NCBI GenBank assembly: GCA_964017185.1
Contig: OZ024883.1
Coordinates: 45,750,997 to 45,814,996 of the forward strand
Length of the DNA: 64,000 bases
From: Rugalucina vietnamica
Taxonomy: Eukaryota > Mollusca > Bivalvia > Lucinida > Lucinidae
Direction: 5' to 3'
Shown: positions 1 to 64,000 of the stretch, piece by piece
Layout of the letters: the number at the start of each line of letters is the position of its first letter
Numbering within the stretch: the first letter of the stretch is position 1
Position numbers and translations under genes: made by a program
The notes under the pieces: generated by a model
Databases searched by the model: none
Told to the model about the DNA's origin: nothing
Seen by the model: only the letters and a program-made list of their open reading frames with translations

Positions 1-27
1 GATCGTTGCCCTTGGGCTACTCGTTTT

Positions 28-242
28 TAATTCAGTTTTACGTCCCTTTCTAGATTATTTCAGCCCACGTGAGACGGGCCAGTCAGTATGCGGGGCGAAA
101 ACGGGACAACCCCGAGAAAAAACACCTGGCACACCCGCAAGCAGAACTTGGCATGTCTCACATGTAGGCAGTGCGGGGCTCGAACCCACACCAGACAGCG
201 GTGAAATGATCGAATGATTAAGAAACAGCGCTATTTGGATCA
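28..242 (-). repeat. tRNA-derived SINE, copy 1
   Basis: Read on the minus strand, this stretch has a tRNA-like head with a B-box-like GGTTCGAGCCCCGC, a middle part rich in TTTTCTCGGGGTT-type sequence, and a tail containing GGGACGTAAAACTGAAT. A second copy in the opposite orientation lies at 41186-41418 and matches along nearly its whole length. The head resembles a Leu/Ser-type tRNA gene, but it cannot fold as a working tRNA and it continues into non-tRNA sequence. The middle part recalls the V-type domain of bivalve SINEs such as RUDI; that family name is from memory and not verified. Confidence 0.8.
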
Positions 243-497
243 TATATAAATACTTTGATGATTCATTTACTTGTTAGAGATTCACCACGAGGACCGAAGA
301 ACTAACTAAATGTTATGAACCACTGCAGAAGCTGAGGGTGAGGTTACGGCCGTGTAAAATCGATTTAAACCCGCCAGTAACTTTGTGTTACTGATCGTTC
401 CAAGTCGATACTTCTGTGGTGGTTCTTTTTGTTTTATGTATTGGTGTTTAAAATATTATTGTGCTGTTGGCGCCTTATGTATGTTTGCATATATTTA

Positions 498-650
498 GTT
501 AAGGTAACTGAGTGGCCACCTATTGAGAAAATAGCTGCTCATTCGGCTTACGGTATGTTTTCATGGTATAAGTACCTGATTGTTGGTTTGGTTTTTTTCC
601 ACCTTGGTGTTTGGAGTGGGAGTCTTTTTTCTGATTGCGCCTTTTCCTGA
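498..650 (+). repeat. Dispersed repeat D, copy 1
   Basis: This segment begins with a GAGTGGCCRCCTATTG-like motif and ends near TTTGGAGTGGGA...CTCTGATTGCG. It matches 4783-4955 closely, 54050-54155 more weakly, and a short minus-strand piece at 32408-32450. No terminal repeats or coding capacity are seen, so the element class is unknown. The open frame across it is not a gene. Confidence 0.65.
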
Positions 651-944
651 TCTTTGCCTACTTGTACTTTTTTGAGATGATGACATGCTTATTTGCTATT
701 ACTGCAGCTGGTGTTGTGCCGTGTGGCGGCCCTAAAAAGTCTCCCCGTACATCATCCATAGTGCAGATTATATTTTTCTTTTGATACTTTGAGATCAGTG
801 AAAATATTTGGAGTATTTCAAATATATTGTATGTTAGGAATCATCATCTTAACGGAATTTTGAATACTTGGCCTCTTTTGGAATATTAGTCTATGATTTA
901 GACTATACTTGTCTAAATTCTAGAAATCGCAGCAAACATCAATG

Positions 945-1066
945 TCTGGCTTTCGCTGCCAGTTTTGTAAAGGGTCACTGACGAAGGTTCATTACCCGAA
1001 ATTGTACAATATGGCCCACCTTCTCTCTTTGAATGTTTTTTACTGCTTCCAAAGGATCTAACAATT
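945..1066 (+). repeat. Dispersed repeat C, copy 1
   Basis: The words AAAGGGTCACTGACGA, TATGGCCCA and AAAGGATCT recur in the same order and spacing at about 9163-9282. Both copies are non-coding. Class unknown. Confidence 0.55.
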
Positions 1067-1517
1067 ATATCTTATTAACAGCTAAGTATGAATCAAAACG
1101 AAATGACAACATCCAATCTTGACAGTGACTTGCTGTTGGTGGCCAAAGATTTCTTCGTCTGCTATTATTTGCTGATTCCCAAAAGATAGTTCCGAGAAAT
1201 ATGACGTTTAATATTTGGAAGATGTAAAAAGCAATTTATTTTTATTTTATGTACGAAATTCGTATGGCACATTTCAACAAATGAATGAGAAGCTCTGTCA
1301 AAATTTCATTAAGATTTTTAGCAGGTGAAATCAACATTTAGTGACTGAGCGTAATATTGTACTTGTATATCTCAATGAGCGGCGACTGACACCATTACAA
1401 ACGAGAAACATCTTCGCGAAGACTTCAGAATCATTGTGTTCGGTAGATAGACAATGTAATTAGGGCGTCAATTTGGGTTTGCTTTCACTGAAGTGTACAC
1501 AACCCGCACTGAACTAA

Positions 1518-3047
1518 CTACTGTGACGGTATTCTTCTAACCCTTTCCAAGAAAATCTGTTTCGCGTACTGATACAAATGTACATCAGCCTCGATATATT
1601 TCATAAATTGAGAATACTGCTGTGGCGTTACCAATTCATCATCATCGTCGTCATTCAACGTCTTAAACGGCCTGCTAAACTTTAAATTAAATGTGTACTG
1701 GAACAGTTTCCTAGTCTCCTCTTGATATTCCGTGAGACCGTAGAACGCCATGTGTTCAACGTTCGCTTTAGCACTTTGTAGAATGAGATTTGTGCGTTCC
1801 CGTGGCTTAACAGCACGTCTATCGTAACAGTGACTTTCCCTGAGATCTGCTAACATCCGAGTTTGTCTGTTGTTAGCCAGGTTATCCTGACAATCCATGA
1901 ACTCATCCAGTGTCACTTCCTCCCAGGTTCTCTCATTGAAACAAGGACGGACGTCAAAGAAGTTGACATTTTTACCGTTGCAGTAAAGTTTGGCGTCTTT
2001 CCAGTGGTTTCCCACCCGGTGGTGCTTCCATTCGCTGAGGTAACGAGCCACTGGATCTCGCAGCAATGTGATGTAGAAGAGCCTACAATAAAACTTTATA
2101 TTGTGAAAAGAAAGATGCATGGATTGTTTACTTTCTTATTCGGCAAATCGGTTGCAAACTCGGAAAAAACAAAACGAGTAATATTTCAAAGTTTTGATTA
2201 CTAGTGATTGAATACGGCATTTTGCAGCTAACAGAATGAAAAAAAAAAAGATGGAGAGTTTAGATAAATATGTCGTGCAAAATTTGTATGAAGTAATAAT
2301 AGATGACGGTCCAAGAATCGATAAGACATCAGACAGTACGTGTTATAAGACATTACAAACTACAAAGTAACATTCACAAAATTAAAGTACACAAACATTT
2401 TTCAAACACGAGCTAACATACCTTCTATTTGGGCTCACACCCTCCTCTTTATTCAAAACGTCTTCCACACATTCATGCAGCATCGTCCAATCAGCGTGCA
2501 GTCCACATGGCCAGCCAACAGAAAACCAACTAAACAGCCAAATATGGCCGGTCTTGGTCTTACATGGACACGGGTTTGTAATCATTTCCTTGGTACAGTT
2601 ACATGGCTTCTCGAGGATCAAATCTCTCATCAAATGTTCATTAAACTTAGTACCTCCAGCTTTCTGGATGTGAAGATAAACTATAGTATCCCTATTAATG
2701 TCAAAATCTTTAGTCTGTAGTAATTCCATTCGTTCTGGTCTTTGATCAAGATGAGGCCGGGGCTCGAGTCCTTTAAGATACATTTCAATCACATCCTTGG
2801 AAAATGTTAGATGGAAATCATGTTCTAAGAACGGTCTACGGAAGTTTATATCATTTGTCAGATTTGCTTTGTACTTAGATACTGGACGACCATTGGTTTC
2901 TATTGGATAGCCACGCATATTGTAACCAGGACGACGTAAAGTTTTAGTTTTTCTGAAGAGGAGAAAATAGACCACAATGGAAATCCCGAGTATTCCGAGA
3001 AATAGCTTCTTGTTACGTCGCATTTCGGAGGCGAGAATTTGCATCAT
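1518..3047 (-). CDS. HS6ST: Heparan-sulfate 6-O-sulfotransferase, two coding exons
   Basis: The enzyme transfers sulfate from PAPS to the 6-O position of glucosamine in heparan sulfate, in the Golgi lumen. Coding exons are 2422-3047 and 1518-2082, joined across a 339-bp GT-AG intron (2083-2421); the split Arg codon restores SPNRR-LFYITLLRDPV. The product is about 396 residues: a short basic N-terminus, one membrane segment near residues 15-31 (type II), the PAPS 5'-phosphosulfate loop IQKAGGTKF (127-135), GLHADW (182-187) carrying the probable catalytic His, and the 3'-phosphate motif RDPVARYLSEW (about 215-225). ANNRQTRMLADL and FYGLTEYQ also match animal HS6STs. A strong splice acceptor at 3077-3079 (TTATTTTTCAG) places the start at 3047, 3044 or 3023 and implies an unseen upstream non-coding exon. 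The tail is short compared with vertebrate enzymes. It looks intact. Paralogue number (1, 2 or 3) cannot be assigned. Confidence 0.93.
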
Positions 3048-3224
3048 GTGCAGACCCAGGTCATATAATCTGCATTCTGAAAAATAACACAAACAGTCTT
3101 GAAATATTGAACCAACCAACAGAACGGAGACACTAGATGGTGCAAACGTTCCGAACATTATAATACCTCTTGAGTTCTAGATTTATATCACAAGCTTAGC
3201 GGACACCTGTACAACAGAACAGAA

Positions 3225-3800
3225 ATGCAGCAGTTTCGGATTGTTATTTCATTAGAAATGATGTTCACAGTACCTGACATTGTTTCATTAAAACAACGTA
3301 CTACACAGAGCCTAGTGCACTGTTTCACCAGAAATATGGTACACATTGCCTACATTTTGCATATGTTGTTTAGAAGTAATTTGCCTTTATTGTGCATTGT
3401 TTCATCAAAAACAATGCACTTAGTACAAACATTTTGCATTGGTAAATCATAGTCCAGAAATAATGGAAAAAGTAGCAACATGTACATTTCATATTGTTTG
3501 ATCAGAAAACCTGCACATTGTGCCTACATTTTGCATTTTTTCACCTGAAATAACGAAAGAAGTACCTTTATTTTACATCATCTGATCAGAAAATGTTCAC
3601 ATTGTGCCTACATTATGCATTGTTTATCTCTGCATACACTGTATATGCATTATTTCACCTATAATTATAGTGCCATAAGAAGTAACGCATAATATACCTT
3701 CATTTTGCATTGCTTCATAAGAAATAATGGACATACATGTACTTCTCACATGTTGCGATGTTTAATCAGAAATAAAGCGCATAGTGCCGACATTTTACAT
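3225..3800. repeat. Degenerate tandem array
   Basis: The phrases GTGCCTACATTTTGCAT, TTGTTTCATCAGAAATAATG and variants recur about eight times at roughly 60-75 base spacing. Units are too diverged for an exact period. It lies directly upstream of the sulfotransferase gene. It is not coding. Confidence 0.6.
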
Positions 3801-3974
3801 ATGTCGGCGGAATGAGGTTACGGTAACATTGTAACGACTGACTTCCTGTAGACGCCACTGGGTCGTAACGCAACAGAAGAGAACGCTCAAATTACAACCA
3901 GTATTCCACACTATAGGTCGGTCCAACGAATTCCTCTTTTACTGACATGACGTTCCTGGTCATTCTGTACTAAC

Positions 3975-4083
3975 GGTTGTGTTGCCATACACACGAGCAG
4001 GCGGGGTTATGTGTTGCCATACACACGAGCAGGCGGGGTTATCCACACGTTGTGTTGCCATACACACGAGCAGGCGGGGTTGG
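3975..4083. repeat. Minisatellite, three copies
   Basis: The core GTTGCCATACACACGAGCAG followed by GCGGGGTT occurs three times in tandem, with two or three different short spacers. Any frame across it is an artefact of the repeat. Confidence 0.9.
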
Positions 4084-4782
4084 CGTAGTCTATCACCGCT
4101 ATAAAATAAGCGTCAAACAACGCTTCTTTTGCACATTGTCGCGAATTTTCGTGACAATTGCATTTACAATTAATCAATCGTCAGCACTTGGATATGCTAT
4201 CGAAGCTCTTATTTTTATTATCTTTATGGTGTTTGATTGCCACCAAGGTACTGTACTTATGCTCAGTCTTACCTTTTTAATCCAGTGTCAATGTCATGTT
4301 GTTTATTGCATGTGTAATCATTCAGTGACATTACTCGATATACACTTTGAAGTTCGCCGCTCAGGTAGATTACACAGGTAAATGGGGCGACACATGGGAT
4401 AATCGATGGCCAATTTCCATACTGCAGCACCTTCTCACGAGTATTATGTGCAGTTGCGAGTATATACTATAGCCGCATACGTTAGCAGAACAGAACAGAA
4501 GCTTTTATTCAGCGAGTTCTTCGAGAATCATATTATGTACAATAGCATGAATAGCAGCGCGAATGAAAATGTCGTTTTCTTATACTTGACAGTTAACATA
4601 CTTGCTTCCATATCAGATGTTCGCGTTTCAGTATATCCACAAGGCGGTACCCGTAGTTCTGTTTTAAATCATAATTATGATTTTGTGGTTGGTATTTTTT
4701 ATTTCATCGTCACACTATTTTATCTGATAGAGGTATTTTAAAATAGCAAAGAAAACGCATCTATGAAATAAAACTTTAAAAC
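4084..4782. other. Intergenic, nothing recognised
   Basis: Two open frames of 110-130 codons cross this stretch, but they have no recognisable motif, no splice context and ordinary AT-rich composition. I see no repeat relation to other parts of the window. Confidence 0.4.
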
Positions 4783-4955
4783 ATTTTAGTTAAGTTTTGG
4801 TGACTGAGTGGCCGCCTATTGGGAAATAGCTGCTTACTCGGTTTACGATATGTTTTCTTAGTATAAGTACCTGATTGTTAATTTAGTTGTTGTTTTTTTT
4901 TCACCTCGATTTTTGGAGTGGGAATTTCTCTCTGATTGCGACATTTCCTGATCAT
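4783..4955 (+). repeat. Dispersed repeat D, copy 2
   Basis: It matches 498-650 through GAGTGGCCGCCTATTGGGAA, the ATAAGTACCTGATTGTT word and the terminal TTTTTGGAGTGGGAAT. No target duplications are evident. Confidence 0.65.
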
Positions 4956-5279
4956 GATTGCCAACTTTTACTTTTATTTTAATTCAAAACTTGAAAGTTT
5001 GAACGGCAATCAGTTTACGATAAAATTCAAGCTCAAACAACTAAATTATGTTTAAAGCAATTAGAAATCTGTTCAATTATCACATTATCATTAACTATTT
5101 AATTCATAATTGTCATTGTCATTGTCATAATTGAAGAAGATTTGTCGGCAAGGTGGTTTCAAAGTAGCCAGATTACCAAGATTACCGGTTTCGGATTACT
5201 CAAGATTCTGAAGGCGACATTTTGATAATTGTTTTCAAAACAAATCATTTGTTTGTGTCTACGGTTCATGGTTATATTC

Positions 5280-5525
5280 ACCTTCTTACGAAAACACGTC
5301 CATACAATACACAGGAATCGTTTTTCAGCTGTAAAAAATGAAAATTTTAAGTATATGTTTTTATATTTTTCTTATTTTTGCTCAAAACATAGATTGTGGG
5401 TACACGTTAGAACCGCCTCGGTATACAGGTATACCCCTCCATACCCCAGTTTTGCTAATATAAAAGTGGGGTATAAGGGGGTATTCATTACCGGACTCAT
5501 TTTCCAGATGAAAGCCCCGGATTTA
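5280..5525 (+). repeat. MITE family B, copy 1
   Basis: It begins near CTTACGAAAACACGTCC and ends near GGACTCATTTTCCAGATG, which are inverted relatives of each other. The middle holds TTAGAACCGCCTCGG, GGTATACCCCTCCATACCCC and CTAATATAAAAGTGGGGTAT. The same order of words is seen at 7338-7542 and 40320-40510, with fragments at 10605-10665 and 48553-48635. It is a short non-autonomous DNA element of unknown superfamily. Confidence 0.7.
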
Positions 5526-5660
5526 GAAAGTAAAGGAATAGTTCTATCGGTGTAGCGAAAACAAAGATGATGATCAACTTTGCAGTTACTGCGATGCTGA
5601 TCTGCGCCTTTGTTTTTTCATATGCAGATTGTTGGTTTTCTCACGAGGCATCTCAGTGTT
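5513..5660 (+). repeat. MITE family A, 3' half only
   Basis: It contains GGATTTAGAAAGTA, GCGAAAACAAAG and the terminal word GATTGTTGGTTTTCTCACGAGGC found in complete family A copies such as 7010-7251. The 5' terminal repeat is missing, so this is a truncated copy abutting a family B copy. Confidence 0.75.
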
Positions 5661-6132
5661 CTCTTCTATAGGTGACAGATATCACATTCCAAAGAATCAT
5701 ACTGAGCAGCTTAAATGTGCAATCAAGCGATGATGATGGTAAAGGCCGTGTCATGAAAAAAAACATTTGGTCAGATCAGGTCTGCGCATCAGTGGAAGAT
5801 GCGGGTAGATGTCCAGCTTGTTGTACATGCATCGCCTCGAATCAGTTATATAAGGCAATTATATTTGTTTTCTCCATTAAGCAAAACCTCTAACCAGCTT
5901 GCGCCCAGTTTCGTTTCCTTTTCATTCTTATTAAGACTGCACATTTTAGCTCTGCATTGTTCAAGCAGAATTAAAGTGTACAGACTTTATATTGTGAGAC
6001 GATTCGGCAAATTATCTAGACAAGCGTTACGTATGGAAAATAATATGGCTGAGCGAATCAAGATATAAATTAATAATCCAAAATAATAGGACTATAATAA
6101 TATTATGAGAATTGAGATCGCATCAGATCATA

Positions 6133-6181
<49 letters not shown>

Positions 6182-6999
6182 TATAAGTATTGAAGAATGG
6201 ATTAAGAATTCCCTAGTAAATGTCTTTCTGCTAAGTAAAAAATGCAATGACTTAATTAAATTTAATATTTTTTATTTTCCGATAATTTCATATATTCTCA
6301 GTAAAAATCTAAATTTTTTAAAATTTATCCATATCGCCCAGGCTATCCATTATAACAACATGAGAATTCCGATGTTATTTGATAACCCAGTTTACCTGGC
6401 TGGCGTGTTATATCTTGACACCCGCAGGGCTTAACAATGTCAGCAAACACGCCGGCTACACAAAACTTTGAGTTACCTGGTCAATTTACCTGAGATGATC
6501 TCAGGGAGACAACTCGCTAAGCGGATTAAAGAAGTCTATTATCTCTCTTGCATAAAGGTATATCGGTCATAAAAAGCTGCTCATGCAATCACGCTTTCCA
6601 CTACACTCAGTATCTAAATTGTACGACACGATGAGCTGGTGATCTACAGCACTGTAGGCTATTGTCTGAGGTCGAGTACTTAGTCCATCTCCCTCAGCCA
6701 ATAAAACCTTAAATTCTGATAAACCTTTAGCAAGCACTACCACTTCATCTGTTTTAAGCCTGAAGAAATAATTCTGTTTACTTTTAATATACCCTCGATA
6801 TCGTCGTTTAACTATCGATCGACCTTAAATTTACCTTGATACTATACGCGCTTATATTTATTTTTAGCCAGAGCGTGACAACGAAGTATTTTTGGATCGA
6901 TGACCTTGAGTTTGCTTCGTTTACAATGTAATCAGATATTTAGCATGTGTGATCAGCCATCGTTGTCCAAACATAAAAGTCGTAGTTGTTACTTGGTGG
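5661..6999. other. Intergenic with poly-T tract
   Basis: A poly-T run of about 42 bases sits at 6139-6180. I recognise no gene, inverted repeat or shared repeat in the rest. Open frames here are short and featureless. Confidence 0.5.
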
Positions 7000-7009
7000 T
7001 TATAATTGA

Positions 7010-7251
7010 GCCGCCTCGTGGGAAAACCAACAATGTGGTTTTCGAACAGGTCTGACACTAACCAGCCTGTACAAGCACAGAAAATAGCCAGAAGCTTGAA
7101 ATTTTGGATTTAACTTGAGTAGAAGAAGAATTGTACTATCCGAGCAGCGAAAACAAAGGCGCTGATCAGCTTCGCGGTTACCGCGCGAAGCTGATCTGCG
7201 TCTTTGTTTTCGCCTATGCGGATTGTTGGTTTTCCCATGAGGCGGCTCATA
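7010..7251 (+). repeat. MITE family A, complete copy
   Basis: Terminal inverted repeats of about 27 bases are clear: GAGCCGCCTCGTGGGAAAAC at the left and GTTTTCCCATGAGGCGGCTC at the right. The right half holds a second, nearly perfect hairpin built from GCGAAAACAAAGGCGCTGAT and its complement. Other copies are at 14139-14367, 43194-43413 and 50799-51027, with half copies at 5513-5660 and 36548-36712. No transposase is present, so it is non-autonomous. Its translation gives peptides of the EPPHGKTNNPH type, which are not host genes. Confidence 0.92.
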
Positions 7252-7337
7252 TATTAGCACATTTCTGCCGTCAGGACATCCGCTTGTTGGCTCATTTGCT
7301 CATGCACACCAACAACATAAGTATATAGTAACTGTGT

Positions 7338-7542
7338 CACATTACGAAAACTTGCCCATGCGTTATACAGATTTTAAATATTTTCGCTAAAAACATCGAA
7401 TGTCGAACCACGTTAGAACTGCCTCGCCGAGACCCACAATCTATGTTTTGGAGCAAAAATAAGAAAAATAGGTATAGCCCTGCATATCCCATTTTTGCTA
7501 TATAAAAGGTTAACGCGGACATGTTTTCGTGATGGACTCTCC
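7338..7542 (+). repeat. MITE family B, copy 2
   Basis: The ends CATTACGAAAACTTGCCC and GGACATGTTTTCGTGATG are inverted copies. The interior carries GTTAGAACTGCCTCGCCGAG, GAGCAAAAATAAGAAAAATA and TTTTTGCTATATAAAAG. This is the copy in which the family's terminal repeats are best seen. Confidence 0.75.
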
Positions 7543-7829
7543 CAGCTTCTGAACACCATATTGCACATGAGGCTTTTCCGTAGACAACTTCTCGCCCAGC
7601 GATGTCATGTTTCAGATTTTATTTTCAAATACTTGATGGTATTAGAAAGAGGGGAACTGAACTTCCGTAAGACAACATGAAGATTTGTCCAAAGCTAATC
7701 GAATTGACCGAACGATTTGTTGTGTTAACGGCTGTGTTAAACGAAGACATAGACTAGAAACAGTGTAAATTTTAACCCAGCTGTCGTGTAAAACCACAAA
7801 GAACTTGAAAGACGTTTTGCGTAGTGAAA

Positions 7830-8010
7830 CAGTGTCGTAGGGTGATCTGGGGAAGAGCATCGGGCTCCGTATCGAGACCCCCAAATGCGGCGGCGTGTTG
7901 TGTCATTGAGCAAGACTCATTAACTCGCCTGCAGCTATGTCTCCGTCTCGACACAAATGGATATTTGTTGACTGGGATGTTAAGCCATTACCAGTCTGAC
8001 AAAACTAACC
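7830..8010 (+). repeat. Possible SINE relic
   Basis: The words TATCGAGACCCCCAAAT, TGTCATTGAGCAAGACTCAT and TGGGATGTTAAGCCATTA are arranged as in diverged tRNA-derived SINEs: a B-box-like region, a central domain and a GGGACGTTAA-like tail. The match is weak and boundaries are uncertain. Confidence 0.35.
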
Positions 8011-8277
8011 TTCAACTTATCTTTACACTGATTCATTTGTCGCTGGCATGTCGGCTTTTTAATTAACAGATACAACTATTTATTATCATTTCTCTCCCTC
8101 TTGAAATTCAAAAGGGAATAACTTTAAAAGGCATAAAGACAAGTTTCAACTAGAATGTCCATCATAACCATGGTAAACAAATATTAAGATAATATCAAAA
8201 ATAATCTCTGGGGTCAAGGCTCATGTCTTATATAGTTTTATATTCGTGACAACTATGCTAAGTGTAATTAATAGTGC

Positions 8278-8350
8278 TCAAATCGCCCGGAACTCCTGTC
8301 TCAATATGATCGTACTGTTTAGGTGGGACGTAAAACACCAATAAAAGATA
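8278..8350 (+). repeat. SINE 3' tail fragment
   Basis: It ends with TAGGTGGGACGTAAAACACC followed by AATAAAA. This is the same tail motif seen at the 3' ends of the SINE copies at 28-242, 10795-10905, 41800-41960 and 53600-53785. The 5' part is not recognisable. Confidence 0.5.
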
Positions 8351-9162
8351 CCAACAGAATCTTACTGAAGAGGACAGAGATAGATCACTGGATGGCAAAA
8401 CATTGAGTAGGCCTATTTGTAAACATACCTGTAGGAATGACTATTTAACAATGGATACTGACCAGTGTATTTGTCATCAAGTTTCAAATTGAATAAGATA
8501 AGATCTGTTTAGACAAGTGAAGTGGTAAGTCCTAGATCAACCAGTTTATCGTCCGATGGACCGATTTATGGACTGATATTGTTAGTTGTCCATCTGTTTT
8601 CAATATAAAAATCACAATAAAAACGGGAAAACCCCGAGGTTTTATGAAATCATAATGGACATATGCATTTTATTCGTTTGAGATCAACCAAGTGACTCGT
8701 TTAAACGCATCAAGGTCGGTGGGTTAATTTGGAAATATTGTGAAATTAGTTTCGGAATGTGGATATTCATGTTATCTAAATTTTCCGGCATCAATCATTT
8801 ATGAATCTCGGGTATGATTTTCAGATATTACCAAGCAGTGTAGATATGGATTGAATCAGATTCAAAATAATGTTTATTGGATCCGAGGTTTTACACAAGT
8901 ATATCAACAGACATACAATGACATACAATGAGTATGTATAATTCAGGTGAGTCGGCTGTCGACATACCGAGACATGAAACCCATATCGTTATACTCGCAC
9001 GAAAGTAACCTTTTGCGTATTACAAATGGCTCGGTCGACAGCACACTTGCTCCCATGGTATCTGTACCGACCTGGTGCTAAACCTAGCTTCTCTTACCAA
9101 TGTTTAATATATTTGGTCCCATTTAGATAATACTAGTCTTTGTATCAACTACCATGTTGAAA
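8351..9162. other. Intergenic, nothing recognised
   Basis: AT-rich sequence with no credible coding frame, terminal repeat or copy elsewhere in the window. A short direct repeat ACATACAATG occurs twice near 8911-8930. Confidence 0.4.
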
Positions 9163-9282
9163 GTTGTAAAATTTCAGTAATTCTGTTGCCAAATCTAAAG
9201 GGTCACTGACGAGACTTTAATAGTCGAAACCGCGGTATGGCCCATCCCCTTTCTCATTAATGTCTTCACTCTTAAAGGATCT
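9163..9282 (+). repeat. Dispersed repeat C, copy 2
   Basis: It shares AAAGGGTCACTGACGA, GGTATGGCCCATC and TTAAAGGATCT with 945-1066, in the same order. Non-coding; class unknown. Confidence 0.55.
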
Positions 9283-9403
9283 CAGTTTTAATTTTTATTT
9301 GTCGTATTAACGATGGATTTGTCACGAATATGTGTCAAGATGATGCGATTGTAACGTTCGACCATCTGCTTGTGCACACAAATATGCTACAGCATGTTTC
9401 AGA

Positions 9404-9903
9404 CTAGTCTGACTAGTCAGCCGTCAAAATGTAAGTATCATACCTAAGGTTCATTTTGCCGTCTGACTCCAGCACATTCTCAAAAAGCCAAGCTGTCGGC
9501 CACTTTTGGGTGACATCCATTATTACAGAATAACAAGTTTTTATACAAAACAAATGGTGCAAAACACTGTAAAACAAAATAAAAAACACACCTCCATTTG
9601 AAAAATCCTAAAATATATCCAAATTTTGTTGTTTTGTAAAAGAAATCCCTTCAATGTGGCTGACATGCTTTCTTCAAAAATTGCATCTCAGGAAGGGAAC
9701 TGCGAACATCTGATTGGCTCTGACCCATCACATGACCAAATCAACCAATCAGATGAGGGCATTCCCATAAAATTAGTGGCTAAAAACAGCTTGCAGTGAT
9801 ATTTATAGTAATTGGGATTTCATCAATGGAAGGAAGTCAGACGTCAAAATGATAAACAATCAGGTATCAAAAATTCCTTTTGACGGCTGACCCGTCAGAC
9901 TAG
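9404..9903. mobile_element. 500-bp TIR element with 7-bp target duplication
   Basis: The ends are long inverted repeats of about 75 bases, beginning CTAGTCTGACTAGTCAGCCG at the left and ending CAGCCGTCAAAA-type sequence read inward from the right. The 7-base word TTTCAGA lies immediately outside both ends (9397-9403 and 9904-9910), as expected for a target-site duplication. There is no transposase. The superfamily is uncertain, since 7-base duplications are rare. Confidence 0.85.
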
Positions 9904-9910
9904 TTTCAGA

Positions 9911-10600
9911 CTATCCCATATTGCGTGTTAAGACGAAGTTGCATAGACCAATGCAGATTTAAGCTTTCACGTGTCACTACTTTATATCGTGGAATTTCGC
10001 CATAAAAAGCGCACGGCAGCCATAGAAAACGAAGACATACTTTCAAACTTCTTTGACACTGTCATGCGTTTTTTATATGTATATCAAAATTTGCGTAAAA
10101 GAAACACTAACTCAAATGAAAACTAACATTGAAAGCGCTTGAAATCATTCCTTGGTATTGAACTTTTACTCTACGCTCCTCCTATGCCAAACCCTTTATT
10201 TGTCCTTCAAATGTCAGTCTGACATCTAAGTAGGCAACATAAACGGAATTTCATCATCAACATTGTATCATGACTTCTAAATACATAATTGGTTTAAACC
10301 CCACGCACCCTGTGTCCAGTTGATTTTATCAGTTAATGAATATTTGCTTTGTTGTAATGTCGGGATGTTCACGTCCGTTTTCAAATATCAGTTTGAATAT
10401 CATATTATTAAGAGGTAATGATCAGGAAACAGCTAAATCAGAATAAATTCCCCCTCCAACAACCCGAGATGGGAAAAACTAAACTGACAATCAGGTGCTA
10501 TACAAAGACAAGAACGCCGCGGAGGTCAGCATACGACCTATACACTTCGTAGAGGAAAAAACCGATGCTTTGTAAACCCTAAAAGTCATGTTTTGTGTTT
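9911..10600. other. Intergenic, nothing recognised
   Basis: No coding, repeat or hairpin signal stands out in this stretch. Confidence 0.4.
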
Positions 10601-10604
10601 CATA

Positions 10605-10665
10605 CATTGAAGGTATACATTAGAACCGCCTCGCCGAGAACGGCCACGTTTTCCTGATGCTTTTG
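10605..10665 (+). repeat. MITE family B fragment
   Basis: A short piece with ATTAGAACCGCCTCGCCGAG and the right-end word CACGTTTTCCTGATG. The interior is deleted. Confidence 0.5.
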
Positions 10666-10794
10666 TATGTGCTCAGTTAAACAAAGCACCTTTGCGGACA
10701 AAATACCACTGGTATATTCTTAATATTTGAATGCGAGTTAGGAAACAAGGCGTGTCAATGGTCGCATTTGGGTCTGTGTTTCCTTTAAATACCA

Positions 10795-10905
10795 GGGTCC
10801 AGAATAAAGTTCGATCCCGGGCTTCTCCAACTATAAACCGACGTCCCGTCTCCATATGACCTAAGCTGTTGGTGGGACGTTAAACTCGAAATCAAATCAA
10901 AAAGT
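10795..10905 (+). repeat. SINE relic, 3' part
   Basis: It has a B-box-like AAGTTCGATCCCGGGCTTCT and ends with TTGGTGGGACGTTAAACTCG followed by AAATCAAATCAAAA. The tail is shared with the other SINE copies in the window. Confidence 0.55.
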
Positions 10906-11230
10906 AATCTTATTTTCATCATGGTTATATGACAATATATAAACAGGGTTTCATAACGAACCTTACGGAAGCCTATTGACATATTGACATATTTATTTCA
11001 AGGTCAAGCGGGATACTGGGAAACTACGCATCTAAAAATATCTTACCTGTGTCGCAGCCAATATAAAATTTACTACAGCTAAAAATAAACATTGATCGAT
11101 CGAGTTAGGTTGATGTAACGTGCACAGCAAAGTAAACAGAATATTTTCTACTGGTGTAAAGCAATTCACATAAACATTTCCATCCGTATCACAAGTAACA
11201 CCTGTTGGACCTTTCCCCTCAATGTGATGT

Positions 11231-11933
11231 CTAGTAATAAAGTCGCAACACCGTCAGTGTGTCGTTACCAGAGTCAGATATAACCACAGCTGCCGAACTT
11301 TCGTCGCTGCAACACGCTAGATATCGTGGATAACTGAACAGCTCTTGTCCCTGCTGGTCTGTGGCAGTGGACCAGTAGACTATACCGCTCCGATCAATCA
11401 GTTTAACACTGCGGGGAGTGGTAGACCAAGCTATCACAAGAAGTTTATCCTTGTATGACGCTATACCGGCTATTGTGAAAGGTAGTTGTACGGTGCCTTT
11501 GATGTTCATCGTGCTGTCTGCCATATCAAGGATATGTAATAGGTATGCCTCGGCAGAACTGACAATCGCCTCTATGTCTCCAGTGACAGCTATACACCAG
11601 GGTCGGCTGAGCAGAGACACTGAACACAGTCGCTTCATTTCTCGGGAGAACAGTTTGATTTTACAATTTTCAAAGTCAGCCAGCAGTATTCTGCCGTCAT
11701 TCGTAAAAGCTATATCAACTACACCGTATGATTTCTCGTCGTCTAGCTTTACGTCATAGCTGGCTAACTTGGGTGGCCTTCTCTGTGCTCGAGAAGTGGA
11801 GTAGGGAAACGAAATCTCCGGCGCTGTTACTGTAACTGACGGTTGAACCGTGCCTACGGTAATCGAGCCCAAGTCGGACTCGCGATATTTTGCAATCTCA
11901 CTATGGTGTTTTCCACCGAGGCTTTTGGTCATT
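11231..11933 (-). CDS. NHL/TRIM-type beta-propeller exon, probably frameshifted
   Basis: One exon encodes about 234 residues resembling the C-terminal six-bladed propeller of molluscan TRIM/B-box proteins. Blade-like strands can be read: GVVDIAFTNDGRILLADFEN, CSVSLLSRPWCIAVTGD, IAGIASYKDKLLVIAW, VKLIDRSGIVYWS and LFSYPRYLACCSD. A good acceptor (CATTATTTATTTCAG) ends at 11934, so this is an internal or last exon; no RING or B-box exon is visible nearby. After the stop at 11231 another frame continues with HIEGKGPTGVTCDTDGNVYV, an obvious further NHL blade (to about 11160). A one-base indel near 11235-11245 therefore breaks the frame, by mutation or assembly error. Such proteins usually act as E3 ligases or RNA-binding regulators, but this piece alone supports only the fold. 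It may be a pseudogene. Confidence 0.65.
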
Positions 11934-12186
11934 CTGAAATAAATAATGTCGAGAATATAATCATTCGCGCTAGGTGCAAGATTGTTCCATTTGTTTACTT
12001 TAAATTACTAGTAAATAAATTACTAGTAAATATACCATAAGCTGGATAATAGTCACCCATTTTTACACCAGTAAATTTTATTTATAAGTCGGTTAATAGC
12101 TATACATAGCTAATGTTTATTTGTTTAAATGTCCGACTATAAATAAAATTTGTATTCTGTATTGTGTATCCATTTGCTGATAAACA

Positions 12187-12601
12187 CGTGGTATGGAATG
12201 GGTGACGCACGATGAATTCTACCTGAAGTTGAGATGAAAAATTCGAGTTTTCTCCTATATCATTTACTCTATTGAGTGATAGATTGCAGCAATTGAACAT
12301 TTATTGAATTAAAGTAACAAAAGAAATCCAGGTTAGTTCGTTTTCGCAAACATGTCCGCCCCATGGACATATAGTGCTTCCAACACAATAACATTGAAGT
12401 GTTTGCGAAAACAAAATAACCGGGATTTCTTATATTACTTTCTTTCAATAAATGTTCAATTTCTGCATGGACTACACCCATCTATTTTTCAGTAGAGTAC
12501 ACGCTATAGGAGAAAACTCGAACATCTAACCTGAACTTCTGTCTCATTTGCAGTGTGTGTCACCGATCATTTATCGGTTTGTATGTAAACAATACCACGT
12601 G
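12187..12601. mobile_element. Foldback element, about 415 bp
   Basis: This is one long imperfect palindrome with arms of nearly 190 bases. The outer ends are CACGTGGTAT and ATACCACGTG. Further in, ATTCGAGTTTTCTCCTATA pairs with TATAGGAGAAAACTCGAAC, and GTTTTCGCAAAC pairs with GTTTGCGAAAAC around a centre near 12375. Open frames here are arms of the palindrome, not genes. No clear target duplication is seen. Confidence 0.8.
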
Positions 12602-14138
12602 ATTTACAAAAAAAAAAAAAAAAAAATATGGTTACTATTATCGCAAGAAAGTGAAAGTATTTTAATAGAATTAGCTTCTTTCATTTTAAAATGTTTTGAG
12701 AAAAGAAATACATTTGTGCATTTATATAACAAATAATTAGTTCAGACGCTACAAAGTAAAGAAATTATTTTCACGCCAAACGAACCACCGTCATTCCATG
12801 ATTGGTGCTTCAATATTCTGTGCAAATACTGTATTTTATTTTATTCATTAGAATAATCAATGCTTGTTTGTTTGTAACACTACATGTATGTTGAGTCTAA
12901 ATGTTTGTTAATGTCCTTACGTTTCATTACATGTCACTTTTTCCAATCATATATGTACAGTTTTTAACTACCCGAAAGGGTCATTGATTCGGAAAATAAA
13001 ATATTTGCTATTCTATATTCTATTCTAGTAATGCAACTGACCACCAGACGTTAATACAATAAGGTAAAATTTACCTTCTCTGTACTTGAAATATTCCTAT
13101 TTGAGTTTACCCGCTTCCTTAAGCTGAATAGTTTTCAATTTACAAAATATGCACAGGTAACCTGAATATTTTTAAGAGAAACGTGTAAAGATGTGCGATT
13201 TAACTTTGTAGGATCAATACACTTACTAATATGAAATTGTCGCGACGCTCTACTCACAATGCGCAGAAAATTTTAAAATAGCTTCATATATGACAGCTTC
13301 CTCAACCTGGTGGTCATTTCCGACTATTTCCATTATGGAAAGTTAATTAATCAATTAGTATAATGCAGCGCGAGCTGAAACGTCACGATGACGTATATGG
13401 AAAGTTAATTGATCAATTAGTATAATGCAGCGCGTGTTGAAACGTCACGATGACGTCAAAAATAATAATTCCGGTTCCGGTTGACGAAAGATTTTTTTTC
13501 TATCAATGTACAGAAGAATATAATAGAACAGAACACTTTACCACGTTCTACCATACTGAGAGCGACGCAGGAGTGTCGCTATTACAATAGATTTTTGACG
13601 AATGGACTTTCCAGTTGTTTTATCAATTAAATGAGTCCACTTTCGGTTTAAACTTTTAAGTTTATATTAATTGTAAATTTTTGACGAAATTATAAACAGT
13701 ACTCGAGTAGACTGAGCCAGTGATGAGACAGACGGTAATATCACGGTTTCAGGTGTATACCGGTTTAATGCAGTTAAGGTTGTTAAAACAGCCCTGGCTC
13801 CCTTTACGATTCTAGGACATAGTTGTCACGGGTATTAAACATTTAAAAGACAGCGGAATTCGCACAAACACTGGACATGGGTGTCTGTCATTTTCCGTAT
13901 TTTTGGAGTTCTTGCTTTAAAATTATTACAAAATCATTTTCATAATGAAAGGGCAGTGGCCAGTTTTTAAAGGTCGAAAATCAATTCTCATTCAGTTCAT
14001 TAAAACTGAAATAAATTACCTCACACAGAAATGAGGGATAACATCTATTGATGACATGGTTTGTGCGTTGTGGGAATAATGAAAAGGAACGCATACATTA
14101 TTCAGAACAGTATTTTACAAATATTTGAAAATATATGA
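12602..14138. other. Intergenic with small tandem duplication
   Basis: It holds a poly-A run near 12608-12627 and a 62-bp tandem duplication at 13335-13460 (listed separately). The rest shows no gene or shared repeat. Confidence 0.5.
13335..13460. repeat. Tandem duplication with CRE-like sites
   Basis: Two adjacent units of about 62 bases share TATGGAAAGTTAATTRATCA, ATTAGTATAATGCAGCGCG and GAAACGTCACGATGACGT. The second unit ends in a TGACGTCA-like palindrome. It could be regulatory, but there is no direct evidence. Confidence 0.75.
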
Positions 14139-14367
14139 GCCTGTGCGTGAGAAAACCAACAATTTGGGTTCCGACCAAGGCCAACACAAACCGAGCTGTA
14201 CAGTCACAGAGGATGGTTAGAGGCTCGAAATTTTGGATTTAGAAAGTAGAGGAATTGTACTATCCCTGTAGCGAAAACAAAGGCGCTGCTCAGCTTCGCA
14301 TTCACTGCGAAGCTAATCTGCATCTTTGTTTTCGCCTATGCAGATTGTTGGTTTTGCGGCTCATATT
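14139..14367 (+). repeat. MITE family A, copy 2
   Basis: It starts at TGAGCCTGTGCGTGAGAAAA and ends at GGTTTTGCGGCTCA, with the family's central hairpin (AGCTTCGCATTCACTGCGAAG). It lies immediately downstream of the fucosyltransferase stop codon. The right terminal repeat is shortened by a few bases. Confidence 0.88.
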
Positions 14368-14404
14368 TTCGAAGTTTTACTTATTGGGACTAGAATTAAC
14401 ATTA

Positions 14405-15718
14405 TCACTTTGAGCCATTGTCGAATCCAATCCAATGTTCAAAATAATAATCTTGTATTTGCGTGTCTAACCATGATCCAGGTCTTGGATAGCCTTTAAA
14501 ATACACAACATCCCCACCCGCCAGCCATGCACCCCACCAACCGAATGATCCTCCAGTAATTATAGAATGATTGCACAGTGATAGAATGGCAATATCAATT
14601 ATTGCTTCGGTATAGTGACTAAATACAACATCTGCCTCTCTTATGTTTTCCCTACACCACGGAATATCATCGCTAACAACAACAAAGATGACACGACCAT
14701 AGCGTGTTCGATACCAATTCATAGCATTTTCGATGTAACCTTTGTCTGCAATAGCAAAACCAAGGTCAGCTGTTCCTTGCACTGTGAAATCTCCTCTTCT
14801 CACATGCATACCAATCCGAATGTCGTCCTCTCTTGTATTGTAAAACAGGAATCTCCGGGCCTCGTGTTTGAACATTGGCCATATTGTTAGTGCTTGTCTG
14901 ACTTCTTCAGTGGCGTTTTGAAAATATTTCCATGACTGTAGATATCCCCAGGTTGTCAGGTTGTAGTTAAGCCATCTTTTATCATGACTCCAGACTTGGT
15001 TAATACACTGTTCTTCGCTAAGCACCATCTCGCGTGTAACATGCATATCTTTAACGATTCCAGTGTCGAAGAAATGTGTTAGCGGGTGACGTGGTTCAAT
15101 AAATGGTTTATACCGTAGTGCGTGTGCTATCCCAATAGTGGCACTAAGTTGAAACATCATGTTACCAAGGCGACTAATAGGCGGGGCACATCGGAAATAC
15201 CGATCGTAGAGGAGAGTTATCTTTTCCTTTTGTTTAGTATTTTCATTGTTTTTGTGTCCGCTTAACAATACACTGTCCATATCTTCTTTTCTGTGGTTCA
15301 TGCTCTGATTGTCCAAAATATGATTGTCTGAGTTTTCCATTATTTCTGGTTCTCTGTCTTTTAACCTATTGTTTCCGTTGTAATGAACACATGTCTTTTC
15401 TATAGTATGCATGTCACTATTATCTGCCGTGTTTATTCCTTCCATTCCTTCAGAATCTTGATGCACACTTTCTGCAGTGTTTTTCTCATATGCTGTCCAA
15501 AGACCATCTTCCGAACTTTCAAACTGTGCTGGTCCAGAATCTTCACTTTGTTTGTGACACATGTCAAAGTCTGTTTCTTCATCTCCTATATTGAGCGAAT
15601 GAAGTTTATCCTCATCTAAGTTTGTGTTACACATTGTTTCCGTTTCTCTATTTTGGTAGCCCAACATATGCACGGGGCAAACGGCAGAGAAAACAACAAG
15701 AATGATCACTCTCATCAT
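14405..15718 (-). CDS. Galactoside alpha-1,2-fucosyltransferase-like protein (GT11)
   Basis: A single-exon gene for 437 residues, intact. GT11 enzymes move fucose from GDP-fucose to galactose in Golgi glycans. Residues 1-20 form a signal-anchor (MMRVIILVVFSAVCPVHMLG). Residues 25-165 are a long acidic, Asn/Ser-rich stem without obvious fold. The catalytic part begins near 174: SRLGNMMFQLSATIGIAHAL (182-201), the GDP-fucose motif GMHVRRGDF (303-311), VSDDIPWCRENI (348-359) and CNHSIITGGSFGWWGAWLAGG (382-402), all matching FUT1/FUT2 landmarks. Vertebrate FUT2 has about 343 residues; the extra length is the stem. The start at 15718 (or the adjacent Met) is chosen because it supplies the hydrophobic anchor. 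Linkage specificity cannot be read from the sequence. Confidence 0.9.
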   Translation of the reverse strand: MMRVIILVVFSAVCPVHMLGYQNRETETMCNTNLDEDKLHSLNIGDEETDFDMCHKQSEDSGPAQFESSEDGLWTAYEKNTAESVHQDSEGMEGINTADNSDMHTIEKTCVHYNGNNRLKDREPEIMENSDNHILDNQSMNHRKEDMDSVLLSGHKNNENTKQKEKITLLYDRYFRCAPPISRLGNMMFQLSATIGIAHALRYKPFIEPRHPLTHFFDTGIVKDMHVTREMVLSEEQCINQVWSHDKRWLNYNLTTWGYLQSWKYFQNATEEVRQALTIWPMFKHEARRFLFYNTREDDIRIGMHVRRGDFTVQGTADLGFAIADKGYIENAMNWYRTRYGRVIFVVVSDDIPWCRENIREADVVFSHYTEAIIDIAILSLCNHSIITGGSFGWWGAWLAGGDVVYFKGYPRPGSWLDTQIQDYYFEHWIGFDNGSK

Positions 15719-16224
15719 GAAAGTTTGTTTTCTTTAATGGTCACTATTCATATATGCATTTTGTTTTATATTATTATTTTTTTTTAATTCCTTTTCGATT
15801 TTGTTAATCTTTTCTGAAAGTCAGTGCACTTCTCTGGCTTATTGACACATAAATCTTTTAATCTATTGTTCATTGGTGCGATTAACCTCTATAGTGCTTT
15901 AGTAAAAGTGCATTGGCAAACAACACATTATCGTAGGAGCGCACGTACTAAGAGAATGCAATTGCGTTCAGCATTCAGTTTGTTGTTCGTTCTGTATTGT
16001 AAACTTTCTCACTACTAAACAGATCACTAAAGAAATTAACACACTCATAAAAGGAATCATTGTAGCGGGTTGATCGTTTTGCTTGGTTACTCATTTGGCA
16101 GAGTGATCACATGTTATATTGGAGTCACAGTTTGTCCCAATGCCCAGTTTCACATTAATATTGGCAAAAATATTATTAAGGAAGTTCCCAGGACAAAAAT
16201 TGCTTCATGAAACTGGGCCCATAG

Positions 16225-16270
<46 letters not shown>

Positions 16271-16860
16271 TATGTATCATGGAGCAAGTGGAGTCTCAAT
16301 TTGACACACTCCCCCTAAACTCGAGTCCTACACACGGGACTCCAGTTTCCTGAAGGACTCCACTTCCCAAAACTTCGCCGATGGCATCTTACAGTTGTAA
16401 TATATCATCTATTTCAATATTGAAAGAGACTCCAGTTCTGCGATATTCCCACACTTTCTTCTATTTTTAGATTCCTCCCAAAAATGGTGCCATAAAATTT
16501 TGACCGGCCGTCGCTTTCATTTCCCACACACGTGTCAATGTACGCATGCGCGGAAGAACAATCGGACCTCCTCGCCCAATCAGTGGCCGATTGTTCGCCA
16601 TCTTGTTACCTGTAAACAAATAGCAAAAATGCGTTGTTCTGCTGATTCTTTTTATTGTTTTGGAAATATTTATGGATCTTAGGTAAATGTATATTTAATA
16701 TATATGATCAATAGGAGCCAAAAATATCGCTGCAGTGGCGCCCAATACCGTAGAGTAATGGGGTATGGTGGAAACAAATGATTCGTACTCAGACGTTTCG
16801 TACCAGCAGCCAGTGGCAGTGTACACATTTTTTTTTAATTTTGTTTTTGTTTTCTTGTTA
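15719..16860. other. Upstream region of the fucosyltransferase gene; microsatellite
   Basis: It contains the presumed promoter side of the GT11 gene, without an obvious TATA box, and a (TG)n run of about 20 units at 16229-16268. Words such as GGAGTCTC and ACTCCAG repeat loosely between 16275 and 16430. No coding region is seen. Confidence 0.5.
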
Positions 16861-16864
16861 CTCC

Positions 16865-17190
16865 CATCAATCAATTTCTGATTATTCTTGGGAGGTGCAC
16901 ATTGTACACTCCGGTGTGTTTGCAGGATGAGCCTACATGCATGAGGATAGAACCTGTGTAGGGATCTTTAACCTGCACAGGGGATGACTGTCCCTGCACA
17001 GGGGGCCTCCAGTTAACGTCCCGATCCGAAGGACGGCGCACTTTATCATGTCATTCCTGCAAATGACACGAAGGGAAGCAAGTTCGGACCAACAAATTTT
17101 CCTCGCCGCCGGCGGGGATCGAACCCAGGACCTCTAGCACAAGAAGCCAGTGCGCTAACCACTCGCCGTCGGCTACCTCGCTTCCTTATC
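16865..17190 (-). repeat. tRNA-derived SINE with conserved central domain
   Basis: On the minus strand the order is a tRNA-like head (GCGAGTGGTTAGCGCACTGG, then GGTCCTGGGTTCGATCCCCG as B box) followed by the domain GTCCTTCGGATCGGGACGTT and GGAGGCCCCCTGTGCAGGG. That central block resembles the deeply conserved SINE domain described across eumetazoans (Nin-DC type, from memory). The end near 16865 is less certain. The head is the clearest tRNA-like sequence in the window, but it is not a functional tRNA gene. Confidence 0.8.
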
Positions 17191-17245
17191 TTCATCATCT
17201 TCATCTTCCAAAATTATCTTCATCATCTTCATCTTCCAAAAAAGT
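17180..17245. repeat. Short tandem duplication
   Basis: The word TTATCTTCATCATCTTCATC followed by TTCCAAAA occurs twice in tandem, directly abutting the SINE. Confidence 0.8.
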
Positions 17246-17404
17246 GCTGGGCCCAGACAATGAGCATAGTCGCACTGTAATTATTGAGAGGGGTAGCTTA
17301 TCTGTGGCCATCAGTATTTCTGCTGTTTTGTCTATATACTTGAATAATATGAACTTAGGCACTGCCTAGAACGGGCATGCCATCATGTTTTTGAAATTAT
17401 TATT

Positions 17405-18230
17405 GATTAAACAACTTCTTCTAGCATCTTCCAGAAACTGCATTTTTCAAAATCTCACTTTTCTGAATGACCTCAAGATAAATATTACCACGTCACCATT
17501 TTGCATGTCAAAAGTCTTAAAAAGTGCCACAAAAATTTTGAGAATCAGTTAACAAATAAAAATTTAATGCCAGAAAATAATTTTGAATAGGTGTTTCCAT
17601 TGTAAAAATGTCAGCAAGGGAAGTAACTATTTTCCCGGAAAAAATCTAAATTGGTTATTTTTCATTAAAAATGCACCAAATCAAAACAAAATTCTACTGT
17701 ATGGATAGCTGAGTGCCAAACTCTTAAAATTGATCATCAGATTTGCTTGATTTTCATTTTTAGGCATTTGGATTACCTCCCTTGCACATGCAAAAGGCCT
17801 ATTCAAAATAATTTTTGGGCATAATTATTTTATTTGTGAACCGATTTACAAAATCAGGGCTTTTTCTCTATACAAAACTGGGTCCGGTTTCCGGTACCAA
17901 ATTTTTTCCCAATTGGCTAAAAAAATTCCCAATTGACCTGGAACATTCCCAATTAGCAGAAAAATCCCAATTTAAAAGGTAAACTTTCCCAATTTTGCTA
18001 AAAATTGCACAATTTTTTCCCAAAATTGTTGTATTTTTTCCCAAAATCACACAACTTTTTCCCAATTTCATCGGTACCAAAAATTTCCCAAAAAGGTCAG
18101 AAAAAGCCCTGAAAATTTTTGCGGCACTTTTTAGGACTTTTCTTTGGTCATATTTTTCTTGCGGTGTTTCATAAAAGTAAGATTTTGACAAATGCAGTTT
18201 CTGAAAGATGATGTGCAGACAGTAGTTTTT
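17405..18230. mobile_element. Inverted-repeat element with a nested insertion
   Basis: The left arm (17405-17640) and right arm (about 17740-18230) are inverted copies. CTTCCAGAAACTGCATTT, AAAAAGTGCCACAAAAATTT and AATAATTTTGAATAGG reappear as complements in the right arm. The right arm is split by a 257-bp insert (17855-18111), which explains its greater length. Coding capacity is absent. It is a foldback-type element or an inverted duplication. Confidence 0.75.
17855..18111. mobile_element. hAT-like MITE nested in the right arm
   Basis: It begins CAGGGCTTTTTCT and ends AGAAAAAGCCCTG, perfect 13-base inverted repeats starting with the CAGGG typical of hAT elements. The interior is a degenerate run of TTCCCAATT words. 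Comparison with the uninterrupted left arm shows that the insert interrupts arm sequence at AAATTTT. The flanks share ATTTT, but a clean 8-base duplication is not evident. Confidence 0.75.
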
Positions 18231-18239
18231 TTCTTTCCT

Positions 18240-19080
18240 GAAGAACACGTAGTGTAAAGCGACCAGTGATCGATCAGGGACAAGTGATCGATCAACTTGT
18301 GGTTATCGGCTATTAATTCTCAAAGGATACCTGAAGTAAATCTTATGCTAGTCTCTACTTAAAGCCCATTATATTACCTTACAAACATTATTTAAATTTA
18401 TTTGGAAAGCTTTTCTATCTTGCATTTTCTGGCACTTTACAAAGAGGGGGTCTTAGTTATACTGCTTAAAAGCGGTGATTGTTCAATAAATTCCTCAAGA
18501 TGAAACAATCTGCATTCGTTCCGACTGGCTAAATTTTTTAACTTTACTGCATACTAAACAAATCTGATCCGCATTTCAAATTGTATTCAAATTCAATTGT
18601 AACGCTGCAAATAATGGTAAATTTCTGTGAATTTTTAGCTATTTTTTCAACAGTTTCCTATTGTTTCTATGGGCGTTTATGCTTTTTTACCACCTCATTT
18701 CGCTGCTTTATTTCTTTAAACTCACAGAAAATTTCCAATTTGTGTTTCGTGGCTAGATGTAAACTATAATTATTCTTTCTAAAAATGCACATACCTTCCA
18801 AGTTAGTTGCGGTTTTGGAGAGAAAAAGAAGGTGATCAATCACCGGTCCACCTGACCCTGATTCACGATGTATGATGGTAGGTGTGTTAAAATGACGTCA
18901 CTGAGAATGTGACGAGATGACGTCATAAATTTACATAATGAAACACACGGTGAAGGTTCGAGCTTGGATATGGTATGTACAAATGCATTCTCCAATGCAT
19001 ACCTGATCCGCAAATTTAGCAAACATGGCTATTTTTGATATTTTTGGTCCTCTATGCTACTCTAAAAGTATATGTTGTGT
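18240..19080. other. Intergenic with CRE-like palindromes
   Basis: TGACGTCA-type words occur at about 18892-18900 and 18918-18926. GTGATCGATCA occurs twice near 18267-18295. No gene is seen. Confidence 0.45.
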
Positions 19081-19089
19081 CATTGTCCT

Positions 19090-19735
19090 GTCCTCCCCTA
19101 TCCAATACCCATCCTACCCTTACTCCTACCCTTACTTTACTCCTACCATTACACCTAACCACCTACCCAACACCTTACCTCCTACCCTATCCTTACGACT
19201 ACCCCTACCCTCCCCCTACTCCTAATCCTTACCCTACCATACCCTTACTCCTACCCCTACACATAACCTCCTACCCTACACATAACCTCCTACCCTACCC
19301 TACTCATACCCATACTCTACCCTTACTCATACTATTTGCCCTACCCTACCATACCATACCCTAACTTCTACTCCTAACCATAACCTACCCAAACTCTTAC
19401 CCCTACCAGGCTACCCTTACTACCATTGCTGTTACTCCTTAACCTACCATACCCTTACTTCTACCCTACCAGTATTCATATTTTTACCTACCTTACGAGT
19501 TACCATTACACCTACTCGGCTACTCCTTACCCTACCATCCACTTACTCCTACTCCTACCATACTCTTCCCTTCATCTATCTTACCATACTCTGCCTTGCC
19601 GTGCCCTACCCAGTACCCACCTAATCCTACCCTACCAAACCATATCCTTACTCCTACTACTTACCCTACTCACCCTATCCTTACTCATTACTCTACCCTA
19701 CCCTTATTCCTACCCCTCTCTTCACTAGTATCCCA
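19090..19735. repeat. G-poor CCTAC/CCCTTA degenerate simple repeat
   Basis: About 645 bases are almost devoid of G and consist of interleaved CCTACC, CCCTTACT and CCCATAC words. The complementary strand is G-rich with GGGTA and GGTAGG runs and so has quadruplex potential. Long open frames across it (PYPYSYPYF-like) are composition artefacts. Telomere-like CCCTAA is rare, so it is not a simple interstitial telomere. Confidence 0.85.
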
Positions 19736-20905
19736 ACCTTTCCTAGTACCAGGTGAAATAATGTCATTTGGCGTGTCACCAGTAAACTATTCGGATTCGG
19801 ATTGTTCCCCTGGACCTCAGAGTATCAATTTAGGAGACCAATGTCCCACTACTGTCAACTCCTAAACAACATTCTGACAAAATAGGACAATATCAGGAAC
19901 AAGAAATATTTGTTAATTTTGGGGGACATCGTGGTCCCCTCTCTGAACAGAACTGCATGTTTTGGGGGTCATTTTGGGCCAAAACGTTCATTTTGTGCGC
20001 CAGGTAAAACCCTCGGGTAGCTGACTGAAGAACGAACGACTCACGGAGCCGAAACGACCAGCTGCTTGCATTTGGATGTCCGATTTAAGGGTGTATCGGC
20101 GATTCGCGACCGAAACGACCGGATTTCGCTATTTAGACGCATCTTTCCGGCCCGTTCTGGTTCCGGTAAATAGTAACACCGGATACCAGAAGAATTTCGC
20201 GCGTGACTGTGACGTAGTTTTTATTTATTTTTTGTAACTTTAGAAAGAAAGTTGATCTCAAATGGAACGAAAAAATGTATTGTTCACAAAGAAGCAAAAC
20301 TATATTGTCATGAATAGAAAATGAAGAATATTTTGTGTACAATTTCAAACGAGATCAATGGGATTCTCGCGAGAGAAGGAGATAAGCGAGACTCTTCGAG
20401 ACCCGGGACGGAAGCTTCACTGAAAGCAACTTCGATAGGGTACAGAAATGAAAGAGGTAAAGAGAGCTCTTACACATGTACGTGTTACCTATAGGCGGCA
20501 CGCCGGTGGGCCCTTCGGGCCCATCTCGGGCGCTTCGCGCCCGGGCCTGCCCGTATTATCCTAACCTGATTGGATTTTGAACAGTGCTGAAATGCTGTGA
20601 GAAATAGAAAACAAATAGACTCAGACCCAGCTCAGACCTTCAGCAGTTATTTACAATCTCCATGCATGTTTACACAAAAGCATTCCGAATGTGTCATACA
20701 GCCTCAGTGCCAAGTGTGTACTAACCGGTCAAAAATAGTTTTACTTTACACTTCAAATTTTGAAACCCGAAATTCACTGTGAAAAACTAAATCCCGCTCA
20801 CCCTCACTTCACATACTGTTCACAGAGACTGTTCTCCAGGTGATGTTCCATACGAAAAGTCTCTGATTTCCTGCTTAAAATCCATAATTTCTGTGAGATT
20901 TACAC
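19736..20905. other. Intergenic with two GC-rich hairpins
   Basis: No coding region is recognised. Two adjacent hairpins lie near 20508-20550 (listed separately). GAAACGACC occurs twice between 20050 and 20125. Confidence 0.5.
20508..20550. other. Paired GC-rich stem-loops
   Basis: TGGGCCCTTCGGGCCCA and CGGGCGCTTCGCGCCCG are two perfect 7-base-pair stems with TTC loops, separated by a few bases in an otherwise AT-rich setting. In bacteria such hairpins would suggest terminators; here their role is unknown. Confidence 0.8.
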
Positions 20906-20912
20906 ATTCAGC

Positions 20913-21081
20913 CACAGGCGCTTGAAGTTATGGCCATAAATCACAAAAATAATGCATCAAATAAGTGTCTACGTAGCAATACTGTAAGTATTGCCTGGCA
21001 ATACCTATGGTATTGCTATGTAGACACTATTGTTTTAGGGCATATTTTTATGATTTATGGTAATAACTTCAAGCGCCTGTG
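20913..21081. mobile_element. Foldback MITE, 169 bp, with 7-bp target duplication
   Basis: The ends CACAGGCGCTTGAAGTTAT and ATAACTTCAAGCGCCTGTG are perfect inverted repeats. The palindrome continues through ATAAATCA and GTGTCTACRTAGCAATAC to a centre near 20997. ATTCAGC flanks both ends exactly (20906-20912 and 21082-21088). This is a complete, probably recent insertion without coding capacity. Confidence 0.92.
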
Positions 21082-21088
21082 ATTCAGC

Positions 21089-21548
21089 TAGCTCATTTGC
21101 TCTCACTTTTTTACGAGACGCTAATCCAATCAGAAAGAAGCTCTCCATGCTCACGTGACAAAGTGCGCGCCATGACGTCAAAGCACTCTCATGACGTCAG
21201 CAAGGTCGAGTTTGGATGCACTCACCACGGGTCAACCATGTGTAATCCTGTTTTATTCAATGACAATTGTTTTGATCAAATAAAACCACCAAGTTCGCAA
21301 CGGAATGTAGTGGAGTGAGGTTTCGCAACTAGAAAACAAGCATAAGGTTTGTTTTTTTAAAAAAAAAAAAAAACAAACTAGCCCAGTATATTTTTGCTTC
21401 ATTCGATATCTATTAGAATGTTTGCCTTAATGTATTTTTAGATAGAATTATAATGAAGTGACATTCACAAAATAAGTAGGTGCCTGGATAGCATAGTGTT
21501 TAGCGCTTGCTTGTTAATGATATCACTACGGACCTTACAGCTCGGTAT
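21089..21548. other. Intergenic with CRE-like sites
   Basis: CATGACGTCA occurs twice within 25 bases near 21171-21200, with a CACGTG-like CACGTGAC nearby. These could form a promoter or enhancer, but no adjacent gene is seen. Confidence 0.35.
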
Positions 21549-23198
21549 CGGCTAAAGCACAATCAGGGTGGACATTTGGGTTTCACTTTTGTCAAAAAAT
21601 GAATTTTAAGTGGGGCATTTTTAGATGGCATTTTTGTTATCCAAGACACCTTGTAGGTGCAAAAACGCAGAAATTTTCATTTTCTTTCCAGGCTTTAAAA
21701 TTTTTTACCATATCTATGCCCCTAGGGCTTAGGGGCCTACATATTTGAAAATATAAAATGCATAATGGCTAATGCAATTTATCTTGTATCGAGAATTTTT
21801 ACTTTTGGGACACTTTTTTGTGTCAGATAACAGGTTTTATCTGGAAAATCTGTCAAAATTTTTAACTTATGGCAAATATGAAAATGTGTCGTGTCCGTAG
21901 CCCTATCTATTTTCAGACAGTTTTGTCACAAATATTAACATGCAATATTCATATGTACTGGTACATTTATGACTTTTAACATGTTTAATGATGTTTTTGT
22001 TTGTTTACAACTCAAAACAAAATGAGATAAGCTTAAAATGATCATTTTAAGCAAACAACAAAAATGGAGGCTACAGACACGACAGGGCTACGGACAGCAT
22101 AGTTACCGCGATGTCTGATGAAACCATTCAGCTAGCCACAAAATGTTTATTTTAAAACGTTTAAAGGCTGGACCTGCAAATGAAAGTGAAGGTCATGTCT
22201 ACATTGACCATGGTTGACAACTTGACATACTTTAATAGGGGCTTGAAAATAGGGGACTACGGACACGACATTTACATGGTGTTACAAAATTGCATCTGGC
22301 AGATTCCACAATCACTTTATATTCAATAAAGGCTTTCCCATCAAAATTCAAAAAGTATCTTAGGCTTAATATGAAAACAGAACCTTAATTGGCGAATGCC
22401 TGGCAAACAATTTTTTTCTTTTTTTTCTCATAGAACCATAAAGGGAAACTGTAAGAAAACTGCGCCTTGGCGAATGCCTTGCAAACCATGTTTATTTATT
22501 TATTTTTTTTTCTTGTTTTTTTTTCATAGTACTATGAAGAGATACTGAAAGAAAACTGCACCTTGGCGAATGCCTAGCAAACAAATTTTTTTTAAATTTT
22601 TTTGTTTTACTTTTTTCTTTTCTCTTTAATATTTTCTTTTCAATTCATCATTGATGAGGTGCCAATTTCGTATACTACGATAGGTGATTAAGATCGGAGA
22701 GGAAGGGGAATTTGAACTTAAAATGCTCAGTGTAGTACAGCCACGATCTGTGGTCCAAATCTGCCACATGTTATGTATAGGAACATGACTTTTTTCACCA
22801 GATTTGACCAAAAAGAATTGAGTGCGTGTTATGCACGAGTGCGCATAATACATCACGAAGTACGGTATCACCTCAGATAAGAGTTTGGGTATTCCTTTTG
22901 AATTTCTGACATAAATTTATTTGCTAAAGTTGAAATTATAATAGCTGGTGCCTTGTAAAATAATAGAAAATTTGAAGTGAAACTTTATAACACTCAAAAA
23001 TGGCCCAATTTTAGCCTTTTGACTAGGCAGTAAACTGTTCCTCTACTAATAACCCACACATATTATATATCACTGGAAAGGTTGTGAAATTTCCTATATA
23101 TAGCTATGACAATAACATCATTCTAGGAGTGCACCAGGGCAAAATACTGGCGTATAACATGTATTTTGTGAAATGTCCACCCTGATTGTGTTTTAGCC
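21549..23198. mobile_element. 1.65-kb TIR element, non-autonomous
   Basis: The left end CGGCTAAAGCACAATCAGGG continues as TGGACATTT and is matched in inverted form by AAATGTCCACCCTGATTGTG then TTTTAGCCG at the right. TAT flanks both ends (21546-21548 and 23199-23201). The interior has no transposase. It holds three tandem units around GGCGAATGCCTRGCAAAC (22388-22600) and repeated CTACGGACACGAC words in both orientations. Confidence 0.75.
22388..22600. repeat. Tandem repeat, three units of about 90 bases
   Basis: Each unit runs from GGCGAATGCCTNGCAAAC through a T-rich tract and CATAGNACYATRAAG to GAAAACTGC. The array lies inside the TIR element at 21549-23198. Confidence 0.8.
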
Positions 23199-23655
23199 GT
23201 ATATAAATAGTGATTAGATCCTGTCTTTGTAGCAGTGAAAACTTATTCAATTTCCCAATGTTTATTGATGGGTTCACATCAGATCCTTGCACATTAATGA
23301 TCATAGGTGGATTTGTGAGTAGTCCGAACAATTTATTCTATGAAATTATCTCTCTCAAATCTTAAAATGTGTTTTTATATCCAACTTGCAGGTCCATGGA
23401 ATTACCCCAAAACAGCCCAAAACACCATTTTCATATGGAAGTGTCTCTGGATATGGGCCCCCCCTGTATCCCTAGATATCCAGTCTCGGGGAAATGTTGC
23501 ATATCCCAAGCCCGGGTGTCTAGGGATATGTCGTGTTATATGCCAACGCACACATCAGACTGGCTCTGGGTACAGACTTTTAGATTACAGGGTATGTTTC
23601 CACATGTTTTAATTGATCTGTACTATTACTTAGGCTATGGCTATTTTGTCGGACC
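23199..23655. other. Intergenic, nothing recognised
   Basis: Short open frames cross the stretch but show no motif. The words TATATCCAACTTGCAGG and ATATCCAGTCTCGGGG are unremarkable. Confidence 0.35.
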
Positions 23656-23657
23656 TG

Positions 23658-23868
23658 GTTATGCACTAGTCATTTGTAACCATGACCCCCCAGCCCCCGG
23701 GAATAGTGGGAACTTTGACTTTTGGTCCAGCAAATCTCTGCTAAGCCCCACCCTGCGGGGACTGCTCATTGGGACTTCACAGCCCCGCTCATTTCCATGG
23801 CTATCCCCCGCCCTCCCCCGGCGGGGGGGGGGGGGGGGGGGGGGGGTAGGTTACAAATGACTAGTGCA
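23658..23868. mobile_element. MITE with ACTAGTCATTTGTAACC ends, copy 1
   Basis: TGCACTAGTCATTTGTAACC at the left is exactly inverted at the right end (GGTTACAAATGACTAGTGCA). The interior is C/G-rich with CCCCCAGCCCCCGGGAATAG and a poly-G run at 23822-23847. A related copy with diverged ends is at 48234-48522. Confidence 0.88.
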
Positions 23869-23869
23869 T

Positions 23870-24790
23870 CATATAGCTATAATGGATTTATAGGTTATTT
23901 TACCAGACCAAACCCCTTTACTTCTTGTTCTCTATTTTGTTTTGTTACTTTAGAAATCTTATTCCTTCAGGATTGATATCATACCAAAAATTTTTCATTT
24001 TTCATTTTTTTTTTTTTTGTACATGAATATTTTGCTAATCTCCAATGTCAGATGTAAAGCAAAAAGTAACATTGAAAGTGTGATAGGAAATTCTTGTCCA
24101 AAGCAGCCAAATATTTGGGAATAGTCTAATAATGGTTTATTCCCTCTTCGTCTACTCCCATTTCGTCTAGTCGTCTATTCCCATTTCGTTTACTGTCTCA
24201 TTTTAAATATTTTGGCTTATTTTATGGAAAAAAAAAACTTTGAAAATGATTCCAAACTTGAGAAGAACATATTTTTCAATACTCACATCAACTTATTATT
24301 GTTATGAAACCGGCTAGAGTTTGAAAAATCCACTCGTCCGCTCGTATTTACGAGTAAATGTTGGGTAAGGGCAAGTGGAAATACGCTTTTCTATAAATGG
24401 TCCAGGTCAAATGAACAAGATGGCCGCCATGACTATAAATAATGAAAACTTTTAAAAATCTTCCACTCCAGAACCAGAAGGCCTTGGCATCAAGCGTTAG
24501 GGAAGTATAAACCAAATCTCATGTGAGTGTTTACAGAACCATTGGTCCTCACATTTTAAGATATTTTAAGACATCTTTCAAAAATTGAGGAATGCTATGA
24601 GATCTGTAGGTAATTTATCTAGCTTCTTTCACCTCCAGCCGATTGTCAAAAGCACGATGTATTTGTCCCAGAGCCTTTTTAAGGTGATTGCAACAAGGTG
24701 CTTTGTGGACACAACCTTGACATTTCGGCACAAATCCACTTTAATCTCAAAAGTATGAACGTCTTTGTTTGAAATTCACAATCTGTCTGT
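23870..24790. other. Intergenic, nothing recognised
   Basis: It contains a short TTTCATTTTT stutter near 23990 and repeated CCCATTTCGTCTA words near 24150-24190. No gene or element is recognised. Confidence 0.4.
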
Positions 24791-24793
24791 TTT

Positions 24794-24839
24794 TATCGCA
24801 CCTGCTTATAGCAGGGTGCGATATAGGAGTCCAAATTTC

Positions 24840-24870
<31 letters not shown>

Positions 24871-25537
24871 TCGGTCGTCCGTCCGTCCGTCAACATTTAC
24901 GTCGAAGTTTGACATTTACGTCAAAGTTTTTGTTTTCTCTGCATTAGTGATAGCTGTGACTGTGAAACCTTGCATAGTAATTGTCCTTGACATACCCTTC
25001 AAGCACGCACCTTGACCCAGTGCCCTTGACCTATATTTCACGGTCCATTGACTTTGAAATTTTTTACGTCGAAGTTTGCTTTTCTCAACATCAAACATAG
25101 CTGCGATTCTGAAACCTTGCATAGTAATTGTCCTTGACATACCCTTCAAGCACGCACCTTGACCCAGTGCCCTTGACCTATATTTCACGGTCCATTGACT
25201 TTGAAAATTTTTACGTCGAAGTTTGCTTTTCTCGACATCAAACATAGCTTTGATTCTGAAACCTTGCATAGTAATTGTCCTTGACATATTCTTCAAGCAC
25301 GCACCTTGACCCAGTGCCCTTGACCTATATTTCACGGTCCATTGACTTTGAAAATTTTTACGTCGAAGTTTACTTTTCTCAACATCAAACATAGCTGCGA
25401 TTCTGAAACCTTGCATAGTAATTGTCCTTGACATGCCCTTCAAGTGCGCACCTTGACCCGGTGCCCTTGACCTATATTTCACGGTCTATTGACTTTGCCC
25501 AATGCAGGTGCGATATCGACCTCCGCGGAGTTCTTGT
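24794..25537 (+). mobile_element. Non-autonomous Helitron-like element, HINE family A, copy 1
   Basis: Pearl/HINE architecture is complete. The head hairpin is ATCGCACCTGCTTATAGCAG with GGTGCGAT. A (GTCY)n microsatellite follows (24840-24890), then about 3.5 tandem monomers of 147 bp keyed by CCTTGCATAGTAATTGTCC. The inverted end word GCAGGTGCGATA and a palindromic CTCCGCGGAG hairpin come last, with the end near TTCTTGT. Because 147 is a multiple of three, a 188-codon frame crosses the array, but it is not a gene. It carries no enzymes and would depend on a Helentron. Confidence 0.85.
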
Positions 25538-25599
25538 TAACATTTTTGTGTCTGTCTGTTTTTGACGTTTATGTGTCAATAAATTTATCTGTATTTTTT

Positions 25600-27776
25600 G
25601 TACCCCCCGCAAAACGAAGTTTTAGGGGGGTATACTGTTTTCAGCCTGTCCGTCATTCCGTCATTCCGTGATTCCGTGATTCCGTCATTCCGTCAACATT
25701 TTGACATCTTTGCTGAATAACTTAAGTAGTTTTTGCCCTATGTTCTTCAAATTTTCAACACACCTGCACCATTAGACAACACATGTGTGATATGAATTTA
25801 GGGGCCAAAGGGTCAGTTTTGCAAGAGTTATGGGACTTTTTAAACCTATACATAGAATGTTTGCCATAGTGCTAATAGTGCATACTTTGTGAAATCAACT
25901 CCTCCTACAGCTTTCAATATTCTCTTTTGATACTTTGCAGATATGTGCCAGAGATATTGAAGATATGCATGAAGAAGTATTATGCTGAAAAAATGAATTT
26001 TGACAAATTTACAGCATTTTGAACTTAGCCAATTTTCGATAATTGCCATATTCAACAATGGTTGGTAATGCAAAGTTTGTGAAATCAACTCCTCCTAAGG
26101 CTTTCAGTATTTCTTTTCAATACTTTGCAGACATGTTCCACACATATTGAAGATGTGCATGAAGAATTATAATGCTGAAAAAATCATTTTTGACAAATTT
26201 ACCGCATGTTTTAACATAGCCATTTTTGACCATTGCTTATATACAATGATGGTTGGTAGTTCATAGTTTGTGAAATCAACTCCTCCTAGGGTTTTCAGTA
26301 TTTCTTTTCAATACTCTGCAGACATGTTCCACACTTATTGAAGATGTGCATGAAGAATTATAATGCTGAAAAAATAATTTTTGACAAATTTACAGCAGTT
26401 TTTAACATAGCCATTTTTTGACCAATGCTTATACAATAATGGTTGGTAGTGCATATTTTGTGAAATCAACTCCTCCTACAGCTTTCAATATTCTCTTTTG
26501 ATACTTTGCAGTTATGTGCTAGAGATATTGCAGATATGCATGAAGAAGTATTATGCTGAAAAAATGAATTTTGACAAATTTACAGCATTTTGAACATAGC
26601 CAATTTTCGATAATTGCCATATTCAACAATGGTTGGAAGTGCATAGTTTGTGAAATCAACTCCTCATAGGGCTTTCAGTATTTCTTTTCAATACTTTGCA
26701 GACATGTTCCACACATATTAAAGATGTGCATGAAGAATTATAATGCTGAAAAAATCATTTTTGACAAATTTACAGCATGTTTTAACATAGCCATTTTTGA
26801 CCATTGCTTAAACAATAATGGTTGGTAGTGCATATTTTGTGAAATCAACTCCTCCTAGGGCTTTCAGTATTTCTTTTCAGTACTTTGCAGACCTGTTCCA
26901 CACATATTGAAGATGTGCATGAAGAATTATAATGCTGAAAAAATAATTTTTGACAAATTTACAGCATTTTTTAACTTAGCCATTTTTTGACCATTGCTTA
27001 AACAATAATGGTTGGTAGTGCATATTTTGTGAAATCAACTCCTCCTAGGGCTTTCAGTATTTCTTTTCAGTACTTTGCAGACCTGTTCCACACATATTGA
27101 AGATGTGCATGAAGAATTTTAATGATGAAAAAATAATTTTTGACAAATTTACAGCATTTTTCAACATAGTCATTTTTGACCATTGCTTATATACAATAAT
27201 GGTTGGTAGTGCATACTTTGTGAAATCAACTCCTCCAAGGGCTTTCAGTATTTCTTTTCAATACTTTGCAGACATGTTCCTCACATATTGAAGATGTGCA
27301 TGAAGAATTATAATACTGAAAAATTAATTGCTGACAAATTTACAGCATTTTTTAACATAGCCATTTTTGACAATTGCTTATATACAGTAATGGTTGGTAA
27401 TGCATAGTTTGTGAAATCAACTCCTCATATATCCTAGAGCTTTCAGTATTTCTTTTCTATACTTTGCAGATATGTTCCACACATATTGAAGATATGTGCA
27501 TGAATAATTATAATACTGAAAAAGTGATTTTTGACAAATTTACATCATTTTTCAACATAGCCATTTCTTGACCATTGCTTATATACAATAATGAAATCAA
27601 CCTCAAGCTTTCAATATATTCTTTTAATATTATAGATGTGACTGGCATACTGAGGATGTACATGAAGAATTATAATGCTGAAAAGATATCTTCGACAAAT
27701 TTTCTGCATGTTTGACTTAGGAAGTTATTGGCCAGCTCCAGATAATTTTGCGGGGGGTATACTGAAAGCCTTGTTG
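25600..27776 (+). mobile_element. Non-autonomous Helitron-like element, HINE family B
   Basis: The head hairpin TACCCCCCGCAAAACGAAGT with TTTAGGGGGGTA is followed by a short GTCATTCC microsatellite. Ten tandem monomers of 190 bp are keyed by GAAATCAACTCCTCCT (25891, 26081, 26272, 26462, 26652, 26841, 27031, 27222, 27412, 27594). The inverted end word TTTTGCGGGGGGTATAC closes the element. The exact 3' end is uncertain. It lies only about 60 bp from the family A copy. Confidence 0.85.
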
Positions 27777-27779
27777 TAT

Positions 27780-29198
27780 GTTAATTTGCTCCTTATTTGC
27801 AAAATGCAAAGTGCTATGAATTGGAGGTATATGAGATAAAAAACCAGAGTAGCTATGAAGAAAGCAGATCAGCTATGAAGAACAGCACCAATATTAATCA
27901 TTCTAAAGCGAGTGCTTTAAATATCGATCTATCCATATTTTTGTTATTCCTTTATACTATTTATGCCTTCTCCTCCTAAAATAAAAATATCCCAAAGCCC
28001 TTTGCCTCCAATCCTTAAAAAGAACTTCTTACAACTTTTGGGAACTTGTTTACATGTAGTTTAAGCATATTAAATTCATTTAAGTACATGATTGTACATG
28101 TTTACCTTTCCATTTTTGGGGAAAAAAAAAATTATCTGTGAAGTGATTTTCAGAATTTTTGTGTCCCATTTAAAGACTTTTTGGGGTGAAAAGTAACCGC
28201 GAACATGATCCCAAAAAAATTCTAGGAGGTGTTCCTGAGAACATGTTGATGCTAAAAAGGCAGTATGTAAAAGGTAGTGCAAGGAGAGTGGTCTGTTTAA
28301 TTATGTCATAAGTTTTTGGAATGAAAAGCTCGGGGAAACAAATGCTCAGAGAGTAGACTGAAACCTATCAGCATCTGTTCAACAAGGTGTGATCAACATG
28401 CATTTTCCAAAGTTTAGCATGATAACAGTAAGTAATTGTTGATACAAATTTTGACTTTGTTACCTCTTCTGTTTTTAAGACCATTGAGAAGAGCAATAAG
28501 GATGGAGAGGAAGGAAAGTACCAGCCCTTGCTGAATGTCAACTAGTTACCAACTTACCAAGGTTACCAGATGCATTCCACACATGTCTCTGAGGGCCCAA
28601 TAGTGCCAGATAACAGTTCCTGAACCACAGTTGCAGATTCAACCAAATATATCTGCCACCTATCTAGTAAGCAAACTCCTGCATTTTGTTTTGTTTTGCT
28701 TTGTCAGCTTGACAGCTTTTCTAACCAAATTTGGATAGCTACCATAATGATTATAAATATATGCCATGGTTTATACAACAAATAAGTAATGGTATTTTGC
28801 TTAAAGCCACAGTCGCACTGTCACGTTTTGAGGTCTATGTTTTACTATGTTTCTAAAATATAGCAAAACAGCAGACTACATACGTAGTGAAAAGTATTGC
28901 ATATACCTGATCCATTCTATGTTCGAACTAAAAAAAAGTTTGAGCTTTTCATTTTCAAAGAATTGCAATGTTTGTTTGATTGCATGCAATCATATAATGC
29001 TCAAATTCATAGCCAGTTATAGACTATAAGCATGTTATTGGACAGACAGGCAATGATAGTGATAAACTTTGGTGGTAAAACTCCAATAGGTATGTCACAG
29101 GTACAATGTAATTATCCCAAATGCTTCATGCATGTAGTAATACCCAAAATAAAACCTGAAACGGAGGAAAATATATTGGCACATAGCAAATAGCCTTT
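27780..29198. other. Intergenic, nothing recognised
   Basis: No coding, repeat or hairpin signal is recognised between the two HINE clusters. Open frames are under about 70 codons and featureless. Confidence 0.4.
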
Positions 29199-29199
29199 T

Positions 29200-30101
29200 T
29201 ATTGCACCTGCTTATAGCAGGGTGCGATATAGGAGTTCAAATTTCCGTCTGTCGGTATGTTCGTCCGTCCATTCTTACGTCCCTCCGTCTGTCCGTCAAC
29301 ATTTATGTCGAAGTTTAGTTTTCTCGACATCAGAGATAGCTGCGAGTCTGAAACCTTGCATAGTAATTGTCCTTGACATACCCTTCAAGCACGCACCTTA
29401 ACCCAGTGCCCTTGACCTATATTTCACGGTCCACTGACTTTGAAAGTTTATATGTCGAAGTTTTGTCAACATTTACATGTACATCGAAGTTTGATTTTCT
29501 CGACATCAGAGATAGCTGCGAGTCTGAAACCTTGCATAGTAATTGTCCTTGACATACCCTTCAAGCACGCACCTTAACCCAGTGCCCTTGACCTATATTT
29601 CACGGTCCACTGACTTTGAAAATTTTTACATTGAAGTTTGGTTTCTCGAATGTCAGAGATAGCTGCGAGTCTGAAACCTTGCATAGTAATTGTCCTTGAC
29701 ATACCCTTCAAGCACGCACCTTAACCAGGTGCCCTTGACCTATATTTCGCGGTTCACTGACTTTGATAATTTATACGTCGAAGTTTGGTTTTCTCGACAT
29801 CAGAGATAGCTGCAAGTCTGAAACCTTGCATAGTAATTGTCCTTGACATACCCTTCAAGCGCGCACCTTAACCCGGTGCCCTTGACCTATATATTTCACT
29901 GTCCACTGACTTTGAAAATTTTTACATTGAAGTTTGGTTTCTCGAATGTCAGAGATAGCTGCGAGTCTGAAACCTTGCATAGTAATTGTCCTTGACATGC
30001 CCTTCAAGCACGCACCTTGACCCAGTGCCCTTGAACTATATTTCACGGTCTATTGACTTTGCCCGATGCAGGTGCGATATCGACCTCTGCGGAGTTCTTG
30101 T
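29200..30101 (+). mobile_element. HINE family A, copy 2
   Basis: It has the same head (GCACCTGCTTATAGCAGGGT), a shorter GTCC microsatellite, and five monomers keyed by CCTTGCATAGTAATTGTCC (29354, 29530, 29677, 29824, 29973). It ends in GCAGGTGCGATATCGACCTC and TGCGGAGTTCTTGT. One monomer carries an extra 29 bases. Differences from copy 1 are scattered, so the two copies are not a recent duplication. Confidence 0.85.
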
Positions 30102-30839
30102 GATAAGCAGGCGATACATGTACGTAGTGATACGGAGTGAAACATTGCTAAATGTAACTAGAAACGTATTGAAACCTAACTACAAGGTGACAGTGTGACT
30201 GTAGCTTAACCAAGTTAAAGTTTACATTATCTTCATAGTGTACCTACCAGTAGGTATGGCCTCAGATATAATGCAGAATTAGACCTAACACTTTCTTTGG
30301 AAATGCATACAAACATGCATAGTACAACCCTGAGTCACATTTCTATACATACGAGAGGCGTTCAAAAAGCTTGTGGAAAAATGCTGCCATTTTCTTATTT
30401 CTCAATTAGCTCAATTAAACTTATACAGTAATATAGACATACATATTTTGATATGTCTTAGCAAATATCGCTGTTCGAGCATGAAGCATATGCTAATAAT
30501 GGTCGCTATGGAAACCACGTGTTACGATTACCGCCCCACTTTTGTTAAATTTTACAGATAGTGGATTATTGTGTACTATTTTTACGCTTATGGAGCAATT
30601 TTCGCCATACCTTGCAAATATAATGTATAAAATGTTGGAGTTATTCAATTGTTTATATAGTATTCTCATGTTGTTTACCATATGTTGTAAACCTGAGAGT
30701 AGTGAAATAAACTTGTAAACTTGTAAACTTGCACATGACGTCATGCGAGCGTGTGATGTCATTTAGGTGTTGTGTGGCCATACTCTTCCGCCTGTATGCT
30801 TTAATCGCTGAGTTACAAGGATCTTCAATAAGTTTTGCA

Positions 30840-31170
30840 TTTTGAAAGGGTTTTCAAAGAAAGAAACACTGTTAAGACTACAAAAGGCATGTAGTGATCA
30901 TGCAATGAAGAAAACGGCAATATACAAGTGGTATGTTTGATTTCTAGACGGCTAGCAACGCACCTATGACGACAAGCACAGTGGAAGTCACTAGCTTGTG
31001 ACATCAAATTGTGTCATTGCAATAAAGGTGTGCTCCAACAATTATTATTGCATTACAATTCGCGAAACACTCGAACGAACAGATAGTAGTACCAACACAA
31101 TACAGCATAATCTTCACGAAAAATTCAATATCAGACGCCTATGTGTCAGATGGATTCCAAAAATGTTGAC
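30840..31170 (+). pseudogene. Mariner transposase fragment
   Basis: Translated pieces show the mariner N-terminal double helix-turn-helix: KKETLLRLQKACSDHAMKKT and AIYKWYV, then DDKHSGS. In a further segment (about 31055-31170) RETLERTDSSTNTIQHNL and LCVRWIPKMLT follow. These correspond to the family's ...ET...L..A.....S...F.WH..F and R.VPR.LT regions. Frames change between pieces and stops intervene. The catalytic DDD domain is missing, apparently lost when the HINE element inserted or through deletion. Confidence 0.75.
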
Positions 31171-31181
31171 TGTTTCTTTTT

Positions 31182-32058
31182 TATGCCCCCAACTTCGAAG
31201 AAGTTGAGGGGGCATATTGGTTTGGGTCTGTCCGTCCAGTCCAGTCGAGTCCAGTCCAGTCTGTCTGTGATGCGTGAGTAACACTTAGCACTCGGTCAGG
31301 AACCGTTAGAGCTAGGATCTTGAAATTTGGTATGTAGTTTGTATATGAAAATTAAGAAGACCCTTATTTTTTCTTTCAGGTAAATTCAAGGGGCTAGGGG
31401 CCCATTCTGTGAGAATTATTTCCCTTTTTAATTCTTGATAAAGTGAATAGATAGTGGGTACCTTGTGTGCGCAACTCCTCCTACAGTTTTATTCTGATTC
31501 TCTTGAAACTTTACAGATGTTGTGACCATGCTTTGAAGATATGCATGTGGTTTGGATATAATCCTCAGATTAATTTTTGTCACTTTTTTAACAATTTGAA
31601 CTTAGCCTTTTTTTGGGCATTTTCACAATGAAAGTGAATGGGCAGTGGTTACCTTGTGTGTGCAACTCCTCCTACAGTTTCATGCCAATTCATTTAAAAC
31701 TTTACATGTGTTATGGGCATGGTCTGAAGATATGCATGTGGTTTGGATGTAATCCTTGGATTATGTTTTGTCATTTTTTTCACAATTTGAACTTAGTCAT
31801 TTTTTCGGGCATTTTAGTGAATGGATAGAGGGTACCTTGTGTGCGCAACTCCTCCTACAATTTAATACCGATACTTTTGAAACTTTGCAGACATTGTGAC
31901 AATGCTTTGAAGATATGCATGTGGTTGGGGTATACTCCTCAGATTAATTTTTGTCACTCTTTTTTTACAATTTGAACTTAGTCATTTTTTGGACATTTTT
32001 ACATCTTGAAAGTGACTTTCCAGTTGGGGGCATAGTGTTTCATAAACACATTTTCTAG
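31182..32058 (+). mobile_element. HINE family C, nested in mariner
   Basis: The head hairpin TATGCCCCCAACTTCGAAGA with AGTTGAGGGGGCATA precedes a GTCCAGTCC microsatellite. Three monomers of about 185-190 bp are keyed by GCAACTCCTCCTACAGTTT. Then come the inverted word AGTTGGGGGCATA, a stem-loop GTGTTTCATAAACAC and a terminal ATTTTCTAG. Hairpin plus CTRR-like end is the classical Helitron 3' signature. Confidence 0.87.
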
Positions 32059-32407
32059 TTTAAGAAAAGTGGGCCGGTAATCATAACATGTTAACATATG
32101 TCTCATGCCCCAACGTCAATATTTGCTCTGACATTACACAATATATTTTTCTTTATTACTGTATAAGTTAAATCACTTAATTGAAGAAATAAGGAAATGA
32201 CAGCACTTTTCCGCGAACTTTTTGAAGATCCCTCGTATAAACACACTCACACATTTACACATTTAGTATAAAAAGTAAAGATAAGCAATGATCAGGACTG
32301 GCACAATCAGAACCAGATTCCTACCCTACAACCCATATGGAAAAAACAACAAAATTACAAATAGATATAAATGCAGAAAGAACAATGGCAAGCTGAGGGA
32401 GCAGCTT

Positions 32408-32450
32408 TTCCCCCAAAAGGTGGCCACTCAGCTACCTTAACTGAAAATAA
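32408..32450 (-). repeat. Dispersed repeat D, fragment
   Basis: AAAAGGTGGCCACTCAGCTA is the complement of the start of repeat D (498-650). Only about 40 bases are shared. Confidence 0.4.
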
Positions 32451-32504
32451 ATATATGAAGACATAAAAGGTTTGAACAGCAAAAACTTGACACCAAAATA
32501 TAAA

Positions 32505-32835
32505 ACAAGAACAGTACAAACTGGAGTCCCATATTTATACATACATGTACATACACACAAAGACTCACACACACACATTCATACATTTTAGGTGAAAGTG
32601 GAGTCTTACCATGCATACAAACAAACATGAATAGTACAAACTGGAGTCCCATTTTTATGCATACATACACACAGAGACTCACACACACACATTCATACAT
32701 TTTAGTAGAAAGTGGAGTCTTACCATGCATACAGACAAACATGAACAGTACAAACTGGAGTCCCATTTTTATACATACATACATACATACACACAGAGAC
32801 ATTCATACATTTTAGGTGAAAGTGGAGTCTTACTA
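32505..32835. repeat. Tandem array of about 115-120 bp units, three copies
   Basis: ACAAACTGGAGTCCCAT recurs near 32517, 32637 and 32751. Each copy is followed by a TACATACA/CACA microsatellite, ACATTCATACATTTTAGG and GTGGAGTCTTAC. The minus-strand 121-codon frame is a repeat artefact. Confidence 0.88.
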
Positions 32836-34055
32836 GGCAGTGTGCAGCACATCAGAAAGACAAAGGGCTTAGATAACATATCAATTTTCTGGTCTAATGC
32901 GTAAGAATGGCAGACCAGCATAAAAACGCAATACCACTGATGGTGATTTATTTTCTGACAAAGATGAAATAATTGGGATATTTGATACCATACTTTATGT
33001 TGGTAAGTAGCTACAGGGTCCACTATTTAGTTTTAAAAGTATAACAGTGTTAGAGAATACTGCTGATTGCCTAGACTGGCGATGTCACTGATGGATGAAA
33101 TAAGAGGGTTATTTGATACCAATCTGTATGTAGGTAAGTAATTATGCAGAGACTTCTCGTTGGTAAAACCACAAGCAGAAACAAGAAAATAGAAAGGCTT
33201 AAGAAGAAAAACAAAAACAAAAAAAGTGCCATCATAATGTTCCTGCACTTTTAATAGTGAAGACTTAGATCAGACTGAGTTGAGATGTCTCTGCTGTTTC
33301 TTTTATCTTATTAAGATGAATGATAGAACCTCTCAAGTTTTAAATTTACAGTGTAACAGTAACACGGGGACTCAACTGTTAATCGTGATTATTGATGCGA
33401 CGTGGAATGTTAATGCATGCTATTATGAAGTTATGTATGCGTCGGCGAGATCGTTACGAATGCGACGTTCCACATCCTCTGTTCTTGGACGGTAAGAACC
33501 ACATGTTTTGCTCTCGTGAAAATAAGCAAAGTGGAGTTTACAAAAACGGCGTCCACTATGATCTGCAAAATTCTTCTATGTTACCACTTGAAGTCAAACG
33601 GAATACTTACGGCACTTGTTTTTTGTTTTCAGCTCATGGTTTATAAAGTTGACAGGTAGATACAACAATGCCCCGAAAACTCATTACATTCTTAAATTCC
33701 GTTTGTTTTTCTTTGTCTTGGCCGTAAAATACAAAGTATAACACAGTCCTGTGGGTGTCTTTATTGAAATATGTATCCAAACGGCTGTGTAAATGCACAT
33801 TTATCTACTGAGCATGAAAACAGTAAGATAAGCATCTTTTTTATGCATCGAAGACGTTGTTAAAATTTAATATGCGACTCAGAAATGCATCGTGGAAGAA
33901 TGAGACCAATGAATCAGTAGGAAAAAATAGCAAATGTTACGATATGGAGACAGTGACGCATTTTCTTCAATTGATATTTTCTAGATATATGTTAAAGGGG
34001 TCTACCATGGTTTTTATACTGTATTTGCAGAGGATGGAGAAATTTGTTTGAGCCC
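32836..34055. other. Intergenic with a loose direct duplication
   Basis: The word ATTTGATACCATACTTTATG with TTGGTAAGTAG (about 32970-33010) reappears in diverged form near 33110-33140. The remainder shows no recognised gene or element. Confidence 0.4.
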
Positions 34056-34265
34056 GAGGCCGAGGGTCCAAAGTGCACTGAACTGGACGACAAAAACAAA
34101 CACCCTATTTTAAAACACAAAAACAAGCGCCTTAACCCCGTTTATCAGTTTTATCATATGTCACAGGGGCGGAAAAAGAACATGGCCCGACCAGGACTCC
34201 AACCCAGGTTCTCTCGTTTACCATGCGAGCACTCTACCACTGAACTACCGAGTCACACGATCGAC
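34056..34265 (-). repeat. tRNA-Ala-like SINE relic
   Basis: On the minus strand, GGTAGTTCAGTGGTAGAGTG and CTGGGTTGGAGTCC stand at A-box and B-box positions, followed by GGTCGGGCCATG. The anticodon stem is imperfect, so it is not a functional tRNA. A related short piece (AAAAAGAACATGGCCTGACC) lies at 34393-34412. Confidence 0.55.
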
Positions 34266-34671
34266 CGCTTACAATTTCCCCCTGCTTAATTAGATTCGTC
34301 CCCAAATCTGCTCGGAACTGACAAGACAGTCCCTTTTGCTGCTCGCAGCCCGAGCACAGACCCACACTGATCCACCAAATAGAACAGGGATGTAAAAAGA
34401 ACATGGCCTGACCCCTAGTTTATGTTTACACATATGAATTTTTAGTTTTAGTGTGAATCACTTGCTCCCCAATTGACCTCCTAATCCGCCAAAACAGCTG
34501 TACAGTTTCGCATTTGCCAATGTCGAGTTTCTCTAACCCCTACTGACCATTCCAAGACGATTCTACCCATTCAAATGCATGGGCAACACCTATGTTGGTC
34601 TTGCCATAAAAAGGTCAAGGTCATCCCGAGGTCATGATTTATATAAACTTTTTAGAGCTTCTATATCGTAA

Positions 34672-34738
34672 AAAGTTACGGGTCCCGTAAGAAATTACGG
34701 TACCCGTAAAAAGTTACGGTTGATTTCAGTGTATTAAA
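34672..34738. repeat. Palindrome cluster
   Basis: TTACGGGTCCCGTAA and TTACGGTACCCGTAA are adjacent near-perfect palindromes, followed by AAAAAGTTACGG. Non-coding. Confidence 0.7.
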
Positions 34739-34742
34739 TTTG

Positions 34743-34822
34743 GGAAAAATAAAGTATTTAGTTAAATTGAAACGTATTATGATCAATATAATATATATTT
34801 GAAGTAGGCACAGAGAAAAGTG

Positions 34823-34853
<31 letters not shown>

Positions 34854-35160
34854 GCTAAAAAATGAAAATATTTTTTTGGGAAAAGAAAGGGTATTTATTT
34901 AAATTGAAACGCATTGTGATCAATATAATATATAATTAAAGTAGGCACAGAGAGGAGTGAGAAAAAAAAAAAAAAAAAAAAAAAAAGTTTAAAATGAATT
35001 TATTTTTTTTTTGGGGGGGGGGGGGGGAAGAAAGGTATTTATTTAAATTGAAACGCATTGTGATCAATATAATATATAATTAAAGTAGGCACAGAGAAGA
35101 GTGAGAAAAAAAGAAGAAAAAAACACGCTAAAAATGAAAATATATTTTGGGAAAAGAAAT
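34743..35160. repeat. Tandem repeat, three units of about 140 bp with poly-A
   Basis: Units share TTAAATTGAAACGCATTGTG, ATCAATATAATATATAATTA and GTAGGCACAGAGA followed by a poly-A run. Starts are near 34762, 34899 and 35043. A poly-G run at 35016-35030 lies in the third unit. Confidence 0.88.
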
Positions 35161-35214
35161 TGAGCGAAAAAAAAAAATAAAATAAAATATAAAAAAATAA
35201 AACACGCTAAAAAT

Positions 35215-36380
35215 CAAAATATAGCTAACTGGTCTGTTCTGAAATCTCATGTTATAAACATTAGCTACTTCAAATGGTTTACTTTTTCATATACCGCGAT
35301 ATCTGGTGATATATTAATTTTACAAAGTGGGCGGTGATTTATGGTCAAGTATCGATTTTACACCTCGCTGCTCTATCCAATAAAAACGTTTTATTCTGCT
35401 GCCAGTTAACCAATAGGATGAAGGAGAGATGCAAAACCGCAACAAGGGAAGTTGTTAAAGTACGGTTTTAATATTACGCCTCTTGTTATAATTGATATGG
35501 AGGCCCGTCCCATTTGATATCATACTTGTATGTGGGTTAAATAAAACTTTCAAGAAATACCACAATTTATCGATATCATAACTTACTTAATATTTAAAGA
35601 TGCGAACGGTATAATGCCATTTTTGGTTGCGTACTTCCAAACTGTCTAATTGGGACAGGTAATGCGGCATGTTTGACGTATTAAGCATGTACGAATCAAA
35701 GTATCTAATCGTTTCGATGCCTCAGAAGCGAAACTTTGTATAATATATAAATATGATTTTTCTAAATTTACAAGTGCAAAAGTTTAGCTAAAGATTATCT
35801 ACATTTTGTTGTTGTTTTTTTCTGGCTTGGCCTTAAATTTTTAATGAAGTTGATAATGTCATATACATATTAATTTATATCCATGTTTAGTTTGTTAAAC
35901 TTGTAACTTAGCCCCGTATTCGTAACATTTTACATCAATTAATTGATAACGAATTCCAAGGGGAGCAAGCCAAATATCTGTAGTTATAAAAGCCGGATAC
36001 TATAAACACTACCGGTCGTTTTTAACTTTAGGACGAAGTGTCTCAAATTTAAGGGGTTTCATAACACGACACGAGCTGCTCTCTAACATGTAGCGTCCAG
36101 CCTGGTTCAGAATGGTGCAGGTTGTGTCAAAAAATGCAACGTTGTAAAACAGATTCAATGATTTCTGTGCCGGACAATAACTTCGCATCGACACAGTGAG
36201 ATAGTCTACGCAAACACTCTTCTCCTAATCTTACACTACTTTCGTACGTATATTTGTAACTATTCTGTTTCACCATTTGATGTTAGATTTTAATCCAATG
36301 CATTTATCCATAAGAAGCACCATAGATGTATTAACATATGTATATAAATCCATGTAGCAGCAGTGCAAATGTTAACATCC
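35215..36380. other. Intergenic, nothing recognised
   Basis: No credible coding frame, shared repeat or long hairpin is seen. Confidence 0.4.
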
Positions 36381-37100
36381 ACACGCTTCTGTGTATATTA
36401 TTTAAATAGCCCAGGATAATCTGTGCCCCCGGGTCTGTGCCATATGTCTCAAGTGTAAGATCAAACCAACTCGGCACAATATGATAATTTGACCATTATG
36501 GATTGATGCTGCTGTATCATACGGAGTCACACGGATGATTCGCAACGCGAGAAAACCGGTATTGTGTGTTTCCGACCAGATACGACAAAATCGCCATGTA
36601 CAGTCACAGAAGCAGCTAGGCTAGAGGCCTGAAATATTGGCTATAAGTAGAAGATGAATTGTACTATCCTAGTAGCGAAAACAAAGGCGATGATCAGCTG
36701 TGCAGTTACGTTTAATCGTCATAGAGCTCACAGAAATAAATACGGCTGAATCATTAGTACATTTACATGCATTTGCAGATACCCGTAATTGTTTACGTTC
36801 ATCTGAGAAAATAATATACACGTTTACTAACGCTTGATCAGCATAATACGAAGCTATGACCAGTAAGGCCTATGAATAGTTTACACATGTATGAGTACTG
36901 TATCTTATAATCCACATTAACGGAAATATTTAAAGCATCTGACCATTTAGTAGATCTACATGTACATGCATTTGCAGCTATCCGTGATCATTTTAGCGTT
37001 CATCTGGTAAATTACATACACGTTAAGGACTTATGGGTGGTCACTGTATATACATAATTGAAGATTTACCTGTATAAAAAAGCATTGTTTATTTTGTCAA
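36381..37100. repeat. Diverged relatives of the 39/43-kb duplication and the 152-bp satellite
   Basis: GTCTCAAGTGTAAGATCAAA with CGGCACAATATGAT matches the duplicated block at 39.9 kb. GCAGATACCCGTAATTGTTT (near 36776) and GCAGCTATCCGTGATCATTT (near 36972) match the satellite monomer. The two matches show that satellite-like units exist outside the array. Confidence 0.6.
36548..36712 (+). repeat. MITE family A, 5' half only
   Basis: GCGAGAAAACC, GTACAGTCACAGAAG, GAAGATGAATTGTACTATCC and GCGAAAACAAAGGCGATGAT match complete family A copies. The right half and its terminal repeat are absent. Confidence 0.75.
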
Positions 37101-38335
37101 CAATGCTACATTCTTTAGCGTGTTTTATCATGGGACTATTGAATATGTTGCAAATACATGGATTTGTGTATACATGATTGTGGAATGAGTGTTCAGCTCA
37201 GAGCAAGTGAGTCATTTTTCAGTTACTTCCGGGTTGAAATCGTCGGACCCATTTTTCTTAGCTTTTTGAAAAAAATACGACAGATTTTTCGATGTAGTCA
37301 TTGACTGCAATCATATAAGAACCTGAAACAAAAGGCATGTCATCTTTCAGCAAACAATAAGCGCACACGAGCCGCCCCAAGTTACCCACTTTCAGAATTT
37401 TCCAGAAAAATATGTTTACACTAACTTTTCCGAGAGAAATACATTTCCATGACCCCAAAATAACCCTTTATTTGTCAGATTATGTATCCTAGACATTAAG
37501 GCTTTGCGTAATTTTTATTCAAATGCATTCCATTTTCCAGGAAATGGGTCCCACGAAAACCAGTTACATTTCCAATTTTACACCAAGCTATTTAAAATTT
37601 TAAAATAACAACTATATTGAGTCATTCCTAGAATCAGTGTCGTCTATTAGCAATAAATACACATCATCTTTTGATTGACAGATTCGAGAAAACAGTAGAT
37701 TTCTGTTTTACATACCCCACCCACTCATGTCAATATTGATAAATCCTTAATATTTACACTTGATTAGCATGCCACGACGAAACTATGACCAGTATAATGC
37801 CGGATAATAAGACCTGCGAATATTTTACATATGTATGCATACTGTACATTATAATCCTCACAGAGCTCACATCTGGGAAATCAATATGCATGTACATGTT
37901 TATAAACATTTGTTTAACACACAGTGCATGATACGAAACTTTAACCTGTTCAGTTTTTTACATCTGTATAATCCTTAATGCACCGTACTTTTTGTGCTAC
38001 GCACCGTATTTTTGACTTCTTTGTGGGTGTATAATTTTACGCAGCCTTAATCGAGCGTAGGATGATCTCAGATACTTAAGACTTTGCAAGATTATGCTTT
38101 AAAGCTTCATTATCTCATAAAAAGTATCTCGGGCAACACCAGTACAACTTACATGTAAATTATAACACGTTAGTATCAGGTATTTTGAAATATCCGACGT
38201 GTGTCCTTAGAATGATCACTAGAGCTGATTATTTCAAGAGACCGCCCAAAATCACTTAAGATCGGTCGAGATCCACTTCCAGTTCCACTGCTATGCGATT
38301 GTCTAAATACTGATTTAGGGTCATTTCTTTGGCAC
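37101..38335. other. Intergenic, diverged repeats
   Basis: AAACTATGACCAGTATAATG and TTTTACATATGTATGCATAC near 37790-37850 resemble 36850-36900. No gene is recognised. Confidence 0.4.
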
Positions 38336-38338
38336 CAA

Positions 38339-38577
<239 letters not shown>

Positions 38578-39107
38578 AACACATGTTTATTTATACACCA
38601 TCATGATAATAAGGAGCAATACCAGCCACTGCAACTTGCAAGTTTAGTTTCGCAATTATGCCTGAAATGCATTTCCTTCTCGTTAGAACAATGTATGTTC
38701 AGTCTATAAGAGGCAGGACAACATTTTACGTCGCATCAATTTGTCCAAACAAGGACGAAAAAGAAAAGAAAGAATGAAGAAAAAGGACAGAAAGGACAGA
38801 ATATACGAAAGAAAGATAATTTACGAAGTAAAAATCAAGTTTATAGGTCAATGTCAACTGTTACGCCTTCATGAAGGCGATTCCTTTATTTTCACACACT
38901 AATATTTGATAGTATGCAAAATGTGTCAGACGATGCACAGGTTTACAAATTAATCGCATTATTAGGTTGAGTTTTGACATGGGCAGCGATTGAATATTCA
39001 CACCTTTCTTGACGATGTTGTTTTAAAGTGAAATATTGGAACCGTCTGATGTTGTTTTTGCGTTTCAGTGACACTAATAACGGTGTTGAAAATATTTCAT
39101 GACATTA

Positions 39108-39755
39108 CAGCAGTCACACAGTAGCGTATAACCCAAACGCGCGCCGGGCGTATGAAAAATCTCAACACGCTGAAGACTTTGGACGTATAAAAATTAATTT
39201 GTTCCTTTAACTCGCTTTAGCAGTCACACATTAGCGCGTGACTGAGGCGAGTGCAGGACACGGTTGTAATACGTCCGAGACGCGCTAAGCACGCGCTACA
39301 GGCGCGCATCGAAAATTCAACGCGTGTTTCACACACGTTTGGGGCACGCTACTGAAGCAACATCTCATAAATTCGGAACGCGCTTGTAACGTACACTGGC
39401 GTGCCTCAAACGCACACCAAACGCGTTCAGAGTGTACTCAACGCGCCTGTAACGCGCGTGGAATGTATTCGAGACGTATAACACGCCCGAGACACGCCGA
39501 GCTTCTTGAAAACATTTTAAGCATGTTTATTTTTTTATTATTTTATTTTTTTTAGCCCAAACATGCGCGAAACGCGCAGAGACTTTTAGCGACGTACAGC
39601 GACGCGCACCGGACGTACACCAAGTGTACCCAACGCGTTTGTAGCGAGTTTTGGACGTGTTTCCGACGTGCGTCTGGCGTATGTGTGGAATTTTGCTTTT
39701 TTCTTTTCAACACGCCCGGCGCGCGTTTCACTAATACGCTACTGTATGACTGCTG
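39108..39755. mobile_element. CpG-rich TIR element with TTA target duplication
   Basis: Ends CAGCAGTCACACAGTAGCG and CGCTACTGTATGACTGCTG are inverted repeats, and similarity continues to AAACGCGCGCCGGGCGT about 50 bases in. TTA flanks both sides (39105-39107 and 39756-39758), as for PIF/Harbinger elements. The interior is dense in ACGCGC words and has no transposase. The homologous site in the 43-kb duplicate lacks it. Confidence 0.85.
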
Positions 39756-40231
39756 TTACAACATACCATTACTTCGTTTCACCTGTTTCATCGAATGAAT
39801 CTATATAAATTTATAATTCCATAAAGCACCACTGTGAAATTTAACAATTATGTACTTCCTCACACATATACATATATTTACTTTATGGCATCACCTGAAT
39901 CTGGCAATCTGTTGTCATGCGTGTCGTATGTCTGAAGTCAAAGATCAAACGAATTCGGCACAATATGATCGTTTGATCATTATGAACTGCAACTGCAGTG
40001 ATTTACTTGAAATCGCCATAAACCACTCAATAGTTACCATATTGTCTCCGTTCCAGCCATGTCACAAAAAACAACAACTGAAAAAGCCGACGTCCGAGAA
40101 AAGGGCATACATTCAATACGGCTTATCCAGGAAGACCGCATCAACCGTGTTTATACCTGTTCTGATCAGAGTCTTCCATTGCGAGGCGATTATTGTTTAT
40201 TATATAACAAAAACGCCCATGCAATATACAG

Positions 40232-40269
<38 letters not shown>

Positions 40270-40319
40270 CAAAAGCAAAAATTGAAAACATTGGAAAATG
40301 TTTGATTTTTTTTTTAAAC

Positions 40320-40510
40320 ATTTCCACTCAAAACATTCTTCGTGGGTACATGTTTGAACCGCCTCGGCGAGGCGGTTGTAACGAGTGCCCACAGTGTACG
40401 TTTTGGATCAAAAATAACAAAATTAGGTATACCCCTGCAAACCCCAGTTTTTCTATATAAAAGTGGGATATAAGAGGGCATACGTTACTTGTACATGTTT
40501 TCCTGATGGC
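40320..40510 (+). repeat. MITE family B, copy with complete hairpin
   Basis: GGGTACATGTTTGAACCGCC is followed at once by its near-complement (GGCGGTTGTAACGAGTGCCC), giving a hairpin of about 46 bases. The family's TATACCCCTGCAAACCCC and TTCTATATAAAAGTGGGAT come next. It ends ACATGTTTTCCTGATG. It is absent from the duplicate at 43-44 kb. Confidence 0.78.
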
Positions 40511-40654
40511 CGGGCGAGTCATGCGAGAAAGTCATATATTAATTGATTCTGAGGCCGATTTATCAAACGTCGTGTACACTCATACAATTTTGACTCTTAT
40601 GATCTTCGAAAATGGGGAGATTGTGCATGCTTTGAGACTCTTGTCATGCGTTTT

Positions 40655-40655
40655 A

Positions 40656-40696
<41 letters not shown>

Positions 40697-40899
40697 CGAT
40701 AAATAACATGGTTATCAAACTCATAGATGCACAAAAAACCTTTTTTTTAGAATTAATTGACTTTGAAGAAAATTTACAAAATACAAGTAGCTAGTTAGAA
40801 CTGTTGGCTACTTACTATATGTGATGCTGACAGCGTCCCTTAAATTTTGGCGTTCGTCTGTTGAAATAATTATATGAGTATAATCGGTGGCAGCCATAT

Positions 40900-40954
<55 letters not shown>

Positions 40955-40957
40955 TTC
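40655..40957. repeat. Poly-T and (ATTT)n microsatellites
   Basis: A poly-T run of about 40 bases (40657-40696) and about 12 units of ATTT (40907-40957) lie in AT-rich DNA. Confidence 0.9.
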
Positions 40958-41185
40958 TCTTGAAATGCGTAAATAAAAGTCGATGGTCTGAGCGTATGTT
41001 AAGATGGATAATTCGTAGCCGATGATTCGAGAAATATGACAGGTAACATCGAAATGTATTTTTCTTTATTAAGATTAATACGTTTAACTCACTTGCCTGC
41101 ATTTTAAATCAACAACAGAATTCTTTCATCGCAAAGCCATTTTATTTTCGTCCATCGATTAAAAGTTATACCATGGTTTAAGGAT

Positions 41186-41418
41186 TGACTGAGCGGTTAA
41201 GAGCGCTGTTTCTTAATCACTCGATCATCTCACCGCTGTGTCTGGTGTGGGTTCGAGCCCCGCGCTGGCCATATGTGAGACAAGCCAAGTTCTGCTTGCA
41301 GGTATTCCAGGTGGTTTTTTCTCGGGGTTCTCCCATTTTCGCCCACCTACTGATTGGCCCGTCTAATATGAACTTAAATAATCTTGAAAGGGACGTAAAA
41401 CTGAATAAGAATAAGAAT
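41186..41418 (+). repeat. tRNA-derived SINE, copy 2 (best preserved)
   Basis: The head has an A-box-like TGAGCGGTTAAGAGCGCTG and B box GGGTTCGAGCCCCGC. A middle domain GGTGGTTTTTTCTCGGGGTT and tail GGGACGTAAAACTGAATAAG follow. It matches 28-242 in inverse orientation. Confidence 0.85.
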
Positions 41419-43190
41419 CTACAAATATTTTGCTTATTGTCTGTTGTTGTACACTAAAAACTTAACTAAGCTCACGATAATGTTTTAAGTTTGTCTGAGA
41501 GTATTCTCAGATATTAACTTTTACATTTCCTGTAACTACCTGGATATTAACAAGTGGCCGATTATCGGTACATGCATAAGCAATTTTGTAGCTATCCGTA
41601 AGCATTTACGTCCATCTTAATTATTTGATTAATACACTTGCAAAACTTTGGCCAGTACAGCGACCTTCAATTATTCTACACATTAATTTTATTCTATCAA
41701 ACAATCAAAGCCCATGATACATCGTAGTTTTGACGTTTGGGTGTAGTTTTGTCTGCGGACGGAAAAAAAGTCACAGGAAAAACGAGGAGGTAGAGTTTCA
41801 GGCCATGATGCCAGAGAAACCGCTGCCTTGCAGTGTCCTTGAGCATGCCTGTTTTAAACTACAAAAACTGATCAAGTACCCTGGGACCATCGGCTCAGTC
41901 CCGATATGAGTGAACATTGTTAAGTGGGGCATAAAAATGCTAAAACACAAATTCAAACAAAATACAAAGTAATAATAATGGTAATGATAAAAACAATACA
42001 ATTAGTCTACCCATTCCGGATCAAGTTCATGAAAATTGCTGCGCATGCGCATATGAATGATTTGAGTATAATAAACTTAGTATTATCTTGAAGCCAATTT
42101 TGTTCCTCATCATCTGTAATGCTTTTCATTTTTGATCAAGCCCGCGACTGTGACCACTGGAGCGTGAAAGTATATGCATAATTGAAGTCAATGCGGATCA
42201 GTTGGAGGTAATCCGAATCATGGACTATATATCACCACCGATGGGTTTATTCTTCAAATTCTTTGCATGTAGTCATACAATGAACCTTATGAAATATTCC
42301 GGGGACCAAAACATGTGCCTTTATCGGCGTCATTTTCCCATGGCCATGTTTGCTCAACCCCACCCCCACCGAACACACGATTTTCCATGGGTGATCTGAA
42401 TAACGTCGAAATAGTATATGATGCTTGTTAAAAACGCAGATTATTTCATAGTTTACACTTAATTTTATAATATAAATACCTAGAATGTAAAAATATACCT
42501 TTAGTTACAAACATCAAACAATACAAGTCCTTTGAGAGCATAAAATGACAGTATGCGGTTAAACGTGATTCGGAGTAACTACAATGATACCATTTCAAAG
42601 TTTCTAATTAAATATGTCATAATATTCGATTTTAGAACGGAAACTTCGTCAAAATGACAGAAAATAATTGGGAAAAATATTAGCAACCAATATCGAAAGA
42701 TAACTTACATGGTACCTTTCATTTTCGAGAAATTCGGCGAACCGCCGTGTGTAAAAGAAAGCTTTTTCCATCGTGTTTCTGTATATGAGCCGGGAACCAT
42801 TGACGTGAACAAGATGTTGACGTCATTATCCACGATCATTGACCGATGGAATGAAACATAGTTGAATCAAGAGTCAAGTGGCCAAGTTCGTTTTAAAAAA
42901 ATCTTGTTTTATGTTTTTTGTAAAATTCTTTGAAAATTATCTTGATTCGGATCATCTTCAGATCCGCTATGGCTACAACAAGTGTAATGTTTATTCTTTA
43001 CAAGCTTAATTCATTTTGTGATTTTTTTCCTGTGACTTTTTCCTACCCAAATCCGTGACTTTTTTTCCGTGACTTTTTTCCTGTGACTTTATTTTCCTAC
43101 ATTCGTTTTGTCAACGCACCGTAGTTGAGCCCTATGACTGCCCCTCCCCCCTCCCAATCAAGTTTATCTGTGGAATTTGTATAAACTACT
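41419..43190. other. Intergenic with SINE relic and scattered GTGACTTTTTTCC words
   Basis: A SINE tail (41800-41960) and a satellite-like word (GTAGCTATCCGTAAGCATTT near 41590) are present. GGAAAAAAAGTCACAGG at 41761 is the complement of words repeated at 43030-43090, so a 1.4-kb TIR element is possible but unproven. No gene is recognised. Confidence 0.4.
41800..41960 (+). repeat. SINE relic, 3' part
   Basis: CATCGGCTCAGTCCCGATAT followed by TTAAGTGGGGCATAAAAATG carries the shared tail motif in diverged form. Confidence 0.45.
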
Positions 43191-43193
43191 TGA

Positions 43194-43413
43194 TGAGCCG
43201 CATCGTGAGAAAACCAACAATGTGGATTCCGTACTGGTCCGACACAGACCGAGCTGTACAAGCACAGATGGAAATTTTGGATTTAGAAAGTAGAGAAATT
43301 GTACTATCTGAGTATCGAAAACAAAGGCGCTGATCAGCTTCGCAGTCACTGCGAAGCTGATCTACGCCTTTGTTTTAGCATGTGCATACTGTTTATTTCT
43401 CATGACGTGACTC
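43194..43413 (+). repeat. MITE family A, copy 3
   Basis: The left end TGAGCCGCATCGTGAGAAAA and the central hairpin AGCTTCGCAGTCACTGCGAAG are typical. The right end (CTCATGACGTGACTCA) is diverged. It abuts copy B of the segmental duplication. Confidence 0.85.
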
Positions 43414-44115
43414 AAGTATTGGAATCGTTCGATGTTGTTTTTGCGTTTCAGTGACACTAAAAACGCGTTGAAAAAATTTCAAGTCATTAGCCGATTATTA
43501 CATACCATTATTTTGCTTCTCCTTTTTCATCGAATTAATCTTCTATTTATCATATAATAAATTTGTTACTAGTTCCATAAAGCACCACTTTAAAATTTTA
43601 ACAACTATGTATATCCTCACACATATACATATATTTAATTTATGTCATCACCTGAATCTGGCAATCTGTTGTCATGCGTGTCGTATGTCTGAAGTCGAAG
43701 ATCAAACGAATCGACACAATATGATCGTTTGATCATTATGAACTGCAGTGATTTACTTGAAATCGCCATAAACCACTCAATAGATACCATATTGTCTCAG
43801 TTCCAGCCATGTCACAAAAAGACAATGCATCAGAAAACGGCATTTATCCAGGGTGACCGCATACTTATTCTGAACAGCGCCTTCCGTGTGCTTATTTATT
43901 AGTCATGCAGGCCAACCATATAATAATAAATGATTTTTGAAGCCGATTTTCAAACGTCATCTTCATATCTCATACAATGTTGACTTTTATAATGTTCAAA
44001 AATGGGGAGACTGTGCATGCTTTGACACTCTTGTCATGGTCTTTACTGTTTCCGGTCAATAACATGTCTCTAGATCACACTCACAGATTACCATGATATC
44101 AATGGCTTACTATTG
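43414..44115 (+). repeat. Segmental duplication, copy B (uninterrupted)
   Basis: It is the partner of 39030-40830 and lacks the three insertions found there. It runs directly into the satellite array at its right end. Confidence 0.88.
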
Positions 44116-46230
44116 AGCACATGAACCTGTATTTGAAGCTACCCGTAATTGTTTACGTCTGTCTGGGAAAATAATATAAAGTGAAAATACTTTGACCGTG
44201 TCGCTTAACCTCTGTCATTGCTATGCATTTGTTGATCGGACTGCTTAAATAACAATGTTTTCATTAATGTGCATGTACCTGCATTTGACGCTACCCGTAA
44301 TTGTTTACGTCTGTCTGGCCGATAATATATAAAGCAAATACTCTGACCGTTCCGCTTAACCTCTGACATAGCTATGCATTTGTTGATCAGACTGCTTAAA
44401 TAACAATGTTTTCATTAATTTACAGGTACCTGCATTTGACGCTACCCGTAATTGTTTACGATTGTCTGGGAAAATAATATATAGCAAATACTCTGACCGT
44501 TCCGCTTAACCTCTGTCATAGCTATGCATTTGTTGATCAGACTGCTTAAATAACAATGTTTTCATTAATTTACATGTACCTGCATTTGACGCTACCCGTA
44601 ATTGTTTACGTCTGTCTGGGAAAATAATATATAGAGCAAATACTCTGACCGTTCCGCTTAACCTCTGACATAGCTATGTATTTGTTGATCAGACTGCTTA
44701 AATAACAATGTTTTCATTAATTTACATGTACCTGCACTTGACGCTACCCGTAATTGTTTACGTCTGTCTGGGAAAATAATAGATAGAGCAAATACTCTGA
44801 CCGTTCCGCTTAACCTCTGACATAGCTATGCATTTGTTGATAAGACTGCTTAAATAACTATGTTCTCAATAATGTACATGTACCTGCATTTGAAGCTACC
44901 CGTAATTGTTTACGTCTGTCTGGGAAAATAATATATAAAGCAAATACTCTGACCGTGTCGCTTAACCTCTGACATAGCTATGCATTTGTTGATCAGACTG
45001 CTTAAATAACAATGTTTTCATTAATTTACAGGTACCTGCATTTGACGCTACCCGTAATTGTTTACGATTGTCTGGGAAAATAATATATAGAGCAAATACT
45101 ACGACCGTTCCGCTTAAACTCTGTCATAGCTATGCATTTGTTGATCAGACTGTTTAAATAACAATGTTTTCATTAATGTACATGTACCTGCATTTGACGC
45201 TACCCGTAATTGTTTACGTCTGTCTGGGAAAATAATATATAGAGCAAATACTTTGACCGTTTCGCTTAACCTCTGACATAGCTATGCATTTGTTGATAAT
45301 ACTGCTTAAATAACTATGTTCTCAATAATGTACATGTACCTGCATTTAAAGCTACCCGTAATTGTTTACGTCTGTCTGGGAAAATAATATATAGAGCAAA
45401 TACTCTGACCGTTCCGCTTAACTCTGACATAGCTATGCATTTGTTATTCGGACTGCTTAAATAACAATGTTTTTATTAATGTACAAGTACCTGCATTTGA
45501 AGCTACCCGTAATTGTTTATGTCTGTCTGGGAAAATAATATATAAAGCAAATACTCTGACCGTTCCGCTTAAACTCTGTCATAGCTATACATTTGTTGAT
45601 AAGACTGCTTAAATAACTATGTTCTCAATAATGTACATGTACCTGCATTTGAAGCTACCCGTAATTGTTTATACTGTCTGTCTGGGAAAATAATATATAG
45701 AGCAAATACTCTGACCGTTCCGCTGAACCTCTGACATAGCTTTGCATTTGATGATCAGACTGCTTAAATAACAATATTCTCAATAATGTACATGTACCTG
45801 CATTTGAAGCTACCCGTAATTGTAAATTACGTCTGTCTGGGAAAATAACATATAGAGCAAATACTCTGAACGTTCCGCTTAACTCTGACATAGCTATGCA
45901 TTTGTTGATCGGACTGCTTAAATAACAATGTTTTTATTAATGTACATGTACCTGCATTTGAAGCTACCCGTAATTGTTTACGTCTGTCTGGCCGATAATA
46001 TTTAAAGCAAATACTCTGACCGTTCCGCTTAACCTCTGACATAGCTATGAATGTGTTTATAAGACTGCTTAAATAACTATGTTCTCAATAATGTACATGT
46101 ACCTGCATTTGAAGCTACCCGTAATTGTTTACGTCTGTCTGGGAAAATAATATATAAAGCAAATACGCTGACCGTTCCGCTTAACCTCTGACATAGCTTT
46201 GCATTTGTTGATCGGGCTGCTTAACTAACA
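44116..46230 (+). repeat. 152-bp satellite array, about 14 monomers
   Basis: The word GCTACCCGTAATTG starts at 44138, 44290, 44441, 44591, 44743, 44895, 45047, 45199, 45351, 45502, 45654, 45809, 45963 and 46114, a period of 150-155. Monomers also share CTGACCGTTCCGCTTAACCT, GACTGCTTAAATAACAATGT and TACATGTACCTGCATTTGA. The array is cut by the assembly gap, so its real length is unknown. Confidence 0.95.
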
Positions 46231-46430
46231 NNNNNNNNNNNNNNNNNNNNNNNNNNNNNNNNNNNNNNNNNNNNNNNNNNNNNNNNNNNNNNNNNNNNNN
46301 NNNNNNNNNNNNNNNNNNNNNNNNNNNNNNNNNNNNNNNNNNNNNNNNNNNNNNNNNNNNNNNNNNNNNNNNNNNNNNNNNNNNNNNNNNNNNNNNNNNN
46401 NNNNNNNNNNNNNNNNNNNNNNNNNNNNNN
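46231..46430. other. Assembly gap, 200 N
   Basis: Exactly 200 unknown bases separate the satellite array from a copy of the TTAA element. The round size suggests a fixed-length scaffold gap rather than a measured one. Confidence 0.99.
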
Positions 46431-46851
46431 TCGTAAAATATGCCTAAAGTCTGGGCCCCCATGCATGTTCTGTGCAAAAGGACGTCCCATAAATCGCATG
46501 CAAATACTTAGAGAATCTACCCAGGATCATAATGAGCATTGCACAAATATGTGCCATCCAGCTACTTTTTTCGCTATTTGTGAACAAAGATAACCCCTGC
46601 AAAGTCGACAGCGAAGAGCGTCACCGGCTATGACTGGCGAGCGATCCGGGATCCTTGTATAATCCCGGTTTTTACCAGTCTAAAAATAGAAAGTAGGTAT
46701 TTTTCACATGTTTGAGGCATAATTGATCCGATTTGGGGAAAGATGTCGGCAAATTATTGAAAGAGGATAATTTACAGCCCAATTTCATGCCCTACCCCTT
46801 AATATTGAAATTTTTGGCCCACCTCAAAAGTACGAAACTGTGAATGGAACC
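46431..46851. mobile_element. TTAA element X, copy 1 (left end lost in gap)
   Basis: The 423 bases from 46431 to 46853 match 47407-47829 with no difference that I can see. The right end ...AACTGTGAATGGAACC is followed by TTAA (46852-46855). The left quarter falls in the gap. Confidence 0.75.
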
Positions 46852-46855
46852 TTAA

Positions 46856-47176
46856 AGCAAAACTTTTTGCACTAGTTTCTGGCAATTTTCGTCTTAAACT
46901 ATTCTTTAACACAATTCTAAATAAATTCAGGCAAAGAAAGTGGATTTGCATTTAAACTGGCCTTTCAGGAGGAGTCAGAACGAGTCATATGGTTTCGAGG
47001 CATTTTTAGGTCAGTTTTTGAGGAATAGAGCCCCAACTAACCGCATCCAGCTTTACTCACTCTGTGGTTGTGCGAGTGACCAACAGATCACGAAACAGTT
47101 ATGTCCATACATTGGGCCACCTGATCAAAGGCAACTGCGACCTTGAAATGGAAATTTAAAAAAATCGGTTATTGCT
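46856..47176. other. Segment between the two X copies
   Basis: It is bounded by TTAA on both sides (46852-46855 and 47177-47180) and has weakly inverted ends, AGCAAAA and TTATTGCT. It could be a third TTAA-flanked element or simply the DNA between the two X copies. No coding motif is seen. Confidence 0.5.
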
Positions 47177-47180
47177 TTAA

Positions 47181-47827
47181 GGTAGCAATCCACAGTTTTT
47201 AGAGCATTTTTCAGTTAATTTAGCTAGATCCGCCAAAATTGATAATAGCTCTGTCCAATCTGGTGAACAATCCGATTTCTCCCATAAAATCATTAAATCA
47301 AATGTCTAACAACAAAATAACATCATTTAAATCGCCTAGCACTGACTATCACCCTACCTGTATTGGGGATATTTTCCCCTACCCCCTCTTTCAGACCAGC
47401 GAATTTTCGTAAAATATGCCTAAAGTCTGGGCCCCCATGCATGTTCTGTGCAAAAGGACGTCCCATAAATCGCATGCAAATACTTAGAGAATCTACCCAG
47501 GATCATAATGAGCATTGCACAAATATGTGCCATCCAGCTACTTTTTTCGCTATTTGTGAACAAAGATAACCCCTGCAAAGTCGACAGCGAAGAGCGTCAC
47601 CGGCTATGACTGGCGAGCGATCCGGGATCCTTGTATAATCCCGGTTTTTACCAGTCTAAAAATAGAAAGTAGGTATTTTTCACATGTTTGAGGCATAATT
47701 GATCCGATTTGGGGAAAGATGTCGGCAAATTATTGAAAGAGGATAATTTACAGCCCAATTTCATGCCCTACCCCTTAATATTGAAATTTTTGGCCCACCT
47801 CAAAAGTACGAAACTGTGAATGGAACC
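47181..47827. mobile_element. TTAA element X, copy 2 (complete)
   Basis: The left end is GGTAGCAATCCACAGTTT after TTAA. The right end read inward is GGTTCCATTCACAGTTT after a diverged TTGA. It is 647 bp and non-coding, with CCCTACCCC words near both ends. The TTAA context recalls piggyBac-type insertion. Confidence 0.7.
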
Positions 47828-47829
47828 TT

Positions 47830-48233
47830 GACAGAAAACATGGTCAAGAAGCAAGCAAAGATCTACTTTTTCTTAGAAACTAGGTAAGATTTAATCCAGC
47901 AGTTGAGCTTAAAATGAGCCTGGACAGATTTTCTGGCCAAGCCTGCTCCTGTTGGTTCAGGTATATTCCCAAACACAACTTCGGGTCCTGCAGCAAATTA
48001 CAAGTAATAGCTTTCCCAAAATGCTGATGAAGGGAATAACAATGTCTGGCGTGGTCTTTAATATAGCAGTGATCTGTACTGGCAGAGATAATTCTGGCAT
48101 ATGAAAAAGAATTCTGACTGGACTGGTGTCGTAACAAAAATGGGCACATTCGTTCAAACAAGCAATGGTCAATAAATTTTAGTTAGTACCTGGCCCTCCA
48201 CTACAGTTTGGTCTTTGATGGCATAGAATTATA
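47830..48233. other. Short unassigned frame
   Basis: A minus-strand frame of 93 codons (47880-48161) has fairly even composition, but I recognise no family and see no splice context. It may be part of an unrecognised element or chance. Confidence 0.25.
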
Positions 48234-48522
48234 TGCACTAGTCATTTGCAACCACGGCTCCCCACCCTCAGGGAATAGTTGGGACTTTGACAAACCCCCG
48301 CTAAAAGCCCTACCATGCAGGGACAACTTGTTGGTAAAACCCCTGCTAATTTCCCCTGCAGTCTGTTATGTTTTCATTGCACTGCTGTTTTTTGTAAACC
48401 CCAGGTAGTACCCCCCCTGCTGGGGATAATTTGAAGGTAAAATCCCTGCTTATTTCCACGGCTATCCCCCACCCTGCCCTGGGATGGGGGGGGGGCGGGG
48501 CTACAAATGGCTAGTACATTTT
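48234..48522. mobile_element. MITE with ACTAGTCATTTG ends, copy 2
   Basis: It starts TGCACTAGTCATTTGCAACC and ends GGGCTACAAATGGCTAGTACA. The interior has CCCTCAGGGAATAGTTGGGA as in the copy at 23658-23868. It is older, judging by mismatches between its ends. Confidence 0.8.
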
Positions 48523-48552
48523 GCTTTCTCTGTTTTTACTTAAAACTGACTC

Positions 48553-48635
48553 TGAGGGTACTTGTTAGAACCGCCTCACCGAGTACCCACAATCTCTCTG
48601 AGCAAAAATGAAAATAAGAAAAATATCAGAATTTG
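48553..48635 (+). repeat. MITE family B fragment
   Basis: GGTACTTGTTAGAACCGCCT with CACCGAGTACCCACAATC and AAAATAAGAAAAATA matches family B. Confidence 0.6.
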
Positions 48636-48828
48636 TCAACTGAAATTTAGAATTTTAAAGCTGTAGTAGTCTTGTAGGAATGTTTTCCTAATGGCACTGA
48701 GAGATTTACAATTTGTTTTCCTATAGAAATGCACCAGCTTATGACACCAGCAATGACACCAGCGAGATCCCTTGTCTTCTCCAAATGATACATGTACTTC
48801 TGATAGCTCTGAACCACCAGCAAAGAAA

Positions 48829-51800
48829 ATGTGTACATCAGGTTTGTATTTTGTTCTCTGGTCATTGATATATTTAATTGCTTTAAAGAAAAAAGCAAGA
48901 CAAAAGTGTTAATGCAAACACAGTTTACTTGAAGATGACAAATCTGGTAGTTCCATCAGCATTTTTGCTGTTTATCTCCTGAATTATTAAGGCTGCTGTT
49001 TGCCAAAGTCCTTCTGTTAAAATATTATTTTTCTCATTAAAATTCCATAAACCTTGTCTTTTTTTGCAAGTTTAGTCAAAAGACACACAACGCTAATATT
49101 AAACCATTCCTAACCATTCCAACTTCAACAACTTTTTTTCTTACAGGTTTGATCACAACAACTGAAAGTTATAATTGTGACCTTTATGAATTGTTCATTT
49201 TTTAGAACTACAAGATTTGCCCACTAATACTCAAGCCCTCGAAAGGAAAGGAAGCAGTCAATTCAGCCATGAACAATCTGTCCCAGAGCTACAAGGTGAG
49301 AAGCAATTTTCAGGTGATTTGTTTCGGCCTGATTAATTTCTGTGAACACTGATGTTCGGTTTATTTCACACTTTTAGTATAATTATTGATATTTGTGAGT
49401 GCTTCAGGAGTTATAGACCAGATACATTTGTACATGTATATGCTTGCATCTGTTGGACTGGAGTCAGACTTTTACTTTCTAAACATTGTTAGGTGAGCTT
49501 ATAGAGTTTGTGTGGATGATGAAATACTAATATCTTAAGGGTTTTGGTATTTTCCTCATCTGAATGATTGCTTTAGCTTACCGGCTCAACATTTAAAAGA
49601 CACATTGCCATACAGTCACGGACATGACATGAAGAAATTTGCTTTAAAATGCACATGTACTGGGATAAATAAAACATAAAACCAATGTATCGTGTTTTAG
49701 ATCAACAAGGCATTGCCAGTGATCTTCAGTCCCAGAAAATTGACATTCCTGAAGGATGTGATTTAGAACAAGTCTCTTATTCCCAATCCAGGAAGAAGTT
49801 TTACTCACCAGGTTAGAATTCTTCTTACCTATTTGATTAAAATAAACTCTGTGATCTGGAAATGATGAAATGAAATGAAAGCAAAACAGTGCAAACACAG
49901 TCCAGATCTGACATACTGGTGACCCTCCATCATATGTGATCAGTATCCACTTTGTTTGTTCACACAAGTTTGTCATAAGAACATTTAATGTAACTTAGCT
50001 ACAAAAGGACTTCCATGAAGTGTGCCAGATAAGAATTGGCGAATCAAATTCAACATTGAAAATATCAATTACTTTTCAAGATCATTAGACATAATTTAGT
50101 ATAGATCTACTCTTCAGAATTGTAACTACTATCCCATTTTCAGATTTGGAAAGAAGCATGGTAAGGTTAGATTTTAACATGGTGATGATCGCTTTTTGTA
50201 TTGGTGCTGTCTTAACCAAATGCTTTTAATCATTTCTCTATGGTGTTCATCCCAAATCAAAATCTGAAAAACATGATGCTTTTATTTTTCATATTTTAGG
50301 TCAAGGCTTTTCACATGCCTTTGGTGTTGGTTGCTTTTCACTAGATGTTCCTCTTATATCAATAGTGGCTTTATTATATTTCATTCTGTATTACAAAGCT
50401 GACTTGAACTTTCTTCACTATTGTACATCTATTTGATACACATGTACATGTAATGAGAATATTTAATTGAGCTTTCAACAGTGTTTCTATTTAGACGACA
50501 GATGAAAATGAAGTTTGTTTTCTCAGAAATTGAAACAATTTGTGTACCGGTACAAAGAATTTAACCGCTCTGACTTTGTTTACAAAATGCCATGTGACAA
50601 ATCATACAAAAATGGCAGAGCAGCCAGTGGAGACTCAGATTAGCCTGGGATGTCTTCTCAGTCTGAACACTGAGTTTCCCCTGTCCACATGAAGAAAACT
50701 GTAGTAATAGCCACTATACCCACTTAGCAAACAAGAAATTATTAGATTGAGCAGACCTTCAGCATTATCAGAGTTTTAATATAGCCAGGCACATAATATG
50801 GGGCCTAATAGGAAAACCAACATTCTGCATATGCAAAAGCAAAGGCGCAGATCAGCTTCGTGGTAACAAAGAAGCTGATCACACCTTTGTTGTTTTAATG
50901 GATAGTACTATACCTAACCTCTAAACTCGAAATTTCCAGCCTCTAGCCATCTTCTGTGGCTGTACAGCCCAGTTTGTGTCGACCTGGTCTGAAACCACAA
51001 CATTGGTTTTCCTGTGTCATGGCTCGTAAACACTAGACTTCTGTTTCTGAAACATTTGATTTTTATATTACAGAACAAATTTTGGAGATTATGTCCAAAG
51101 TTTCCACCCCAAGTGATAAGCTGCATCACCATGAGCTGTGTGACACAGTAGGATGTTGTTCCCTGTCCAGATTAGAAGCTGAGAGGCAGAAATTAATGAA
51201 GTACAAGTTCCAGCATTCCTGGCTGATGGACACAAAATCCTATTGTAACCAAAATGAAGTCTGGTGGCCAGTGTTTGTGGAAGGGCAAGGTCTCTATTGT
51301 CTGCTGTGTACCAAGCATGATACAGAAAACCCTCAAAATAAAAAGATCTTCAATGAAGAACCCAGTACTAGATTCAGACCGGAGGCTCTTTCTGATCATA
51401 TTGGTACAAAGCAGCATAGAGACGCTGTCACAACTGAACTCATGCAAAGAGTATCATGCTTCCAGAAACAGCTTGACCACCAGGAGAATGTTAAAGATGA
51501 TGCACTTGTTAAAGTCTTCACTTCCATAAAATTATATTGGTTAATGAAAGAAGAGATTGCAAATAGAAAAATAATATCCATGCTTGAAATGCTAGAGCAG
51601 ATTGGCCTTGATGAGGTAAAATATTTTAATCACAGATCAGCAGGATCACTGAGGGAAATGTTTTTAACAATCGGTCAGGCAGTTGAAGATGACATATTGA
51701 AAGGTCTGAAAACAGCTTCTCATTATGGGCTGATGGTGGATGAGGTAACTGATATAAGTGTTCTAGAGCAGATGGTTACATTTATTCAGTTCTATGACAA

Positions 51801-53406
51801 AATTGAAGAACAGGTAAAAGTAGCCTTTCTGTCAGTAGATAACCTTCTAGAAGACTTTGACTCAGCAAATTCTGAAGCTATCAGCTCTATGATCTTGAAC
51901 ACTCTAAAGGAGTTTGAACTTCCAACAGAAAAAAAGGCCTCCTTTGTATCTGATGGAGCCAGTGTTATGATAGGAAAAAATAATGGTGTAGCTGTACGAC
52001 TCAAGCGAAATGCGAATTCGAAGATGATAAATATTCACTGTATATGCCATCGGCTTGCACTGGCCTGTACAGATACACTGGGGGACATATCCTATATCAA
52101 ACAGGTGCAATTATGGCTTCTACAACTGTGGAGGTTATTTGAAAATTCTCCAAAGAAGCTGGCTGTTTACTTGAAAACGCAACTTCAGATGAAGTCTGTC
52201 ATGCTATCTAGTGAAAAAAGCCGTGAGAAAGCAGCAAAACGCCTGAAAAAAGCATGCCAAACCCGCTGGCTTTCTTTTAATGAATCTGTTCAGGCTATAA
52301 TACTTGATTATCCATCAGTTCTGCAGTCTCTTACTCAGTTAAAAGATGAAGATGCTGCTGCATCAGGTCTTCTTACCAAGATGAACACCTTTAAATTCCT
52401 AAGCGTTGTCTATATCTTGTCAGAAGTCCTCCCCCATCTTGCAATTCTCAGTAAATCATTCCAGAGAGGGGTTATAGATTTTTCACAAATATCCCCATGC
52501 ATTGAGAATACCAAAGACAGGCTGGATGCACTTATAGATAACAGTACACCACAAAAAAGGCTCATTTCTGACTTGCAAGATGGTGGCAGACTTCAGCTGC
52601 TGGGGGTCTCAAATATAAATGCCAGCCCCAATAATCTGGCTGAAATGTCTAATACTCTTACAAAGTATGTTGAGTCCCTTAAAGTCAATATTGATAGACG
52701 CTTTGAAGAAAGTCTCCCAATATTGACTGCAGCACAGATCTTTGACCCCCTTAAGCTACCAGCAAGATGTCATCCTGCTTTCAAACTCTATGGTCAGCGT
52801 CAAATTTCAACCCTGGCAGAGCATTTTGCCCCTGAAAATGAAAAAGAAAGCATGACAGAGGAGCTTTCAGCTGAATGTGGTAAGCTAAAATATGACATGC
52901 TTAATTGGAAAGGAGACATTTTAGAAAGTCAGCAATCTTCTTCAGTGGATTGTGAACCAATTCCTCCAGTCACTTGGTGCCTTCAGAAACTAATGCAGCT
53001 TGAAGCATTTTATCCACAGATGAGCAAGATTGCTGACATTCTATTATCTTTGCCCGTTTCAAATGCCTGGCCTGAAAGAGGAGCCAGTGCAATCAAACGT
53101 TTGAAAACACGACTGAGGTCAAGCATTAGGAATGACATGTTGCAGGCCCTTATGCAGGTATCTGTGAATGGCCAAGAAACCACAACAGAAAAAGCCAAGT
53201 CTGTAATCAAAACTGCAGTGACAATGTGGCTGAAGAAAAAACCTAGAAGAAAACTGCCACAGAAAAAGCAAAATGAAAAACTGGTGATGGATGCAGGAGT
53301 TCAAACTGAGCCTGTAAACCTGACTCAACAGGAATTTGCAGAGCTTGTCAGAGATGAAATTCAGCTCTATGCCAAAGCTGTGCAACTTCTCACCACCTTC
53401 ATCTGA
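48829..53406 (+). CDS. hAT-transposase-derived protein, KIAA1586/ZNF862 type, four coding exons
   Basis: Segments 48829-48841, 49206-49295, 49701-49811 and 51074-53406 splice with GT-AG and phase 1 at every joint, giving an open frame of about 848 residues. The large exon has a zinc finger (YCLLC...SDHIGTKQH, about 146-186), a hAT RNase-H core with candidate acidic residues in MVDEVTD (D294) and FVSDGASVMIG (D365), the CxxH motif CICH (394-397), CQTRWLS, and the C-terminal dimerisation block PVSNAWPERGAS (near 740) with its conserved Glu. No stop or frameshift is seen. A polyadenylation signal AATAAA is at 53577. A MITE (50799-51027) lies in the last intron. Coding-like sequence continues upstream of the proposed Met (SSPNDTCTSDSSEPPAKK) to an in-frame TGA at 48754, so the true start is uncertain. 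It may be a domesticated host gene or an intact multi-exon transposase. Confidence 0.82.
50799..51027 (-). repeat. MITE family A, copy in the hAT-gene intron
   Basis: In reverse orientation it carries AGGAAAACCAACATT at one end and CATTGGTTTTCCTGTGTCATG at the other. The central hairpin AGCTTCGTGGTAACAAAGAAGCT is typical. It ends about 45 bases before the acceptor of the large exon. Confidence 0.85.
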
Positions 53407-53599
53407 TGATGATTGGTCTGAAAGTGAATGTTAACCTAATAAGGGTATGCATTTTATTACTAGCTAGCTTCACTTGTGTTTTGAAAGTGCATTCAGATTG
53501 CTTTGGACATCATAAAAAAAACCAGAGGACCAGTGATCCTGCAAACGCTCACCTGAGGTCTTTCATATAAAACACTAATAAATAGAAAGCTATCAACTG

Positions 53600-53785
53600 T
53601 TCTGTGAGGACGTTCCGGTGCAACCAAAGCCTCTGTGACAGAGCATGTTGGTTAAGCTACTCCTGAAGATCCTGAGTTCAATCCCAGGTTTCTACAGTCT
53701 TTTGTCAAGACTAAAAAAGTAAACTCTGAATCAATATGCCCTTAGCTATTGAGTGGGACATAAAACATGAAATTAACTGACCAAA
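53600..53785 (+). repeat. SINE relic after the hAT gene
   Basis: A B-box-like TGAGTTCAATCCCAGGTTT is followed by the shared tail TTGAGTGGGACATAAAACAT. It lies in or just past the 3' untranslated region. Confidence 0.55.
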
Positions 53786-55455
53786 TCTGATGAAAGATTT
53801 GTATTACCTTCAAACTGTGCCAGTTCTTGTCAGCATTTCATTCAATATAAAATCTACTTGACATATGCTATTTTGTTTCATATTTCATGAATGCTGTAGA
53901 TGGTCGGCAGAAGTAAATTGTTGCATTTTTGTTATTTTATACCTCATCTTTTTGAACATTATAATATTAAGCACCTCTAAAATTAGTTAAACCCAAATTA
54001 CAGTAAACTTATATTGATGTGCATTCAAAGATGTTACTTTTACTGTGGTTCTCCCTAGTTTATGTTTTGTTGTAGAGTTTGGTCACCTTTTGGGAAACAG
54101 CTGTTCACTCTGCTTACCATATTATGTTGTCCTTGTATCCGTACCTTTTTGTAAATTTCCTTGTTTACTATATGTTTTTATACTTTGTTCTCATTGTGCC
54201 AGTGATGATCATTGCTTTAATACCTTCTACTTCTCTGTCCTTTCATATTCAACTTTGTAATCAATAGGTCAAAATCAACCAAGTGTCACCATTTCAACAG
54301 TCAAGCCAAATTAGTTGCTGCAGTTGGAGTTTCAGTGAAAACAACAAGTTTCTTTATTCAATACTTTTTAATAGTGTTCTATTAAAATTCATTAACATCA
54401 GACACTTACAACTAAAACACAAAAATACTACACAAATGAGAGCTATTGTAATCTAATGACAACATTTAAAAAAATGAAGGAAAAAAAGAAGAAACTTAAT
54501 CCTAAATCTTGAATGATAGATGTAGAAGTCCTGAGACTGTGTCTATAACATTAAGCACCAGAAAACATTCCAAGACTGAAGTTTTGCTAGTACATTTCTG
54601 TGACTAAAATAGATACCTTGTAAAATCCAATGTAATGGCACAGTTTAACACAATCTTACAATTATACTAGAGTAGACCACAACATGGAAAATAGGTAATG
54701 TCGCATTATTACTGGACAATATATTCATGAACTTGTCAATGAACATAAGTCTGTATGCAAGTTTTCACATAACAAAATACAAATACATGCACTGATTGGA
54801 TATTTCTATTATTTTTTTTCAATTTAACATTTTCAAGTTCTTCATTTTCATTTAAATCTATATACCATATACCATGTACATATTTGCAAATTATATATTC
54901 TTTCTATTATGATGTACATTATAGTCAACACCAAATCAAGCTCTGTGTAACTATGCTTTTGTGGATCAACATGAGAATCTGTCCAAAACTCACAGCCATC
55001 CATTAATTGCCAGATTCTTTAAAAATAAAAAAGCACTGCCACTTGCTGTTCATCACAATATAATAATATATTTTTGCAGAACCCTGAAACAAAGCATATC
55101 TGCTTGCCAAACCTTTATACATTATCTATATAAAACTATGAAGCACTTGCTATATCAGTTATCACCGTATCATAACAATGACATTTTACAATGCATCAAA
55201 CTCACAGCTTCCTTTAATAAAATTTAGTTTACTGTATATTTGAGATTCTATTTAAATAAGATGTTATAGTCACAGTCTCATTAATTCTACATCTTATTTG
55301 AGAAAACATTACAAAAAAGTTACTATTTGACTCATACATAAAAAGAACACATTAGGAGAATTTCTCAGTGAAATGTGAAAAATTGAGAAATTATCCTAGT
55401 GTTTATGATCTATTCTCTCCAGAATTTATATTTGAGAATATTTTAAAAAAAAAAA

Positions 55456-55493
<38 letters not shown>

Positions 55494-55823
55494 TGGCAAC
55501 CCCAAATCTTGCTAAACCACCAACTTTAACCTAGTGGGGTTTCGCCCTGCAATTTTTCTCTTCAATTTTCTACGCTGTAATGATACAGAAGTTGAAAAAT
55601 TTTAGAGATAAAGTGATTAATCTGAACCAAGTAACAATTTAATAGCTAACCTTAGTGAATAACACTATTAAGTTCATAAAAAATTCAGCTTTCCATCTTT
55701 GTGGGATTATGAATTTGCCATTATAGAGAGATTATTTGTTCAGAAATTTTTAGGGTTAACACTGGTTGTACTGTACCAATTATTGAACAGTTATTCATGT
55801 TTTGCGTCACCTCATTTGAATAT
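53786..55823. other. Intergenic between hAT gene and Helentron
   Basis: It holds a weak repeat D copy (54050-54155), a poly-A tract (55441-55491) and a possible hairpin near 55515-55545 (AAACCAC...GTGGGGTTT). That hairpin could belong to the 3' end of the Helentron, which must lie somewhere left of 55824. No coding region is recognised. Confidence 0.45.
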
Positions 55824-56655
55824 CTATTTGTCTAAGGCATGATATTTAATTTTATGATCAGACCAGTAAGCCTCAATGACATCACAAAATCCTTCAGAAT
55901 TTGAAAATATCAAATCTAGTACTGACCCAGAGTCAGTTGTGCATTGTTTAATATGTTGCATACATCCAAATAATGTCTCCACAAAATCCACAAATCCTGT
56001 ACTGGCACCATCTATCTGTATGTTGAAGTCCCCTAATATGACTAATTTAGCATTCAGATCAATAACTGGCCTAAGATGACAGTGAATTTCATTTCTAAAA
56101 TCAGTCTGTGAACTTTTTGGGTATTTGTACAACACAACAACTTGAACATAACCTCGTTGAATGCTGAATGTGCCAGTGAATATGAATTCAAATGACTTAC
56201 ATTGCATTTTCACGACTTTCTGAATCTGCAAGTACTCCTTTACATATAATGCAAGTCCATGGTATGGTCTGTTGTTTGCCTCTTTTATTGTATCATCAAG
56301 CCTAACAAGTCTAAACCGCTTCAGGGCAAAATGTACATTTTCATCCCTACTACATAACCTTGTTTCAGCAAATCCAATGATATCTGCTGCCAATACATTT
56401 GGTTAAGATTGAACATCCTTATAATGTTTATGCAAGGATCTAGCATTATTGAATGCGATTTTGGTTTTGTCTGAACCAATTTTATACAGCGGAACATAAC
56501 ACAGTTCTAAGGCAGCATCTGTGCGTAGCCTTTGCATCTCTATATTCACATCATCATCTAATGCCCTAGCAGCTTCATTCATATTCAGTATATATAAATC
56601 TTCCAGCTTTTTCACTCTACTAAAAGCAACATAGTGAATGTGTGGTATTTTCCTT
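55824..56655 (-). pseudogene. Helentron endonuclease domain (APE/exo-endo-phosphatase fold)
   Basis: Continuous with the helicase C-terminus (HIHYVAFSRVKKLEDLYI, then basic linker), it reads KIAFNNARSLHKHYKDVQS, a stop at 56403-56405, then LAADIIGFAETRLCSRDENV. Motifs of the fold are the Asn of FNNARS, the Glu of AETRL, LGDFNI, VLDLIFSNSE and YWSDHKI near the end. This nuclease resembles those of non-LTR retrotransposons but is the C-terminal domain of Helentron proteins. The single stop splits an otherwise open domain of about 270 residues. Confidence 0.85.
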
Positions 56656-57639
56656 GTTTCCTATGGGACAAATCAACAACTACCTTGTCAACTGTTGCAC
56701 CTTCAGCTTTGTAGACTGTTTTACCTGAAGCTGGTGTCACTGGAAATTGGCTTCTCTGAAATGTTTTGTAATTATGTATAAATGTTCGCTGTGTTTCAAA
56801 TACAGGTGTCCAGTCTGCATGAATGCTTGAGTTGTAAAATTTTCTGTTTTTCTCACGTGTTGCTCTACCAACCCGAGGGTCATCAAATAATACCCAAATA
56901 ATGCTCGGACGGTTGGTTCCTTCCATCCACCTGAAGTCAATGTGTTTTACCACACCAGTAGCACCATTGGTTAAACCATCTTCTACATCTACATTAGCTG
57001 TATGAACAACAATCATTCCAACAACTACCGTCAATGATTTCTTTAGCTGACCTGTTTGTCCATAGTCCTTTGGGAGCTTATCAATCAAGGACTGGTGCCT
57101 GTTGGCAGGACTGTTTGCTGAGACAACACTGTCATGGCATGATATCACATACTTTTCTCCTGGCAACTGACTCAAAATAGTGTCGTTGTGTTGGTCTACG
57201 TAATAATTCTGTGCAAACAAATGAAGAGCATCCTTTGGATAATCACCAGTTTCACGGTCAACAACACTTGTCTGCAGTTTTTGTTTGTCTTCCTCTGTCA
57301 TTTCATTCAACCGAAGTCGGTTTAATAACTGTGCGAATGCTAGATCGTCTTTCTGTCTCATGATATCAACCAATTCATACATTGTAAAGAGCTCTTTCCA
57401 TAAGTTCATTCCCAGAGAAGATGCTCCCTTTTTCAAATCAAGACTTATCAAGTAATCACCTACTGGCTTAAGTTGGTAGAGATCCCCAACAGCGATAACA
57501 CTCAAACCACCAAAAACTTCTTTTGTTCCCATCAGCTGCTGTAAGCGAGTGTCAATAAAGCTTAGTGTCATGTTCCCTACCATTGATATTTCATCAATAA
57601 TGATAATTTTCAGATGTCTGTATTTAATTCTGAATGTAT
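56655..57639 (-). pseudogene. Helentron helicase, C-terminal half
   Basis: It starts at the insertion boundary with NTFRIKYRHLKIIIIDEISM (Walker B DEIS), followed by GGLSVIAVGDLYQLKPVGD, MRQKDDLAFAQLLNRLR, VVVGMIVVHTANVDVEDGL, TNGATGVV and KTVYKAEGATVDKVVVDLSH. These are PIF1/RecD-like superfamily 1B motifs. A frameshift near 56655 separates it from the last helicase motif (HYVAFSRVK), which continues into the endonuclease frame. Confidence 0.88.
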
Positions 57640-57643
57640 TTAA

Positions 57644-58587
57644 GGATGTTCGCTGCTAACATTTGACATTTCGGAACTTCCGGTTTTTCTTTTCTTGAAT
57701 ATCTCGTAAACGGTTGCAGATATTTTCCTAATATTTTATATTTGGATACATATTGATAATATGCATCAATTGAGCCATGAAAATTGTCAATCTAAGGAAC
57801 TTCATTTTTTCACCCCATTTTCTGCAACTTTTCAGAAAATTTTAGTTGTCAGTAAAATTCAGGGGGTAGGGTAGATTAAACTTGAATATTACACATCTTC
57901 AAATTAATTGCACTAGTTCGATGTTTATTTTAGCAGCAGTGTATGTGTACATGGTCTTCTAAGTCATTCTTTGTGTCTTTGGTGTGCTGGTTTGAAAATT
58001 TAAGGTGGTTTTATGACATGGGCTTTTAGAAACAAAACAGACGAAAAAAGGCCGAAAATGGCGATTTTCATGTTGTTGGTTCTCTCTTATATGCGCACTA
58101 CCCTATATATTTCTTTCGTTTATTCGAACAATATTACCAAGTTCTATGTTGTGTGAAAATACAAGAAAAAGTTTGAATCAACAAATATGGGTTTGGTACA
58201 TTTCAAAATATTGAATTTTTCCGACTTTTCAAGTATGGGGGTAGGGTTAGAAAAGGAATCGTAAAATTTTGTCATCCACTCCAAGTTGCAAATTTTTCTA
58301 TGCTTTTGGTCCAAAATTGTCTGCGCTACGTAAATATTGTGACTTTTGAAAGCATTCTAGGTGTATTTTTGTTCAAGACAGGTATATTTCAAAGAATCAT
58401 AAATTAAATTAATTTTACCAAATTTAAAACATGGTGCTCAGAGGTCTCATTCAGAGGCCTGTAGCTTGAAAAAATGCACACTACCCTATATTTATTTTGT
58501 TTTCAAATGTCTTGTGTTGTATTTTGGAATCAAAAAAGAGTGGTTAGAAAAAAAGTTTGAATACTTTTTCATTGGCAGCGAACATCC
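57644..58587. mobile_element. 944-bp TTAA-flanked element inserted in the Helentron helicase
   Basis: The ends GGATGTTCGCTGC and GCAGCGAACATCC are perfect inverted repeats, with TTAA immediately outside each (57640-57643 and 58588-58591). Removing the insert and one TTAA restores the helicase reading from SADEL to NTFRIKYRHLK without frame change, so both boundaries are exact. TTAA targets suggest a piggyBac-type mobiliser. The interior is non-coding with several CTACCCTATA and GGGGGTAGGGT words. Confidence 0.93.
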
Positions 58588-58591
58588 TTAA

Positions 58592-60893
58592 CTCATCAGC
58601 TGAAAGATGATTGCTTCCCTTTTGATACATTTTCCTGTGGAATGCAGAGTAAATGGTTTGGCCACTAATATTAAAAGCAGCAAACCCCATGTATGCACAC
58701 AGCAGAATTCTCTTATCATCTGGATTTTCTCCATCTTTCAAATTCAAAATCCTGAACAGACTTTGGTAAAGAGCTCGAATCACTACTGATTTACCAACAC
58801 CTGCCCCTCCTGTAAGAAAAGCATAGACCGGCTCATCTTTACATTTGATCCAGTGCACAATATGGTTAAAGAATTCTCTTTGTCTCAAATTAAGACTTCT
58901 GAGTAGTTGTAAGTATTCATCTTCTGGTAATAAAATGCTACTAGTTTCTACTGGGGGCACTGAGCAAGTAGACTGTAGTTCTATGCCAATATCATAATGT
59001 CTCTGCTCCACAACTCTGCTTGGGTTAAAACAAACAAACTTTTCTGACTCTCCTGTCCCTTCTTCTTCTGCTTCCCTATTTTCTTGCTCTGCATTTGGTG
59101 CAATTTGATCATAGTCCCTTTCCTCAGCTTCCATCATTTGCCGTGCAAGCTCAAGTTCTTCCGCATGGTGCTCATACTCATTTCTTTTGGATATCAATGA
59201 TGTCTGTACAGACTCATAGTGAGCTTCATATGTATCAAAAGAACCTATCAAATCTTTTTGTTCATTTCGCCACGGTACAAAAAGCATAAGCTGCTCTCTG
59301 AAGTAATTTTCTGGGTCCTTCTTCTTGTTGTATTTCACATACCTTATTATTCTTGGGACTTTTCTTTTCTTGTATTTTGTTCCATTTTTTGCTTTGAACA
59401 GCAAGTCTGAACTTTGACTGTTATCGTTATCCAAGCTGTCATGACCTTCATCCTCAGAGCTACTGGCAAAACTGTCATCATCATTAGTTTCATCAATTTT
59501 ATCTGGTAGTCTATTTCCTTTCGGATAAGTAATGTCAATCTTTGAAACATAGTCAGCTAGGCAAAATTTCCCAAGCTGCCTGGGTCTTTTAGAATACCTC
59601 TGTATTACATTTTGTGATTCTATATCTGTAGATTCAGCTGGAAGTTCATCAAGAGCAGCTTTTGGCTTAAGCAGAAAGATTCTTTCTTCTGGTATAGATG
59701 TATTGATGAAAACAATATCCCTTGTGCACTTTGTCAAAGGAATTTGCAGATCAAGATATACAGCCTCTTGAGCACTAACCTCCACACAGTTTGAAAATAC
59801 ATTCCCAATATGCCGGACTTGTTTCTTCAGGTCAAGATTTCCTCTTCTAGCCTCTTTTGCGGCTGCATCAAGTTGTGCACTCATTCCTCTTTGTGATTTA
59901 CTTATATAACCAACTATATATAAAGCACATCCGTATGGTTCAAGAACAATCTGAATGTCAAGATTGGCTTTCCAGGCAAGAAGTATGTTTTCATTAAATG
60001 GATTTATCCTCATGTCTTTTGTTTCACGTTTTAAGAAAACCTTTGGTGCTTTCAAAGAGCTTTTGATGCAACAAATGTAGTCTTCAAAGTCCATTTTAGC
60101 AATGTTTTGTAGAAATTCCTCAAATGTCATATCTCCAGTTTCTTTACACTCATTCATTGCTTTCTGGAGCTCTACATTCTTCTTTTTGTACTTGTCAACA
60201 TTCTCTTCAAGAGGGTACAACAACATAGTTCTCGGCAATGGTGGCAATGGAAATCCAAACCTACAAATTGGTTTACCTTTTTTCCTGCAGGTTCTAGAAT
60301 GTTTGTGACTTTGAAGGTTAACAAGATTTGCTGTCTTCTCATCATCAGTACTGCAAGTGAGATACTGATCAACAAACTGAATTATTTCGTCTTCAGAGTT
60401 TGTTTCTAAAGTAGGAGCATTTTCTACCCAAACAAGCATATGAATATGAGGAGAGCCACGCTGCTGAAACTCAACTCTATAAAAATAATCACGAACCTTT
60501 CCTATTGGCTCACAACTGCTCTTTAGAATTGTACTGAGGAATTCTTGAACTCTATGATCAAAGTACCTTGAACATGTAACTGGGTCTTTCTGGACTAGCT
60601 TTGTTTTCTCTTGCCAAGTCAGATTTTCTTATTCTTTTTCAGAATATTCAATACCATCATTCAAGTTTGCTAACATTCTCAACCGATCTGTCCATCTAGT
60701 ATCAGCGGCTGACAATGACATAAACCAAGTAGGCAAGGAAAGTTGCCTTATCATTGCAAAAATGTCTTTTTTGCGCATTTCCAAATAGGCTGGTGAGTTT
60801 CGCAGTTGGCGAAATATATAATAGCCTTCATCAAGATTTACAAGTTTATCCAAATAATTTGAATCTCTAGCTTCAGCTGCTGTAATTTTTTTT
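58592..60893 (-). pseudogene. Helentron Rep (HUH) nuclease and helicase N-terminal half
   Basis: The segment opens KITAAEARDSNYLDKLVNLD and LPTWFMSLSAADTRW. After a stop at 60629-60631 it gives ENLTWQEKTKLVQKDPVTCS, then the Rep motif FYRVEFQQRGSPHIHMLVW with the HUH metal-binding His pair. The Tyr-containing motif YGCALYIVGYISKSQRGMS follows (near 59900). A long acidic linker leads to the PIF1 helicase with LNLRQREFFNHIVHWI, Walker A LTGGAGVGKSVVIRAL and AAFNISGQTIYSAFH. Rep would nick and rejoin DNA; the helicase unwinds it. Apart from the one stop the segment is open for about 760 codons. Confidence 0.9.
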
Positions 60894-61320
60894 GCCTTTC
60901 TTTTTACACCTTCTAACAGCTAAGTTAACTTTGTCACTGATTTGTTTCATTTGTAGCTTTTTGTGTTTAAAGAATATATTTGGGACTGACTGTGCAGCTC
61001 TCCTGTCAACACTACGCAATTCCCATTTTACAATGTCACTATAATGTACTGGAACTAATCTTTCATCCTTTCGAGGTGGTGTCTGGCCACAAAATATAGA
61101 TGGAAAGCATAAGTACTCTGCATCTTTATCTTGATATAAACTTAAAGGGTGCTGACCCTCACCTGGGGCAAAAGTGAAAACTTTGTCACACTTATTGTCA
61201 ATATCAGCATCATCTACTAATGTATCAATATTGCCAACATGATCATTTGCATCTATCTCACTGTAATGATCAGAATCATAGCCATTTGAAGCTTCAATGT
61301 CATTTTCACTTTCTCTTCTT
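60894..61320 (-). pseudogene. Helentron linker and start of the Helitron-like N domain
   Basis: In a frame shifted relative to its neighbours it reads ESENDIEASNGYDSDHYSEI, then FTFAPGEGQHPLSLYQDKDA, EYLCFPSIFCGQTPP and VHYSDIVKWELRSVDRRAAQ, then MKQISDKVNLAVRRCK. This is the usual entry to the Helitron-like N region (PGEGQ.PLS...D...E.L.FP..F). Frameshifts bound it at about 61320 and, in a run of A (plus-strand T) near 60893, at the other side. Confidence 0.82.
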
Positions 61321-63325
61321 GTACCTGTTTTTCATTTTGTGTATTCTCTTTGTCATTAGGCTGTTCTCTTGACACTTCTAAAAATTCTCTGACTGTATCT
61401 TCTGCACTTTCACTAACGTCCCGAAACCAGCTTTCATCAGCTACTATGCCAGACTTTTTGTATAACTCACTGTTGTTCATTAGCCAATGTAGTGCAGCCA
61501 AAACTCTTAATGGTCTTACATTTTCTTTAAAGTCAACCTTTTTGTAAGAAAGCTTCTTTTTTAGTTGGATGGCAACAGTAAAATTTTCATCCATTGGCCT
61601 AGGAAGACTGTTTATAGTAGGCTGGATATCAACAGGCACATTGATAACATTTCCTTTTAAGGAGTACTGGCCACCACGAGGAAGTTCCCTAATTTGCATA
61701 AATGGAATACGAAGTGCTATTAATCTTTCTTCCAACTGATGCAAATTTAGTTCTACAGGTTTGTTTGGCCATTTGAAGCCATTGGCTACTGATAATTTTG
61801 GACATTTCCGTTCTCGTAAAGCACTCAAGCAAGTATGACAAACCCATTCTTCATTATTTACAGACATAAAATCTGTGCAATACTGCCGTTTACTTTCTTC
61901 AGCAATATGAGTGTTCTTTAACATTGAAACACTTTTTCTAAACCATGTTTGGTGACAACATGTACAAATATATAAGGGGCCAATAGATATATCTAAATGA
62001 AATTGTTTAATAGTTTCTTCAATAGTTTTATAGGCCTTCTGATGAGTTTTATGAGGCAAAGTTTCTGTATCATGCTTGAATCTTTTGCAAGAATCAGTCT
62101 TTCTAGAAATGTCCTTACATTTTCTCTTCTCTTGTCTTATCTGTTGCTTCTTGATTCTTTCACATTCCAGAACAATGGGATTTTTCCTTGCATTTTGTTT
62201 AGAGACATTCTGGTACACTTTCTCTCTTTCCAGAAAAGCAGGACTTACTCTTGCTGACTGTTTTGATTTCTTCTGATACGCAATTTCTTTCATTCTAAAA
62301 ACAGGATCTTGTCTAGCATGCTGCTTTGATTCCATTTCTTGTCTTTTAAAGGCAGGTTCTTTTCTTGCCTCCTGCCTTGATTCCATTTCTTTCCTTTTAA
62401 AAGCGGGGTCTTTCCTTGCATGCTGCTTTGATTCCATTTCTTTCCTTTTAAAGGCAGGTTCTTTCCTTGCATTTTGCTTTGATTCCTTTTCTTTCCTTTT
62501 AAATGCAGGGTCTTTCCTTGCATGCTGCTTTGATTCCATTTCTTTCCTTTTAAAGGCAGGGTCTTTCCTTGCATACTGCTTTGATTCCATTTCTTTCCTT
62601 TTAAAAGCCGGGTCTTTCCTTGCATGCTGCTTTGATTCCATTTCTTTCCTTTTCAAGGCAGGGTCTTTCCTTGCATGCTGCTTTGATTCCATTTCTTTCC
62701 TTTTAAAAGCAGGGTCTTTCCTTGCATGCTCTTTTGATTCCTTTTGATACCTAATTTCTGTATCCTTAAAAACAGAATCTTTTCTTGCTTGCCGCTTTGA
62801 TTCCATTTCTTTCCTTTTAAAGGCAGGGTCTTTCCTTGCATGCTGCTTTGATTCCTTTTGATACCTAATTTCTGTATCCTTAAAAACAGAATATTTTCTT
62901 GCTTGTCGCTTTGATTCCATTTCTATCCTTTTAAAGGCAGGGTCTTTTCTTGCATGCTGCTTTGATTCCCTTTGATACCTAATTTCTGTATCCTTAAAAA
63001 CAGGGTCTTTTCTTGCTTGCTGCTTTAATTCCATTTCTTTTTTTTTATAAGTTACATTTTTTCTGGCCAATTGTTTGAAAGTTTTATAATATTCAGTGCG
63101 ATTACGCTGCTTTCTTTTTTTCAGTAATGATTCTTTCTTTGATTCAAAAGTGTGTTTACCACTCACATTTCTTTGTGTTTTCAGAGCCTGTCGAAATCTT
63201 TGATCTTTAAAATAGCCTTCCATACGACTTATCATTTCATCTTCATATGTCTGTTCTTCGTGATATTTATTTATATGGACTGGCAGGAAGTCAAACTGCA
63301 AGTTAGTATCAGTTTCCAGTTTCAT
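61320..63325 (-). pseudogene. Helentron repeat array, zinc-binding and DUF6570-like region
   Basis: About 690 codons are open. The first 70 residues are followed by roughly 17 tandem basic units, mostly 17 residues (KEMESKQHARKDPAFKR), some 21 residues (KDTEIRYQKESKQHARKDPAF). Cysteine pairs then suggest zinc binding: CTCCHQTWF and WVCHTCLSALRERKCP. The next block, LHQLEERLIALRIPFMQIRE with LPRGGQYSLKGNVINVPVDI, matches the DUF6570 region that accompanies Helitron helicases. The function of the basic array is unknown; it could bind DNA or act as a linker. Confidence 0.82.
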
Positions 63326-63329
63326 GCTA

Positions 63330-64000
63330 TCATAAAATGCATATATATATATATGTAACTAGGTCATCCAAGTTTGAGAAAGTTATTAAACAGGAAGCAC
63401 CATCACTTGATGAAAGTCCATTTTGTCCATGGGAATGAGAATCAAAAAAGGCATACAACCCATTATTTTTAAAAACTGCAGAACATATTGCACCTACAGT
63501 TAATAAGCCACATGATACAGAGGAAAATGCCAACTGCAAGGTAGAGTGAAGTGTTGGTAAGCCGTGATCTTGAGTATCAACAAGAACACCACTTTCAATT
63601 TGAAATTTTTCTAACATAAATTTTCCTAACTCTACTTCAAAATCATCTGGTATTTCTTCTAAGCTCAAAAGCTGGTTAGTGAACTTTCCATCTGTTTTCA
63701 ACTTGCTAATGACAGTTTGATACAGAGCATCCCCTTCATAAAGTACTTTATCTATTATTGAACTATTATCTACATTGTGGGTAAGTGCGTATGACAACAT
63801 ACATAATGCATTACATGTGCACTGATACCCTTTTGACTGTTCAGAAAATCTAACATCATTTTGATGAAAACTTCCAAATACCAAATCAGTGGCATTCCAC
63901 AATGGTTCAGATGATCTTACTGCTTGATAACATGTCACATCATCGACTAAACATGTTTCAAATGTATCACTGTTAAAATGATGTTGAGCTTTAACATTTT
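63330..64000 (-). pseudogene. Helentron N-terminal cysteine-protease-like domain (partial)
   Basis: The frame is open to the window edge (…DTFETCLVDDVTCYQAVRSS), so the start is outside. It reads VFGSFHQNDVRFSEQSKGYQ followed by CTCNALCML, with a candidate catalytic Cys, and later YAFFDSHSHGQNG, with a candidate His, and ASCLITFSNLDDLVTYIY. This Cys...FDSHS layout is that of papain-like/OTU-type or C76-type protease domains found at the N-terminus of some animal Helitron proteins. A short TA run at the 3' end shifts the frame before AFYDSMKLETDTNLQFDFLP. Activity and exact family are inferred. Confidence 0.72.

Follow-up and report, generated by a model that had tools for sequence, protein, structure and literature searches.

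A putative degenerate Helentron with a herpesvirus tegument-like protease domain in Rugalucina vietnamica, and its intact relatives in the same genome

Architecture of the window copy

The end of the window (the whole 64,000-nt stretch of Rugalucina vietnamica contig OZ024883.1 analyzed here) very probably holds a degenerate copy of an autonomous Helentron, an endonuclease-bearing rolling-circle transposon, whose intact relatives encode one multi-module protein with module roles predicted from homology. The six modules proposed in the initial annotation were all recovered in the window on one strand (minus) and in the order given there, namely protease, basic array, zinc/DUF6570 region, HUH Rep, PIF1 helicase, and AP-type endonuclease, by Pfam searches run separately on eight window frames and, for the basic array, by TRF. 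The features are as follows, from the 5′ to the 3′ end of the element.

Equivalent of 68073–68105, minus, outside the window: 5′ hairpin end, with a microsatellite between it and the satellite-like array
Equivalent of 65353–67993, minus, outside the window: satellite-like array, 455-bp unit × 5.8, upstream of the ATG
63873..64000, minus: start of the N-terminal part, which extends beyond the window to an ATG at the equivalent of 64706
63351..63872, minus: predicted VTD (herpesvirus tegument-like) deubiquitinase domain (Pfam Herpes_teg_N, 1.5e−9; PDB 8add_A, 3.6e−24)
62316..63040, minus: basic tandem array of 17- and 21-aa units (ESKQHARKDPAFKRKEM type), a real tandem repeat according to TRF
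61427..61810, minus: DUF6570 (Pfam, 3.3e−22); a zinc-type cysteine cluster (CxCCH) lies upstream of it
60629..60919, minus: start of the Helitron_like_N (Rep) domain (Pfam)
58544..60628, minus: C-terminal part of the HUH Rep (FYRVEFQQRGSPHIHM, YIVGYISK) and N-terminal half of PIF1 with Walker A (ORF translation, Pfam)
57640..58591, minus: foreign insertion in the helicase, with a duplicated TTAA target site and terminal inverted repeats that are near-perfect, GGATGTTCGCTGC(C/T)AA
56612..57655, minus: C-terminal half of the PIF1 helicase (Pfam), also present in intact copies
56403..56660, minus: linker between helicase and endonuclease, with a frame change near 56657
55824..56402, minus: AP-type endonuclease, the C-terminal module; a stop at 56403 interrupts the frame
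53558..55823, minus: 3′ non-coding part, approximately 2.3 kb, outside the limits first assigned
53547..53557, minus: 3′ subterminal inverted repeat CTCAGGTGAGC, whose exact reverse complement, GCTCACCTGAG, lies at the 5′ end
53526..53540, minus: 3′ palindrome (AGGATCACTGGTCCT in the window, AGGACCATTGGTCCT in intact copies; sequence comparison)
53514..53521, minus: 3′ terminus, where a T-run meets the host DNA; the same terminal motif marks the point at which the homology of intact copies C and D ends

The copy had been called near-complete, which is accurate for its domains and not for its frame: the coding part is split over eight frames, with no fewer than four frame changes, two stops, and a single insertion of 0.95 kb. 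The limits first assigned (55824..64000) were too narrow at both ends, as the 3′ end lies at approximately 53514–53521 and the 5′ end outside the window, so that the element measures approximately 14.6 kb, from window position 53514 to the equivalent of 68105. Its 3′ non-coding part shared 71–73% identity with intact copies over the aligned portions. In the Pfam searches of the window, Helitron_like_N was matched in two parts divided by the stop at 60629 (1.4e−6 and 1.1e−15), and PIF1 in two parts divided by the insertion (1.9e−4, below its cut-off, and 3.4e−9). The endonuclease matched Exo_endo_phos (3.3e−5) and Exo_endo_phos_2 (2.8e−4), falling under the cut-offs by 0.3 and 6 bits, respectively. 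Among PDB chains, the Rep resembled Helraiser 7lcc (2.5e−4) and PIF1 resembled 5o6b (9.6e−18), and phmmer matched no chain to the endonuclease at E up to 1. The insertion in the helicase is a piggyBac-like MITE; its site is empty in the relative L029 and, at the protein level, in L009 too.

Several features place the element among the Helentrons. The sequence FYRVEFQQRGSPHIHM of the window conforms to the Helentron rule for Rep motif 2 (F/Y-x-R before VExQxRG, and S between G and P), and the Helentron-diagnostic FYR...RGSPH motif is present. In the intact copies, the endonuclease is fused C-terminally to the Rep/helicase in one frame, with endonuclease Pfam scores below the cut-off. The Rep motif 2 signature, PIF1, and the fused endonuclease are common to the Helentrons described by Thomas et al. 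2014 (PMC4067079), as are subterminal inverted repeats no shorter than 11 bp, a 3′ palindrome, a T-rich target, and non-coding deletion derivatives.

Intact copies and the predicted deubiquitinase domain

When the genome (1.09 Gb, 47 contigs) was searched, 76 of the 150 scored endonuclease matches fell in open frames of at least 2,400 aa (counted by hand). The intact relatives encode a single protein of approximately 2,500–2,640 aa, in which a variable low-complexity N-terminus is followed by the VTD, the basic array, the zinc/DUF6570 region, the HUH Rep, PIF1, and the AP-type endonuclease. Pfam reported the VTD, DUF6570, Helitron_like_N, and PIF1 in this order in all three intact frames analyzed, and Exo_endo_phos, below its cut-off, in two; it was not reported in L009, the last 192 aa of which are 92% identical to the endonuclease domain of the window. 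Nine fetched copies of 2,562 aa were nearly identical (36 pairwise identities of 99.91–100%). A scored VTD match shared the frame with the endonuclease in 27 of 35 frames, these 35 being the frames of at least 2,400 aa other than the 41 of 2,562 aa. Of 297 VTD candidates, 150 were scored, and none of those 41 frames was in this set; for the 2,562-aa group, the evidence for a VTD comes from L009 (28.8 bits, with a cut-off of 25) and eight near-identical copies.

The initial annotation proposed a comparison of the protease-like part with OTU/C76 proteases. No OTU family was matched at E up to 1 by the eight frames of the window, whereas Herpes_teg_N matched over profile positions 1–182 of 183. 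By homology, the protease is a herpesvirus tegument-like deubiquitinase (VTD), not an OTU. Its sole PDB match, 8add, is a chain titled “ATP-dependent DNA helicase”, which we infer to be the zebrafish VTD of PMC9741609. The predicted catalytic residues, identified from the sequence, are the cysteine of QCTCNA and the Asp-x-His of FDSH; a single-sequence fold of the domain reached a mean pLDDT of only 36.5, and the model was discarded. Both motifs were kept in all five intact proteins read, and 10 of the 12 other VTD loci had them as well, the two deviant loci being L031 (QCVANS/DPH) and L038 (QCTCNT/FDSH). The dN/dS of the VTD was 0.20–0.29 in six of six pairs, indicating from sequence comparison that the domain is under purifying selection. 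Thus, the initial expectation was confirmed inside this genome: intact homologues keep the Cys and His and encode the modules in a single frame.

This confirmation applies to the close intact homologues only: in a second, more distant intact Helentron lineage of the same genome, no VTD was found, and the protease is therefore optional rather than essential to the class. This lineage does have a basic array before DUF6570, built from a different repeat unit, showing that such arrays recur. In the six relatives measured, the basic array consisted of 29–33% K+R. Searches of IMG/VR viral contigs confirmed no relatives of either the VTD or the Rep-helicase alignment, and the VTD and Rep families matched none of 14 control genomes, a set of unspecified make-up that carries no weight. 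Literature searches found no paper pairing “Helitron” with “DUF6570” and nothing related to the wording of the basic array.

The combination of protease and endonuclease is not new, because VTD-Helentrons with a C-terminal endonuclease were published by Erven et al. 2022 (PMC9741609), who reported them in vertebrates, insects, cnidarians, and molluscs. As in those elements, a VTD with Cys and Asp-x-His here shares its reading frame with a Helitron protein that ends in an AP-type endonuclease; in contrast, the two zebrafish elements of that study have either two VTDs or one VTD plus an OTU. The parts of PMC9741609 consulted mention neither basic arrays nor the ends of the elements, and no derivatives that carry satellites. 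OTU-protease Helentrons likewise carry a cysteine protease of the ubiquitin system, but in the Helentrons of PMC4067079 the OTU protease occurs in additional ORFs, whereas here the main protein itself includes the VTD. The mite element of that study carries an RPA frame.

Proposed roles of the modules and alternative readings

Judging by homology, the Rep would nick and join DNA at the element ends, PIF1 would unwind the strands, and the endonuclease would open the T-rich target. The basic array and the zinc region would keep the protein in the nucleus or bound to DNA, and the VTD would strip ubiquitin chains from the transposase itself or from partner proteins, which would thereby escape degradation. 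The initial suggestion that the protease counters ubiquitin agrees with the published hypothesis. In PMC9741609, three zebrafish Helitron VTDs cleaved ubiquitin and two of the three cleaved NEDD8 as well. This genome offers a natural system for asking why a rolling-circle transposon retains a herpesvirus-like deubiquitinase.

The protease might instead cut the large protein into Rep, helicase, and endonuclease subunits and leave host ubiquitin alone, as its fusion to the other modules in a single frame would allow and as PMC4067079 suggested for the OTU proteases of Helentrons. We regard this as unlikely, in view of the ubiquitin and NEDD8 cleavage by the zebrafish relatives and because a search for an LxGG-type motif identified no conserved inter-domain site: the only such motif in L009 (LTGG) lies inside the helicase Walker A, and the polyprotein processing proposed initially thus gained no support. 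That the VTD and the basic array are host-captured passengers, unused by the element, seems very improbable. The N-terminal half is indeed the more variable one, with first 235 aa that are nearly unalignable between subfamilies (28–42% identity), and the second lineage manages without a VTD; nevertheless, the low dN/dS and the retained catalytic residues argue for use, and the VTD is present across subfamilies whose synonymous divergence is 0.38–0.83. Neither a dN/dS near 1 nor catalytic loss was seen in the intact copies read.

There is next to no likelihood that the endonuclease derives from an adjacent LINE and the protease from another gene, the single element being an accident of neighboring repeats. 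The eight frames of the window copy and the endonuclease scores below the cut-off would fit such an origin, but the 76 endonuclease matches in long open frames and the 27 frames shared with a VTD argue against it. A LINE endonuclease was ruled out by the intact frames, which end after the endonuclease, and no reverse transcriptase follows it in the window, since the longest frame from 55824 to 53514 in the ORF list is 100 aa. The endonuclease is therefore part of the same element, as initially annotated.

Ends, satellite array, and non-coding derivatives

The subterminal inverted repeats GCTCACCTGAG and CTCAGGTGAGC match exactly, and insertion is into T-rich sequence, with TT at both ends and without target duplication. 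TT immediately preceded the 5′ motif in eight of the nine 5′ ends read (the exception, L006, has TTTTA) and immediately followed the 3′ motif in all eight 3′ ends read; in the genome searches for ends, 40 of 1,693 (5′) and 40 of 1,305 (3′) candidates were scored. One empty T-run site was found, in a paralogous array, with one base missing at the right junction in the one copy examined. Folding of the 3′ palindrome was not significant against shuffles (z of 0.13 in the window, and −1.19 and −1.17 in relatives), and a literature search with the word of the 5′ end found nothing related.

Short non-coding elements (HINEs) matched both ends of the autonomous element and its 455-bp satellite-like array, and lacked the coding part, in all three cases fetched; their 3′ match spans 41–48 bp and so falls short of the 60 bp that PMC4067079 applies to subfamilies. 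For insects and a mite, that study gives autonomous partners of HINEs, some of which carry tandem repeats (Culex). In the Pacific oyster, where satellite-carrying Helentron derivatives are abundant, the Cg_HINE elements (Vojvoda Zeljko et al. 2020, PMC7492417) likewise have a 5′ subTIR, a complementary IR, a GTC-type microsatellite, an array of satellite-like repeats, a 3′ subTIR, and a palindrome. Cg_HINE elements are non-coding, whereas here, in a likeness of architecture, the probable autonomous partner combines ends and an array of that kind with an intact protein. PMC7492417 reported the autonomous partner of the oyster HINEs as unresolved, and neither it nor PMC7992393, in the parts consulted, names a coding partner for them. 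The link between an autonomous element and satellite-bearing HINEs in the present genome may be new, and this genome, which contains long intact frames by the dozen together with non-coding derivatives that match, makes it testable.

Because the ends and the array match those of the non-coding elements, we favor, with moderate confidence, a reading in which the satellite-bearing HINEs here are driven by the VTD-Helentron as their autonomous partner. The Helentron would carry the array beside its own 5′ end, shed its coding part to yield copies of 1.5–2.0 kb, spread the repeats through the genome, and re-insert into T-runs of related arrays. Synonymous divergence was several-fold lower in the helicase-endonuclease part than in the N-terminal half (VTD, array, and DUF6570), suggesting unequal histories of these parts and, therefore, that the subfamilies are mosaics that exchange or homogenize parts.

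Modules of the window copy and its intact relatives

The minus strand at 63998-55824 carries eight frames whose Pfam matches follow in the order Herpes_teg_N, DUF6570, Helitron_like_N, PIF1, and Exo_endo_phos, with a basic tandem array of 17/21-residue units between Herpes_teg_N and DUF6570. These matches and the array bear out the Helentron module order proposed in the initial annotation.

Damage to the window copy and other features of the window
near 63350, 61310, 60895, and 56657, minus strand: frame changes
60629 and 56403, minus strand: stops
57640-58591: MITE-like insertion of 0.95 kb in the helicase, flanked by a TTAA duplication and bounded by near-perfect inverted ends GGATGTTCGCTGC
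51037-53406, plus strand: open 789-aa hAT-type transposase-like frame (zf-C17orf113, Dimer_Tnp_hAT), adjoining the Helentron 3' end
1518-2135, minus strand: sulfotransferase family 2 exon, an ordinary animal gene
14405-15733, minus strand: glycosyltransferase family 11 frame, an ordinary animal gene

TTAA is the target rule for piggyBac-type elements. The helicase site is uninterrupted in the related locus L029 and in the protein of the intact copy L009; therefore, the insert resembles a MITE of the piggyBac type.

When the 1.09-Gb genome was searched with the window's endonuclease domain (150 of 828 candidates scored), 76 of the 150 scored matches lay, by hand count, in open frames of at least 2,400 aa, and one of these frames (2,574 aa) has a TGA recorded within its match. 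The length was 2,562 aa in 41 of these frames. Among the other 35, 27 had a scored match to the herpesvirus-tegument-like deubiquitinase (VTD) 6.3-6.7 kb upstream of the endonuclease within that frame; the VTD search scored 150 of 297 candidates, and the eight unpaired frames are therefore no evidence of VTD absence. This limit also explains why the 41 frames of 2,562 aa are absent from the scored VTD candidates. The VTD of this group rests on L009 (28.8 bits, cut-off 25) and eight further fetched copies, which differ from L009 at 2-6 residues, all outside the catalytic motifs. The coding sequences of these nine copies, from nine places, were 99.91-100% identical (36 pairs). Frames of 2,604, 2,615, 2,643, and 2,526 aa represented other subfamilies, and L029, its own N-terminus truncated, was 99.2-99.5% identical to the window copy. 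Residues 1-235 of four subfamily proteins (L009, L026, L027, and L028) contain low-complexity repeats particular to each subfamily, such as SPISEWAQSPERRPA, GLNFPKKAEN, and SPPREVAG, and are almost unalignable across subfamilies.

The VTD protease and the basic array

The window VTD matched PDB 8add_A (3.6e-24, residues 42-215), a chain named ATP-dependent DNA helicase that is presumably the zebrafish Helitron VTD described in PMC9741609. The QCTCNA Cys and FDSH Asp-x-His motifs were present in all five intact proteins read, and a scripted search found both in 10 of 12 further VTD loci; L038, for which the script gave no match, reads QCTCNT and FDSH. The remaining locus of the 12, L031 (C1:74506435), is a 252-aa frame with a divergent VTD (QCVANS ... 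FDPH) and has the top score among the 150 scored VTD candidates. The VTD dN/dS of 0.20-0.29 in all six subfamily pairs falls between that of Rep (0.09-0.17) and that of the first 235 residues (0.42-0.78); therefore, the VTD is under constraint, although less tightly than Rep. VTDs within Helentron frames are described in PMC9741609 from vertebrates, insects, cnidarians, and molluscs, together with ubiquitin cleavage by three zebrafish VTD domains; thus, the central claim of a VTD in a Helentron is already known.

The element most likely works as a standard Helentron, in which the VTD would shield the transposase itself or its partners from ubiquitin-dependent removal. What is observed is the anatomy, the selection, and the traces of recent movement.

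The basic arrays of the five intact proteins comprise 12-17 counted units, a number that differs among subfamilies, with a spacing of mostly 17 or 21 residues (three of the five start with a spacing of 29) and 29-32% K+R, and end about 60 residues upstream of a CxCCH cluster. In the same genome, a second Helentron lineage, read from L049 (from 512) and L048 (to 9140; C12:18215011-18225639), has a single frame of 3,542 aa, and the Rep matches listed included three in frames of 3,536-3,542 aa. Its array, with a 46-residue period and 31% K+R, stops 36 residues before a CxxC cluster; the DUF6570, Rep, PIF1, and endonuclease (2.3e-9) modules come next, and neither a VTD nor an OTU match was found in this frame. 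Thus, an array precedes DUF6570 in both lineages and a VTD is present in one of the two. BLASTP without composition correction aligned the two arrays at 21% identity (7e-7), a score that biased repeats can reach by composition, and common descent of these sequences is neither claimed nor excluded.

Divergence among subfamilies

With the close pair L026-L027 given apart, fourfold-site divergence among subfamilies at residues 243-1167 ranged from 0.09 to 0.62 (25 of 35 values within 0.25-0.45), and past residue 1768 from 0.04 to 0.26 (L026-L027, 0.02-0.17). Synonymous divergence likewise fell from 0.58-0.83 in the VTD (L026-L027, 0.38) to 0.13-0.20 in PIF1 (L026-L027, 0.06). L028 was closest to L027 in the VTD and PIF1 and to L009 in the C-terminal part of Rep and the endonuclease. 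The simplest reading of these alignments is that the C-terminal part has been recombined or homogenised between subfamilies; alignment error in the repeat-rich half or codon constraint could also contribute to the contrast in divergence.

Non-coding derivatives, element ends, and target

With the 5' end of the window copy as query, 40 of 1,693 candidates were scored, at 94-100% identity. By-hand comparison placed three of the 40 at elements with an endonuclease match; the other 37 are candidate derivatives only, the endonuclease search having scored 150 of 828 candidates. All three candidates fetched from the 37 were 1.5-2.0 kb elements that carry the 455-bp repeat (2.7-3.7 units) as well as the 5' and the 3' end, and no frame longer than 204 aa was found at these loci. 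Their alignments to the window element spanned 1.4-1.9 kb (87-91%); its final 41-48 bp were also matched, at about 90%. Their layout is the same as that of Cg_HINE, the non-coding satellite-bearing Helentron derivatives (HINEs) of the Pacific oyster, for which PMC7992393 reports no autonomous element detected. Autonomous HINE partners are known in insects and a mite, including tandem-repeat Culex families (PMC4067079). No link between VTD-Helentrons and satellite-bearing HINEs was found among the open-licence PubMed Central papers listed, judged mostly by title and abstract. As a domain combination the element is already known; as a probable satellite-carrying autonomous partner it is a useful new addition.

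Ends of copies compared with their flanks
5' end: T-run, then AGCTCACCTGAGCCGAAGGCTCACAGGTGAGC, a GTC-type microsatellite, the 455-bp array, and the coding frame
3' end: CTCAGGTGAGC, a palindrome, and CTCTGGTT, then T-rich sequence

The 455-bp array has 4.4 units in one such copy (copy A) and 5.8 in the window copy. Folding of the 5' hairpin was strong (z -6.1), and that of the 3' palindrome was not significant. The empty site for copy A comes from adjacent units of the 466-bp repeat array into which it is inserted: a T-run, with no duplication and with a single G absent from the right junction. Copy B, on a different contig, lies in the same T-run within a related repeat. TT occurred directly upstream of the 5' motif in eight of nine ends read (the exception, L006, has TTTTA) and directly downstream of the 3' motif in all eight ends read. 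Two element copies, at C1:45484531 and C2:47097160 (L020, L021, and L043), share the same T-run of the 466-bp satellite-like repeat. The 2,562-aa copies read to their end (about C1:45498606-45499169 in L043; also L023 and L024) have an insert in the 3' non-coding part that is bounded by inverted GGTGC...GCACC ends and holds TCCATTCCGGTA repeats; the window copy showed no aligned counterpart of this insert.
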